From Steromphala cineraria (Eukaryota; Mollusca; Gastropoda; Trochida; Trochidae), in contig OU744725.1 of assembly GCA_916613615.1 (NCBI GenBank), positions 67,278,575-67,342,574 on the forward strand: DNA of 64,000 bases, read 5' to 3'. Both the position numbers and the translations under genes were made by a program. The notes beneath the pieces were generated by a model. It saw only the letters and a program-made list of their open reading frames with translations, had not been told where the DNA came from and ran no database searches. Below are positions 1-64,000 of the stretch, in pieces; within the stretch, counting starts at the first letter, position 1, and each line of letters begins with the position of its first letter.

Positions 1-2199
1 GACTAAAACTTTGACAAAACAGTTGAATCTGTAGTTGAGGTGAAATGTCGGAATATAAAAAGTATCTCTAGGGAAGCTTTCCGAAATGACTTGCTGAACT
101 CTGATATTGCCTCAATTCAGTCTGATGATCCAGATGTACTTGTGGAGACTCTGAATACAACACTGGTGGAGCTACTTGACAAACATGCGCCACAGTCTAC
201 TAAACGTGTTAAGGTGAGGCAACATTCCCCATGGTTTTCACAAGCAATCTCTGAGGCAAAGGCAAATAGACGGAAAGCTGAGAGAAAATGGCGTAAATCA
301 AGATTAGAAATTGATCGACAGATTTATGTTTCGAAAAGACATTCACACAAATTCCCTCATAAAAGAAGCTAAGATTGAGTTCTGCAACAACAAAGTCCAT
401 GAACTTTCGAGGAAACCTAAAGCGTTGTTCAGTTTCATGGACTCTTTGATGGGGAGGTCAAAAAAGGTTGTATTACCAGATACCCAGGATGACAGGCAGT
501 TGGCAGACGAGTTTTGCTCTCATTTTACTGAAAAGATTGAAACATTCGTCAAAATCTCTTGAGTGAAGCGACTGAAACTCAACATCAAAATGGGTTTCAT
601 GACTACAGTGGACCTGTTTTTGGAACTTTTAAACCTTTTACTGAACAAGACGTTCTGAAACTAGTGTTAGATAGTAAACCAACTGATTGTGAGTTAGATC
701 CTGTTCCTACAAAGTTTCTTTTAGAATTTGTGGATGTACTTTGTCCCGCATTCACTCAGGTTATCAACTCCAGTCTTCAATCAGGAACGGTTCCAAGTCA
801 GTTCAAAACTGCTTTGATCAAACCGCTACTAAAGAAGCCATCTTTAGACACCAACATCCTGCGGCATTATAGGCCAGTTTCCAATCTGACCTTTCTATCA
901 AAAGTACTAGAGAAGGCTGTGAAGATCCGCCTTTTAGAGCATTTCGAGCGTGAACATTTAATGTATGATTTCCAGTCAGCATACAGACACAGACACAGCA
1001 CTGAGACCGCTCTGGTCCGAGTGGTAAATGATCTGTACATGGCAGCAGATTCCGGAAAAGTCTCCCTCCTTGTGTTGTTGGATTTGTCGTCAGCCTTCGA
1101 CACCATTGACCATCAGAAGTTGTTGTACAGGTTGAAGGCTGACTTTGGAGTGGATAGCACAGCTCTAGCTTGGTTTGACTCCTACCTGTCAGACAGGCAC
1201 CAGTCAGTTGTCGTTAAGGCCGTTCACTCACAGAAAGTTCCTCTCTCCTGTGGCGTACCTCAAGGTTCTGTCCTAGGGCCTATTCTGTTCACTCTTTACA
1301 CGAAGCAACTAGGCCAGCTCCTTACAGAAGAGAACATGAACAATCACCTCTACGCTGACGATACCCAAATGTATGACTCGTTTCAAATTGAGCAGAATGA
1401 AGAGCTAGAAGCATGGAGAAAGATGGAACATACTATCTGTGATGTCAAGGCATGGATGACTCTGAATATGCTTCAGCTCAATGAGGAGAAGACAGAGGCA
1501 GTCGTCATTGGACCTAAGAACAAGCTGTCCAAGTTGACTCAAGGCGGACTGAATATCAATCAGACGAACATCGATATGTCCCCTGTCATAAGGAACCTAG
1601 GTGTCCAAATTGATGATGGATTGTCAATGGAGCAGCAAGTAAACAACATCTGCAAAAACTATTACTTTCAACTTAGAAGTCTTGGGAAAATCCGTCATCT
1701 CATAACTCAGGATTCGGCTGCCACACTCGCCAGATGCCTGATTGTATCTCGCATAGACTATTGTAATAGTCTGCTTGCTAATGTTCCAACAATCCTCCTG
1801 AGTAAGCTTCAAAAAGTGCAGAATCAAGCGGCCAGGATTGTCACCAGATCACCTCCCAGGATGCACATCACACCGGTGCTCAAGATGTTACACTGGCTCC
1901 CAGTAGCCGCAAGAGTGGACTTCAAAATCCTCACCTTAGCATACCAGTGTGTCAATGGCCTTGCACCAAAATACCTTTGTGACCTTGTGTGCATGTACAT
2001 TCCAGCACGTTCTCTCAGGTCTGAAAACCAAAACAGGCTCGTGGTGCCTCCATGGAAGAAGAGAACCTTTGGTTACAAGTCCTTTAGTGTGGCAGCTTCC
2101 ACTAAATGGAACTCACTACCAGACACTCTGAAGGAAGCTCACTCACTGGAACATTTCAAGTCTCTTTTGAAAACCTATCTTTTTAACCTGTGCTTTTAG
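1..2199 (+). pseudogene. LINE ORF2: linker and reverse transcriptase, frameshifted
   Basis: Three reading frames follow each other: 40-372, then 311-562, then 559-2199. The joins near 340 and 555 are frameshifts, so the copy is dead. The last frame (546 residues) carries the reverse transcriptase: RHYRPVSNLTFLSKVLEK near residue 102, the first catalytic aspartate in LLDLSSAFDTIDH near 175, CGVPQGSVLGPILF near 231, and the catalytic YADD at 265-268. It ends with a conserved C-terminal tail (HFKSLLKTYLFNL). The family copies its own RNA into DNA at a nick made by the upstream endonuclease, which is not in view. The long open last frame suggests a fairly recent insertion. Small open frames on either strand inside it are shadows. 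Confidence 0.88.
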
Positions 2200-2292
2200 A
2201 CCCTGACTCTGTTTTCCTGAACTTTTGTATGCGCTATGAGCACGCTTCAGTGGAGTTTAGCGCCATATAAATGGACATTATTATTATTATTA
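1..2292 (+). mobile_element. CR1/L2-type non-LTR retrotransposon, 3' part
   Basis: The element enters from the left window edge and ends in a short ATT-repeat tail at about 2278-2292, just after the stretch GCGCCATATAAATGGACATT, a 3' end style common in CR1/L2-like LINEs. Its coding part covers the end of the region before the reverse transcriptase and the whole reverse transcriptase. The endonuclease would lie outside the window. Clade assignment rests on reverse transcriptase motifs and the microsatellite tail, and could be wrong at the family level. Confidence 0.88.
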
Positions 2293-2823
2293 AAATATGC
2301 TTAATTAAGCACACGCTACGATAAAATCATTTCGCGCAAGGACAGGAGATCTTAACAGTGCTTAACGTCAGTCATGCTGTCTGCCATTTACAGAGGTATA
2401 TTTGTCAAAATAAGTAAACAACAGTGGTTAAGTGATATTTTGATTATAATAATTGCTCCATCAACACACGTTCATCTTTTGTGTGTATAAGGTTGTATTT
2501 GTGAGGCCATTCAGTATCCTATATTGTTTGTAATGTAAAACATTACCAAGCAACTGAAAATGCATCTCGTTTCGCTTGATCTATTTTGCATCAATTGACT
2601 AGCAAATGATTTTAGAAAAATGATGAAAATATACTACTTTTTCAATTAAGATATAGTTAAAGTTCTGAATGAATAACATTTGATTTGATGGACGACAGAG
2701 AATTAAAGCAGTTCTGGTGAATGTTCACACATGTGTGAAAATGTTTTTATGAGTTCATGAGATATGAATTGATGACACTTTGATCACGTGACCATGCCAT
2801 AAACCAATTAACATTCAGGAATA
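2293..2823. other. gene-free spacer
   Basis: AT-rich sequence between the LINE tail and the MITE. I see no open frame with recognisable content, no splice-site series and no strong repeat. Confidence 0.5.
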
Positions 2824-3126
2824 ACGTATTTCCTTAATTACACGCCTGCCTTGAATATACGCCTGCCTCGAATAGACGCCCTTGCATAAGACTTTCTGAA
2901 AATAACAAACTCCTGCCTTAATTAAACGCCGCGTAAACCAAGTTTAATATATAAAAACGCTTCTTTTTGGTTAAATTATCTGAATTTTTTTTACAAAATA
3001 GTCTAAACGGTTTCGCTTTTTACGAAATAGACGCCTGCCTTGAATAGAAGCCTGCCTCAAATAGACGCCTATGATGTAGACCTTTTGAAAATAATAGACG
3101 CCCGGCGTGTAATTAAGGAAATACGG
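2824..3126. mobile_element. MITE, about 303 bp, TA-flanked
   Basis: The two ends are inverted copies of each other for about 22 bases: CGTATTTCCTTAATTACACG on the left, and the same read backwards on the right. TA flanks both sides (2822-2823 and 3127-3128), which fits a TA target duplication, although AT is an equally possible reading. Inside are several direct copies of a motif like GCCTGCCTTGAATAGACGCC. There is no coding capacity. TA duplication suggests mobilisation by a Tc1/mariner-type transposase, but this is inference. Confidence 0.75.
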
Positions 3127-6100
3127 TATGTGTAAACTTCAGAGTGTGAACTCATAAAAATATACATCACATGATGCTAAAACAGTTTATGTATAATGAT
3201 CTCTGTAAAACTGATCTTACCCTTTTTTAGAAATGTGTAAAAAGGTCAATTATAAGATTTATTGATAAAGAGATAAATCTTGGTTTCAGCAAAGTTAAAT
3301 TGCTTTTTCCAAAATTTGAAGGGTAGAGTATATTACGTGTATTTAGTAGATGTTGGTACACGTGAATATGGTAATGTAATAGCAATGGTATAATGATATT
3401 TTTTCCATATTTCTCGCTGCAAGATAATTCAATTTAATCAAAATGTACTGAAACCGATACACCAATGAAAACATCAATGGACTGGCGTGGATCAATCCAA
3501 ATTTATTTCATATTTAAACAATCACAATTCATTCGAAATTTTTGAATAGAAATTCATAGATATTCTGAAAAAAGCTGCGGTACAAATATTGCGTTATACT
3601 ATATATATCAAAAATTAAAATATCAATTTACAATCTTACAATGGCTTGATAAAAGCATGACATTAAAGTAGGTCACTAATGAAAGTATAATGTGAAAAAC
3701 ATTGGAACATTAAGCCTTTAACAGATTTATAACAGACATAAATTCATATATAAGTAATACTAAGTTAGCTTCCATGTGCAAATCACAGCTTGATAAGATG
3801 TGTGTTGATGCAAACACTATTTTTCGAAATGAAATACATGTACATTTTTATACAAAATGTCATGAGAATTTGGCATAGTCAAACAGAGTTTCGATCAACT
3901 TTCTATGACTGACAGGTTATTTCCCTGCTATTGGTTAAGACTAATCTTATCTAACAATATTGAGAACAAATTATGCAAGTATAACTAATTATGTACATTA
4001 CTTTAGCTTTGAACAATAACGTATCAAGGATATCCTGAAGTAGTACTGTATCCAATTTTCCTCTTCAGAAAAAATCAAAGGCAAACCATAGAAAAAAATT
4101 CTTAGATTCTGAAAAGACAATTCACCATCATGAAGGCCCATGATGCAGATGACAAATCTGAAATGACTTAATCTAAAAGTTTTTACCTTCGTTGCATTTG
4201 TCCATTAAATTTGATTTCCAGCTGTGAAAAGCTCATCAACATCAAATTCCCAATTGTGTCGTTTCAGTCAAAAGTAAATATCATTGCCAACCACCTGCAG
4301 CTTTTATCAATTTAATTTTGATTAATCAATCGCTTAAATATTAATCAGAACCCTAGGTGGTTAATAATTATTTTGATAAAACATATTAATAAGGACGAAT
4401 GACTTACATTAAAAATCAACACAAATTCATCTTTTGCAGGAATTAACCATTCTCCTTGAAATTTTATATTCTAAAAGACACATGAATTATAAACAGAATT
4501 TGTAAATGACAAATTTTGAATACAGATGATAACTTCCTTTTTGTTGCTAATTGAGCTTTTTTGTTGAGATAATTTATGTGTTCATGTAAATTCCCATGGA
4601 AGTTTTAAATATTTCAGAAACTAATATAGGTTTATGAAGTTCTTTACAATTTTAAATATGAATAATAAGATGGATTTGCACTGCAATTTTTTAACAACTC
4701 CAAAATTCAATTGCATATTGAACTTACAGTATCATTTGTTTCTTACATTTAAATATTAATTTATTCCCTTTGACTTATGAGAAGAATTTTACAGATTTGA
4801 AATAACATCAAGGGTAATCATCTTTAAGTCTCGTACCTAAATATCTTTATAACTGAGTATACATGTATATGCTAAGTTTTCTTTTATCAATTCAGAAAAA
4901 CAGATTCATATATTGCTCTGTCTACTGTCTTGTGACATTTGATCTCTTATTTGCTTTGATAATGTCAATCAAAATGTCCAAACTAAGATTGTTTCGAATA
5001 TGAGTTCTCAAAGTTCAAAAGCTTTAAGAAATGTTTTTAGGAAATTTGTATGTGGACAAATGTATTTGTTTAAGCTGAAGCAATGTGTCTGTTAATGCAC
5101 ATTACAGTAGAAATGTTTGAACTTATGTTGATTTTTAGGAACAAAATATTGAAAAAGGGCATTTTCGTAATTTTGCAGAGCCTAAATAAAACAACCAAAG
5201 TTTTAAAAAGTGACTTAATATTGAGAAAGAGATGTTATTTTGGCTGTGTACATGAGGACATTTTGATTAGTAGTACAATTATGGGAACATTTAATCTTGC
5301 ATTTTGATTAAAAGACACAGGTGAAAATTATATTGAATGCATTCCATTTTTGAAAACACTTGTTCATAACTTTTTGGTTGGACATCTTCTGAAAATATCA
5401 ATATTTAAACTTAGAAACAGATCGTCTTGAAAAAATCGTGTATTCTTATGCAATGATACACATAATAATCATAGACTACCTACTATAGATTCAAAAGTTG
5501 AAAACGACCACAAAACATCTAGAAATTGTTATTCACTTTATCTTGTTGATAGTCATCACAAAGTCTAAACGTTATTCTTAGAAAGTTCGTTGGCTTAAGT
5601 TTAACTGTTACCTCATACACACAATCACATGAGATCAACATAGAAAGGAATCTTTTTGGCTTGAAGTCTCGACTGATGGATTATAGTAATTACCTCAACA
5701 CAGAGATCGATTTTATGTAAATAACAGACTTCTGTTCACATACTGAAAACACATGGCATGCTAGACATGTTAGTAGGCTTATTTAAAGGTCTCTCTGTCG
5801 GTTGTGTAGAAATTGGGGTTTCAATATTCTTTATGGCATCAACAGAGCTGGTTGCACATTTCGAGAGTAGATAACACATGAGCTTTGTCTTAAACGGATA
5901 TAACATGTTATCAATTAAAAAGTATTCAACTTTTGAGTATATTGTTCAATTTGTCCTATTTACGCAAATTACTATATAGAATAAAACAACATGAAATAAA
6001 GACGTCAAATACGTCTCTATGTTTGTAGGAAATCAGACAATTGCTACATTCTGACATGTACTAATGTTGTATCATAAAAGTGAAAGTTTCCAAATGCAGA

Positions 6101-7199
6101 TCTAATTAACGTTTATCATATCCAAGTGCGTGATGGAATCTTTTTCAGCATACATTCACCACTGGTTTAATATCATCAGACTAAGATAATGTACCAACGC
6201 TTGCAGGATCCAGACAAATGATTAGAGAGAACGTGTTAGATTTTACACTTAATCAGCCTCATGAATCACTGATGATGGTCACAAATATTCATATCTTGCA
6301 CGGAGGTAAGACAGTTGTAGCCAAACGCGTGATATCTTACTATTTAGAATTTTCTTTCATGACACACCTATTAAGCAATGTCTGGACATACTCAGACAAC
6401 ATATTCTCTGTGATCTGAGGGGACTTGAAACGGGAAATACAGCGACAGTGCTTGCGATACAAAATTGGTGCAAAAACTGTCAACTCTTCTAAAATTATGA
6501 TAAGTCTCAACAAAGACATGACACTTTATATGTATATATATTTGAAATAAGATTATGTGATCGAGTGAGTTAATCTTTGTCTTAAAAAAATGAAATCTGA
6601 AATTACGATTTTTTACATAATCAAAGTGGCAGAATTTAACGTACACGATACACTAGGTAATAATTAGAAAAATCTTACTTACTTTCAAAATTATTATTTA
6701 TACAGAATCATCTAAAGATTAAGCACTTACTGTGTTGTAAACTCAATATTTAAAGAAAATCACTTAAAAATAAAAATAAATTGATGCCATGACATTTGAT
6801 TTTAGGTAAACTTATCAGTATTCTCACCTCAAGAGTAATGAAAAAAAAAACTGTTTTGTTCAAGAATCACTCGTGGTACCAGAGTTAGTTAAGGAAATGT
6901 ATCAAAATTTATTAAAACATGCATTAAATTCTGGATAATCTGGATGAATATTGATTGAATTTGTAACCTATATTTCTAGTCTAGGAGTAATTATTGCAGG
7001 AAAGTGCACATATTCCACCAAAGAGTTGAGAAAATAATTATGTTTGATGATTTAAGGTTGTTTGTAATGTCCTAATAAGTGTTTTATTTTGTATTAATGT
7101 GTGTGTTTGGTGTTGTTTAATGTTCATGCTTTAAAGTAATACTACGTGTAACAATTTTAGTAGATAAACACAACAATCTCACATCGTTAAATCCTTTAG
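3127..7199. other. gene-free AT-rich stretch
   Basis: I find no supported gene in these 4 kb; the open frames are all under 85 residues and look random. A part around 6150-6260 (GGATCCAGACAAATGATTAGAGAGA and context) resembles the tandem unit at about 12580, so a more decayed copy of the array may extend here. The boundary at 7200 is approximate. Confidence 0.4.
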
Positions 7200-9476
7200 T
7201 CAATGTTGAAAACAGTTTTCCCTTTGATGTTCAGGAATGATTCTTCTCTCCTTGATATTTAACATAAAGGAGTTCAAAGTACAAAAAGCAAGTTGACGTT
7301 CTTATTTAACATACAAATCCTCAGAAAAAGTCAAAAGTCATATGATTCCTTTAATTGGGTATGTTTGACAGTTGCAGATGAGACGCCTGGTTGAATGATA
7401 AAACATTGAAGGTATTGCAATACTGAAAAAACAGAACAGAGCCGAAATATAAGTGTATCGAAGTTCACTTCAGTTTATTGATTCTGAAATCCAATTTCAC
7501 TGTTTGGCAAATCAAAAGAAGTTAAATCCTGCTGCAAACTATCGGTTTCTTGTTTGACAATAATTACACTTGAAGGGGTATTTATACGGTATCAAATTGA
7601 ACAAAATGACGCAAGTGAGAGTTTTGATGACTACCAGAATACTAGACTCTTGTTTTTTTCAATTGAAAAAAGATTGAAAGAAGTGTTTTCACAATCAATT
7701 TATACACATTCACAAAATCTTGGTATTTATGGGTTTAGAGAAAGTTGACAATTCTACCATTGAGAAACCATGAATATCCTGCTCCCTAAAACGTGTATGT
7801 ATGGTATCTATGGAAATAAAATTCGCTTTGAGTTGAAGTAATGTTGATAAAGATCATATATGACTATCGATAGGATCCGATTAAATACGTGAATGGCGGA
7901 AAATATCCCATCATTGATATTTGTTTTCTAATTTTGAATAATATTTTTCGTTGGAGCGTAGAGGTCGTTTGGTGTTATTTGGCACATTGCCATCTTTAAA
8001 GAAGATTTAAGAAACATATGAGTCCATGAAGGGAAAGAATGTATTTTCATAGATAACTTTTCCCCAACATTTAAATTTGATTTAACTTTCTAAGCATATG
8101 TTTCAATTTTTTCACAAGTACTCCTCATCATGTACATGTACAAATATATCAACAATTAGTAATACTATGATAACGGAATCTTGAATGATTAGCGTTTGGG
8201 GAAAACACAACCTTTTGTGTTGCGTTTATATAAATGAGGTTAACAAAGAACTATTGGTTGATAGAATATGAGCATATTTGCAATTAATTCATAGTTTAAT
8301 GCTGATGCCTTTTTTAACCGTTAAAGTACGCTAGGCTATATAAAGTTAAAATTGAAATAGAAACTTGTACATGTAGAAACAAAAAGAATCCTTTCATTTC
8401 AACAGGACTGACATTTGAACAGTTTCTGGTGGTACAAATTACAAGAGAAGTAACATTTACAGTGAGAAAGGACAGGGAAAAAAACCCTTTGATAATCCAA
8501 CAACGTATATTTTACAAAAGTTAAGGAAATTGATAAAACCCTACTTGTTTTGAAAAGGAAACACAAATCAAGGTCTCGTAACATTGTCTTTAAATCATTC
8601 TAGATGGCCTGACGTTTTGGTTATACAAACATTTAAATTAAATTGACAACCCATGCTTACATCTAGAAATAACAGACATAATATGATTGAATATGACATT
8701 TGCATTATATAAAAAGAATTTGTTATATTAAAAGTTTTCTCTAAATTTACCCTATTTATCTAAGCTTATAGTTGTCATGAAACAAAAGTGAAATGTCATC
8801 TTTTCTGAGACTTGTTGACATTATTACAAGAAGCTTAGATGATTAAAATTATAAATCGTTGCTCTTCGGAGAGCATTTTTTTCAGATGATAAATCAAAAT
8901 TGATTGTACAATATTCGGGATCTGTTACTTTTAATCTTTCTGCAAAGTGTTATTCTGAATTAAACAAAAGTTATCTTAGTTGACAATGATACCTGTTGTC
9001 ATTTAAATGTCAGAGATGATTGAAATGGTTTGAGAAGTCTTTTTGTAGATTTGAAATCAATTTCTTATTGTAAATTCGACAAAAGTAATCAAAACTGATT
9101 ATGAAATCTGAACGATTCGAATACCTGATACGGACACAAGCTTTAGTTATATCTTTTCATGTACTTATTTTTAGATGTTTCATTGGTACTTTGATTTATT
9201 GACTAAATGCGAAGCATAATTTATCATTTAGTTATCATATTTTAGTTGTCTAAATGATCTTAAAATTAAATGAAAATTGTGATTGAACAATCGGTATACA
9301 TATTTATAAGTATGTTGAGTATTCAGAAGCTCATGCACGTTTCTGCAACACCATGTTAATGCAAAATCTTCTTTGAAAGATAAATTTGTTGAACTGTTTT
9401 TTTTAGTCTAGCAGCAGGTTCTCTCTGTTTGATGAATCAGAAGTGATAAGTGCACGAATGGCAACAATATCATACA

Positions 9477-11783
9477 GACAGACAGACAGACAGATTTTAT
9501 TTGTATAAATGGCCATGAGGCCAACAGTACAATGACATTTGTTTTCATATACAATTATTCTGGAGCGCCTTTACATTGTCTACACTTTGTTCTCACGTAC
9601 AGGTGATACTTTAGCACAAAACACAGCTTAGCGTAATATAATATTAACTGATGTTGTATTCATTAGGCTTAAAAATTTGTCTTGATTTGGGTTAATGTAA
9701 TAATAGCATGGTAAATATTTAGTTCGTACATCATTATAAATGGACATTCCAGTAATACATGGTATTCATTTTCTTACTTGCTGTTGTTACAGTGAGGGCA
9801 CAAAGCAATGGAAGTATCTTCACTTTTTGTCCTTCTATATAGTTGTATCTTGTAGCCAGCTATACCACATCGAAATTTTGTCAGTGCTCGTCGCAGATAA
9901 AGCGAGGGCAACACTCGGAGATATATTTCTGGCATAATACTAAATCTAAATGTTGAATATGTGTTGAAATATTTTGAACTATTCACAGAGGCTGACCACT
10001 CTTGACAATAAAAACTTTACATCTTTGTTTAAACATGCTAATAAACAGTTCTTTGTTACCTACATTCTGATTCAACCAGGCGTAAGATAGATCGTACTGA
10101 AACTCTCACACTGTTGAAGTCCAGTTAACATCTCCAGAATCATCAAGACGTTTTAGCATTAGATAACATCGCTTTGAATTACGGGAATCGGGCTGTCTCA
10201 GCAACCCTATCCAATACGATATCACTCTTGTTTTATAGTTAACATGTAGCTGGTGTCGACCACATTCAGCCAATAAAGCTTTGGTGGGGGAGCGATAGCC
10301 AACTCCTAGCACAAACTTACAAAAGTTTGAATGTACTTTTTCTATATTATAACGAAACACTGTCTCCCAAATCTCAGCCCCATACAATAGAATTGGTTGA
10401 ATTTTTCCATCAAAAATCTTAAAAGCAATATCTGGAAGTACAGTTTTATAGGCACAGATGAATTTATTAATTGGGTACAGATCCTTCTCTGCTTGTTTGG
10501 ATAATATATCACAAGCTTTTGAAAACATATTACGACATGACAAAGTTAATCCAAGATATTTATGATAATTGACAGTTTCAAGTTTCGTATTACCGATGTG
10601 CCATTTTTCATATTTTGACACTTTGCCTCCTTTTTGTAACACTACGACTTTGGTCTTGTCAGTATTTATTGAAAGTCCCCATTTCGTACAATACTTTTCT
10701 AGAATATAAATTTTCTTTTGAAGATTTATAACACTGTCTCCAAATATTGAAACATCATCAGCAAACAACAGGATTGAGAGAGCATCAACCGCTTCATCAA
10801 TAAATGCTCCACTATAATTACTTTCCACTATATCCTTAACCAGTTCTTCAATGTATAAAATGAATAGTATAGGAGATAGGATACAACCCTGTCGAACTCC
10901 AACCGTAGTATCAAAAACCTCCGTCATAGTTCGTTTATTACATACAATAGCAGATTTAACACGGGTGTACATATTTCGAAGCAGGGTATTTATTTTACCG
11001 TGTAGGCCATTATTAAGAAGAACTGATAGGAGTTTGTTTCTGTCAACGGTATCGAAGGCTTTCTTAAAATCGACAAATATACAATAGAACTTGCCACGTT
11101 TCTTTCTGATATATTTATGAATTACAGAATATAGAGTGAATATTTGATCAGTTGTACTATAATCTTCCCTAAAGCCTGCCTGTGATTCAGATAACAGTTC
11201 TTGAGTAGTAATCCAAAACTTAATTCGTGATTCTATAATGTGTACACATAAATACTTTGCTAAGGGTATCTAGTAGAGCAATGCCCGTATAGTTATTTGG
11301 GTCATTTCTACTTCCAGATTTATACAAAAGTACGATCAAACCAATATGCCATTGATCTGGGAGAATTCCAGTGTTCAATATCTCATTAAAGCAACGATTA
11401 TAAAATGGCAATAATAGAGAACAAGACTCTTTAATAGCTTCCACTGGAATGCCATCCGCTCCGGGGGCTTTTCCATTTTTAAGATGTTTAATAGAATTCA
11501 TAATCTCTTGATCAGATATTTCAGTACCTAATATATCATCACAATTTCTGCACTGGTCGCAATTACGAGCATCATGGCTTGATAAAAATTCTCTAACATC
11601 TCTATCAAATGGGGAGTTCTCGTTTGGATTGGGGTTAAGAAGATCTCTAAAGTAAACTGACCATGTATCAGCTGTTATGTTCGCGGTAGCATAGTTATTG
11701 TCGCAGTGTTGCTTGATCGTTTTCCAGAATTCTTTGCACATGTTACTTTTTGCTGCATTAACAATTTCAAGAGCTATTTTCTT
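9477..11783 (-). mobile_element. Non-LTR retrotransposon, 5'-truncated, TSD TCATACA
   Basis: The insertion sits on the minus strand. Its 3' end at 9477 is a GACA/TGTC simple repeat followed by its 3' untranslated region. It is flanked by TCATACA at 9470-9476 and 11784-11790, a 7-bp target duplication. The sister copy near 25618-25670 shows the same flanks without the insert. The 5' end stops within the region preceding the reverse transcriptase, which is normal 5' truncation for a LINE. The reverse transcriptase style (QAGFR, then an FADD box) differs from the LINE at the window start, so this is a separate family, perhaps of the I group. Confidence 0.85.
9774..11741 (-). pseudogene. LINE reverse transcriptase and C-terminal region, broken
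   Basis: Reading on the minus strand, 11741-11220 gives the start of the reverse transcriptase, with NGKAPGADGIPVEAIK and a degenerate SGSRNDPNNYTGIALLDTLSK. A frameshift near 11230 moves to the next frame, open from about 11219 to 10106. This holds SESQAGFREDYST, the catalytic aspartate in CIFVDFKKAFDTVD, GVRQGCILSPILF and the catalytic FADD in LLFADDVSIFG. A stop at 10106-10108 and another frameshift near 9990 break the C-terminal part, which continues as RRALTKFRCGIAGYKIQ at 9774-9986. The copy cannot make a full protein. Confidence 0.85.
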
Positions 11784-14700
11784 TCATACATATTTTATTA
11801 GGAATAACATTGAACGAGCTTTTACACCATTTTTTGTTAAAAACACATTAAGTACTGTCAGAAAATACACTTGACACTTTCGACAGATGAATTCATTTTG
11901 CAATGTGGGACTATTTTAAGGTTAGTCATTAAAATATATTTTGGATGCAAGTAAGTACACAGCTGTCAACAATTCAAAGCATCGTCTGTTAGATTTGATA
12001 TATTTTAAGCCACTTAGTTATTTAATCATGCACTGATCTATCAAAGGAATCTGAAGGGTAGAAGTTGATGAACGTTGTAATCAAAATTAATTGATCTTTT
12101 TGTTTGATTTCCTTTTACAGCACAACAAAGTGAAATTCACCTAAATAAATTGACGAAATAGTAGGAACAGTTACTTCTTTATGCTGAAACCCATTCAGGT
12201 CACAGATTCTTTGAAAAGAAGTAATTATTGGTGTTCAATCAAAATAAAAGGTTCTATGAAGGTTGACGTGTCTTTAATGTTTAATGAAAAGTATAGAGTC
12301 GTCAAACATTTATTGTGTTTATAGAATCAAACCCACTCCAAAGCATTTAATTTCTTTTTTTACTTATATTGTTAAATACTAAAACAGAACAGAATACCTG
12401 TTACTACCTGCCTGAAAATAATGTATGGCATTAAATTTGAAGTTTCGTCTCCAAATTTCCTATATGTTGTCAAATATCAATTTTCTAACTATGAGGTAGG
12501 TAACTCATGATTTAGTTAGATTATGTACAACATAGCCTTTTAGTATTGACATAAAACTATTTGATAAACACCTATCACCTGGAGGATCCAGACAAAGGTT
12601 TAGAGAGATTATATCAGACTTGTCATCATTGACAGTACAAATCTAACACTCTGTATAACTATTCACAGATTACAGACTTTCTATTATCAAAAGGAGGTGA
12701 GATTGCCAGGTCCTAGATGAAGTTGACAAGAGACAGTACTGTTTTTACCACAACATAATGATATGACAGACATGATTTGTATATAACCAAAAGTCATAAG
12801 AGTTTGTAAACTGAACTCTCGGCAAACTATGATGTCATAAACGAACATAAAGTCTAGTACAAGAAATTAATGAATCAGATAGAGATGATGCCTTTCGAAA
12901 GAAATAAAAATTGAGCTTGATTCCTTTTCTGTAGTTTAGTCTTTATGGTTGTCAGTAAATGGTTCAAAATAGGAAAGTGCTAAAATAAAGAATTTTTTAC
13001 AGATATATAAATCTAGATGATGAAACTTTATAATAAATTATAACAATCAAAGGGAGAACAATTTGATGTTTTCAATACAGTAATGTGATAAAATGTGAAT
13101 TTCGCCGAAATGTTTATGAATGAAGCGACACAGTTTGAAAGGAATTTTAATGTAATAGTTGTATGTGACGCTCAAAGCTTTTGTTGTTCTCAAAAGGAGC
13201 AAATAAGAAAAGATAAGTGTTTTTGTAATAAAATATCACTTGCCTGGAGACATGTTAAATAGTAGAAACATTGTAGAGTTAAACATATAGCATTACACGG
13301 TAATACATTTCCCATAAGCAGAATTAAACATCCAAGATAAGTATTTTTAGTTTCGAATTGGAGGTATAAACGACCCGAGCAAAAGGTAATTTCCGACTGT
13401 CCGGAAGGAAGAATCAGTTGTGGTTGTGCTTTTTCCAGAACGACTTTCTGTACAGTGCTGTACAGGAAAAGACATTTTATTTCTTGCAGCAACTGATTTT
13501 GAAAAAGCTATGTTCATTGGTTACTTTTACTTCTTTAGGTTCGGAGAACATTGACATTTGCGATGTTTTTTTTGTAGTTTCCTTCAATGAAATGATATCA
13601 AAACAATTGAAATAAATTTTGTATTTCTCAATAACATCCCTAAATGACCAGCTGATCTTTAGAATAGTTAATATTCACCTTTCACCTAGCTCTCCTGTCC
13701 ATGTGATAAGACATACTTGGTTATAGTTTCTTTTATTTCACTTCATAAATGGTTGAGAGATATTATTAGTATAGATAAATTAAATGTGTTAATAACTGAA
13801 TATTTCAAAATTAAATGGTTTATTAAGAGATAACAAATTTTTAATTAAGATATAAGAGGATAACACATGCATGTGATGCCACAATGTCAGTGACTTGTGC
13901 TGAATTCTGAAGATATATTCAGATGTTAAATAGAATATGATCTCTATGTAATAATGAAGTCGACAATCAACCTCGATGTTCGACAAAACCTTTCATTTCA
14001 GTAACAACAATCCACAAATTTACAGAAATAAACTCAAACAAAATAATTTAGTCAAAACCAATAACACTGATGGACACAAAGGATGAGAGAGATAAATATC
14101 TTGTATGATTAAAACTGAAATAACGAAATATGGATTATCTTTAATTTCGCCTAATAGTCATGAATTTGAGTTTGTTTTCTATCAAACTGATTCTTTGATG
14201 ACCTGTTATCATGTTTTCCTGATTTTATATTATAATTACCATTGTACCATGATTTTGACAACCCATATTTAAGTTAAAAAGATAACAAAACGATTTTGAC
14301 AACCCTTACAAACGTGAAAATATAACAGACATGAAGCCAAAAAAAGACTTCAATTATACCTTTTTTATTCGTAGGGAAATGTCTAAATTTGTTTTTTTTT
14401 CAAAAATTATGACAGTATGTAGGCATGCTGTCCATTAAAGCAATAATTTGATTATTTTGTTTCATGGAACTTGTCATGAAGAAACAAAAAGAATCATGTT
14501 TTCATTTCAACAGGACTGGACCCTAAACATTTTCTGTCGGTATAAATTAAAAGACTACTTGACCAATGAGAAATAAAAGGAAAGAAAACATTTGATAATC
14601 AAACAATGTATAATTTACAAGAATTAAGGAAATAAAACCCTACTTGTTTTAAAAAAGGAAACGCAAATAAAAGTCTCATCACATTGTCTTTAAATTATTC

Positions 14701-15608
14701 TAGATGGCCTGATCCTTTGATTATAAAAACATTTAAATTGAAATTGACAACCCATGCTTACATCTAGAACATAACAGACAACACATGATTGAATATGACA
14801 TTCAAATTATATTTAAAGATGTTGCCGTTGGATTCCATGATTTATCTAAATCTGTCCTACTGATCTAAGCTTTTAGTTTTCATGAATAATCACTATTACA
14901 AACATGAATTGTGCTTTCTTCTGAAACATGTTGACATTTACAATGAAGCTTACATGATTCAAATGATTAATCATTGCTCTTGGGAAAGCAATTTGTTTTC
15001 AGATAAGCAATGAAATGTTGATTGCACGATATTCGGGATCCTTTATTTCTAATCTTCCTGTATAATGTTTTTCTGAATAAAAATAGTCATCTTAGTTTAC
15101 AATGATTAGAGATGTGGTATGAAATGTCACAAAGTATTGAAATGGTTTGAGAAGTCTTTTTGTAGATTTGAAAACTATTCATTATTGTAAAAATGACAAA
15201 AGTAATCAAAACTGAAAATGAAATCTGAATGATTCCAATACCTGATACGCAAACAAGCCTTGAGCTATTAGATGTTTCATTTATTGACTTTACAATGCGA
15301 AGTTCAAGTTGTCTTAATGATCTTTGAAATAAAATGCAAATTGGGATTGAACAATCGGTATGTATTGCTTATCCAGAAGCTCATGCACGTTTCAGCAAAA
15401 CCAAGTTCATACGAATCTGATAAATCTTCTTTAATGTTACATTTGGTAAAATGTTTTAAGTTTTGACAGCAGGTTCCATCTGAAGTGATAAGTGCACAAC
15501 ATCACAACCGTTCCATTGAATAATAACATTGAATGAGCTTATCCACCAATTTTATCATCCACATTCAGTACCATCAGAAAAATGAACTGCACACTTCAGA
15601 TAGATGAA

Positions 15609-16633
15609 TTTATCATACAATGGATAGTGTTCTCGGCATAATAAAGCCAACGGATATTTTCGATATCCGTTGGGCGTGGCTAAGGGTCATATATGGATAC
15701 CGATGCAAATTTCCATTGTCAAGGTCGGAATTTTTTTCGAAAATTTCGATGACGTCACAAGCGTTAGCATTTTGAACGCCTCTAGTAACGGAAAGAGGCA
15801 TTACAATATGAATGATACATTGCATAAACATTAATCTACGAAATAACAACAAAACTGTATGGGTCTTTAGCCATATGTATCATTTAGCAGTGCTAAAACA
15901 CTGTCATCACGATTTGAATGAAACCGACCGAACAATTTTACTCACAGGTACCAAAGGCAGTTCAAGTCTCATGTTCAAACATGTCATTTACCCGTCTTCG
16001 GTGTTCTTTACTTTAATATTGTTTAGTTTGGATTCGGAAATCCACAGACTATCATCTAGTTTAGCTCTCCGGCCATCAATGTTCGTTCAATCGCTGTCTC
16101 AACGCAAGCTGCCATTGTCACGTAGGCGAAGGGAAGCAACTCTTGCCCCTTGGTGAGATTGACTCGTCCTCTCGATGACGTCGGATTAAAGAACGTCAGT
16201 TCGATCCCGCCAAAGACCATTTAAAATTTGTCTAATTTTTAAAATCATTGTATTTTATAGATTTTTTAAATTTAAAAACTTTGGAGTCGTGACAAAATAA
16301 CTCAAACGGCAATAAAAGGCATATATAAGGAGGAATTATATTTTGTCAATTCACCGTCAGAGTCATTGCTCTATTCATTTGCATATATCAATGCGCGAAT
16401 CTTAAAACAATTTCAACTATTAAAATAGTATTATCAGGCATTTTTTCGAATTACATTTTAAAATGACATTGTATGATAAAGAAGTTATCATGCTCGTGTG
16501 TTTTGGGATCGTAAATATCCTGCATTAGGAATAAACACTATGTATTTAGCTCGCCAAGGCTTGCAAAATACAATGTTTATTCCTATTGCAGGATATTTAC
16601 GATCCCAAAAACACACTCGCATGATAACCTCTA
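15609..16633. mobile_element. Helitron-like element, copy 1
   Basis: The insert starts TTTATCATACAATGG and ends GATAACCTCTA. The sister copy near 27380 (GATGAATTTATTTTGCAAAG) shows the site without it: removing the insert restores that sequence exactly, with insertion between A and T and no target duplication longer than one base. The last 150 bases fold into a long imperfect hairpin (arms near 16488-16540 and 16565-16628), and a second short hairpin lies near the left end at about 15647-15675. A/T insertion without duplication plus a 3' hairpin is the signature of rolling-circle elements. The end is CTCTA, not the usual CTRR, and no Rep/helicase is present, so it is non-autonomous or atypical. 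Confidence 0.65.
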
Positions 16634-19600
16634 TTTATTTTGCAAAGTGGGACTACTTTAAGGTTTGACAGCTGTCAACAATACAAAACATTGTCTTTTA
16701 GGTTTGCCATATTTTAGTAACTCAGGTATTTAGTCATAAATTGATCTTTCAAAGGAATATGAAGAAAGGAAGTTTTATGAAAAAGTCCTCAAACAATATT
16801 GATTATAGAATCAGAACCCACTCCAAAGCGTTTGATTCCTCTTATACGGTTTATAAAAAAAATATATGGCATTATGTCGTAAATTTTGTATCTGAAATTA
16901 TGTTAAATTATGAATTTTCTAACTACGAGGTAGGTAACTCATAATTTGGTTAAAGTGTGTACGACATGGCCTTTCAGGTTTGAGATGAAACTTTATTGAT
17001 AAACACCTTTCACCATACATTGACTACAGATTAACTTGAAATTTGACAGAAACTGCCAATGCCTGGAGGAACAAGACAAAGGATTAGAGAGATATATTAG
17101 ACTAAAAAGGAGCACTCAGGAATAATTATTAAGTGTTTTTGTAAAAACAAATCACTTGCCTAAAGACATGTTTAATGGTAAAAAACATAACCCAGTACAT
17201 GGTAATACAAAAGATATTAGACGTCCAAGATAGGTATTTTTAGTTTCCAATTGGAGGCATAAACGACCCGAGCAAAAGGTTATTTCGGATTGTCCGGAAG
17301 TACGAATCAATTGTGGTTATGTTTTCTTCAGAACGACTTCCTTTTACTCATTCTGTTCATACTGTTCAGGAAAAGACATTTTATTTCTGGAAGCAATTAA
17401 TTTTGAAAAAGTAATGTCTATTGGTTACTTTTACTTCTTTAGTTTCGGAGAACATTGACATTTGCTGTGTTTTTTTCAGTTTTCTTCAATGAAATGATAT
17501 CAAAACAATTCTCAACAACATCCCTAAATGACCAGCTGAGCTTAAACATAATCAATATTCACCTTTCACCAAGCTCTCTTGTCCATGTGATAAAACATAC
17601 TTGGTTATAATTTCTTTTTATTTCACTTTATAAATGGCTGAGAGATAGTATTGGTATAGATAATCAAATGTGTTAATAACTGAATATTTCAAAATGAAAG
17701 GTTTATCAAGAGATAACAATTCTTCATTAGGATATAAAAGGGACCATATGCATGTGATGCCACAATTTCAATGACTTGTGCTGAATTCCAAAAGATATAT
17801 TCAGATATTAAATACAATATGATCCCCATGTAATAATGAAGTCGACAATCAACCTCGATGTTCGAACTAAACCTTGCATTTCAGTAACAATGATCGACAA
17901 ATTTACAGAAATATACTCACACAAGATAATTAGTCAAAACCACTAACAATGATGGACACAAAGGATGAGAGAGATGAATATGATTTTTAATTCAAAATGT
18001 AATAACGTAAGATGAATTATCTTTAATTTCGCCTACTAGTCATGAATTTGAGTTCGTTTTCTATCAAACTGAATCTTTGATGACCATGTTTTCGTGATTC
18101 TAAACTATTATTACCATTGTAACATTTTGATAAATAATTAAAACTAAAGGATTCTGACAACCTATATTTACGTTAGAAATATAAGAGACTTGAAGCCAAA
18201 AAGACTTCAATTATACTTTTTATTTCGTAGGGAAATGTCAAAAATTACAGTATTTAGGTACGATGTCCAATACAGCGATAATTTGATAATTATCTTTTCA
18301 TGGAACTTGTCAACTCTTTAACGAAAGCTTCTTGCTTATGAAACACAACAATTTTGTACAATTGTTTTACTATATAGGAAGTCCTTTTACACTTTATTTT
18401 CATAATACTTCGGAAATGTTAACTTTATCAAAGAAAACTTTCAAGAAGCTCTGAAGTCATGAGATACTTGTACTTAAAAGAGATGAAAAACTTAAATACT
18501 TCTTGGTAGAAGTTAGAGCACTTTCAGTTTTGACAGCTACTTCAATCGGTGAAGTATTTCAAGTAACCAATAAATGCATGGCTGTCAAAAGCATTTAACT
18601 GTTTATTAAATCATGGTTAACTATACGTCATGATGTTCTTAAAGTGTCATACACCTAAAGTCACAAAGACAGTAATTCTTTTGATTCTAACTTGTCAATC
18701 AAATGAGTTCAAAGAAAATTTGAGTTCAAAGACATATTTCGGTCAAGTTAAATGTAAGCTTCTTTTGAAAGTGAAAGATGTTAACCTCTAAGAAAAAGAA
18801 CACTTTTGATTTCTTATACAGAGTTCAATCCTAATCTTGATTGAAATTTCAACTGTCAATAGTGACAAACAGCAAGCTATAGACTTGAAGGCTTCTGTAC
18901 CCGTAGGTTCAACAAAATATTACCATTTGGTTCTTTTAAATCATGTCATGCAACTATTTGTTTTCACTTCAGAAAATACATCAGTAAGAATACAATTTAT
19001 AAACTGTAGAAATAGAAACTTTCAATTATTTTAAATTAAGGTTGTTGTTTACACTAAGAAATTACTAAGACCACTCACATTTGCAGTTTATTCACTTACC
19101 TGTAAACCAAAGTGCAAATGCCATGTAAGTATATATGTCTTTGAGACATTGTACCATTGCACCGTAACAGAAAATGTTTAAATGTTTCTAAAGAAATGTA
19201 AATTAATTTTAGCCATATTTGTATGCCATAACAGTCGTGGCAGGTAAAGAAACTGACAAGTGGTACACATTTCTAAATTGATATAAACAATTCTTAAAAA
19301 TGTAGCTTTTACCCTTTACATGTTTCTATGAAATGAGAATTCATGTTCATTTATAACTCACATTATTACAAAATTAAGAACAGTATGCTATAGTAATTTC
19401 CAACCGTTCTGAATTCATGAAAGAAACGCCGATGAAAACAATTATGAAAAGAAGTTGGAGGTAGAAATAAAATTACTTTCAGTTCTGACAGCTGCTTCCA
19501 TTCGTGATGCATTTCAAGATCCAAGTAAGTGCATGGCTGTCAAGAACTATCAAACTGTTTATCAGATCAAATGTGAACTATATATTACTTCTATCAGTCT

Positions 19601-21270
19601 ATAACTTACATACTCAGTGTCATACAATCACTTTTTCGTGTTATCCAGATGTTCAAAGTGAGATCAAAGATGTTTTCAGTCATGTTAAATGTATTTTTTT
19701 GTAACTTTAAAGAAGAGGACACTATTGATTTTCATTTGAAGCGTTCAACCGTGATCCTTATTCTGATGTTAAATATCATCACTACAGCTATTAAGGTATG
19801 TATATAATGTAGTATAAAGGTTTGTAAGACTCAATGTGAAATACAAAAACACCCATTGCCATTTGTATCTAAAGGAAACTAATGTGAAATGATTTTATTT
19901 ACAATTAATTTTCCATTTACCTTGAACTTTAGACCACAGTAGTGATGAAATGTACCAACAACTAACAAACTTGTAGTGAGCCGAAATACTGTGAAAGTGA
20001 GAGTTCGATTTCCGAAAGGAACTTTACCTGAAAAAGAAATTGTACAATTGCAGATAGTCTAATGCCAAATATAACAATGTTACTTTGTAAACTTTAAATG
20101 AAATAATATTCATGCATTCTGTTGAATATTGGTAAAACTATAAACATAAGTAACGGCTGATAAAAAATCATAGGAATGGTACACTTCAGGCAATAAATAA
20201 ATAAACACTAAATCAGCATTAACTGATCAGCAATCGCGGAAGGGTTGAGTTGATATAATTTGTATTTGTCATGTTCAACATATTTCATATAAGCTTTATA
20301 CAAAAAGTGTTATGATCTTTAGAAACTAAAATATATTCATATATCTTGAAACTCATAATGAAGTGCGCTGTTTTTTATGTAGTATTTGCAAGTATTGTTA
20401 GATTATCAAAATGCGTGCAATATAGTTCTAAACCGTCATCTCGTTATCTCAAGAGATTATTCAACCTGTAAAACACAGATTGAAACAGGAACAACATAAG
20501 TTTAGCGTACTCAGAGGAAATAAGTGTCTGAATCGTCTATTTATGAAAAGAGTAGTAAATGATAGTGATCAAATCAACAGATATTTCATAAAATACAAAC
20601 TGGCTCAACTAGTCATGAATCCAATGTTTATAAATAAGGACGTGTCAAGCGTTCAATCATTTGCAAAATTTGGATTATGTAAGGGACTAATGAATATAAA
20701 AGGTTCCACAAATCTGAATACGTGACAAGTTGTTGATAATTGGCGCAGTGAAAGTTGAATAACTATACGTCATATATAAAAACAGTCTAAAAGCCATTTG
20801 CGCATTATTCAGGGAAGAGGGAATTTTTCAATAGAATATTTGTAGGGCTTAGTAATATGTTAACCATCTCAGTTATGTATCGTAAATATGAAATACTTTT
20901 AGAATAATTTGTTGTCCTGGTTCACCTGTCATCTTCAATGCATCATGTGCATCTACTGGGAGAAGTTAATTGTAAAGTTTGTTTTTGTCATTTTTTCACT
21001 TGAATTATGTAAGGGCATTATCATAATTTATTCATTTAAGAAAATATAATGATTCTTAAATATATATTTACGTTTTTCAATTTGTTTGTGTTCTGTCACT
21101 TATCATTTTAAATGAACAATGCGTTAGAATTTTGTCGTCCTCAAACATAGTTCTGTTGACACTGAAAGATACTTTTATGGAAAGTTTTGAGATAGGCATT
21201 ATGTTTTCCCCTTAAAATGAAAGTAAAACATATCAGAAAATCTTTAGCGAATTTTTTTAATTTTACAATG

Positions 21271-21621
21271 CAGTAGCACGTTTTAAGGGGGAACATCAGG
21301 TGATGCCAGGAAAATGAAAATAAATGGTTCCAATTAAAAGACAACGTATAACTATATAAAGCAAAAATAAATCAAACACTTCATGTAAAGTTAGCCATGC
21401 GGGATTCCTTTTTCTTACAGAAAATGAATTAAAGGTGTTCACACAAAAATGGCTGCCAATTGACTTCATGTGCTACTTTACAATCTGTTCTCTGATTCTG
21501 GATGCTGGCTTTGTGTAATAAGATCTTTGACACTTTCAAAATAATACAGTTAGCATTAATGTACAATTATCAGTGAACAATTTAAAGGACAATCTAAACA
21601 CAAAAACGTGCGACTACCCCT
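21271..21621 (-). mobile_element. MITE with TTAA target, copy in array
   Basis: It begins CAGTAGCACGTTTTAAGGGGG and ends ACGTGCGACTACCCCT, followed by TTAA at 21622-21625. It is a diverged, inverted relative of the better preserved element at 58460-58814, sharing internal stretches such as the one around AGGTGTTCACACAAAA. The left end has lost its first few bases. It has no coding capacity. Confidence 0.65.
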
Positions 21622-21689
21622 TTAAAGGGGTTCACTCTTCATCTAAACCACATTTCTGAACCTGGAATTTTGCACTCACATGTCTTTTT

Positions 21690-21960
21690 TAGAGATAAAC
21701 CTACATTTGAAATTTTCACAAAATCGGTTAAGACATGAAGATTTAAGCGAAATTCTTGATCAATTATATAGAAAATACAAGAGGGAACACCCCGTCTATA
21801 TATGTGCGATGCAAGATTATTTTCAAATTCGAAATCTAGATATATCTCAACATATAAAACCGATATGTTACATTCAAAAGTGGTTGTAGAGATTTGAAGA
21901 TCTTTTTATCAACAAAGATGGAAAACTTGAAAAAATGACTGGTTGGTGTTTTACAACGTT
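21690..21960 (+). pseudogene. Decayed coding-like block, copy 1
   Basis: A polypyrimidine stretch and AG at about 21694 precede an open frame whose product contains QNRLRHEDLSEILDQLYRKYK and, further on, QHIKPICYIQKW. An in-frame TAG near 21888 interrupts it, and the frame then continues (RFEDLFINKDGKLEKMTG). The same protein-level pattern occurs at 31711-32169 with different breaks. I do not recognise the family. Amino acid similarity kept on both sides of stops and frameshifts suggests a once functional exon that was duplicated with the array and then died. It could also be a remnant of an unrecognised transposon. Confidence 0.45.
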
Positions 21961-22579
21961 TCGGAGTATACGCAGAAGGAATGGCTTACATTATGATGTA
22001 TTATTTCTCGTTCAAAAAATATCCTATCAACGCAAAATGCACTACGATGCATTGGAATGAATATCCTATCTATCACTGTTACACAGACATTTGTGAACTG
22101 AGAACCTAGTCGCTCAAGGTTTCCATTACTCGATACCGACATTAAGTCCATTCCTACATTTGAAATATACATCACTCATCTCGCCAGGTTTGAATAAGAT
22201 GATGTAGTGGGACAAGCTAAAATGAAATGCACTATAAAAAATTATCTTTAAAAGCTTTCTTAAAACTGAAAGCACCAAGCTGTCGGGCTTAGGGGTACTC
22301 TTAAAAAGGTAATTTATCTTTATTTATCACGACTATGATATTTTTTTACACTAATGAAAAGTGGTATGAGACTTAATATAATGTCGAAAATATCACAGCA
22401 TCTTTTAATGGTTGTCACAGAAATTGTTAAAACAACCTTACAATTCAGGTTGTCATTTGGTTGTTTGTTTGGAGCGTTGCATTTGTATGTTGTAATTGGA
22501 CTGGTATGTTTAGCAATATCATGCTGCTAATTATACGTTTCCTTTGAGATAGAAGTAAATTCCACTTTTGTCAAATTAC

Positions 22580-22965
22580 TAAAGAGTACCACCGTCATAA
22601 AGCCACATTGCTTAAGAGTACCAACATCATTAAACGTCATTGAAAAGGGTACCAACATTATGAAAGCCCATTCCTTAAAGTAACCAACATTATGAAGCCA
22701 AATTACTTAAAGAGTACCAACTTCATAAAATCACATTACTTAAGAGCACCAATATCACAAAAGTACAACCATCACTGCAGAGCATCAACATAACAAAACC
22801 TCATAACCTAAAGTTATTAACACCTTAAAGCCAAATCAAGTAAGTACCAACATTATAAAACTACTTCACTTAAGAGGACCAACATCATAAAACCGCATTA
22901 GTTAAATGTACCAACATAATAAAGCCAAATTACTTAACAGTAGCAACATTAAAAACAGACTTTTA
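22580..22965. repeat. Imperfect minisatellite, about 30-40 bp unit
   Basis: About ten loose copies of a motif like AGTACCAACATCATAAAACC followed by ACATTACTTA run head to tail. A shorter version lies at the equivalent place in copy 2 (32655-32815), so the minisatellite existed before the unit was duplicated and has since expanded or shrunk. Confidence 0.75.
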
Positions 22966-25730
22966 ACCTAATGGTAACATTATAGCATTAATTGTTGTTT
23001 GTCTTGTCCAAAAGGTTAAAGATTCTTTCAATGGAAAACGAGCAAGTGTATGTCTGAATATTATCAGCTAAAGCATATGATGAGTCCCCCGATTTAAACC
23101 AGACAGAACTTTACACTATGCAAAAGTGTCTTTCTTTGTTATTCAACAGTGAAATGTCGTGATCGATAATATCTTAAAGGTACCTTAGCTGAACATGGTA
23201 CATTCGTTTAAGAACTGCAGCTTTGAAAATAAATTATCCTGCAATTGGTAACATATCTTTTCGTTATTGTTAGATCATCGTATTTACCAAAACAGACGTT
23301 CTATTGCTCCTTTATATTGATTGATTGCCTCCTCTGTACACCGGTTTCAACAATGCAACTGCGGTTCTCAAATTAGTATGCATGGGATGGTAGACAGTTG
23401 CGTGACGAGCAGTTACAAACAAAGAAAGCAATTTTGATTTTTGGTCCTGCTTAAAGGGGCAGGACCACCATTTAGGAACTTTGCTAAATGGAGGAAAATG
23501 ACATTTAAATGTTGAAAAGACAATTCCTTTAAATGAAAAGGAGCAGCTCTAAAACGAACGTAACATATTCGGTTAAAGAAGATATACACAACGATTATAT
23601 TATCGTTTTGTTCGGCTTTGTAAACAGTATTCCCTTTCTGTTCAGAAATAATTCTTCTCTTTCTTGATATTTAACATGAAGGAGTTCTAAGTACAAAAAG
23701 CAAGTTGACTTTTTTATTTTACAGTTACTTAGAAAAAGTCAAAAGTCATATGATTCCTTCAAATGGTTATGGTTGACAGTTGCAGATTATATGCCTGGTT
23801 AAATGATAAAACATGGTAGGTTCTTCAAGACTGAAAAACAAAAAAGAGCCCAGATGTACGTATGTCGAAGTTCACTTCGGATTATTGATGTAAAATCCAC
23901 TCTCACTCTTTAGCAACTCAAATGAAGTTAAATCATGCTGCAAAATATCTGTTTCTTGTTTGACAATAGTTACACGTAAAGGGTGTTTATAGGGTATCAA
24001 ATTAAACCAATTGACGCAAGTGAAACTTCTGATTAAAACCAGAATACCAGACCCTTGTTTTTTTAATAAAAGAAAATATCATGTTTTTTTCTCAATCAAC
24101 TTATACACATTCACAAAATCTTGGTAATGATGGAATATGAGACAGAAGAGAATTCTTATTGAGGAACCAGGAAAATCGAGTACATGATGAAGGGAAACAA
24201 TGTATTTAGATAGATAAATTTTTCGGCAGCATTAAATTTTGATTTAACTTTGCTTTCTAAGCATATGTTTTACAAGTTTTTTTCACAAGTACTTCTCATC
24301 ATGTTCATTAATTATATCAACAATTGATAATATTATCACTACGCCATCTTGAATGGTTAGCGTAAGGAGAAAACAAACCTTCTGTGTTGTGTTTGTATAA
24401 ATGATGTTAACAAATTAATAATGGTTTAAAGAATATGAACATATTTACAAATAATTCATAACAAAAAGAAACTTTGATACTGATGCTCTCTCTGTTTTTA
24501 AACTGTTAAATGTTATCTACGCTGGGACATATGAATTTAAGTGTAAAATATAAACTTGTACATGAAGAAACAAAAATAATCCTGTTTTCATTTCAACAGG
24601 ACTGACCTCATGACCTGAATCATTTTCTGCCGGTATAAGTTAAAAGATAAGTTTCTTGACCAATGAGAAAGAAAAGGAAAGAAAACATTTGATAATCAAA
24701 CAATGTATAATTTACAAAAGTTAAGGAAATTGAAACAAAATCCTACTTGTTTTAAAAAAGGAAACACAAATAAAGGTCTCGGCACATTGTCTTTAGATAA
24801 TTCTAGATGGCCTGATCTTTTGATTATAAAAACATTTAAATTGAAATCGACAACCCATGCTTACATCTAGAACATAACAGACATCACATGATTGAATATG
24901 ACATTAAAAATGTATTTAATGATGTTTCCGTTGGATTCAAAGATTTTTCTAAATCTGCCCTTCTTATCTAAGCTTATAGTTTTCATGAATAATCACTATT
25001 ACAAAAATGAAATCTGCTTTCTTCTGGAACATGTTGACATTTACAATGAAGCTTACATGATTCAAATGATTAATCATTGCTCTTGGGAAAGCAATCTTTT
25101 TTCAGATAATCAATGAAATGTTGATTGTACAATATTCGGGGCCTTTATTTCTAATCTTCCTGCAAAATGTTTTTCTGAAATAAAAAAAGTCATCTTAGTT
25201 TACAATGATTACAGATGTGGTATGAAATATCAAAAGTATTGAAATGGTTTGAGAAGTCTTTTTGTAGATTTGAAAACTATTCATTATTGTAAAAATGACA
25301 AAAGTAATGAAAACTGAAAATGAAATCTGAATGATTCCAATACCTGATACACAAACAAGCCTTGAGCTATTAGACGTTTCATTTATTGACTTTAGAATGC
25401 ATATGCGAAGCATAATTTATTATTAAGTTTTTATATTCAAGTTGTCTTAATGATCTTTAAAATAAAATGCAAATTGTGATTGAACAATTGGTATGCATAT
25501 AAGTTTTGATTATTCAGAAGCCCATGCACGTTTCAGCAAAACCAAGTTCATCGAATCTGATAAATCTTCTTTAAAGAAAAATGTTTTTAGTTTTGACAGC
25601 AGGTTCCATCTGAAGTGACAAGTGCACAAATGGCAACAACATCAAAACCGTTCTATTAGGAATAACATTGAACAAGGTTATCCACCATTTTTATTATCCA
25701 CATTCAGTACCATCAGAAAAATGCACTTAA

Positions 25731-27368
25731 ACAACAAGAAACCTCATTATTTTGTCCATGTTAATTGGTTAATTTGTACAAACAATACTGTAAACTTTAA
25801 AAAACACCAAAAACCGTTTTCATCGGTCCTCTTATAACAAAGATATCGCCCTTGAAAGTGCGCGAATTTCAGGCTGCTCAATTTGACAGTCGCAAAACGG
25901 CTTCAACCGGAATAACAATATTATCTTTACTGCGCATGCCCGGAGTGTTTTATGACTTCATATACAGAACGGAAGTGGGCATATTCAATGTATGTAGTTT
26001 GTCTGCCCAACCCTGTGACGCCCAGGTGTCAAAGCACTAGTCATTCATTGGTCAACAATAGGTCAAACTAGATCCAATCAAAAATTGAATTTTCAGAATT
26101 TATCATTTACAATGTATGAGCCTTGAAATTAACACATTGAGCACTGACATAGTAGATGGAGTATTTGGCATTGACTACAGTAATTTCGACAAGGTAGGTT
26201 TTGTTTACATGATATCTAATAGAAGATTTGTAAACTAAACTTGTTCATTAACATTTATAAGTATACATTTTATCATGTCAGACAGCTGTTTTGCGTTAGA
26301 AGTAAAGAATTGAAAAAAAGAACCATCTCAAAAGTACATGATGTATCGAATTGTATTAGGTTGCGAACAAGATAATCGGCTACAATTTGACATGATGCCT
26401 CAATGACACTCATTGTTTTTCAATTATTCGTAGTGTGAGAAAGCAAACCTCATTTGCATAATTTAAAATCTCATAATTTCTTAAAAAAATGATTTATTTG
26501 AAGATTTAACGTGCCTTCAATTTTATATGGCCACATACAAAATGTAAACGTAGGGCTACTAAAGCCAGTACACCATTATATCGTAATATCTAAGAGATTT
26601 TCAGATTTGACATGATTTGACATATTGTGCTGAAATATCCTTACGTTTATACCATCTTACTATAACATGAGCAGGAGTCTAAGTTTCTATGTGTTATATA
26701 TTCAAAAAAAATTGTATGTTATGTGTACATATCTGTCCATGTGTACGTTACGTCACTATTATAATTATTATAATAACGTTTTTTTGCTATGGAGCGGCAT
26801 TTATATAAGCATTATTTGCTTGTTTGTCAATCCTGTTTCTTTTTTTTAGATGAATATGTTTAAACCACATTTTCTTTTATAATGATAAGTTTTTTTTAGA
26901 GTAGAATGGGCCATCTAATCATTTGCGAAACAAAGAACCAAGACATACCATGCAGTTTGATGATGAGTTGACTTCAGATCTCTTAGTAAAAGCCATGATT
27001 AAGCTATCACAAGATTTAACAAATCAGCTAAAGTTAGTAAATATCTTTCTTATATGTCTCACTATCTAACTGTCATACTGTCAAGTTCTGTTCCTTGTTT
27101 GTGTATTAATTATACGCCAAGTAAGTAAGTGTGCGCTTGACTTATTACTGTAAACAATAGCAATAGCCTGACCAGTAAGGGCGATGTGATGGGACAGGTT
27201 GTGCTTGGCTGAAAGAAGTTTTCACAACTTAAAATATGAGGTTTGTTTTCAAAGCCATTAAATGACTGTTTTTCGCATGTTTTTGAACAAGCAAAGTATC
27301 GATGTTGTCAAATCATATCCTTTTTAATTCATTTCTGCATTGTGTACCCCCTCGGGGTTATCTGTTGT
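25731..27368. mobile_element. TTAA-flanked insertion, 1.64 kb
   Basis: TTAA occurs at 25727-25730 and 27369-27372, and the insert starts ACAACAAG and ends CTGTTGT, giving a short terminal inverted repeat of about 6 bases. Copies 0 and 1 of the tandem unit run across this point without the insert (around 11870 and 15585). TTAA duplication is typical of piggyBac and Kolobok transposons. No transposase is visible; a 62-codon frame at 25852-26040 has no recognisable motif. Family assignment is therefore open. Confidence 0.6.
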
Positions 27369-30300
27369 TTAACACTTCAAATAGATGAATTTATTTTGCA
27401 AAGTGGGACTACTTTAAGGTTCGACAGCTGTCAACAATACAAAGCATTGTCTTTTAGGTTTGCCATATTTTGAGTCACTCAGTTCTCTAGTCATAAATTG
27501 ATCTGTCAAAGGAATCTGAAAAAGGAGGTTTTATGAAATTTTAGAGTCCTCAAACAATATTGTTTATAGAATCAGAACCCACTCCAAAGCGTTTTATTTC
27601 TCTTATGCAGTTTTAAAAAAAAATATATGGCCTTTTGTCTTAAATGTTGTCTCTGAAATGATGAGACAGGTAACTCATAATTTAGTTAAAGTATGTTCGA
27701 CATGGCCGTTCAGTATTGATATGAAACTTTATTGATAAACACCTTTAACCATACATTGACTACAGATTAACTTTAAATTTGACAGAGACTGCCAATGCCT
27801 GGAGGAACGAGACAAAGGATTAGAGAGATGCATTAGACTAAACAAGAGCACTCAGAGAATAAGTGTTTTTGTAAAAACAAATCACTTGCCTAAAATGTTT
27901 AATGGTAAAAATCATGGTAAAGTTAAACATAACCCAGTACATGGTAATACATTTTCCTTCAAAAGATATTAGACGTCCAAGATAAGTATTTTAGTTTCCA
28001 ATTGGAGGCATAAACAACCCGAGCAACAGGTTATTTCCGACGGAGCAAAAGGTTATTTCCGACTGCCGGAAGTACGAATCAATTGTTGTTGCGTTTTCTT
28101 CAGAACGACTTCCTTTCACTCATTCTGTTGGTGCTGTAAGCAACTGATTTTGAAAAAGCTGTGTTCATTGGTTACTACGTTAAGTTCGGAAACATTGACA
28201 TTTGCAATGTTTTTTTTGCAGTTTTCTTCAATGAAATGATATCAAAACAATTGAAATAAATTTTGTATTTCTCAACAACATCATCCCTAAATGCCCAGCT
28301 GAGCTTAAACATAATCAATATTCACTTTTCACCCAGCTCTCTTGTCCATGTGACAAAACATACTTTCTTTTATTTCACTTCATAAAAGGTTAATAACTAA
28401 TATATATTTCAAAATGAAAGGTTTATAAGATAACACATTCTTCATTAAGATAAAGAAGAAAATGTGTGATGCCACAATTTCAATGACTTGAGCAGAACGC
28501 CAGAAGATATATTCAGATATTAAATAAAATATGAAATCTATGTAATAATGAAGTCGACAATCAATTTCGATGTTCGCACTAAACCTTTCATTTCAGTAAC
28601 AATGATCGATTAACTTACAGAAATAAACTCAAGCAAGATAATTTAAACCACTAACAATGATGGACACAAAGGATGAGAGAGATAAATATGATTTTTAATT
28701 AAAAATGATATAACGTAAGATGAATTATCTTTAATTTCGCCTACTAGTCATGAATTTGAGTTTGTTTTCTATCAAACTGATTCTTTGATGACCATGTTTT
28801 CGTGATTTTAAACTATAATTACCATTGAAACATTTTGTTTAATAATTAAAAACTAAATGATGTTGACAACCCATATTTACGTTAAAGCCCAAAAATGTCT
28901 TTAATTATAATTTTTAATTCGTAGGGAAATGTCTCAATGTTCTACTCAATGATGACAGTATTTAGGTACGATGTCCATTACAGTGATAATTTGATTATTT
29001 TCTTTTCATGGAACTTGTCAGCTTCTTGCTAACGCAGCACAACAATGTTGTAAAAGAAGGGTTCATGCCATTTAAGTTAATTCTATACACACAAGCATCT
29101 GATGACAAAAATCAGAAAATTAAGACATGTGAAATGCATTGTTCCATCACAAAAAGCTATCATAATACTAAGTTTCTTTATGTAAAAGTACTAATAACTC
29201 TTCATACGAGAATGCAGGTAATAAAATGAGAGTTATGTTATGATATCAGTATTTATGCAGCAAGGCAAGACAACTCGTAAATTGTATCGATATGAACCTT
29301 CAAGTGCACTTTAAGTTACTAAATAGAAAGTCCTTTTACACTTTATTTTCATAATACTTCGGAAATGTTAACTTTGTCAAAGAAGACTTTCCAGAAGCTC
29401 TGAAGTCATCAGATACTTGTACTTAAAAGAGATGAACAACTGAAATACTTCTTGGGAGAAGTAAGAGCACTTGTCAATCAAATGTGAAATATAATTTGAG
29501 TTCAAAACATATTTCGGTCATGTTAAATGTAAGCTTCTTTTGAAAGTGAACGATGATAACCTCTAAGGAAAAGAACATTACAGAGTTCAATCTTAATCTT
29601 GATTGAAATGTCAACGTTGAACAGTGACAAGCAGCTTAACTTGAAGGCTTCTGTACCCTAAGGTTTAATTTGAACAAACAAAATATTACCATTAGGCTCC
29701 TTTAAATCATGTCATGCAAATTAAACATAATCTTTTTCAATTCACTTCAGATAATACATCAGTGAGAATAAAATGTATCAACTGTAGAAATAGAAACTTT
29801 CAATTAATTGAAATTAAGGTTGTTGATTACATTAAGAAAATACTAAGAGCACTCACATTTGCAGTTTATTTACCTGCGCGAACCAAAGTTAAAATGCAAT
29901 GTTCATGTAAGTATATATGTCTTTGTGGCATTGTACCATTGCGACATAACCACAAATGTTGAGACGTTACTAGAGAAGTGTAAATTTATTTTAGCCATAT
30001 TAGTATGTCATAACAGTCTTGGCAGGTCAATAAAGTGAAAAGTGGTACGCATTTGTAAAATGTATCAATAGCTTATAAACCAAGTCAACATGGACAAGAT
30101 TGTAAGATTATGAATTGCCACCCAAACTAAACCCAAATGACATGATATATGCACTAGGATCTACTTTCAGGTGACAAACTTAAGGTAGGCAGCTGTAGTA
30201 TCATTACACTTGAACTTATGTAAAGAATTGACATCATCTGACTAGTAACCTTTACGTGTTTTCATAAAATGTGTATTCTTTGGAATTAGGAAATGAGAAT

Positions 30301-31710
30301 TCATGTTCACATTTTGAGAAAATTAAGAACAATATGCTACAGCAATTCTAACCGTTCTGAATTCATGAAAGAAACGCTGATTAAAACAATAATGAAAAGA
30401 AGTTGGAGATAGACATTAAATTACTTTCAGTTCTGACAGCTTTTTCCATTCGTGATGTATTTCAAGATCCAAGTAAGTGCATGGCCGTCAAGAACTATCA
30501 AACTGTTTATCGGATCGACAGTTAACTATATCTAAATTCTATCACTCCATAACTTACATGTATATACTCAGAGTTATACAATCACTTTTTCTTGTTATCC
30601 AAATGTCAAGCAGATGTTCAAAGTAAGATCAAAGACGTTTTCAGTCAAGTTAAATGTATTTTTTTGTAACTTTCAAAGAAGAGGACACGATTGATTTTAA
30701 TTTGAAGCATTCAACCGTGATCTTTATTCTGATGTTAAATACCATCACTACAGCTATTAAGGTCTGTATATAATGTAGTATAATGGTTTATATAAAAGAG
30801 GTTCATTTTGAAATACAAAGACACACATTGCCATTTGGATCTAAAGAAAACCATAATGAATCTCTATATTTTCAATTCAGATTGACTTTAGTCCAAAGCA
30901 GTGATTGAATGTACCAACAACTAACAAACTCGTAGTGAGCCGAAATACTGTAAAGGTTAGGGTTCAAATTTCGAAAGAAACTCGACATGAAAAAATAAAA
31001 ATTGTACAATTGCAGAAAACATAATGGCAAATATCACAATATTACTTTTTAGCTTTTAAATGAAATAATATTCATGCATTCTGTTGAATATTGGTTAAAA
31101 CACAAACACAAGTCACAACTGATGCAAAATCAAGTAACACAGGATCACTGTTCAATAACTTTTGGGTGTCTGCCAGAATTGAAAAAAAGCAACAGCACTA
31201 AATCGTGAATAACCTGTTTCATTTCAAAGAATGAACCAATAACAAATTCACTGGTTATCATCTGTCAGGATAAACAGAGCGTTGTGAGTATTTGACAAAC
31301 CAAGAACAAAAAAAACAGGCGTCTTTGCGGTGCATGAAGGGCAAAGTTTGATTATGCTAGACAACCTCCACATTTTTCTCTTCAGTGTCATCATTGATGT
31401 TTTACATCATACGTTGAAGTGATCCATATAGGTACACGGACAGTTGAAAGCAGAGGTGTTTGGCTGACATCCATTGACATAAAGGTTCCCACCAATGGAT
31501 AATGTCATATCCACTAACTTTTATGATCGACAAGACGTCTCTGAACTAATGGCTATGCATTATTTTATGAAAACTGTAGCAGCTGATAGGTGACATTTCC
31601 ATCATTCGAGACTTGACATTTTTCATTGCACGTAAAGTTTCAGATGTGGCGTTTATAATTGACCACATATGTCATCATTGTTAAATATTGTTCAACTGTC
31701 GTTGTTTTCA

Positions 31711-32169
31711 GAATTGGTTGGTTGGTTAAAAGTAGGAATTCATTTTGAAACTTTTATAGAGATAAACCTACATTTGAAATGTTCACAAAATCGATTAAGA
31801 CATGAAGATTTCAGCGAAATTCTCGATCAATTATATAGAAAATACAAGGGGGGACAACCCGACTATGTATGTGCGGTGCAAGATTTCTTTTCAAATTTGA
31901 AGTGAAGATTTATCTCGACATGTAAAAACAAAATGTAACATTCAAAAGTGGTGGAAGACATTTGAAGATATATTTATTTATGAAGATGGAACATTTAAAA
32001 AAATGACTGGTAGGGGTTTTGCAACATTTCAGAGGAATTGTTTACATTGTGATGATGTATTACTTCTCGTTAAAAAAATATACACACTCAACTCAAAATG
32101 CACTATGATGCATTGGAATGAATATCCTATCTATCACTGTTACACAGACCTTTGTGAACTGAGAACCTA
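31711..32169 (+). pseudogene. Decayed coding-like block, copy 2
   Basis: The sequence follows a good acceptor (TGTCGTTGTTTTCAG at about 31696-31710). The first frame gives LVGWLKVGIHFETF, QNRLRHEDFSEILDQLYRKYK and YVCAVQDFFS. A frameshift near 31900 moves to a second frame that stays open to a TAA at 32167-32169. That frame holds EDLSRHVKTKCNIQKWWKTF, DGTFKKMTGRGFATFQ and several Cys/His residues (NCLHCDD, YHCYTDLC). Together this is about 150 residues with one break. The homologous block at 21690 keeps the same order with different damage. I do not recognise the family. Confidence 0.5.
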
Positions 32170-32654
32170 ATCGCTCAAGGTTTCCATTACTTGATACCGA
32201 CATTAGGTCTATTTCTACATTTGAAATACACATCACTCATCTCGCCAGGTTCGAATAAGATGATGTAGTGGGACATGCTAAAATGAAATGCATTATAAAT
32301 ATTTATCTTTAAAAGCTTACTTTAACTGAAAGCACCAAAATGACAGGCTATGTTTATCTCTTAAAAAGGTAATTTATCTTGAATCAACACGATTATGATA
32401 AAAACTTACACTAACAAAAGTGATATCAGACTAACAATAAAGTAAAAATTGTCACAACATTTAAGCATCATTTAATATTTGTCACGGAAATCGTTATAAC
32501 AACCTTCAAATTCAGGTATATATTTGGTTGGTTGTTTGGAGCGTTGCATGTGTATGTTGTAATAGGACTAGCATGGTTAGCAATATCATGCTGATGATTA
32601 TATGTTTCCTTTTAGATAGAAGTACTTTGTAGTGTCATTTGAAATATCACTTTT

Positions 32655-32815
32655 GTGTACCCCCATTATAAAACCACATTACTAAAGAGCACCGACATGA
32701 TAAAACCATATTTCTTGAGAGTATCCACATCATAAAACTACACCACTTTTAATTAAGAGTACCAACATGATAAAGCCAAATTACTTAACAGTAGCAACAT
32801 TAAAAACAGACTTTT
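32655..32815. repeat. Minisatellite, shorter paralogue
   Basis: Four to five imperfect copies of the same motif as at 22580-22965 lie at the equivalent position in the next tandem unit. Confidence 0.65.
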
Positions 32816-33527
32816 AACCTAATATTAACATGAATGCAATAATTGTTGAACTGATTTAATCACTTTATCTTGATCAAAAGGTTGAAGATTCTTTCAATGG
32901 AAAACGAGCAAGTGTATATCTGAATATCAGCTAAAGCATATGATGATTCCTCCGAGATTTAAGCCAGACAGAACTATACACTATGCAAAAGTGTCTTTCT
33001 TTGTTACGTCAACAGCGAAATGTCTTGATCGATTATAACTTATGGTAGATCGTTTAAGAACTGCAACTTTGAAAAATCATTACCTGAAATCACATATCTT
33101 TTCGTTATTGTTTGATCATCGTATTTACCAAACCAAACGTGCTATTGCTCCTTTATATTGATTGATTGCCTCCTCTGTATCCTCAGAACACCACTTTCAA
33201 CAATGCAACTGCGGTTCTCCACTCAGTATGCATGGGATGGTAGACGGAGTAGCGTGACGAAACCAATTAAATAATGTGGTCACAAACAGTTTATTCAAAT
33301 TGAGGAGGCTCCTACAGTCAAGAAAACAAATTATGCTTAAACGTTGTAATATACGTCATGACTGATAACTTCATAATTTGTCTCCCAAGCAATGATCGTG
33401 TCAAACACGGTAAACATGAAATGTGAATTTCAGAAAAGACAATTACTTGTTGCCTGTACACCCATTGGGATATCTTTGCATTGAGCATTGAGCATTTTGA
33501 ACAATGAAAACTAGTTTGATTTATGGT

Positions 33528-33651
33528 CCAGGGCCTCCTTTCACAAAAGAACCTTAACTAAGGTTGGCCTTAACTCCCATTCTTTAACATTGCACTAAGG
33601 CTACCTTAAGGACTTAAGATCACCTTAGTGCTTTGTGAAAGGGGACCCTGG
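33528..33651. mobile_element. Small palindromic MITE, about 124 bp
   Basis: The ends CCAGGGCCTCCTTTCACAAA and TTTGTGAAAGGGGACCCTGG are imperfect inverted repeats of about 20 bases, and the middle (CTTAACTAAGGTTGGCCTTAA and a matching part) can fold further. The paralogous position in copy 1 near 23445 lacks it. Confidence 0.7.
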
Positions 33652-35094
33652 TTAAAGGGGCAGGACCACCATTCAGGTACATGTACATTGCTGAATGGGG
33701 GAAATGACATTTAAATGTTGAAAAGACAATGCTTTTGAACAAAAAGGAGCAGCTCTAAAACAAACGTTAAATATTCAGTTGAACAAAGGGAATACAACTT
33801 TAACTTAAACAATATGAGGATGTTCACACTAAAATAGCAGCCAATAGTTATCAATTTTTACTAGGTTATATCTTACCGACCACGGTAAATCTGGTTGAGT
33901 AATGAGATGTTTGACCTTCGAGAGATAGTCATCTGGCATAAACACATACCAATAACACTTAGGGGCTGCATGAAGGATTAAACGATTTTTCCAGTGAGTA
34001 AAACACATCTGTTGATGCTATCTCTCGTTTCAATGTTAGCTATGCTGGGATATAGGAATTTAATAGTGAAATAGAAACTTGTGCATGTAGAAACTAAAAT
34101 GTGATACAATTGATAAATTGGGAAAAAGGTCTACTCACGTTGTCTTTAACTTATTCTAGATGGCCTGATGTTTTGATTATAAAAACATTTAAATTGAAAT
34201 TAACAACCCATGCTTACATCTAGAACATAACAGACATGATGTGATTGAATATGACATAAAGCATTAGATAAAAAATATTATATTAATCTGCCCTTTTTAC
34301 ACAAGCTTATAGTTATAATAACTATTACAAAAATGAAATGTCTGCTTTTCATGTTTTATGTTGACAAACATGATTCAAATGATTAATTGTTGCTCTTGGG
34401 AAAGCAATTTTTTTCAGATGATTAATGAAATGTTGAATGTACAATATTCGTGCACCTTTATTTCTAATCTTCCTGCAAAAAGTTCACAACACAGTACAGT
34501 TGTCATATAAAATGTCAAAGATGATTGAAATGGTTTGAAAAGTCTTTTTGTAGATTTGAAAACAATTCCTTATTGTAAAATCGACAAAAGTAATCAGAAC
34601 TGAATATGAAATCTGAACGATTCAAATACTTGATACGGACACAAGTCTTTGGCTATATCTTTTTATGAAATTATTTTTAGATGTTTCATTGGTATTTTGA
34701 TTTATTGACTACACTCCAGAGTGTTTATTGTTATTTTTAAGTTATAAACTTGAATACTGAAACAGAATAGAATACCATTTGTACTTGCCTTAACATAATA
34801 CATGGCATTATGTATTAAGCTTGATCTTATGATGAATTTTCTAACTATGAGGTAGGTAACACATAATTTAGTAAGATTATGTACAACATGGCCTTTCAGT
34901 ATTGATATGAAACAATTTGATATACACCTTTCAGATTAACTATCAAATTACAGATTAACTATCATCAAAACTTGACATAAACTGCTGATGCCTGGCGTAT
35001 CGAGACAAAGGATTAGAGAGATGTATTAGACGTGTCACTGGGCCAGCCTCAGGGAGTTTTTATGATGACAGAAACTGTCCCTTCTTGTATTAAT

Positions 35095-35226
35095 ATGAGA
35101 CCAAGTCTCGCCATATACATAACACTATTCTACTTAGCAATTACTTTGACAGTACAAGTCAACGCTTTGTTTAACTATTCGCAGATTACAGACTTTCTAT
35201 GTATGAACCTGTATGTAAATGTATGA
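35095..35226 (+). CDS. Possible first exon with signal peptide
   Basis: A 43-codon frame starts MRPSLAIYITLFYLAITL and continues TVQVNALFNYSQ. The first 24 residues look like a secretion signal (one positive residue, a hydrophobic core, small residues before a VNA/LF cleavage point). A strong donor-like GTATGTAAAT lies near its end (about 35211), so this could be exon 1 of a secreted peptide. The other copies of the unit have deletions across this block (near 12625, 17070 and 27810), so only this copy could be functional. There is no homology or downstream exon to support it, and a chance open frame remains quite possible. Confidence 0.25.
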   Translation: MRPSLAIYITLFYLAITLTVQVNALFNYSQITDFLCMNLYVNV

Positions 35227-38200
35227 ACCTGGATAATGATATTGTATATACACAAAATTTATGATAAATTATTACAATCAAAGGGAGAACAATTTGATGT
35301 TTTAATAAGTAAATGAGATACAATTCTAATTTCCCCCAAAAATGTGTCAATGAAGCGGTACAGTTTGAACGGTTTGTTCTCAAAAGGAGCAAATAAGAAA
35401 AGATTAGTGTTTTTTTATACAAATATCACTTGCCTCGAGACATGTAAAATAGTAAAAACATTGTAGAGTTAAACATCATGCAGCACACGTTAATACATGT
35501 TCCCACAAAAAGAATTAGACAACCTATTTAGGCATTTTAAGTTTCCAATTGGAGGCATAAACGACCCAAGCAAAAGGTTATTTCCGATTGTCCGGAAGTA
35601 AGAATCAATTGTGGTTGCGTTTTCTCCAGAACGACTTCCTTTCACTCATTCTGTTGGTACTGTACAGGAAAAGACATTTTATTTCTGGAAGCAACTAATT
35701 TTGAAAAAGTAATGTCTATTGGTTACTTTTACATCTTTAGTTTCGGAGAACATTGACATTTGTGGTGTTTTTTGCAGTTTCCTTCAATGAAATGATATCA
35801 AAACAATTGAAATAAATTTTGTATTTCTCAACAACATCCCTAAATGACCAGCTGAGCTTTAGATTAATCAATATTCACCTTTCAGCAAGCTCTCCTGTCC
35901 ATGCGATAAAACAAACTTGGATATAGTTTCTTTTATTTCACTTTATAAGTGGCTGAGAGATATGATTGGTATAGATAAATGAAATGTGTTAATAACTGAA
36001 TATTTAAAAATTAAAGGTTTATCAAGAGATAACAATTCTTAATTAGGATATAAAAGGAAACATATGCATGTGATGCCACAATTTAGATTTCTTGTGCTGA
36101 ATTTCAAAAGATATATTCAGATGTTGAATAGAATATGATCTCTATGTAATAATGAAGTCGACAATCAATCTCGATGTTCCCACTAAACCTTTCATTTCAG
36201 TAACAATGATCGATTAACTTACAGAAATAAACTCAAACAAGATATTTTAGTCAAAACCACTAACAATGATTGACAAAAAGGATGAGAGAGATAAATATGA
36301 TTTTTATTTGATAACGCAAGATGAATTATCTTTAAATTCGCCTACTAGTAATGAATTTCAGTTCGTTTTCGATCAAAATGATTGTTTGATGACCATGTTT
36401 TCGTGATTTTAAACTATAATTACCATTGTAACATTTTGTTAAATAATCAAAAACTAAAGGATTCTGACAACCTATATTTACCTTAAAAATATCAGAGACA
36501 TGAAGCCAAAAAAGAATGTCTAAATGTTTCCACTTAATGATGACAGTATTTAGGTATGATGTCCATTACAGTGATAATTTGATTATTTTCTTTTCATGGA
36601 ACTTGTCAACCTCTTTTTTAAAGCTTCTTGCTTTCACAGCACAACACTTTTGTAAAAGAAGGGTTCATACCATTTCAATTTATTCTATACACACTCGCAT
36701 GTGATGCCAACAATCAGAAATGAAAATTAAGACCGGTGAAATGAATTGTTCCATCACACAAAGCTATCATTATACTAAGTTTGTTTGTGTAAATGTATTA
36801 ATAACTCTACATACGAGAATGCAGGGAAATGAAATGTTATGATATCAGTATTTATGAAGCAAGGCAAGATAAATTGTATTGACATGAACCTTAAAGTGCA
36901 CTATACTAAATAGGAACACTTTATTTTCATAATACTTCGAAAATGTAAACGTATCAAAGAATAGTTTCCAGAAGTTCTGAAGTCATGAGATACTTGTACT
37001 TGAAAGAGATGAAAAACTGAAATACTTCTTAGTAGAAGTTAGAGCAGTTTTGACATCTGCTTCAATCAGTGATGTATTTCAAGAAACCAATAAGTGCATG
37101 GCTGTCAAAAACATTTAACTGTTTATTAGATCATGGTTAACTATACGTCATGATGTTCTTAAAGTGGCATATACTTAAAGTCATAAAGACAGAATCCCTT
37201 TGATTCTAAATTGTTACTATAATGTGAAATATAATTTGAGTTCAAAGACATATTTCGGTCAAGTTAAATGCAAGCTTCTTTTGAAAGTGAAAGATGATAA
37301 CCTCTAAGAAAAAAACACGTTTGATTTCTTATACAGAGTCCAATCATAATCTTGATTGAGATTTCAACTGTCAACAGTGACAAGCAGCTAGCTTTAGACT
37401 TGAAGGCTTCTGTACCCTAAGGTTCAACCTTAGGTACCTTTAAATCATGTCATGCAACTATTTGTTTTCACCCTGAGAAAATACATCAATGAGAATAACA
37501 TTTATCAACTGTAGTAATAGAAACTTTCAATTATTAGAAATAAAGGTTGTTGATTAAACTAAAAAAATACTAAGATCACTCATATTTGCAGTTTATTCAC
37601 TTACCTGCGAACCAAAGTGCAAATGCCATGTAAGTATATTTGTCTTTGAGGCATTGTACCATTGTGACGTAACATAAAATGTTGAAACGTTACCACAGAA
37701 GTGTAAATTCCTTTTAGCCATATTAGTATGCCATAACAGCCTTTGCAGCTCAATAAAGTGAAAACTGGTACGCATTTATAAAAAAATATGCAATATTCTT
37801 CAAAATTTATCAATAGCTTTAAAACCATTTAACAAGGACAAGATTGTAAGATTATGAATTGCCACCCAAACTAAACCCAAATGACATAATATATGCACTA
37901 GGATATACTTTCAGGTGACAAACTTAAGGTAGGCAGCTTTAGTATCAATACACTTGAACTTGTGCAAAGAATTGACATCATCTGACTGACTTTTGCTGCA
38001 GCTTTTTTATTTAACCTTACATGTTTTTTTTATAAAATGTGTATTCTTTAGGATTAGGAAATGAGAATGCATGTTCACATTTTTAGAAAATTAAGAACAG
38101 TATGCTACAGCAAAAGTTGAAATTTCCAACCGTTCTGAATTCATAAAAGAAACGCCGATGAAAAAAATAGGAAAAGAAGTTTTAGGTAGAAATTAAATTA

Positions 38201-38809
38201 CTTTCAGTTCTGACAGCTGCTTCCAATCGTGATGTATTTCAAGATCCAAGTAAGTGCATGGCTGTCAAGAACTATCAAACTGTTAATCAGATCAAAAGTG
38301 AACAATGTTTTACTTCTATCACTCCATAACTTACATACTCAGAGTCATACGATCACTTTTTCGTGTTATCCAAATGCCAAGCAGATGTTCAAAGTGAGAT
38401 CAAAGACGTTTTCAGTCAAGTTAAATGTATTTTTTGTACCTTTCAAAGAAGAGGACAAGATTGATTTTTATTTGAAGCGTTCAATCATGATCCTTATTCT
38501 GATGTTAAATATCATCACTACAGCTATTAAGGTCTGTATATAATGTAGTATAATGGTTTATATAAAAGAGGATCAATTCGAAATACAAAGACACACATTG
38601 CCATTTGGATCTAAAGAAAACCATAATGAATCTCTATATTTTCAATTCAGATTGACTTTAGTCCAAAGCAGTAATTGAATGTACCAACAACTTACAAACT
38701 CCTAGTGAGCCGAAATACTGTAAAGGTTAGGGTTCGATTTTCGAAAGAAACTCGACATGAAAAAATAAAAATTATACAATTGCAGATAACATAATGGCAA
38801 ATATCACAA

Positions 38810-39802
38810 TTTATCATACAATGGATAGTGTTCTCGGCATAATAAAGCCAACGGATATTTTCGATATCCGTTGGCCGTGGCTAAGGGTCATATACGGATA
38901 CCGATGCAAATTTCTAAGGTCAAGGTCGGAACTTCTTTTGAAAATTCCAATGACATCACAAGCGTTAACATTTTGAACGCCTTTAGGAACGGAGAGAGGC
39001 ATTACAATATGAATGATACATTGCATAAACATTAATCTAAGAAATAACAACAAAACTGTTTTTTTTTAGCCATATGTATGACTTAGCAGTGCTAAAACAC
39101 TGTCATCACGATTTGAACCATTTTACTCACAGGTACCAAAGGCAGTTCAAGTCTCATGTTCAAACACGTCATTTACCCATCTTCGGTGTTCTTTACTTTG
39201 ATATTGTTTAGTTTGGATTCGGAAATCCACAGACTATCATCTAGTTTAGCTCCGGCCATCAATGTTCGTTCAATCGCTGTCTCAACGCAAGCTGCCATTG
39301 TCACGTAGGCGAAGGGAAGCAACTCTTGCCCCTTGGTGAGATTGACTCGTCCTCTCGATGACGTCGGATTAAGAACGTCAGTTTGATCCCGCCAAAGACC
39401 ATTTAAAATGTGTCTAATTTTTAAGATCATCGTATTTTAAAGATTTTTTAAATTTCAAAACTTTGAAGTCGTGACAAAATAACTCAAACGGCAATAAAAG
39501 GCATATATAAGGTTTGTCAATTCACCGTCGGAGTCATTGCTCTATTCATTTGCATATATCAATGCACGAATCTTAAAACAATTTCAACTATTAAAATAGT
39601 ATTATCAGGCATTTTTTCGAATTAAATTTTAGAATGACATTGTATGATAAAGATGTTATCATGCTCGTGTGTTTTGGGATCGTAATATCCTGCATTAGGA
39701 ATAAAAACTATGTATTTAGCTCGCCAAGGCTCGCAAAATACAATGTTTATTCCTAATGCAGGATATTTACGATCCCAAAACACAAGAGCATGATAACCTC
39801 TA
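38810..39802. mobile_element. Helitron-like element, copy 2
   Basis: It has the same ends as the copy at 15609-16633 (TTTATCATAC to AACCTCTA) and 993 bp. The unoccupied site is seen in the sister unit at about 31035 (ATATCACAATATTACTTTTT); removing the insert gives that sequence exactly, again between A and T with no clear duplication. The terminal hairpin lies at about 39655-39798, with arms of roughly 65 bases. The two inserts differ by few substitutions, far fewer than the surrounding tandem copies, so both are younger than the array. Confidence 0.68.
39176..39301 (-). other. Possible captured 5' exon inside the Helitron-like element
   Basis: On the minus strand the element contains GTGACAATGGCAG, a good start context. 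An open frame follows with product MAACVETAIERTLMAGAK, continuing to NNIKVKNTEDG, and then a donor-like GG/GTAAAT. A TATATATG stretch lies about 200 bases upstream at 39502-39512. The layout (TATA, start, short exon, donor) resembles a captured promoter and first exon of a host gene. In the other copy (about 16000-16115) a two-base insertion breaks the frame. Rolling-circle elements are known to capture gene pieces; that this happened here is inference. Confidence 0.35.
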
Positions 39803-40177
39803 TATTACTTTTTAGCTTCTAAAAGAAATAATATTCATGCATTCTGTTGAATATTGGTTAAAACACAAACACAAGTCACAACTGATGCAAAGTCAAGTAA
39901 CACAGGACTTTTCACTGTTCAATAACTTTTGGGTGTCTGCCAGAACTTGAAAAAAAGCAACAGCACTAAATCGTGAATAATCTATTTCATTATCAACTGT
40001 CAGGATAAACAGAGCGTTGTGAGTATTTGACAAACCAAGAACAAAAAAAACAGGCGTCTTTGTGGTGCATGAAGGGCAAAGTTTGATTATGCTAGACAAC
40101 CTCCACATCTTTCTCTTCAGTGTCATCATTGATGTTTTACATCAGACGTTGAAGTGATCCATAGGTACATGGACAGT

Positions 40178-40200
40178 TGAAGTGAGTGAGTGAGTTGGTG
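40178..40200. repeat. GTGA simple repeat at the array edge
   Basis: A run of GTGAGTGAGTGAG followed by TTGGTGTTTTACATG marks the right edge of the tandem array. Similar GTGAGTGAGTGAGTTT starts are common in gastropod dispersed repeats, from general knowledge, so this may be the degraded end of such an element. Confidence 0.5.
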
Positions 40201-40539
40201 TTTTACATGTTTTGAACAATATTTCAGTTATTAACTCTTTACTGCTTGCAATATTGCCATGCCTCAACCCCTTTCCTGCTTGCCTGACAAGCACCTGCAC
40301 TGCCCCTTACTGCTCGCAAATTTTTTAAAAAATCAAAAAATTAAACTTCAATTAATTCAACTGTTTAAGAAATGTCCATGCCCTTGAATGACCCCTTTGT
40401 CAATTCAGAGGTAATTTTTTGAAATTTTGATATTCAAATTGCTAATTATCATTAATTAATTAAAAGGTCCAATACCGCAAAGCGGAAAAACATACATCAG
40501 TCATAAAAAAGAATAAACCATGTGTAATATTTTGATAAT

Positions 40540-40714
40540 GATTTTATTTAATCTCTTTTATGCATTTTATCAATACTGTCACCAAAATTCCACATATATT
40601 CCTGAAGAAAATGACACTTATTAAGATAAATATGATGTTAAACCAATAATTCAGGGGAGATAATCCGGGTCAACTCAAATCAACAAGTTCAATCAGAAGG
40701 TGATCTTCAGTTTT
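40540..40714 (-). CDS. Gene Y, candidate last exon and poly(A) signal
   Basis: On the minus strand, CATATTGTGATTCACTTTGAG ends in an acceptor-like AG at 40715-40716. The 45-base exon 40714-40670 codes KTEDHLLIELVDLS and a TGA stop. It joins the donor at 41824 in the right phase (phase 0). AATAAA lies about 120 bases after the stop, at about 40545-40550, as expected for a 3' end. The exon is short and I cannot test expression, so it may be a coincidence; the match in phase and the signal position are the support. Confidence 0.38.
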
Positions 40715-41824
40715 CTCAAAGTGAATCACAATATGAAAGATTACATAACAATAATAGTAGGCACTTTTACATTATATACAATTCTAAATCATCAATTTCA
40801 CCAAATTCAAAAGTCTACTGCAATCATGGTAATGTAAATTCTAGACCTGATTGTGTTAAATAATGTTTTTGAAGATGAAAATAACCAGAGTTTCATTTTT
40901 TCATTATTAGCAAAGAATCATGATATCTATGACACTTGATGATCAAGATATCGTTCAAGTCAAATTGAAATAAACTTACAAACTCCAGTTTAGTGAAAAT
41001 CATTCAACAACTTGTCTTTATTTGACAATTCTATCTCAAATTTTAAAATTGTCCAGGATTATCTCCCTTGGAAATGAAATCTGTTGACCTCTTTCATGTC
41101 ATAAAAGAAATGAAAGTCAACCAGAATTGAACCTGATTTCCTTTTTTATATGTTAACAAATAACAAATATGAACTTTACTAGATCCAATGAAACAAAATC
41201 CCTTTACTGGCTTATGATGAAAGCTCATTGTGATGGTAAATGTACTGGTATATGTGTTATTGGCAGATTCTATTACTGACCTTACCTATATTATTTGTTT
41301 ACATTAGTAATACAAATAAGGACCGATCAACACATTTACTTTCAAATAACAAAATTTTGCCTTTTAAAATATTTAATCCCACAATTACACAAACATTTTC
41401 AAGTTCCTTTATTGTTTTGCTGATTAAGTTTCCTTAAATTTAGATATGGTTATCTTGGTCAAATCGTTGAATTAAATTTGTTTTACTGTCTGGCTGTATA
41501 ATAAAAACCGAATCATAACATTAGTCATCATAGACATGGAATTTTAAACTTTTCAAATTTAATCCAGTGCACTGGTAAAAAAATCTTTCACCATCCATGC
41601 CATCAGAATATTAATACCTATTTGACACTACATGAACAAATATACTGGAAATTATTAATGACTCATAATCTTGCGAATTCCTAAAAGTCATAACTATGAA
41701 CTATCAACTGTCTTGAACTGAATCTGCATTTACATAGCTAAATCACAAATATTGATAAAAACAGCATAAATTGTTGTTAGATTGTGTCAAAGATTTTGAT
41801 GGCTCCATATTGTTCACATTATAC

Positions 41825-42007
41825 CTGAATCAAACAGGTGTATTCAGGGGTTTTTTTCCTGTGTTTTTTCTTCCTAAGTAGACTCCATAAATCTTCTGAG
41901 TTAGATAACTCAGCACTGGACTGCATGTGGAATATCACAGACTGTTTCAATCTCCAGCAGTGGTCACTAACTCTCCATCCTGGATAAGCTTCCACTCTGA
42001 ATAGTTC
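41825..42007 (-). CDS. Gene Y, internal exon
   Basis: A classic internal exon on the minus strand: TACTTTCTATTGCAG before it, CAG/GTATAATG after it, and an open frame of exactly 61 codons between. The product begins ELFRVEAYPGWRVSDHCW and has a basic stretch (LLRKKKHRKK) near the end, possibly a nuclear localisation signal. It connects in phase 0 to the exon at 42755-42825 and to the candidate last exon at 40670-40714. I do not recognise the protein. No stop lies in the coding frame. Confidence 0.65.
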
Positions 42008-42754
42008 CTGCAATAGAAAGTATAAATAAATGATATTGACTGCTCAACACAAATAATGAATAATAATCAGATTTAATATACATGCAAATTCCATTTGACT
42101 GATATATTGAAACATTAGGCTTTGTACTGAATGATTCAATTAAATCCAAATTGTATCAAAATAAACAGTGAAATCTCAAATCAATTTCAAGTATTTTCAC
42201 AGGTCATAGTATGGCATGCATATTGTGATACAACAATTGTTTTTGTCAGCAAATGACTGTTACAGTTTTCATAACTGTTTGGTGAGAACTCATTTTATAA
42301 CTTTACTTATATCTAATATCATGATAAAGAGTTTTGTTGGATTTATTCACAAAATTCTACAACAAATTTATGCGTCCATTATACTTACAGGAAAAATGTT
42401 ATTCCAATCAAATTATGAAAGATACTTGGTAAATTTGTTCTATGAAATTTCTCTAAAGCAACTGTGAAAATTCTGTTTTTCTCATCAAATCATTGCTTTC
42501 TTAAAATTGGACAGTTGGCCCTCCATGCATCACACAGTTTGCAATATTAGAGTGAGTTATTGTATATCATCTCTTAGGAAATATTGCAAGTATTTGTAAG
42601 GATTTTGTTGTATCTATCATATTCTTATCCCTAGTTAAATTCAGCTAATAAAATCACAATGACAGCAATATAAATACATATATATGTTTGTGAATTTTTA
42701 CAGACAGAAAAGAGCCTCAATATAGCAACATAATTGAACAAGCACAAAGTTCAC

Positions 42755-42825
42755 CTTTGTTAAGCTTGAACAATCAAATTGCAGCCCAGGCAGTTTGGTT
42801 GATCCTTCCTCTGGAAATTTATTCA
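42755..42825 (-). CDS. Gene Y, upstream exon
   Basis: The minus strand shows TATATTTTTTGCAG, then a 71-base exon, then AAG/GTGAAC. Reading in phase with the next exon gives NKFPEEGSTKLPGLQFDCSS followed by LTK, joining to ELFRVEAYPGW. The acceptor lies only about 20 bases from the inverted-repeat element at 42847-45473, so that element sits in the preceding intron, almost against the splice site. Earlier exons must lie beyond it; I could not find a convincing one in 45480-46440. Confidence 0.6.
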
Positions 42826-42881
42826 CTGCAAAAAATATAAGATTTCTACGGAAGCATCCTAGTGCCACAGTGAGAATTTTT

Positions 42882-43035
42882 TTTATCTCCTAATTAGGAG
42901 ATACTATCACCTAATTAGGAGATACTATCTCCTAATTACGAGATACTAACTCCTAATTAGGACTTAGTTATCACCTAATTAGGACTTAGTTATCACCTAA
43001 TTAGGAGATACTAACTCCTAATTAGGAGATACTAC
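42882..43035. repeat. TAATTA palindrome array 1
   Basis: About seven copies of a roughly 20-base unit built on the palindrome CTAATTAG, for example TCCTAATTAGGAGATACT and ACCTAATTAGGACTTAGT. Confidence 0.85.
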
Positions 43036-43100
43036 CTCCTAACATTGCATAATTGCTTTATTATTCAGAGATACAAAAACGAAAAGACAACAAAAACTAC

Positions 43101-43636
43101 AACTTCTTTGAGTGGCATTTAGAAGTTGGAAGTCAAATAAGGACGAATATTTTATGGATAACAACTTCTTTATTCTGAGTACACAATAAAGACGTTTCGA
43201 TACAGCTTCTTGTATCGTTTTCAAGCATAATGACATGGACAGAGAGTGGGATATATATAGGTGAACTAATTAATCAACAAAATAAACAACAACATAATTG
43301 AGATAATAGTAACAATAAGATGATAGGGATTACAGTGGAAGCCAGTAGAAGTAGTACAGAGGATGGACACAATAGGAGTATATACAAGACAATTGGGTAG
43401 ATAGCAAGGGATAATTAACATTGATTGATCAGTTCATCATAGGCACTGGGGATAGGATACCCTTGATCCCTGTTAATCAGAGGTCGGAATCTTTTGATGT
43501 TAATTCCTTCAGTTATTTTTCGTTTCGTCCAGTCTGATTGGTTGGTGGCAAGTATCTTAACGTTGGTCCAGTTGACTTGATGGTTAGTGTACTCAGAATA
43601 AAGAAGTTGTTATCCATAAAATATTCGTCCTTATTT
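43101..43636 (-). mobile_element. Penelope-like retroelement, 3' fragment
   Basis: A 536-bp insert is flanked by the 12-base duplication AACAAAAACTAC (43089-43100 and 43637-43648). The sister copy at 44662-44673 has this 12-mer once and no insert. On the minus strand, from about 43606 to 43426, a frame codes NHQVNWTNVKILA, QSDWTKRKITEGINIKRF, RPLINRDQGYPIP and a C-terminal INQC. This matches the end of the GIY-YIG endonuclease region of Penelope-like elements, including the conserved LNRD-like motif. A 50-base inverted repeat beginning AAATAAGGACGAATATTTTA lies at 43136-43185 and 43587-43636, as seen in many such elements. The catalytic part is missing. Confidence 0.78.
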
Positions 43637-44053
43637 AACAAAAACTACGGCTAACTACGGGAATTTGGTTCGATTCTGATCATGACGTCATTGTCCACTT
43701 GTCCCAAAGCAATTGAACCTTATTGCTGTAGATCACGTAGTCTTTTTCGTATTTTCCTTTTTGTATCGAAGCGTAATAAAATAACTGTGAAATGGTGAAT
43801 TCGGTCCAGCCCTCTTTCTATGAACCCGAGGAAAACAATATTGACCTCTGACTTCGTCCTTGGTCAATATTGTTTCCTCAAATCCATTAACTTTGTCCTC
43901 GGTCAATACTGTTTTCCTAGGGTCCATAAAACAGGTATAGACCTCATCACCAGTCAATATTTATAATGTCATTTATTTCATTCAACTTATCAAACTACAT
44001 TGTAAATATTTGTAAAAGGATAAAAATATATAGGTCTGCAGGTGGGCGTGTAT

Positions 44054-44400
44054 TACGGAAGCATCCTAGTGCCACAGTGAGATTTTTTTTTATCTCCTAA
44101 TTAGGAGATACTATCTCCTAATTAGGAGATACTTACTCCTAATTAGGACTTAGTTATCACCTAATTAGGACTTAGTTATCACCTAATTAGGACTTAGTTA
44201 TCACCTAATTAGGACTTAGATATCACCTAATTAGGACTTAGTTATCACCTAATTAGGAGATACTTACTCCTAATTACGAGAAACTTAGTCCTAATTACGA
44301 GATACTAAGTCCTAATTAGAACTTAACTATCACCTAATTAGTACTTAGCTTTCACCTAATTAGGACTTATTATCTACCTATTAGGTGATTGCTAGGTCTA
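44054..44400. repeat. Second left end and TAATTA palindrome array 2
   Basis: TACGGAAGCATCCTAGTGCC occurs again at 44054, followed by about thirteen copies of the CTAATTAG-centred unit, mostly ACCTAATTAGGACTTAGTT. Confidence 0.85.
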
Positions 44401-45139
44401 ACTTCTAATGACCGATAACGCCAATACTTTAAAAGTATATTATACATGATCTATGCTATAAAAGACTCACAAAAGCACTAAAGATCAAAATATATTTTGT
44501 CTTTCATATAATAATAAAAGTTTAGGAGAAAGTTTATAGACTCGTGGAAAACATTATTGACCGAGGACGAAGTCCGAGGTCAATATTGTTTTCCTCAGAT
44601 CAATAAAACATTCACCATTGCATAATTGTTTTATTATTCAGAGATACAAAAACGAAAAGACAACAAAAACTACGGCTAACTACGGGAATTTGGTTCGATT
44701 CTGATCATGACGTCATTGTCCACTTGTCCCAAAGCAATTGAACCTTATTGCTGTAGATCACGTAGTCTTTTTCGTATTTTCCTTTTTGTATCAAAGCGTA
44801 ATAAAATAACTGTGAACTGGTGAATTCGGTCCAGCCCTCTTTCTATGAACCCGAGGAAAACAATATTGACCTCTGACTTCGTCCTTGGTCAATATTGTTT
44901 CCTCAAATCCATTAACTTTGTCCTCGATCAATATTGTTTTCCTAGGGTCCATAAAACAGGTATAGACCTCATCACCAGTCAATATTTATAATGTCATTTA
45001 TTTCATTCAACTTATCAAACTACATTGTAAATATTTGTAAAAGGATAAAAATATATAGGTCTGCAGGTGGGCGTGTAAATAAGTAAAAAAGGTTAACTTT
45101 TGAATGACCTCCATGCTGAATAAAGTTTTGATTGATTGA

Positions 45140-45440
45140 AGTCCTAATAAGGAGATACTTATGTCCTAATTAGGAGGTAGTATCTCCTAATTAGGAGTTA
45201 GTATCTCCTTATTAGGTGATAACTAAGTCCTAATTACGTAATAGATAAGTCCTAATTAGGAGTTACTTATGTCCTAATTAGGAGGTAGTATCTCCTAATT
45301 AGGAGTTAGTATCTCCTAATTAGGTGATAACTAAGTCCTAATTAGGTGATAACTAAGTCCTAATTAGGAGTTAGTATCTCGTAATTAGGAGATAGTATCT
45401 CCTAATTAGGTGATAGTATCTCCTAATTAGGAGATAAAAA
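45140..45440. repeat. TAATTA palindrome array 3
   Basis: About twelve copies of the same unit lie just inside the right end, mostly in the inverted phase relative to array 1 (GGAGATAGTATCTCCTAATT). Confidence 0.85.
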
Positions 45441-45479
45441 AAATTCTCACTTTGGCACTAGGATGCTTCCGTAGATTTC

Positions 45480-46446
45480 AATATAAATTCATACACAATA
45501 TAAATATACATACTAGTATGAAATTTAAAATCTTTGGAGTATAACATGCATTTGAACAATCATGGGTAATTGATAAAAATAATACTGACTCAGTTTGTTC
45601 CCTCTTGCAATATATTTTCACAAATTTGAGAAAATTGAAAAAGAGTTTCATGAAAGGAATATTTTATCACAACAATCTTTCACTTTAAAAACATGCACAT
45701 TTTGCTTTTTCTTTTTAAGAAAACTTCATAGTTTTCTTTCATTAATGTTTTTTTTGGGCGAATCAGTTTGTAGATCCTTGAGGAAGTACCAGTTTGCATG
45801 CTCATGTTTTGTCTCACTTTCCAACATAACAATAAATATGTTCAAAAAAAATTTGATTTTGATATTCTGAAAATTCAAAACTCAAACATTTATAAGGGCA
45901 ATGATATCACAGCGAACAATAACACATTTAAATGATCTCCTTAGATATTAATAAAATCATGTTATAATTACATAACTTGTTGCAATGAATCAGTTATAAT
46001 TCTTTCACAAAAATGAATGACAGGTGAAGAAAATCTAGAGTCATTTGTCTGATAAGAATCATTATATTCTGTCAACTAACTTTTAATACGTGATTACGAT
46101 TCATTGACTAAAACTGACGCATTTGGTTGATTAAAGACAGATCAAATCATAAATGCATGCATGACTCGAATGACTCAAAATGTGTTGATATTTTTACAGG
46201 GATAAATTAACTTCCCTTCATTCGACTGTATAACAGTGACAATTAAATATGGCAATATCTGGTAATAGTCGGGGATCCGGGTTATTCCATTTCAAGCTTT
46301 AACATATCAATTTAACCTTACTGTTTCATGGTAATCTCGGGTTTTACTAAAAGTCGGATCGGTATTATACCGGAAAAAGATAAAAAAAATTATGTAAATA
46401 AAAAAGAACATAACACTAATTGGGGATGACAAGTGTTTAATGCAAT
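45480..46446. other. Gene-free stretch between genes X and Y
   Basis: This is AT-rich. It should hold the 3' flank of gene X and the promoter or first exon of gene Y, both on the minus strand, but I could not pick a convincing first exon. The 91-codon frame at 45595-45870 is rich in Phe and looks random. Confidence 0.4.
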
Positions 46447-46635
46447 CTATATAAAGTCACTGTCGTCACTCCATTCCACAAAGGACTTCCTCAGTTTCTT
46501 CTTTATAATTCTTGCACGGGTAGATGTTTGACGCGGGGGTTCCTGCTCAGGCGAAGGTTTGCTCGTTAGTCCCTCAACTTCAGTATCTTCCAAACCGTAG
46601 GTGTCGGGGCAGAAGTGTGGTATGGTACGCTTCTT
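46447..46635 (-). CDS. Gene X, last coding exon
   Basis: The minus strand reads GTAATTTTCAG, then a 189-base exon ending in TAG at 46447-46449. The product starts KKRTIPHFCPDTYGLEDTEV, has a run of Pro, Glu and Ser (SKPSPEQEPPRQ), a basic stretch (RARIIKKKLRK) and an acidic end (SDDSDFI). It follows exon 46727-46792 in phase 0. Charge pattern and low complexity suggest an intrinsically disordered nuclear tail. I do not recognise the protein. The plus-strand open frames here are shadows. Confidence 0.68.
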   Translation of the reverse strand, partial: KKRTIPHFCPDTYGLEDTEVEGLTSKPSPEQEPPRQTSTRARIIKKKLRKSFVEWSDDSDFI

Positions 46636-46726
46636 CTGAAAATTACAATAACTTGATGCCTATAACCCATTTCATCTTTTACCATTACCATTACACACAA
46701 TTACAATGAATGTCACATTATATTAC

Positions 46727-46792
46727 CTTTTCTCGGGATACAATGTCAATATTGGTTCGGTTCCTTCCTCTTCCTTTTCCTTTGGAAGTAGC
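46727..46792 (-). CDS. Gene X, exon of 22 codons
   Basis: It is bounded by ACTTGCAG and AAAG/GTAATA on the minus strand and codes ATSKGKGRGRNRTNIDIVSR plus EK. It has a basic, glycine-rich start. Length is a multiple of three and it joins both neighbours in phase 0. Confidence 0.66.
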
Positions 46793-46917
46793 CTGCAAGT
46801 CCTAATTTCTGAATTATAACATTCCTTAAAATAGCAATATACCAGAACGATAAACAATTTTCATTATGTTATTACATATAGGAAGTATTCCTCTCTTAAT
46901 ATTTAATTTATATTTAC

Positions 46918-46998
46918 CGGAGGTCGCGCTTCAAGGGATGCCGGAGATTGGGAGGAATCCTCATTTGAACGTGGGTCATGTGATTGGTTTATCGTCAT
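46918..46998 (-). CDS. Gene X, exon of 27 codons
   Basis: TTTTTCTGGCGTAG precedes and CCG/GTAAATA follows on the minus strand. The product begins MTINQSHDPRSNEDSSQSPA and continues SLEARPP. It is serine-rich and probably disordered. Its length is a multiple of three and the phase is 0 at both ends. The ATG at its first codon is probably internal, given the upstream exons. Confidence 0.62.
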
Positions 46999-47216
46999 CT
47001 ACGCCAGAAAAATATATTTATGTAGAAGTTATGAGGCTTTTACATATGCATTTAGCCGTTATTTCAATAGAGCACCGGATTTATGCAAACCACGTGTCCT
47101 CGGGTATAACTTCCCGCAAAGTAACATACAATAACTGTAGTCCTCATACCTTTGAAAATTACATTTCCTTTTTACCTATACCATATCGTCTATAATGATA
47201 TCCTAACTACTCATAC

Positions 47217-47321
47217 CTGTCGTCCTGATGTTGGGGCATCTGAAGTAGACGTGCTAGTCTTATGCACAGACCCTTGAGCATATAATTCACCCCATGGAAG
47301 CAAGTCTAGATCTGGACTGCG
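47217..47321 (-). CDS. Gene X, exon of 35 codons
   Basis: A minus-strand frame of 35 codons runs between an acceptor-like AGAGCCTAG and the donor CAG/GTATGA. It codes RSPDLDLLPWGELYAQGSVH then a Ser/Thr-rich part (KTSTSTSDAPTSGRQ). A second acceptor, GCGCAG, lies six bases further in, so the exact start is uncertain. The hydrophobic LLPWGELY piece is the only part that looks ordered. Confidence 0.55.
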
Positions 47322-47374
47322 CTAGGCTCTTATAACATGGGGATAGGAACTAACCAGGATTGGGATCAGGTTAC

Positions 47375-47430
47375 AAGCTGAATGCCTGCAGTGCCCTTAT
47401 CTTGCCTGAGGGTCTTGCTGGAATCTGAAT
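47375..47430 (-). CDS. Gene X, possible further exon
   Basis: TTGACAG on the minus strand precedes a 56-base open stretch coding SDSSKTLRQDKGTAGIQL, followed by CTT/GTAACC. It would join the next exon in phase 0. The serine-rich content fits the gene, but the donor is weak, so this is tentative. Any earlier exons would have to lie beyond the helicase region. Confidence 0.33.
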
Positions 47431-47610
47431 CTGTCAACAGTCATTAATTAACATATGGTGTGAGCTAGGCTCAAGCAGTAAATTGTTATAAAAACAAATC
47501 TTTAACCAGTGTGGGGTATTACAATTCATATATTGGTGAATCAACACTTGATTTAAGTATAGTTACATACTTTGATCAAGTTGTTTTGCTGGATAATTAC
47601 AATTGACACT

Positions 47611-48223
47611 TGAATCTATACTCTGCTGCAAATGAAATCAACTCATATGCTCGAAGAAGTATAATAGCTGTTTTAAAGGATAGAATATGCACAAATGAGG
47701 AAATGGAGCCATTAGGAGCTGATATTGAAAGTGCAATACTGAATGGACTAAAACAATTACAGAAGGACGAACTGAGACAGAACCAAAGAGATGTTATTCA
47801 ATACTATTTGAATGGAGAGGATGTTCTGTTTTGTTCTCCGACAGGGAGTGGAAAGTCCTTGACTTTTGAAATCGCACCACTTCTTTTCCAAGAATTACAA
47901 AAAACTAAGAAAGCGTTGGTGATAGTCGTGTCACCTTTGATTGCCCTCATGAAAAATCAGCATGACCGAGCACAGAAACTTGGACTCAAATCTGTTTATC
48001 TAAATGATATCAAGGAAGATCTCGATGCTTCATGTAATGAGGATGATTTGATATCCACTGTTGAAAATTTGAGTATTCAGGATATTAAAGCTGGAGAAGC
48101 TGATATTTTGTTTACAAGTCCAGAATCAATTCTTGGAAAATACAGAGATGTGGTAATCGAGTTGGACAGATTGAAGTATCTGAAGGCCATTTTCATCGAT
48201 GAGGCGCATTGCATAACAAAGTT
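47611..48223 (+). CDS. RecQ-like helicase, exon 1 (motifs 0 to II)
   Basis: This exon codes the first RecA-like half of a superfamily 2 DNA helicase. The Q-like motif LRQNQRDVIQYYLNGEDVLF lies near residue 55, the Walker A box SPTGSGKS near 76-83, motif Ia (VSPLIALMKNQ) near 109, the TSPES motif near 170, and the DEAH box (IDEAHCITK) near 196-204, just before the donor GTGAGT at 48224. The spacing fits RecQ. The frame starts without a methionine; the first in-frame Met is about residue 32, so an upstream exon is missing or the 5' end is lost. With exon 2 it makes AAG TT/T GGA, keeping phase. The family unwinds 3'-to-5' DNA using ATP. Confidence 0.85.
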
Positions 48224-48601
48224 GTGAGTATAACAAAACATTTGAAAACTGTAATAAAACTTTTATCCATAAATATATCATTCATCTCTGCAGGTATATT
48301 GATATGAACTTATGTACATGTGTTTAGTTATACTAGGAGTAAGATACTGATGGAAACAGTTAGGGTGCAATGCCTTTTTGATTTATACATATATATTGTA
48401 TCAACCGTAGAAAAATAAATCTTAAGAAAATGTCAAGGTCACGAAATATGGTAGGATTGTAGGAATTTTTTCATTTTATGAGGACTGTTAAGAAGGCATT
48501 ACCATCAGTTCCGAGGCAACTCTGCGTTTGCGATCCCGCATACGCTCATCTAGGATAACCAGTATTTATGTAAAGGGTGCATATGATTTAAGCTTCTTCA
48601 T

Positions 48602-48826
48602 ATACTGAGAGAAATGAATAAAGGAACAGGTTCATTTTAGAGAAATCTTTTAGTTTCATAAAAACAAAATTTCAATCTATGACATTGGACGTTATTGTCC
48701 AGATACACTGAACTCTTTATGAAGCAAAATATTTTGTCAAAAGCGTTTTATTATGATTTACTATTTGAATTGTCTTCTGAGGGAAACTATTTCAGGTGTT
48801 CCCTTGTTTGTTTCTCTCAGTGTATT
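48602..48826. mobile_element. MITE in helicase intron, about 225 bp
   Basis: TACTGAGAGAAATGAATAAA at the left and the imperfect reverse complement TTGTTTGTTTCTCTCAGTGTA at the right form inverted repeats of about 30 bases. TA at both sides suggests a TA target duplication, but the ends are blurred. Confidence 0.6.
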
Positions 48827-49121
48827 CAGCTGTTTTCCATGCAGTTGGCTTTTATGTATGTATGCACATATTAAATATATATATTATGCATGACGTTTTC
48901 AAATCTTATTAGCAAATATGGTATTTAGGTGTACATGTTTATCAAAGCCAAACGTAATGTCATGAATATAGCTTGTCACCCACATACCTTTTTGTCAAAT
49001 ATTATTCATAAAGTAAAACAAAACACACACTCATTTGTTAACTGTTATTTATTGATGCCAAATACATGTTTTTATCTTTTTGATATGCATTGGCCATTAG
49101 CTTTTATTGAAGATTACATGT

Positions 49122-49657
49122 GGTGAATTTGTACCCAAAACAATCTGATTTTGGCAAACTGTTTGAAACTTGAGTGGTCAACTCGTACCAACTTTTGTAT
49201 TCTTCAATATAGATACCTAAATATTGTAATAATGTATTTTTTCATAATAAATTGTGGATGATATTAATAACATATTGATTTGAATCTTAAGATACCTTCA
49301 GATTAAATCTTGCGTCATTTTAAAGTAGTATATATTCAGTAATAAATTCCTGCCATTAATTGAAAAATATCTATATTGTTGAATGTATGTTAAAATTAAT
49401 CATTACATATGACAATATTTTAGGATAAAATGCATTTCGTTACTATCTTTTTTGCCCATGTATTTACATAAGACTGTCTTCTTTATCTGGGATGGTGTAG
49501 ACTTTCTCACCTTGGATTCCTGTTGACCATCTGTTATTATTAGCTTGTCTAAGTTAAGGGTTAATTGTTACTAACACCTGATACAGTACTCTAAATGTTA
49601 CAATAAAATAGTATATGAAATGTGGGTTTACCATTCTGTTTTGGGTACTAATTCACC
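49122..49657. mobile_element. MITE in helicase intron, about 536 bp
   Basis: GGTGAATTTGTACCCAAAAC at the left matches the reverse complement of the right end (TTTTGGGTACTAATTCACC) with one mismatch in about 21 bases. The target duplication is not clear. The interior is AT-rich and non-coding. Confidence 0.72.
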
Positions 49658-50083
49658 TACAGTCAAGTACTATAAAATTTTGATCACAAGTACGTCACTG
49701 ATATGAATAGAGACATCTTTAGAGTTATAAAAAGGTCAGATATAATTGAAATATTTAACAAACATCAGAAAAACATAACTGTACTGTTATAAGAGGTGTT
49801 TTGAATATTCCTAAATAACTCAGTAGGTTTTACTGTACACTTGCATTTCATCTTTAATGTAATTCAGTTCTTTTACCATGGCTACAAACATATCTAAAAC
49901 TAATTCTACAATGAAGAGGGAATTACTTATGAATATGAACATGTAGGTTTCTCTTAAAAGGGATGTAGGGAATTTGGAGAGTATTTTTAAGAGATGAATA
50001 CTAATCTTACAAACAATATATATCTCAGAACAATGTGAAATATCATAGCAAATCATTATCACAACATCTTTTCTACTATACTG

Positions 50084-50372
50084 ATGTGCAAAAGAAACGC
50101 CCACTCATTTTAAAATTAAAACATATATACTGTTGACGGTAAAAGTGAATTATGAATCTCATTGATTGGCACAAGTCTTATAGACAAGTAATCACATTTC
50201 ATACATCAGAGTATAATATTTCAAGACGTTTTGGTCAGAATATTTGTCGTAAAATGTTCAACTATAGTAAAGTTAGCCGTTGAAGATATTTGTAACTCAT
50301 TCTAAACTTATTCATTACCAGTGGATTGAAACCTCCTGTTTTTTTTAAAAAGGAACGTTTCTATTGCAAATG
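50084..50372. mobile_element. MITE in helicase intron, about 290 bp
   Basis: The left end TGTGCAAAAGAAACGCCC and the right end GGAACGTTTCTATTGCAAAT are imperfect inverted repeats of about 17 bases. No coding capacity is visible. Confidence 0.55.
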
Positions 50373-50741
50373 AGTTTATTTAATATTTAAAAAAATTTGA
50401 ATTAAAATATAAATAGGAAGGTAAAAATTTTGCTTGCAGAAATAATTATAAAAATAAAACCATTCTTCTGGGAAATTACACATACTGCAGTAGTTAACAA
50501 AGGAGAAACAAATAAACTTCCGAAAATGATTATTTAAAAAGGTAAATTGAATTATTTCTTAAAATATGAATATACATCTTAGTGGACAAAATTTGAAAGT
50601 TACTATTCCTGTTTCTTCCGCCCTACACATCAAGCAAATATTCAATCAGCAAACATCTTAACCTAATTTATATAGCAGAACATAGGATAGATTACTGCAA
50701 ATCTAAATACACCAAATCAAGAGTGACTATTTTATTCACAG

Positions 50742-51750
50742 TGGATCTGCTGCGGATGGGAAAGATGCTTTTCGACCCTCCTATGGACAACTTGGAGAAC
50801 TACGATCATTGTCAAGGGTTCCCATGATTGCTATGACAGCAACTGCAAGTCAGGCAACACAAAATCAAATCATTAAAAGTCTCTGCATTACTAAGTGCAA
50901 AAAGGTACTTGTCAGTCCAAACAAGGAAAACATTAAATACTGGCTATGCGAAACATCAGGCAAGGTTGTAAGAGATTTCTCCTGGCTCTGTGATAGTCTC
51001 CGGGAGAAAGGAAGACATATGCCAAGAATGATCATTTTCTTCAGGCAAACATCACAGATCAGTAGACTCTATTCGCATCTGGCTTACTAACTGAAAGATA
51101 AGGCCTATGCAGACAGTGATTCTGATGGACAAATTGATGACACTAAAAGACTATTCGACATGTTCCACAAGTCTACAGATGAAAGTGTTAAAAAGAGCAT
51201 TCGCGCTGCATACATGGACCCAAAGAACGTCAAACGAGTCCTCCTGGCTTCAACATCATTTAGTATGGGTCTTGATGTCCAAGGCGTAGATCACATCATT
51301 CATTATGGACCAGCAAATGATGTAGAAGACTACATGCAAGAGACTGGCCGAGCTGGTCGCAATAATGAACAGTCACATGCTATCCTGAAGAAGTTCAAAC
51401 GTTGTCTGTCGGGCAGAAGAGGAATAGACCCTTGCATGAAAAACTATTGCAAACAGAGAGAGTGTAGAAGAAAAAAGCTACTTAAGCACTCTGTGGCCTC
51501 GCCAACTTCACTGTTGCCTGCTCATTCGTGTTGTGACATGTGTGCGAAGACATGCAAATGTCTTTGTCAGTGTGAAAGTTCACATCACTGTGATTGTGAA
51601 AATCTCTGTCCGGGAAATATGTCATTGGTATATGACTGGATCACTGCCACTGAAGACTCATCTGCAAGCACAACGACATCTGACAGTGACATTGATGAGT
51701 TCACACAGCGTACACCTATAGTCCTTCGATACAGTTCTGAGAGTGACTAG
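50742..51750 (+). pseudogene. RecQ-like helicase, exon 2 (motifs III to VI and zinc region), one in-frame stop
   Basis: After TTTTATTCACAG the frame continues the helicase: FGSAADGKDAFRPSYGQLGE (the RecQ aromatic-loop region, with an insertion), motif III AMTATAS, IIFFRQTSQ (motif IV), ASTSFSMGLDVQGVDHIIHY (motif V) and QETGRAGR (motif VI). A Cys-rich tail follows (NYCKQRECRRKKLL then HSCCDMCAKTCKC), like the RecQ zinc-binding region. It ends with a Ser/Asp-rich stretch. A TAA at 51088-51090 cuts the frame between motifs IV and V; the same frame resumes immediately, so this is a single nonsense change. The TAG stop at 51748-51750 overlaps the stop of the facing DUF6589 gene. It probably belongs to a transposon rather than being a host RECQ gene. 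Confidence 0.82.
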
Positions 51751-52624
51751 ATTGTGTAAAATGAATGGCTAGCGAATGTTCCCAAGCTTTCTGAAATCCA
51801 TTCTCTAATCTTTGGCATGTCTAAACTCCTTAGAGGTTCCTTCAGGGAGGTGAACTGTTCATGTTCTTTTTCAGGATCATTGACAAACACATCACCTTCC
51901 AAGTGAAATTGCATCGGCAATCTGATGATGTCCTGAGATGAATCCATTGTAGTGTGTTTTCCACTGCTTTGTCTGACTGCTCCTTCCTTGTCATACTGTT
52001 TGCATATGACCTCCGTGGTTTGAGTGCTTCTACTCACTCGCAGTATTGTTCTTTCTGAGTAATTCCCTCTGTATGTATGAACCTCATCTTTGAAAACACG
52101 GTTGCAATGTTCCAAATCCAAGTCATTCGGGTGATTACTTCTCTGTTTTCCAAAGTGATTCACAGTTCTATTCCACTTCAGTCTTTCAGATTGCCGCTCT
52201 GTCAAAACACACGTTCAGCTGAGCCTGTGTTTCCAAAAGGGCAAAGGCATATTTGGGACAGTTACAGGCTTTGTAGTACAGCATGAACAGTTTTCATAAG
52301 CGAGCTAACCGGTCACCATCACCCAAATGAATGGCATCATTATGGTTGAGTCTTAGGAGACCAAGGGCCAAACATTGTCGTGTATAGTCATACACTGAAG
52401 ACTTTGCCTTTGCTGAGGGTGGATCCATGTGAGGTCCAGGATTATAACATGGATCAGGATGATCATGTTTCGAAGATTCATGTTTACGAAGAGGTTTTGG
52501 TCGTTGGTACTCTTTGTTGCAATATCTGCATTTGAGTTGTTGCGACGACGGCCCATAGGCTGGAAAGCTTGGCATCTCGGGGAAACAATGCTCCTTCACA
52601 AATGCAATAGCATGATCCATGATG
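51747..52624 (-). pseudogene. C2H2 zinc-finger / DUF6589 protein, C-terminal part
   Basis: On the minus strand, 52620-52294 codes a classic C2H2 finger (CRYCNKEYQRPKPLRKHESS then KH), followed by LNHNDAIHLGDGDRLARL, which fits the conserved NDA..GDGDR core of DUF6589. After a frameshift near 52297 the frame 52295-52200 reads KLFMLYYKACNCPKYAFALL. After a second frameshift near 52205 comes SERLKWNRTVNHFGKQ and DLDLEHCNRVFKDEVHTYRG, also typical of DUF6589. It stops at 51747-51749, overlapping the helicase stop tail to tail. DUF6589 is widespread in cnidarian, mollusc and fungal repeats; its function is not known to me. The upstream part lies at 63746-64000, beyond an 11-kb insertion. Confidence 0.75.
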
Positions 52625-52626
52625 TA
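52625..52626. repeat. TA target duplication, left
   Basis: TA stands immediately left of CAGTAGTGTGAA and again immediately right of the other end at 63744-63745. Confidence 0.8.
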
Positions 52627-52649
52627 CAGTAGTGTGAATAAGTAACTAT

Positions 52650-52770
52650 ATCATGAACGAGTGTGCCATGCGTTGCCCACCAGTGACCCACCGGTGGGCA
52701 ACGGGTGAGCCACGGGCGACCACTCGTTGCTCACTGGTGAGCAACCAGTGACCAACGGGTGTGTCACTGG
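52650..52770. repeat. GC-rich subterminal motifs, left end
   Basis: Many short motifs such as CACCGGTGGGCAACGGGTGA and CACTGGTGAGCAACCAGTGA are packed in both orientations in a GC-rich island within an otherwise AT-rich region. Similar motifs fill 63590-63720 at the other end. Subterminal motif clusters bind the transposase in CACTA and some other superfamilies. Confidence 0.8.
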
Positions 52771-52879
52771 TGTGCCGTCTGGCTGGATAATTGAGGGTGC
52801 GCCACGGACTTGTCAAAGTGAAGAAAACATACATAAAATCGCTTGGCAATGAGTATAGTGTTATAAGGATTACGTTAAG

Positions 52880-54600
52880 AAGTACGACTTCTTATGAAAT
52901 ATTGAATATCTTGAATTGTGCTCTGTTGACTTGAAAGATCTTTGTACAATTTGATAAGTGTTCACGTTAAAAGATATGTTGAACTTGTTGATTATATTGA
53001 TTTTGAACTTTCAAATTATCTTGACTTTGTAAAAAACTGATTTTGACGACATTAAGATTTTGTAAAATGTAGACTATAAACAAACTTTGTGAAATATTCA
53101 GATAGAAAGATTTTTGATTATAAGAAATATTGACTTTGAAAAAGTATTTTTATATAATTTGAAAAGTATTTTGATTTTGTGAAATATTGACTTTGAAAGA
53201 TTTCATGATTTTAAAAGATACTGAGTTAAAAAGACCTTTCCTTCTTTAGAAATATTGACTTTGAATATTTATTTTACTTTGTGCAAATTTGACTTTGAAA
53301 GACATTTTATTCTATTAAATATTTACTTTGAAGTGAACATTGGAATTTTGTGATTTGGTGGAATTTATACTTTAAAGTACGTTTTGATTAAGTGATATAT
53401 TGACTTTGCCATATACTTGGATTGGATTGGATTGGATTTTATGAATTATTTACTTTGAAAGATATTTCCATTTTTGGGAATTATTTTGTTGGATAGATGT
53501 TTCGATATTTTGTTAAAACTTTTGATTGTATAAAATATCGACTTTGAAAAATATTTATGGTTTTCTTTAAAACATTGACTTTGAACAATCTGTAAAAAAG
53601 GAAATATACTGTGAAAGACATTTTGACTTTGTGGAGTAATGTCTTTAAAAGATTTTATGATTTCATGGGATACTGAGTCAAAAGTCATTTCGATATTCAG
53701 AAATGTTTACTTTGAAAGTGATATTGTCATTGACTGACATTTTTATTTTGTGGAATATTGATTTTAAAGGACATTTTGACTTTGAGACATATTTTGATTT
53801 TGTGAAATATTGACTTTGAATGATGTATTTATTTTCTCAATTATTTTCATTTTAAAGGTATTTTGAATTTGTTAAATATTAACTTTGAAATGTGTTTTTG
53901 GAAATATAGACTTTGAAACATATGTTAATTTTATGAAAATTGACTTTGAAGAAAGGTTAACTTTTGTTAGATACACTTTAATAAAATTCAGCTGTGTTTG
54001 CATGTGAACTTTAAAATAAATTTTGTTTTGTTGGGATGTTTACTTTGAAAGATTTGGGTATAAACATATTCTTATTCCAAGAGAAGTCTTGTTTGCAAAC
54101 AAGCAAACTCTACTCCTATTCAGAACTAAACAGAACAAATGAAGATCTAAGACCTATTCATATATCAGCCAATCTACATGAGTCTTTTTAGACATATTCC
54201 TAGGCAGTTTCATTCACTTTTGATTAAATTATCAACGCGTTAAAAGATTGTTTCTACAAGTGTAAAAAAGTTCACTTCAATCAGGTGAAATGTTGACTTC
54301 AAGCAAAATAGAACTTTATTCAAAAACACGTTGACTTTGATAAATTGATGACTATGAAATATCGGAAATTGGTTAAATTTAAGCTTTTAAAAATATTTTC
54401 ACACAAATCTTGACTTTTAAAAGAAATTGTTAAAAATATATTTTCTGACAAAAAAAGTTATGACTTAATATTCAAATTACTGTTTGTGTGCAATTATGGA
54501 TCCATTTTTACTTTCTTGAGATATGATATTGACTTTGTATACATTGACTCTTGTGAAATTTTGACTTATTAAAAGAGAAGAATGTTGAATTAAATTTAAT
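52880..54600 (+). repeat. Left long array, GACTTTGAAAGA type
   Basis: An imperfect satellite-like array runs for about 1.7 kb, built from pieces like ATTTTGTGAAATATTGACTT and TTGACTTTGAAAGATATTTT with an irregular period of about 25-60 bases. The plus strand is very poor in C. A pure GGATT run (about 53419-53437) lies inside. Its reverse complement fills the right end. Confidence 0.82.
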
Positions 54601-55685
54601 ACGGTATTTTAAAATAAGTTTTCTCTTTATAAAATGAGGACACCTGGTCAATCAAATTTGGTTGTGTACTAGTATATCATGATATCGGACTCCGTGACTG
54701 GCGTGAGTAGAACACATAGTTAGTCTAGGGATTTCTCTGACGAGGTATGAAAGTGCTACATGTAATTAAGAGGTCGTTTGATCAGAGCGACTCGTGGTTG
54801 TGTAATATTAGGTCACGCCACCAAGGTACAAAGACAAGTGGTGCAGTGTATTCAGCTTATGACAGGATATCCGCCTATTCCAAATTAAATCCTAAATTGA
54901 TTAATGTAACCACAAATGACCCTTCACTAAGTGATAGGTCGTAGTAGTTTACTGCTATTGATAGATATCCAGCTAAGTCGGACAGTAACAGAGCTCAAAG
55001 ACTCATTCAAAGATAGAATTATATCTCTCTAACTTTTTTCTGCCCTAGTTACTTCATATTGATAATTAATAATTATTTTAATAGACTTGTTTTTTGATCA
55101 TATTAAGAATCCATTCTTGAAACCAAACGGATTGGAAAATAAATCAAGCCATCACATTGCTGTATAAATTCATCCATTTGTCAAATATAGCATGTTGTTT
55201 TGTTATCCAACCTTCTTTATAATTATTGCCAATGTCTTTTTACTCATTATACTTCATGCAACGTTTTGTTCTTTCATTATAATTACACCTAAGATAATGT
55301 AAATATATGATCTCGTGAAAACCCTTTTAGAGTAATATTATGCCATATGCGTTTAGAAAACAATCTCGTTTTAGATATACATAACATTGAAAACGCAGCA
55401 CATAAACCTATACATACAACTAAACTAAGGCAAAATACAAGGCACAAAACAGTGTTTCCGTCATTCATTTCTCTGAATTAAATGTGTTTTTTGTGTTTTA
55501 AAGATATATTTGATCATTAAAAGTTTTGTCTTTTTGTAGAAAAAAGTAAACAACTGAATTATTCTTTTGTTAATTTTCGATTTATATCCAATTTCGACAA
55601 CTTAAACCACAACTGTGACCGATCTCAAGAGTCAAACATACGTTTACTATTACTTAGATTGAGACTTATTACAGAGTGAAGAGAA
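54601..55685. other. Interior spacer of the 11-kb element
   Basis: No recognisable gene. The 65-codon frame at 54747-54944 has no motif I know. Confidence 0.45.
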
Positions 55686-55689
55686 ACTA

Positions 55690-56240
55690 GCAGACAGACA
55701 GGCAGATTATTAATTAAAGTCTCACTTAATGTTTTACATAAATTACATACGAGTTTAAGGTACAATATACAAGTGTAACAAGTGAGCCACCCAAAAAAGG
55801 GTTATGAGAGACTAAAAAACGTAAATACATCAATAATAAAATAGCACATTATTTCTTAAAAAGTCAACAAGTTCTTTTCTGTAAAATGAGCTTGCATCAA
55901 CAGTACTGAGATACCGCGAGTCCAAAAGGAAACTCGGAATACTTTCATTACCGAGGGTCAATCCAAAAGTCTTTGATTTAAATATTCTAGTTAAGAGTTT
56001 TTCAGATCACCTAATAAGAATTGTCCGACGATAATTCCCTGGAATATTGCTATCTCCTTCCTTGAATACTGGAATAATAACAGCAGATGGTCAACTTTGT
56101 CGAGAAAACACCTGTTGATTAAATACAGTTCAAATTCCATGTAAAATAGGCGTAACATATTTATCAAATTCAATTAAACATTCATCTATTGTACAATCGG
56201 AGTGATTCATCACGCTTTTAACGACTAACATCCTGCTTAT
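55690..56240 (-). mobile_element. LINE remnant, internally deleted
   Basis: CAGACAGACAGGCAG at about 55691 marks a 3' end like that of the LINE at 9477. On the minus strand near 56100-55960 the sequence SAVIIPVFKEGDSNIPGNYR, then SEKLLTRIF, is the first conserved block of a non-LTR reverse transcriptase, with stops. The rest of the reverse transcriptase is deleted. Confidence 0.65.
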
Positions 56241-58455
56241 CTCAGCTGTCCTAATGTTTCATAATCTGTCTACCTTTCTAAGGCCATAAACATGCCAACG
56301 CACGGTCACCTGTCTGCCTGTTGATTGCTAATTAAGTGGCTGATGATCACAAGTGTGATTGATCTGGTTATGGCCTAATCCGTCGAAATATACAAATCTT
56401 CACGCTATGCATCAACAGTGGGGTTGGTGGTTAAGGGAGGGGAGAGGGAGGGCGTGGGAGTGGGAGTATCAATGATTGTAATGTTTGTAATGGATTGAAC
56501 GGAATGTTCTTCTAGGACGAATTTTGATTAAAGTGCAAAGATGATTCCACCCCCCCCCCCCTCCCCCCAATCGAAAATAAACAGATGAAGTTTGCCCTTT
56601 GTCGTGGCGCTATCAACTGAACAAGTGAAATAGGTCTTGTAAAAAGAATAATCTAGGACGAAACTATTCTTAATATTTACAAGTAGTTCATAAAGTAGAA
56701 ACATTCAACCTCAAACAGCCGCTTCTTAAATTACTCTGTTTACACTGACAATTACTGACTTTACATTCAGGTTTCAACCTCTTACTTATAGTATAGTTTT
56801 TAACACATAACGTAAAATACATGGAGACAATGGCAATAATGTTTAGGTATTTCGTAAAAATGTTTCATTTCCATATTGCAATATCATTACGTTTAAAATG
56901 AAATAACTCCTTCAAAAATTAAATTAAAAATGAATAAGAATCCATCAACGGATATCTTATTTTTGGTAACTTTTTATGTTATGTAAGTCAATTATGTTTC
57001 AAGACCACAATATCAATCAGTCGAATTCTTTTTCCTTGATAAAAAAGAGTTTATATTGCTTGATAATTTTATCAGACTACATTTCACTTGTATTTTTGAT
57101 TTTTCTTACTGAAGAACTATCAAAATGTGTACTGCATAGTCCTACCAATCCTACTGTATAAATATGAGACAGTAGGGTTTTCAAATATTTTAATATTTTA
57201 GAAAACATTTGAAATTATTCCCGCATGAATAATTGACACTGATTTACTTCTGCAGATTTTTGCCTTGTCTGATAGATTTATACAAACGTCGATCTGACAA
57301 ATCCAAAACAAGGATAATTGTAAAATCTGTCAAACCTTTTTGGGAAGAAATTCATATTAATTCCCCATACAAACTATTAGCGATGCATATTTTCTACCCA
57401 TTGAGTTTGGTCTATAGGTCAGATAATGTATACAATTACACCCTTTAAGCATATCTTTAGACGTAGTTTGATATCCGTGTTGTTTTATGCTGTGTTGTTC
57501 ACATATGTATACCTTAAAGCAAATATTTTTGTATTTTACATTATGGTATCTCTTTTGAATTACATATTGCACCGTGCATCGTAATTGGTTTTAACATGTA
57601 CATAGTATCTATATTCACATTTTGAGTATTATTGTGTGATTAACTGTAAGAGCGAGACTTGGACAGTTTTGTGTGTATACTTGTTTTACTTGTATCATTA
57701 TTTCGGTATAATTTTGCCAGTCATTAGAAAACATGGGATTTACACAGCAATAAAATCAGTGACCATGACCATTGTCTGATGCTGTTAGGCGCTGAATTGA
57801 TCAAAGGCGCCGCCCCTTGTCAAGCTGCCCCTTTGCATTAGAGGTGTCACTTTTGGTAAACGCTCATACCGAGATGTAGTAGTGTGTAGTACTCATGTGT
57901 GTCCGTAACATATAAGCAATAAGGTACTTTACAGTATATACATGTATATTGTTATTTCTATGAAGTGATGTAATTATCACATAACCGTCAAATGAATTCA
58001 ATCTCCTTTGAGAGATCCTCTTGCAAATAAACATTCAGTAAGATTCAGTGAGATCAAATAGTATATAATTTGTCCTTAAAATAACACCTTTCACATGATT
58101 CAAATGTACATGGTCTACCAATTGAAGCGTATCAATTGTGGAACAAGCATTTGCAAATGATTTCATTAGACAATATGCTTTAGCGACGCCATGTTCGGTA
58201 GTGTATGGGTATTTCCGACATTCACGTTCCATGTCTGTGTTTACAACCAATAATCGCACTTTTTGAACAATACCCTCTTTATACAAGTTCTTCTAGTCAT
58301 GTGAATTTTAAATGCTTTTTGATATCAAGTTTAATCTCATTCAAAGTAAATGGAAAAGTATCATTATTTTATGTTGAAGTCGTGTATGTTAAATGATACA
58401 CTCTAGTTTGTTCGATCTAAAAACAATTAATATTCAATGTATGGTTTTGTTTACT
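56241..58455. other. Interior spacer of the 11-kb element
   Basis: No supported gene. It contains a poly-C run (about 56550-56570) and several AT-rich frames under 75 codons that look random. Confidence 0.4.
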
Positions 58456-58459
58456 TTAA

Positions 58460-58814
58460 AGGGGCAGTAGCACGTTTTTTTATAAGTTTATATTTCAAAA
58501 TGTTCACTGATAATTGTAAGTTAATGCTAAACGTATTATTTTGACAGTGTCAACAATCTCATTACACAAGCCAATCATCCATAGTCAGAGAACAAATTAT
58601 GAAGATTCACATTAAATCCATTTGCGGCCATTTTGTGTGAACACCTTTAATTCATTTTGTGTAAGAAACAGAAATTGCATGGCTAAACTTTACGTCATAT
58701 ATTTGAATTATTACTGCTCCATTTAGTTTAAATACATTGCCTTTCAATTGACCAATTAATTTTTATTTTCCTGACATCACCTTATATTCCCCCTAAGAAC
58801 GTGCTACTGCCCCT
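58460..58814. mobile_element. MITE with TTAA duplication, 355 bp
   Basis: The ends AGGGGCAGTAGCACGTT and AACGTGCTACTGCCCCT are perfect inverted repeats, flanked by TTAA at 58456-58459 and 58815-58818. A diverged relative lies at 21271-21621. TTAA duplication points to a piggyBac or Kolobok type helper. Confidence 0.85.
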
Positions 58815-59609
58815 TTAATGGACATCGTATGGCATTTGATAGTATGATTACATATAGACATATTTATATCATATCCGGAACTGATACAGGATGAAGTCAT
58901 TACATCGATTGAACTTCAAAAATTCAATCTTCTTGGCAGGAAGTGACGGAACTTGCTCACCAGAAAAGGAGATCACGCTCATCACATATCACTTTTCCGT
59001 CACAGAATTCTGATTAAAACGTTTCCATTGAAGTATCAAAGCAAGAAATAATACATTGCGCTAGGTAAATTTGAAGCACACAATTGGTAACTGCCATCTG
59101 ATGTATGAAGAAATGCAAATTCATGTATGTCAAATTATAATTGAAGATGTCATGCAATTTGTTGGTGTTGTTATATATCTTTCAAAGAGGTGAAACTATT
59201 CTACAATTAGCAACCCTTTAGTGGTTCATCCAAAAAAATTAGTACGATACTCTATATTGAATGTAAGATTAAAACACAAACAGGATTTAAGATATTTTTT
59301 ACTTATTGGTGTATATGCATATAAACTATATGTTGACAACTCAATTAATGCATCTGTCAATTAATCGTCTTTGACAGGAAAATAAATACTGCCAATTATT
59401 ACCAGAAGGGGCAGATAACATCTATCTTGTACATTATCAATATTTACACTGATTGATTGATCTCGATAAAACAGTAACACATACAGAACTTGATTGTTCT
59501 TTACAAGACTATAAAATTTGCGTCAATCCCGTCTAGGGAGATGAGCATTGTTCAGCGCTAAATAGTGTCGCCTGACCGGGCGCTTAGATAGGGTCCTGGT
59601 GTTGGGCCG

Positions 59610-60500
59610 TGAATCAGACAGACAGATTGTTTATTTAAGTCTCATAAAAAGCATGTCGACGGATTAAGAAGTAAATATGCATTTACCAGCAGGAAGAAAG
59701 AAGAAGAAGAAGAAGAAGAAGAAGAAGAAGAAGAAGAAGAAGAAGAAAAATAATGTATTTAAGTGTCAAGCGATACAGTTGTAAAAGACAGTAAAACACA
59801 TAACTTAAAACATTGCCCGGCCAACTTGGGCCTATTTGACACTTAGTTACTAAAATGTATACAAGTAAAAGCCCTATGGTGCTAAAATATTATTGCATAT
59901 ATACATAGGTGTGTTACATAGGTGTAGAATACATATTTATGAGGTATTTTGTGAGAGTCTAAATCTAAACATTTTTTTTATTAATGCGGCAACTGAGTAA
60001 TTTAGTTTATGATGATTCATTAGAAATACGAGTTGATCGTTCGCCGAAAAATTGGGAAAATTTTGATCTATAGACGAGGAGTAATTCCAGAGAGGAGTTC
60101 GTATATCTGAATATAAAATGCAAGTAGTTAGAAAATGAACCTCGTCTTTACATAGAAGTTTTACAAGTGGAGTTTTAGGTTTTGTAAAACGACCAATCTC
60201 GATCTCTAAAGAGAGGGTGCCGCTTCTAAATTTAGCTAAATAGCCACGGATACACTATCATTAACAAATTCAACATAATCAGAGGTACAAATATCACTCT
60301 TAAAACTACGATATGTCCTTAATTTATTTCCATTGACATGCCCTCTATCATTCCATAATTGTGAACACCAACTGTTAATATCTATTTCTAAAAGTTTATA
60401 TTTTAAAACCATGAAATCTGCACACAAAGGTAGATTAAGACTTTCAAATAACTTAACTACTGTACAATCCCAGGATTTAGGCCCGTGACACAATTCCCTG
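59610..60500 (-). mobile_element. LINE 3' fragment with C-terminal coding remnant
   Basis: A GACAGACAGA-type 3' end lies at about 59612. On the minus strand 60493-60236 gives NKLRTYRSFKSDICTSDYVE and, after a frame break near 60237, LAKFRSGTLSLEIEIGRFTK and DEVHFLTTC. This is the characteristic tail of many non-LTR ORF2 proteins (KLRTY..K, AKFRCG..LEIE.GR, DE.HFL..C). The reverse transcriptase itself is absent. A GAA/AAG microsatellite at about 59697-59748 lies in its 3' region. Confidence 0.78.
59697..59748. repeat. AAG trinucleotide microsatellite
   Basis: About sixteen tandem AAG/GAA triplets run from GAAAGAAGAAGAAG to AAGAAGAAAAAT. Confidence 0.95.
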
Positions 60501-62260
60501 CCTGTTCTTCAAACATCAATAAACTGGGCTTATCAGACTATGGAGCGCAAACGTATCTAACACTACATTATCGTGAACATACAACAATTTTTTTAATTCT
60601 TACATTAGGCATGGCTTCTCAAAGTTAGAATTTCATAAAACATATATTATCTTCCGAAGGTAATATTCCACTAAAAAATCATGTATTCAAAGTGATTTTT
60701 TTGCTGAAGTCTATTGAATTTAGCATTTCAATAATTATAATTTCTTAAAACTAAACTTTCAACAATAAAGAAAATGATCTTTTTCAAACTTAACATTTCA
60801 TAAGTCCTGTTTCGTCAAAGATGATATTTCACCAAAATCTATTTCTTTCACAGACACGATATCATGCTTGAGTTGAAGTTATATCTTCCAAAATTGACCT
60901 TTTCCAGAAAGTTGAATTCAGTCAGCCCTGGATATGCTTCACGGCTCAACGCCTAGGCCCCTTGTCGGCGTAACAGTCCACTCTAACGACAATAATTAGC
61001 TCACAGTACTCTCATACCCGGACGGGGATGAAAGGATTAAGCTGTCTAGTCTACCGTAAAGTTCAGATTGTTTTATTGTTTCATTGTGTTCAGTCGGGTG
61101 TGAACAGGTGTGAATAAGGATATTAAACAGAGAACACAGAGACGTTATTTGGTAAATTACACCATTGATGTTGTTAATTCCTGGGGTCTTATCTATAGTA
61201 TATTGATGTATGAATACACATTCACTAATAACATGTATCTTGATTTGTTCACACGTGATGGGCGTGGTCTACTTTTCTGTTGAGCAAGTCCTGTCACTTC
61301 ACAACTTAGTCAGATTGATTTATTGTAGTCAAATCGATATAATTTTGGGCCTTTTAAATTTTGAATATGATGTAAAATATTTATTTTTTGTTTCCATACG
61401 ATGTGAGACAAAAAGTAAAAAGAAATAGAAATCTCTTTGACCAGTTGATATATGATAACGGTTTGAACAAACAAACATATGTAGCAAGAAAATAAACCAT
61501 ATTTGTAAACAAAACAGAATATGTCATATGTACATGTAAAATGTTACAATAAACATACGGAAGTTAAAAATAACCATCATGATGACTTGTTCAACATACT
61601 GAAATATATTTTGAATAATATTTTTAGATTGCAGTGTAAATAATAATAATAAACGCAAACGAGAAGCATGGAAATCAGTAATAAACAAGGGCGTGGCTAC
61701 ATGAAGAATATTGGCCAATGGAAGCATTTACACATGTTTGGTCTCATTGCTATGCTTCAGTCGGTAGCGTATGTATATGTGAATCATTAGATAGTTTTAT
61801 TTCAAGGTCAATCTATTTGATAATGATTACAGTTCTAGGATCTGATTACTTGTTTATTTGCGTGAGGATCAAATCAGTAGGTAATTCTAGATTCTGCTTT
61901 TATAGACGATGGATCAAGAGAGACTGAATTCATTTGATGACGATGTGATTATTACATCAAACTACATCACTGAATCGAATAAACAGGATATTACTGTTAA
62001 AGGGACATGAATACCGTGTTGCTTAAATGAACGATGGGTATGTTATGACATAAAACTGTGTAAACTTCAAACAACCCGTTATCTTAAAGATTTCTTTATT
62101 TTCCAAACCTTGTATCAGCCATTTCAACGGACCATTCATTCCTATCAAAGCCCATCGATTACTGCCTGTTATGAACACCACATACGTGCGACTCTCGTCG
62201 GTATTTAGTTAAATATATCTTTCAATGTCAACAATTTAAACATCGAAAGATTGAATAAGT
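60501..62260. other. Interior spacer of the 11-kb element
   Basis: No supported gene or RNA. The open frames are short and unrecognised. Confidence 0.4.
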
Positions 62261-62269
62261 CGAAGACTA

Positions 62270-63490
62270 TTATTCACCATGTACACAAATCACAATTTCC
62301 CAAATTCAACAAACCACAACAACACATGTTCAAAGTTCACAAAAGCAAAATATTACAAAAGTAATCATAACAGCATAACGAAATTATTTCTATAGATATT
62401 CTTAACTCAATATTTCACCAAATCAACATTTCACCAAAGTCAACATAAGTTACGTTTTACTAAAGTCTAAAGATCTTCCTAAGTCAACATTTCAACAAAA
62501 AAATATTTCACCAAAGTCGACATGATTAACATATCACTAAAGTCAATAGATTTTTATTCAAACATTCACCAAATCATTATTTCATCAAAATCATTATATC
62601 TTTCAACGTTAACATTTCACAAAATAAAACCTAAGCCAATATTTGTAAGATCGACATATCGCTAAAGACAATATTTCATAAAATGAACACATCACCAAAG
62701 TCAACATTTTACAAAACAAAACATTTCACCAAAGTCAAAATTTCACCTAAGTTGCGAATTACCAAAGTCTATGGATCTTCCTAAGTCAATATTTCACCAA
62801 AGCTGACATAATCAAAGTATCACCAAAGTCCAAAGATCTTCCTAAATCAACATTTCACAAAAACAACTTGCAATCAAATTCAATATTTCACAAAACCAAT
62901 ATCTCTAAAGTCAATATTTTACGAAACCAACTTATCACCAAAGTCAATATTTCACAAAATTAACATATCGCAAAAGACAATATTTTATTAAATGAACATA
63001 TCACCAAAGTCAACATTTCACATAATTTACTTATCATCAAAGTCAATATGTCTTCCTAAGTTAACATTTCATCAAATCAACATTTCACCAAAGTCAACAT
63101 AATCAATTAATCCCACTACTCTACAGATCTTCCTAAGTCAACATTTCACCAAAGTCTATAGATCTTCTAAGTAAACTTTTCACAAAATCAACATATCACC
63201 AAAACCAATATTTCACAAAATTACCCTCTCATCAAATTCAACATTTCACATAATCGACATGCCACCAAAATCAAAAGATCTTCTTCAGTCACCATTTCAC
63301 CAAATAATCATTTCACTAAAGTCAACATTTTTCTAAATCAACAAAATCAATATATGTGAAGTCAACATTTTCCAAAACAACATATCACCAAAGTCAATAT
63401 TTCACAAAATGAAAATCATCATTGTCACCAAAGTCAACATTTCATAAAATCGTCATACTACCCATTGCATCATTTGATGTCAACATTTCG
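62270..63490 (-). repeat. Right long array, inverted copy of the left array type
   Basis: About 1.2 kb of units such as TCACCAAAGTCAACATTTCA and CACAAAATCAACATATCACC. Read on the minus strand this is TGAAATGTTGACTTTGGTGA, the same motif as the left array. The plus strand is very poor in G, mirroring the C-poor left array. Confidence 0.82.
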
Positions 63491-63589
63491 GGAGGGAAGA
63501 TTTCCACTATATCCAACTGACTTCTAACTTCTCTTATTGAAGGGAAGTAACTCCTCACTTGGATGACCAGAGACTCGGTTATCCGTTAA

Positions 63590-63720
63590 GGTCGACCACG
63601 CGTGAGCCACTGGTGGCCAACCCGTCAGACACTGGTTGCTCACTGGTTACACACGCATCGTCTTGCATGGCCAACGCGTGAGTGACTGGTGTGACCACCC
63701 GTGTCCAACGCGTGAGGGGT
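63590..63720. repeat. GC-rich subterminal motifs, right end
   Basis: Motifs such as CACGCGTGAGCCACTGGTGG, GGTTGCTCACTGGTTAC and CCAACGCGTGAGTGACTGG are clustered just inside the right terminus, matching in kind those at 52650-52770. Confidence 0.8.
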
Positions 63721-63745
63721 ATAGGAACTATTTCACACTACTGTA

Positions 63746-64000
63746 GGTCTTCATTTTCTCGGAATCACCAATTGGACCATCATACTGAGGTGTTGAAATG
63801 GTGAAGACAGCCAGCTGTCACATATGCATAGGTCACCTTGTCTATGAAACCCCCACATGCATAGAAATCATCATGAGGATTCGACTTCACATGTCTTGCA
63901 TTTATTGTATTCCTTGCTGCATGTAGTGTTCCTACAGAATAGGCTGATGATGTGTTGTATAACTGACTCCATATAACCTTCAACAGCTCAGTCTGATTGT
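63746..64000 (-). pseudogene. DUF6589 protein, upstream part, runs off the window
   Basis: On the minus strand the frame is open from the window edge (NQTELLKVIWSQLYNTSSAY) through VGTLHAARNTINARHV and FIDKVTYAYVTAGCLHHF. This matches the upstream half of DUF6589 proteins, which have a TSSA..VGTLH..RN.IN.R core and a K..Y signature. A one-base shift near 63780 changes frame to DGPIGDSEKMKTY, which then meets the 11-kb insertion and continues at 52624. The N-terminal part lies outside the window. The gene is broken by at least three frameshifts as well as the insertion. Confidence 0.72.

Follow-up and report, generated by a model that had tools for sequence, protein, structure and literature searches.

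Gene-less DNA transposons usually shrink, and MITEs are short, measuring hundreds of bases. Tips beginning with CAGT are common, if not universal, among Tc1/mariner elements, and CACTA/CMC elements have CACTA-like tips and a 2- to 4-bp duplication. Phased arrays of 11-bp units are, to our knowledge, not a feature of the Tc1/mariner group. Several transposase sites lie in the terminal regions of both Galileo (PMC3688188) and Bari (PMC4877112), according to the portions of these papers available to us.

We analyzed a 64,000-nucleotide stretch of the Steromphala cineraria genome (C6:67278575-67342574; here called the window) and searched the 1.27-Gb assembly of 281 contigs. The window contains an element of 11,117 bp (52627-63743), for which the initial annotation had claimed exact borders and a TA duplication; both claims hold. 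TACAGTAGTGTGAA begins at 52625, and TTCACACTACTGTA finishes at 63745. The terminal 12 bases form a perfect inverted match (CAGTAGTGTGAA at 52627..52638, plus strand, and its counterpart at 63732..63743, minus strand), bases further in match partly, and the tips read CAGTA. The two TA copies of the target duplication occupy 52625..52626 and 63744..63745. Genome-wide, the best 40 left-end hits had been found without requiring TA, and TA precedes 39 of them (the exception has CA); on the right, TA follows all 39 checkable hits among the best 40.

Exact 22-base ends with TA occur 98 times as left ends and 105 times as right ends across the genome, and the reversed-pattern controls gave none. The 14-base tip alone occurs 266 times, compared with 22 for its reversed control, so that about 41 tips beyond the 203 exact ends and the control count continue with other bases. 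Searches with the first and last 200 bases of the element returned 133 and 154 candidates, respectively; the best 40 left-end hits were all 100% identical, and the 40 scored at the right end were 99 to 100% identical. Other copies ending at the same bases beside TA had been predicted, and their absence had been named as evidence against a transposon. The presence of about a hundred dispersed copies favors that interpretation, and the description of a noncoding transposon with GC-rich ends is supported. Viral contigs contained no match to a 24-base end pattern.

We paired the 98 left ends with 100 of the 105 right ends, using exact ends only. A correctly oriented right end lay within 60 kb of 81 left ends (79 distinct right ends were used), no partner was assigned to 17 left ends or to 21 of the 100 right ends used, and there were no convergent left-left or right-right pairs within 20 kb. 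Pair lengths ranged from 7,968 to 33,913 bp (median, 11,937 bp), with none of the 81 pairings shorter. The maximum is a pairing on C39 whose right end also pairs with a second, duplicated left end lying nearer to it; apart from this value, the largest pair measures 28,034 bp. When only the 14-base tip was used, the first 100 places contained 39 convergent pairs, the shortest being 9,270 bp. Two sets of copies with the same flank (L007/L008 and L024/L025) are segmental duplicates rather than separate insertions, and L041 has lost its right tip. Four copies read at both ends span 10,559, 11,664, 11,759, and 11,298 bp; TA was present on the right in 4/4 and on the left in 3/4, the remaining left flank being CA.

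To compare copies, we took 20 plus-strand members other than the window copy from among the best 40 left-end hits and read 9.9 kb inward from the left end in each, as well as the right end in four of them. Their alignments with the window element are collinear, in blocks of ∼88 to 99% identity broken up by insertions, and the first 250 bases reach 100% identity in several copies. Subfamilies differ by about 1 to 3.4% internally and by 3.3 to 5.3% from one another. At the left end, bases 1 to 215 (52627..52841, plus strand) showed no difference from the window in any of the 20 copies: 0 of 4,000 cells over bases 1 to 200, which had been used to choose the copies, and 0 of 300 cells over bases 201 to 215, which had not. 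The difference was 3.3% over bases 216 to 230, 1.3 to 1.7% over bases 231 to 400, and 3 to 5% beyond. At the right end, not used for selection, only 5 of the 144 columns covered in all five copies were variable. Low difference at both ends against percent-level difference inside thus indicates that the ends are more conserved than the interior. Private substitution rates of 0.28 to 1.54% predict ∼27 of 98 left ends unchanged over 200 bp, compared with at least 39 of 98 observed, a moderate excess that is partly an effect of how the copies were chosen.

Inside the left tip, element bases 30 to 149 (52656..52775, plus strand) comprise eleven degenerate, inward-pointing 11-bp units, with autocorrelation z values of 6.7 at lag 11, 4.7 at lag 22, and 4.2 at lag 33 against 2,000 first-order resamplings. 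At the right end, a weaker array of degenerate 11-bp units lies in mirror orientation (63594..63714, minus strand; z of 2.7 at lag 11, one of 31 lags tried, and 2.9 at lag 34). Because 11 bp is about one helical turn, the units would sit on one face of the DNA. Beyond the arrays lie an AT-rich left arm of degenerate ∼16- to 35-bp units (53158..53950, plus strand) and an AT-rich right arm inverted relative to it (62389..63343, minus strand). The initial annotation had described kilobase-long inverted satellite-like arrays. The inverted arms are real, but the likeness is modest: shared inverted 9-mers reached 0.105 over bases 250 to 1000 (50 shuffles: mean, 0.037; maximum, 0.073) and 0.079 over bases 1000 to 1500 (50 shuffles: mean, 0.022; maximum, 0.065), with no excess further in than base 1500.

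The observation that no transposase is visible in the window copy was borne out, and we found no conserved gene there. None of five frames scanned, out of seven of at least 80 amino acids wholly within the element, reached a Pfam cut-off, and the best match was a subthreshold claudin-type one (E = 0.022). Across 112 frames, a test for hidden exons showed no excess at third positions (lowest P, 0.056), and an RNA-gene scan found no Rfam family at gathering thresholds. The window copy lacks segments of about 440 and 500 bp that are present in 14/20 and 17/20 copies, respectively, and is thus a derived form. Another segment (59693..60479, no strand assigned) is common only to L031 (read in part), L036, and L049, in all of which it runs on unbroken, as expected if a nested remnant moved along; by eye it resembles a LINE remnant beside a GAA run, a passenger. 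Reading frames of at least 140 amino acids in the first 9.9 kb of the 20 copies were rejected as an autonomous partner: by eye, they resemble nested pieces of LINE, hAT, Tc1, and MULE-like elements whose positions differ, and each of the two MULE-like pieces is confined to one copy.

We think it probable that the window element is a young copy of a large, gene-less, nonautonomous foldback-like family, moved in trans by a putative TA-specific Tc1/mariner-type transposase that binds the arrays. A DDE/D enzyme of this type would be supplied from elsewhere in the genome, and its multimers would bind the phased 11-bp arrays. It would pair one left end with one right end, the composition of every pair found, and would cut at the CAGT tips and insert at TA by cut-and-paste. 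The interior would drift into subfamilies and pick up passengers such as nested retroelements; a segment common to several copies of one subfamily fits passengers moved along. We propose that mobility itself preserves the ends, since a copy whose ends no longer work would cease to move. The Tc1/mariner assignment draws on the TA target and on the CAGT tips common in that group, and should be read as putative. The short derivatives usual for Tc1/mariner elements are absent here, phased 11-bp arrays are not known from that group, and the right array is weak, all of which counts against this explanation.

The least certain step concerns size: the lack of any pair below about 8 kb suggests that some interior sequence would also be needed in cis. 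In a stronger form, the family would be obligately large, TA targeting, and moved in trans, with noninterchangeable left and right arrays and a gene-less interior of ∼8 kb or more needed in cis, and hence no decay to short forms; we offer this form tentatively and consider it rather doubtful. It is quite possible that the size floor reflects only youth or sampling, short derivatives being rare or having ends unlike the exact 22-mers. Pairing used exact ends only, with the unpaired left and right ends given above and 5 right ends outside the list, and the ∼41 further tips have different following bases. Nevertheless, the subfamilies are old enough for ∼4% divergence and kilobases of insertions, yet 0 of 81 pairings fall below 7.9 kb, and the pairs formed from 14-base tips also begin only at 9,270 bp.

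The identity of the ends might likewise have arisen by gene conversion between copies rather than by selection for mobility, and the sharp jump from 0 to several percent difference near base 215 would suit such a process. Interior variation is mostly tree-like, however, with the four-gamete test failing for 6 to 14% of site pairs and no rise with distance, and conversion confined to both tips would need a special cause; we consider this reading quite improbable. Somewhat unlikely, in our view, is movement by a transposase of another known or undescribed superfamily, the TA target and CAGT tips being convergent. The arrays are unusual, no partner was found, and foldback-like architecture elsewhere is mostly tied to Mutator-type elements (PMC4079207, in the part available), all of which would be accommodated by such an enzyme. 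The nearly invariant TA (39/40 left and 39/39 checkable right flanks) stands against it when set beside the 8- to 10-bp duplications of Tetris (PMC4079207) and the TTAA target of Kolobok (PMC9587614), as given in the available portions of both papers.

An autonomous partner had been expected somewhere in the genome. We found a weak candidate, a shortened Tc1-like gene at C42:54396779-54397561, enclosed by the two ends of the 28,034-bp pair (C42:54382186-54410223). This gene ranks sixth among the 150 best DDE_3 hits (3,889 candidates), of which ∼0.12 would fall inside paired elements by chance. It is also rare (one copy at 100% and four at 75 to 79% among 19 matches), the only matches to the 340 bp that follow are three fragments at C3:48.796M, and its sole PDB relative is the Sleeping Beauty transposase (E = 3.5e-4). 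We nevertheless think it unlikely to be the partner. Its frame is 260 amino acids long and lacks ∼105 N-terminal residues relative to a full-length, 343-amino-acid relative on C38 (near C38:58256302), and a LINE lies upstream. Neither of two stretches read in the 28-kb pair matches the family interior, so the pair may even combine ends of two separate, damaged copies. Furthermore, ∼3.2 of all 3,889 DDE_3 candidates would lie inside paired elements by chance, and another hit, of an abundant type, inside L036 looks nested. By eye, no relative of the candidate lies between listed family ends.

A comparison of 421 bp read on each side of the C38 relative found no inverted repeat of more than 9 bases. 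Genes of the pogo type (DDE_1) were rejected as partners, as by eye none of the best 150 of 296 candidates lies inside a paired element; a scripted check covered 13 hand-picked hits.

The element interrupts DUF6589 coding sequence of the host, with the downstream half at 52294..52626 and the upstream half at 63746..63808 (both minus strand, outside the element). Removing the element and one TA leaves a single open frame across the junction, confirming what had been claimed. A 131-amino-acid query across the junction had 21 matches in the genome, two of them the window's own halves. Seven paralogues (C44:29.38M, C41:22.85M, C4:13.30M, C5:26.32M, C41:46.41M, C5:59.92M, and C4:4.19M) align from query residue 6 to 8 through residue 130 to 131 without a stop, spanning the junction (residues 21 and 22), and three of the seven lie in frames of 846, 846, and 849 amino acids. 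In two more (C4:4.15M and C41:10.01M), a stop-free alignment to part of the query spans it, and two span it with one internal stop (C40:19.80M and C4:7.19M). The insertion point is therefore continuous coding sequence in the DUF6589 family; a homologue that failed to join there had been named as counterevidence, and the paralogues, which read straight through, favor the claim. When the joined flanks were searched against the assembly as DNA, the result was a 74% stretch and no near-identical empty site.

The statement that the element sits inside a DUF6589 gene stands as to coding sequence but needs qualification as to the gene. The window copy is damaged: its 118-amino-acid frame is closed by a stop and has frame changes to either side. 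It is part of a repeated RecQ-DUF6589 unit, and a functional gene was thus not necessarily disrupted by the insertion. Abalones provide the best named relatives of the RecQ-like piece next to the element (56% identity in Haliotis cracherodii and 63% in H. rubra), and a RecQ-like match lies within about 2 kb, in convergent orientation, at 13 of 17 DUF6589 places (matches merged by eye, window included). Scores for both RecQ and DUF6589 were nearly equal between C44:29.38M and C41:22.85M and between C5:26.32M and C41:46.41M, on different chromosomes. According to the available part of one paper, the transposase of fungal KolobokH is followed downstream by a RecQ helicase (PMC9587614). Based on this parallel and on the repeated units, the RecQ-DUF6589 unit hit by the 11-kb element may itself be mobile. 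The unit was rejected as partner of the element, as none of the 100 listed 14-base tip places, which run onto C5 but stop short of C5:59.9M, is close to the C4 units or to the one at C5:26.3M. Our literature search found no publication on DUF6589, alone or with a transposon.

If our preferred reading is correct, a family of ∼100 copies held at 8 to 28 kb, with constant ends and drift elsewhere, would imply that a gene-less interior can be needed for mobility. The conserved ends would map the working cis sequence to about 215 bp on the left and about 165 bp on the right. Such a TA-targeting family would also transport long DNA, natural passengers included, and it gives the search for its transposase a concrete form.

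The initial annotation held that the element matches no nameable superfamily, which was too strong because the TA target and the CAGT tips point to Tc1/mariner and the array architecture points to foldback elements. Like Tc1/mariner elements, it has a TA target duplication and tips beginning with CAGT, as is common in that family. It differs in its size (8 to 28 kb versus 1 to 2 kb), in having no transposase in the window copy, and in having no short derivatives among 81 pairings. Unlike MITEs, the shortest of these pairings measures 7,968 bp, and the CAGTA tips differ from those of CACTA/CMC elements. The nearest Tc1/mariner members in end structure are the Bari and Sleeping Beauty types: like the element, Bari has several repeated units in its terminal 250 bp (PMC4877112, in the part available), although the element has eleven 11-bp units versus three 18-nucleotide repeats.

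With the foldback elements FB, Galileo, and Tetris, the family appears to share inverted repetitive arms, tandem units, and nonautonomous copies (PMC4079207 and PMC3688188, in the parts available). Its arms, in contrast, are weakly alike and degenerate and enclose a unique 8-kb center, and it duplicates TA only, versus 8 to 10 bp in Tetris (PMC4079207, in the same part) and in Mutator-type foldback elements. Large size recalls the giant eukaryotic transposons, but the kinds named in the accessible part of PMC6431247 (giant LTR elements, Terminons, Helitrons, Polintons, and Teratorn) are enzyme coding or virus linked, whereas no gene was found in the element. Kolobok targets TTAA (PMC9587614, in the part available), whereas the left flanks of the element vary before TA. 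In the literature on giant, foldback, and subterminal TA elements, surveyed in part, we recognized nothing as this 11-kb element family. Within the same partial survey, what appears new is the combination of a TA target, phased 11-bp arrays, foldback-like arms, a length of 8 to 28 kb without a recognized gene, strict left-right pairing, and no short forms, each single component of which has precedents.

Two genomic copies of the element family, L007 and L008, share one host flank, as do L024 and L025, so copy number has been raised partly by segmental duplication. Two exact left ends lie only 28 bp apart in the same orientation (G000:C1:11094212 and 11094240), possibly reflecting insertion into an end or duplication of an end. 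The copy L041 (C32:36856000 region) lacks the right tip and continues there into two successive stretches similar to its own left host flank; this state may be a scar left by aborted excision or by repair.

Within the element itself, we noted by eye a stretch of ~360 bp (window 58460-58820) with inverted AAAGGGGCAGTAGCACG-like sequences at both borders, possibly a nested short element. Separate from the 11-kb element, another foldback-like structure occupies window positions 42845-45475, with 198-bp arms that are 99% complementary and 21- to 22-bp units surrounding the palindrome TCCTAATTAGGA.

Tail-to-tail DUF6589 and RecQ-like genes, spaced by at most ~2 kb, were found at 13 of the 17 DUF6589 places matched in the host genome. 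Examples, among further places, are window 47607-52650 and 63746-64000, C44:29376821/29377757, C41:22845829/22844596, C5:26324764/26323543, C41:46410161/46411091, and C37:20966892/20967680. The pairs are spread over several chromosomes, and some located on different chromosomes have near-equal match scores. It is possible that the pair constitutes a mobile unit in this mollusc; RecQ-bearing KolobokH has been reported from fungi alone (PMC9587614).
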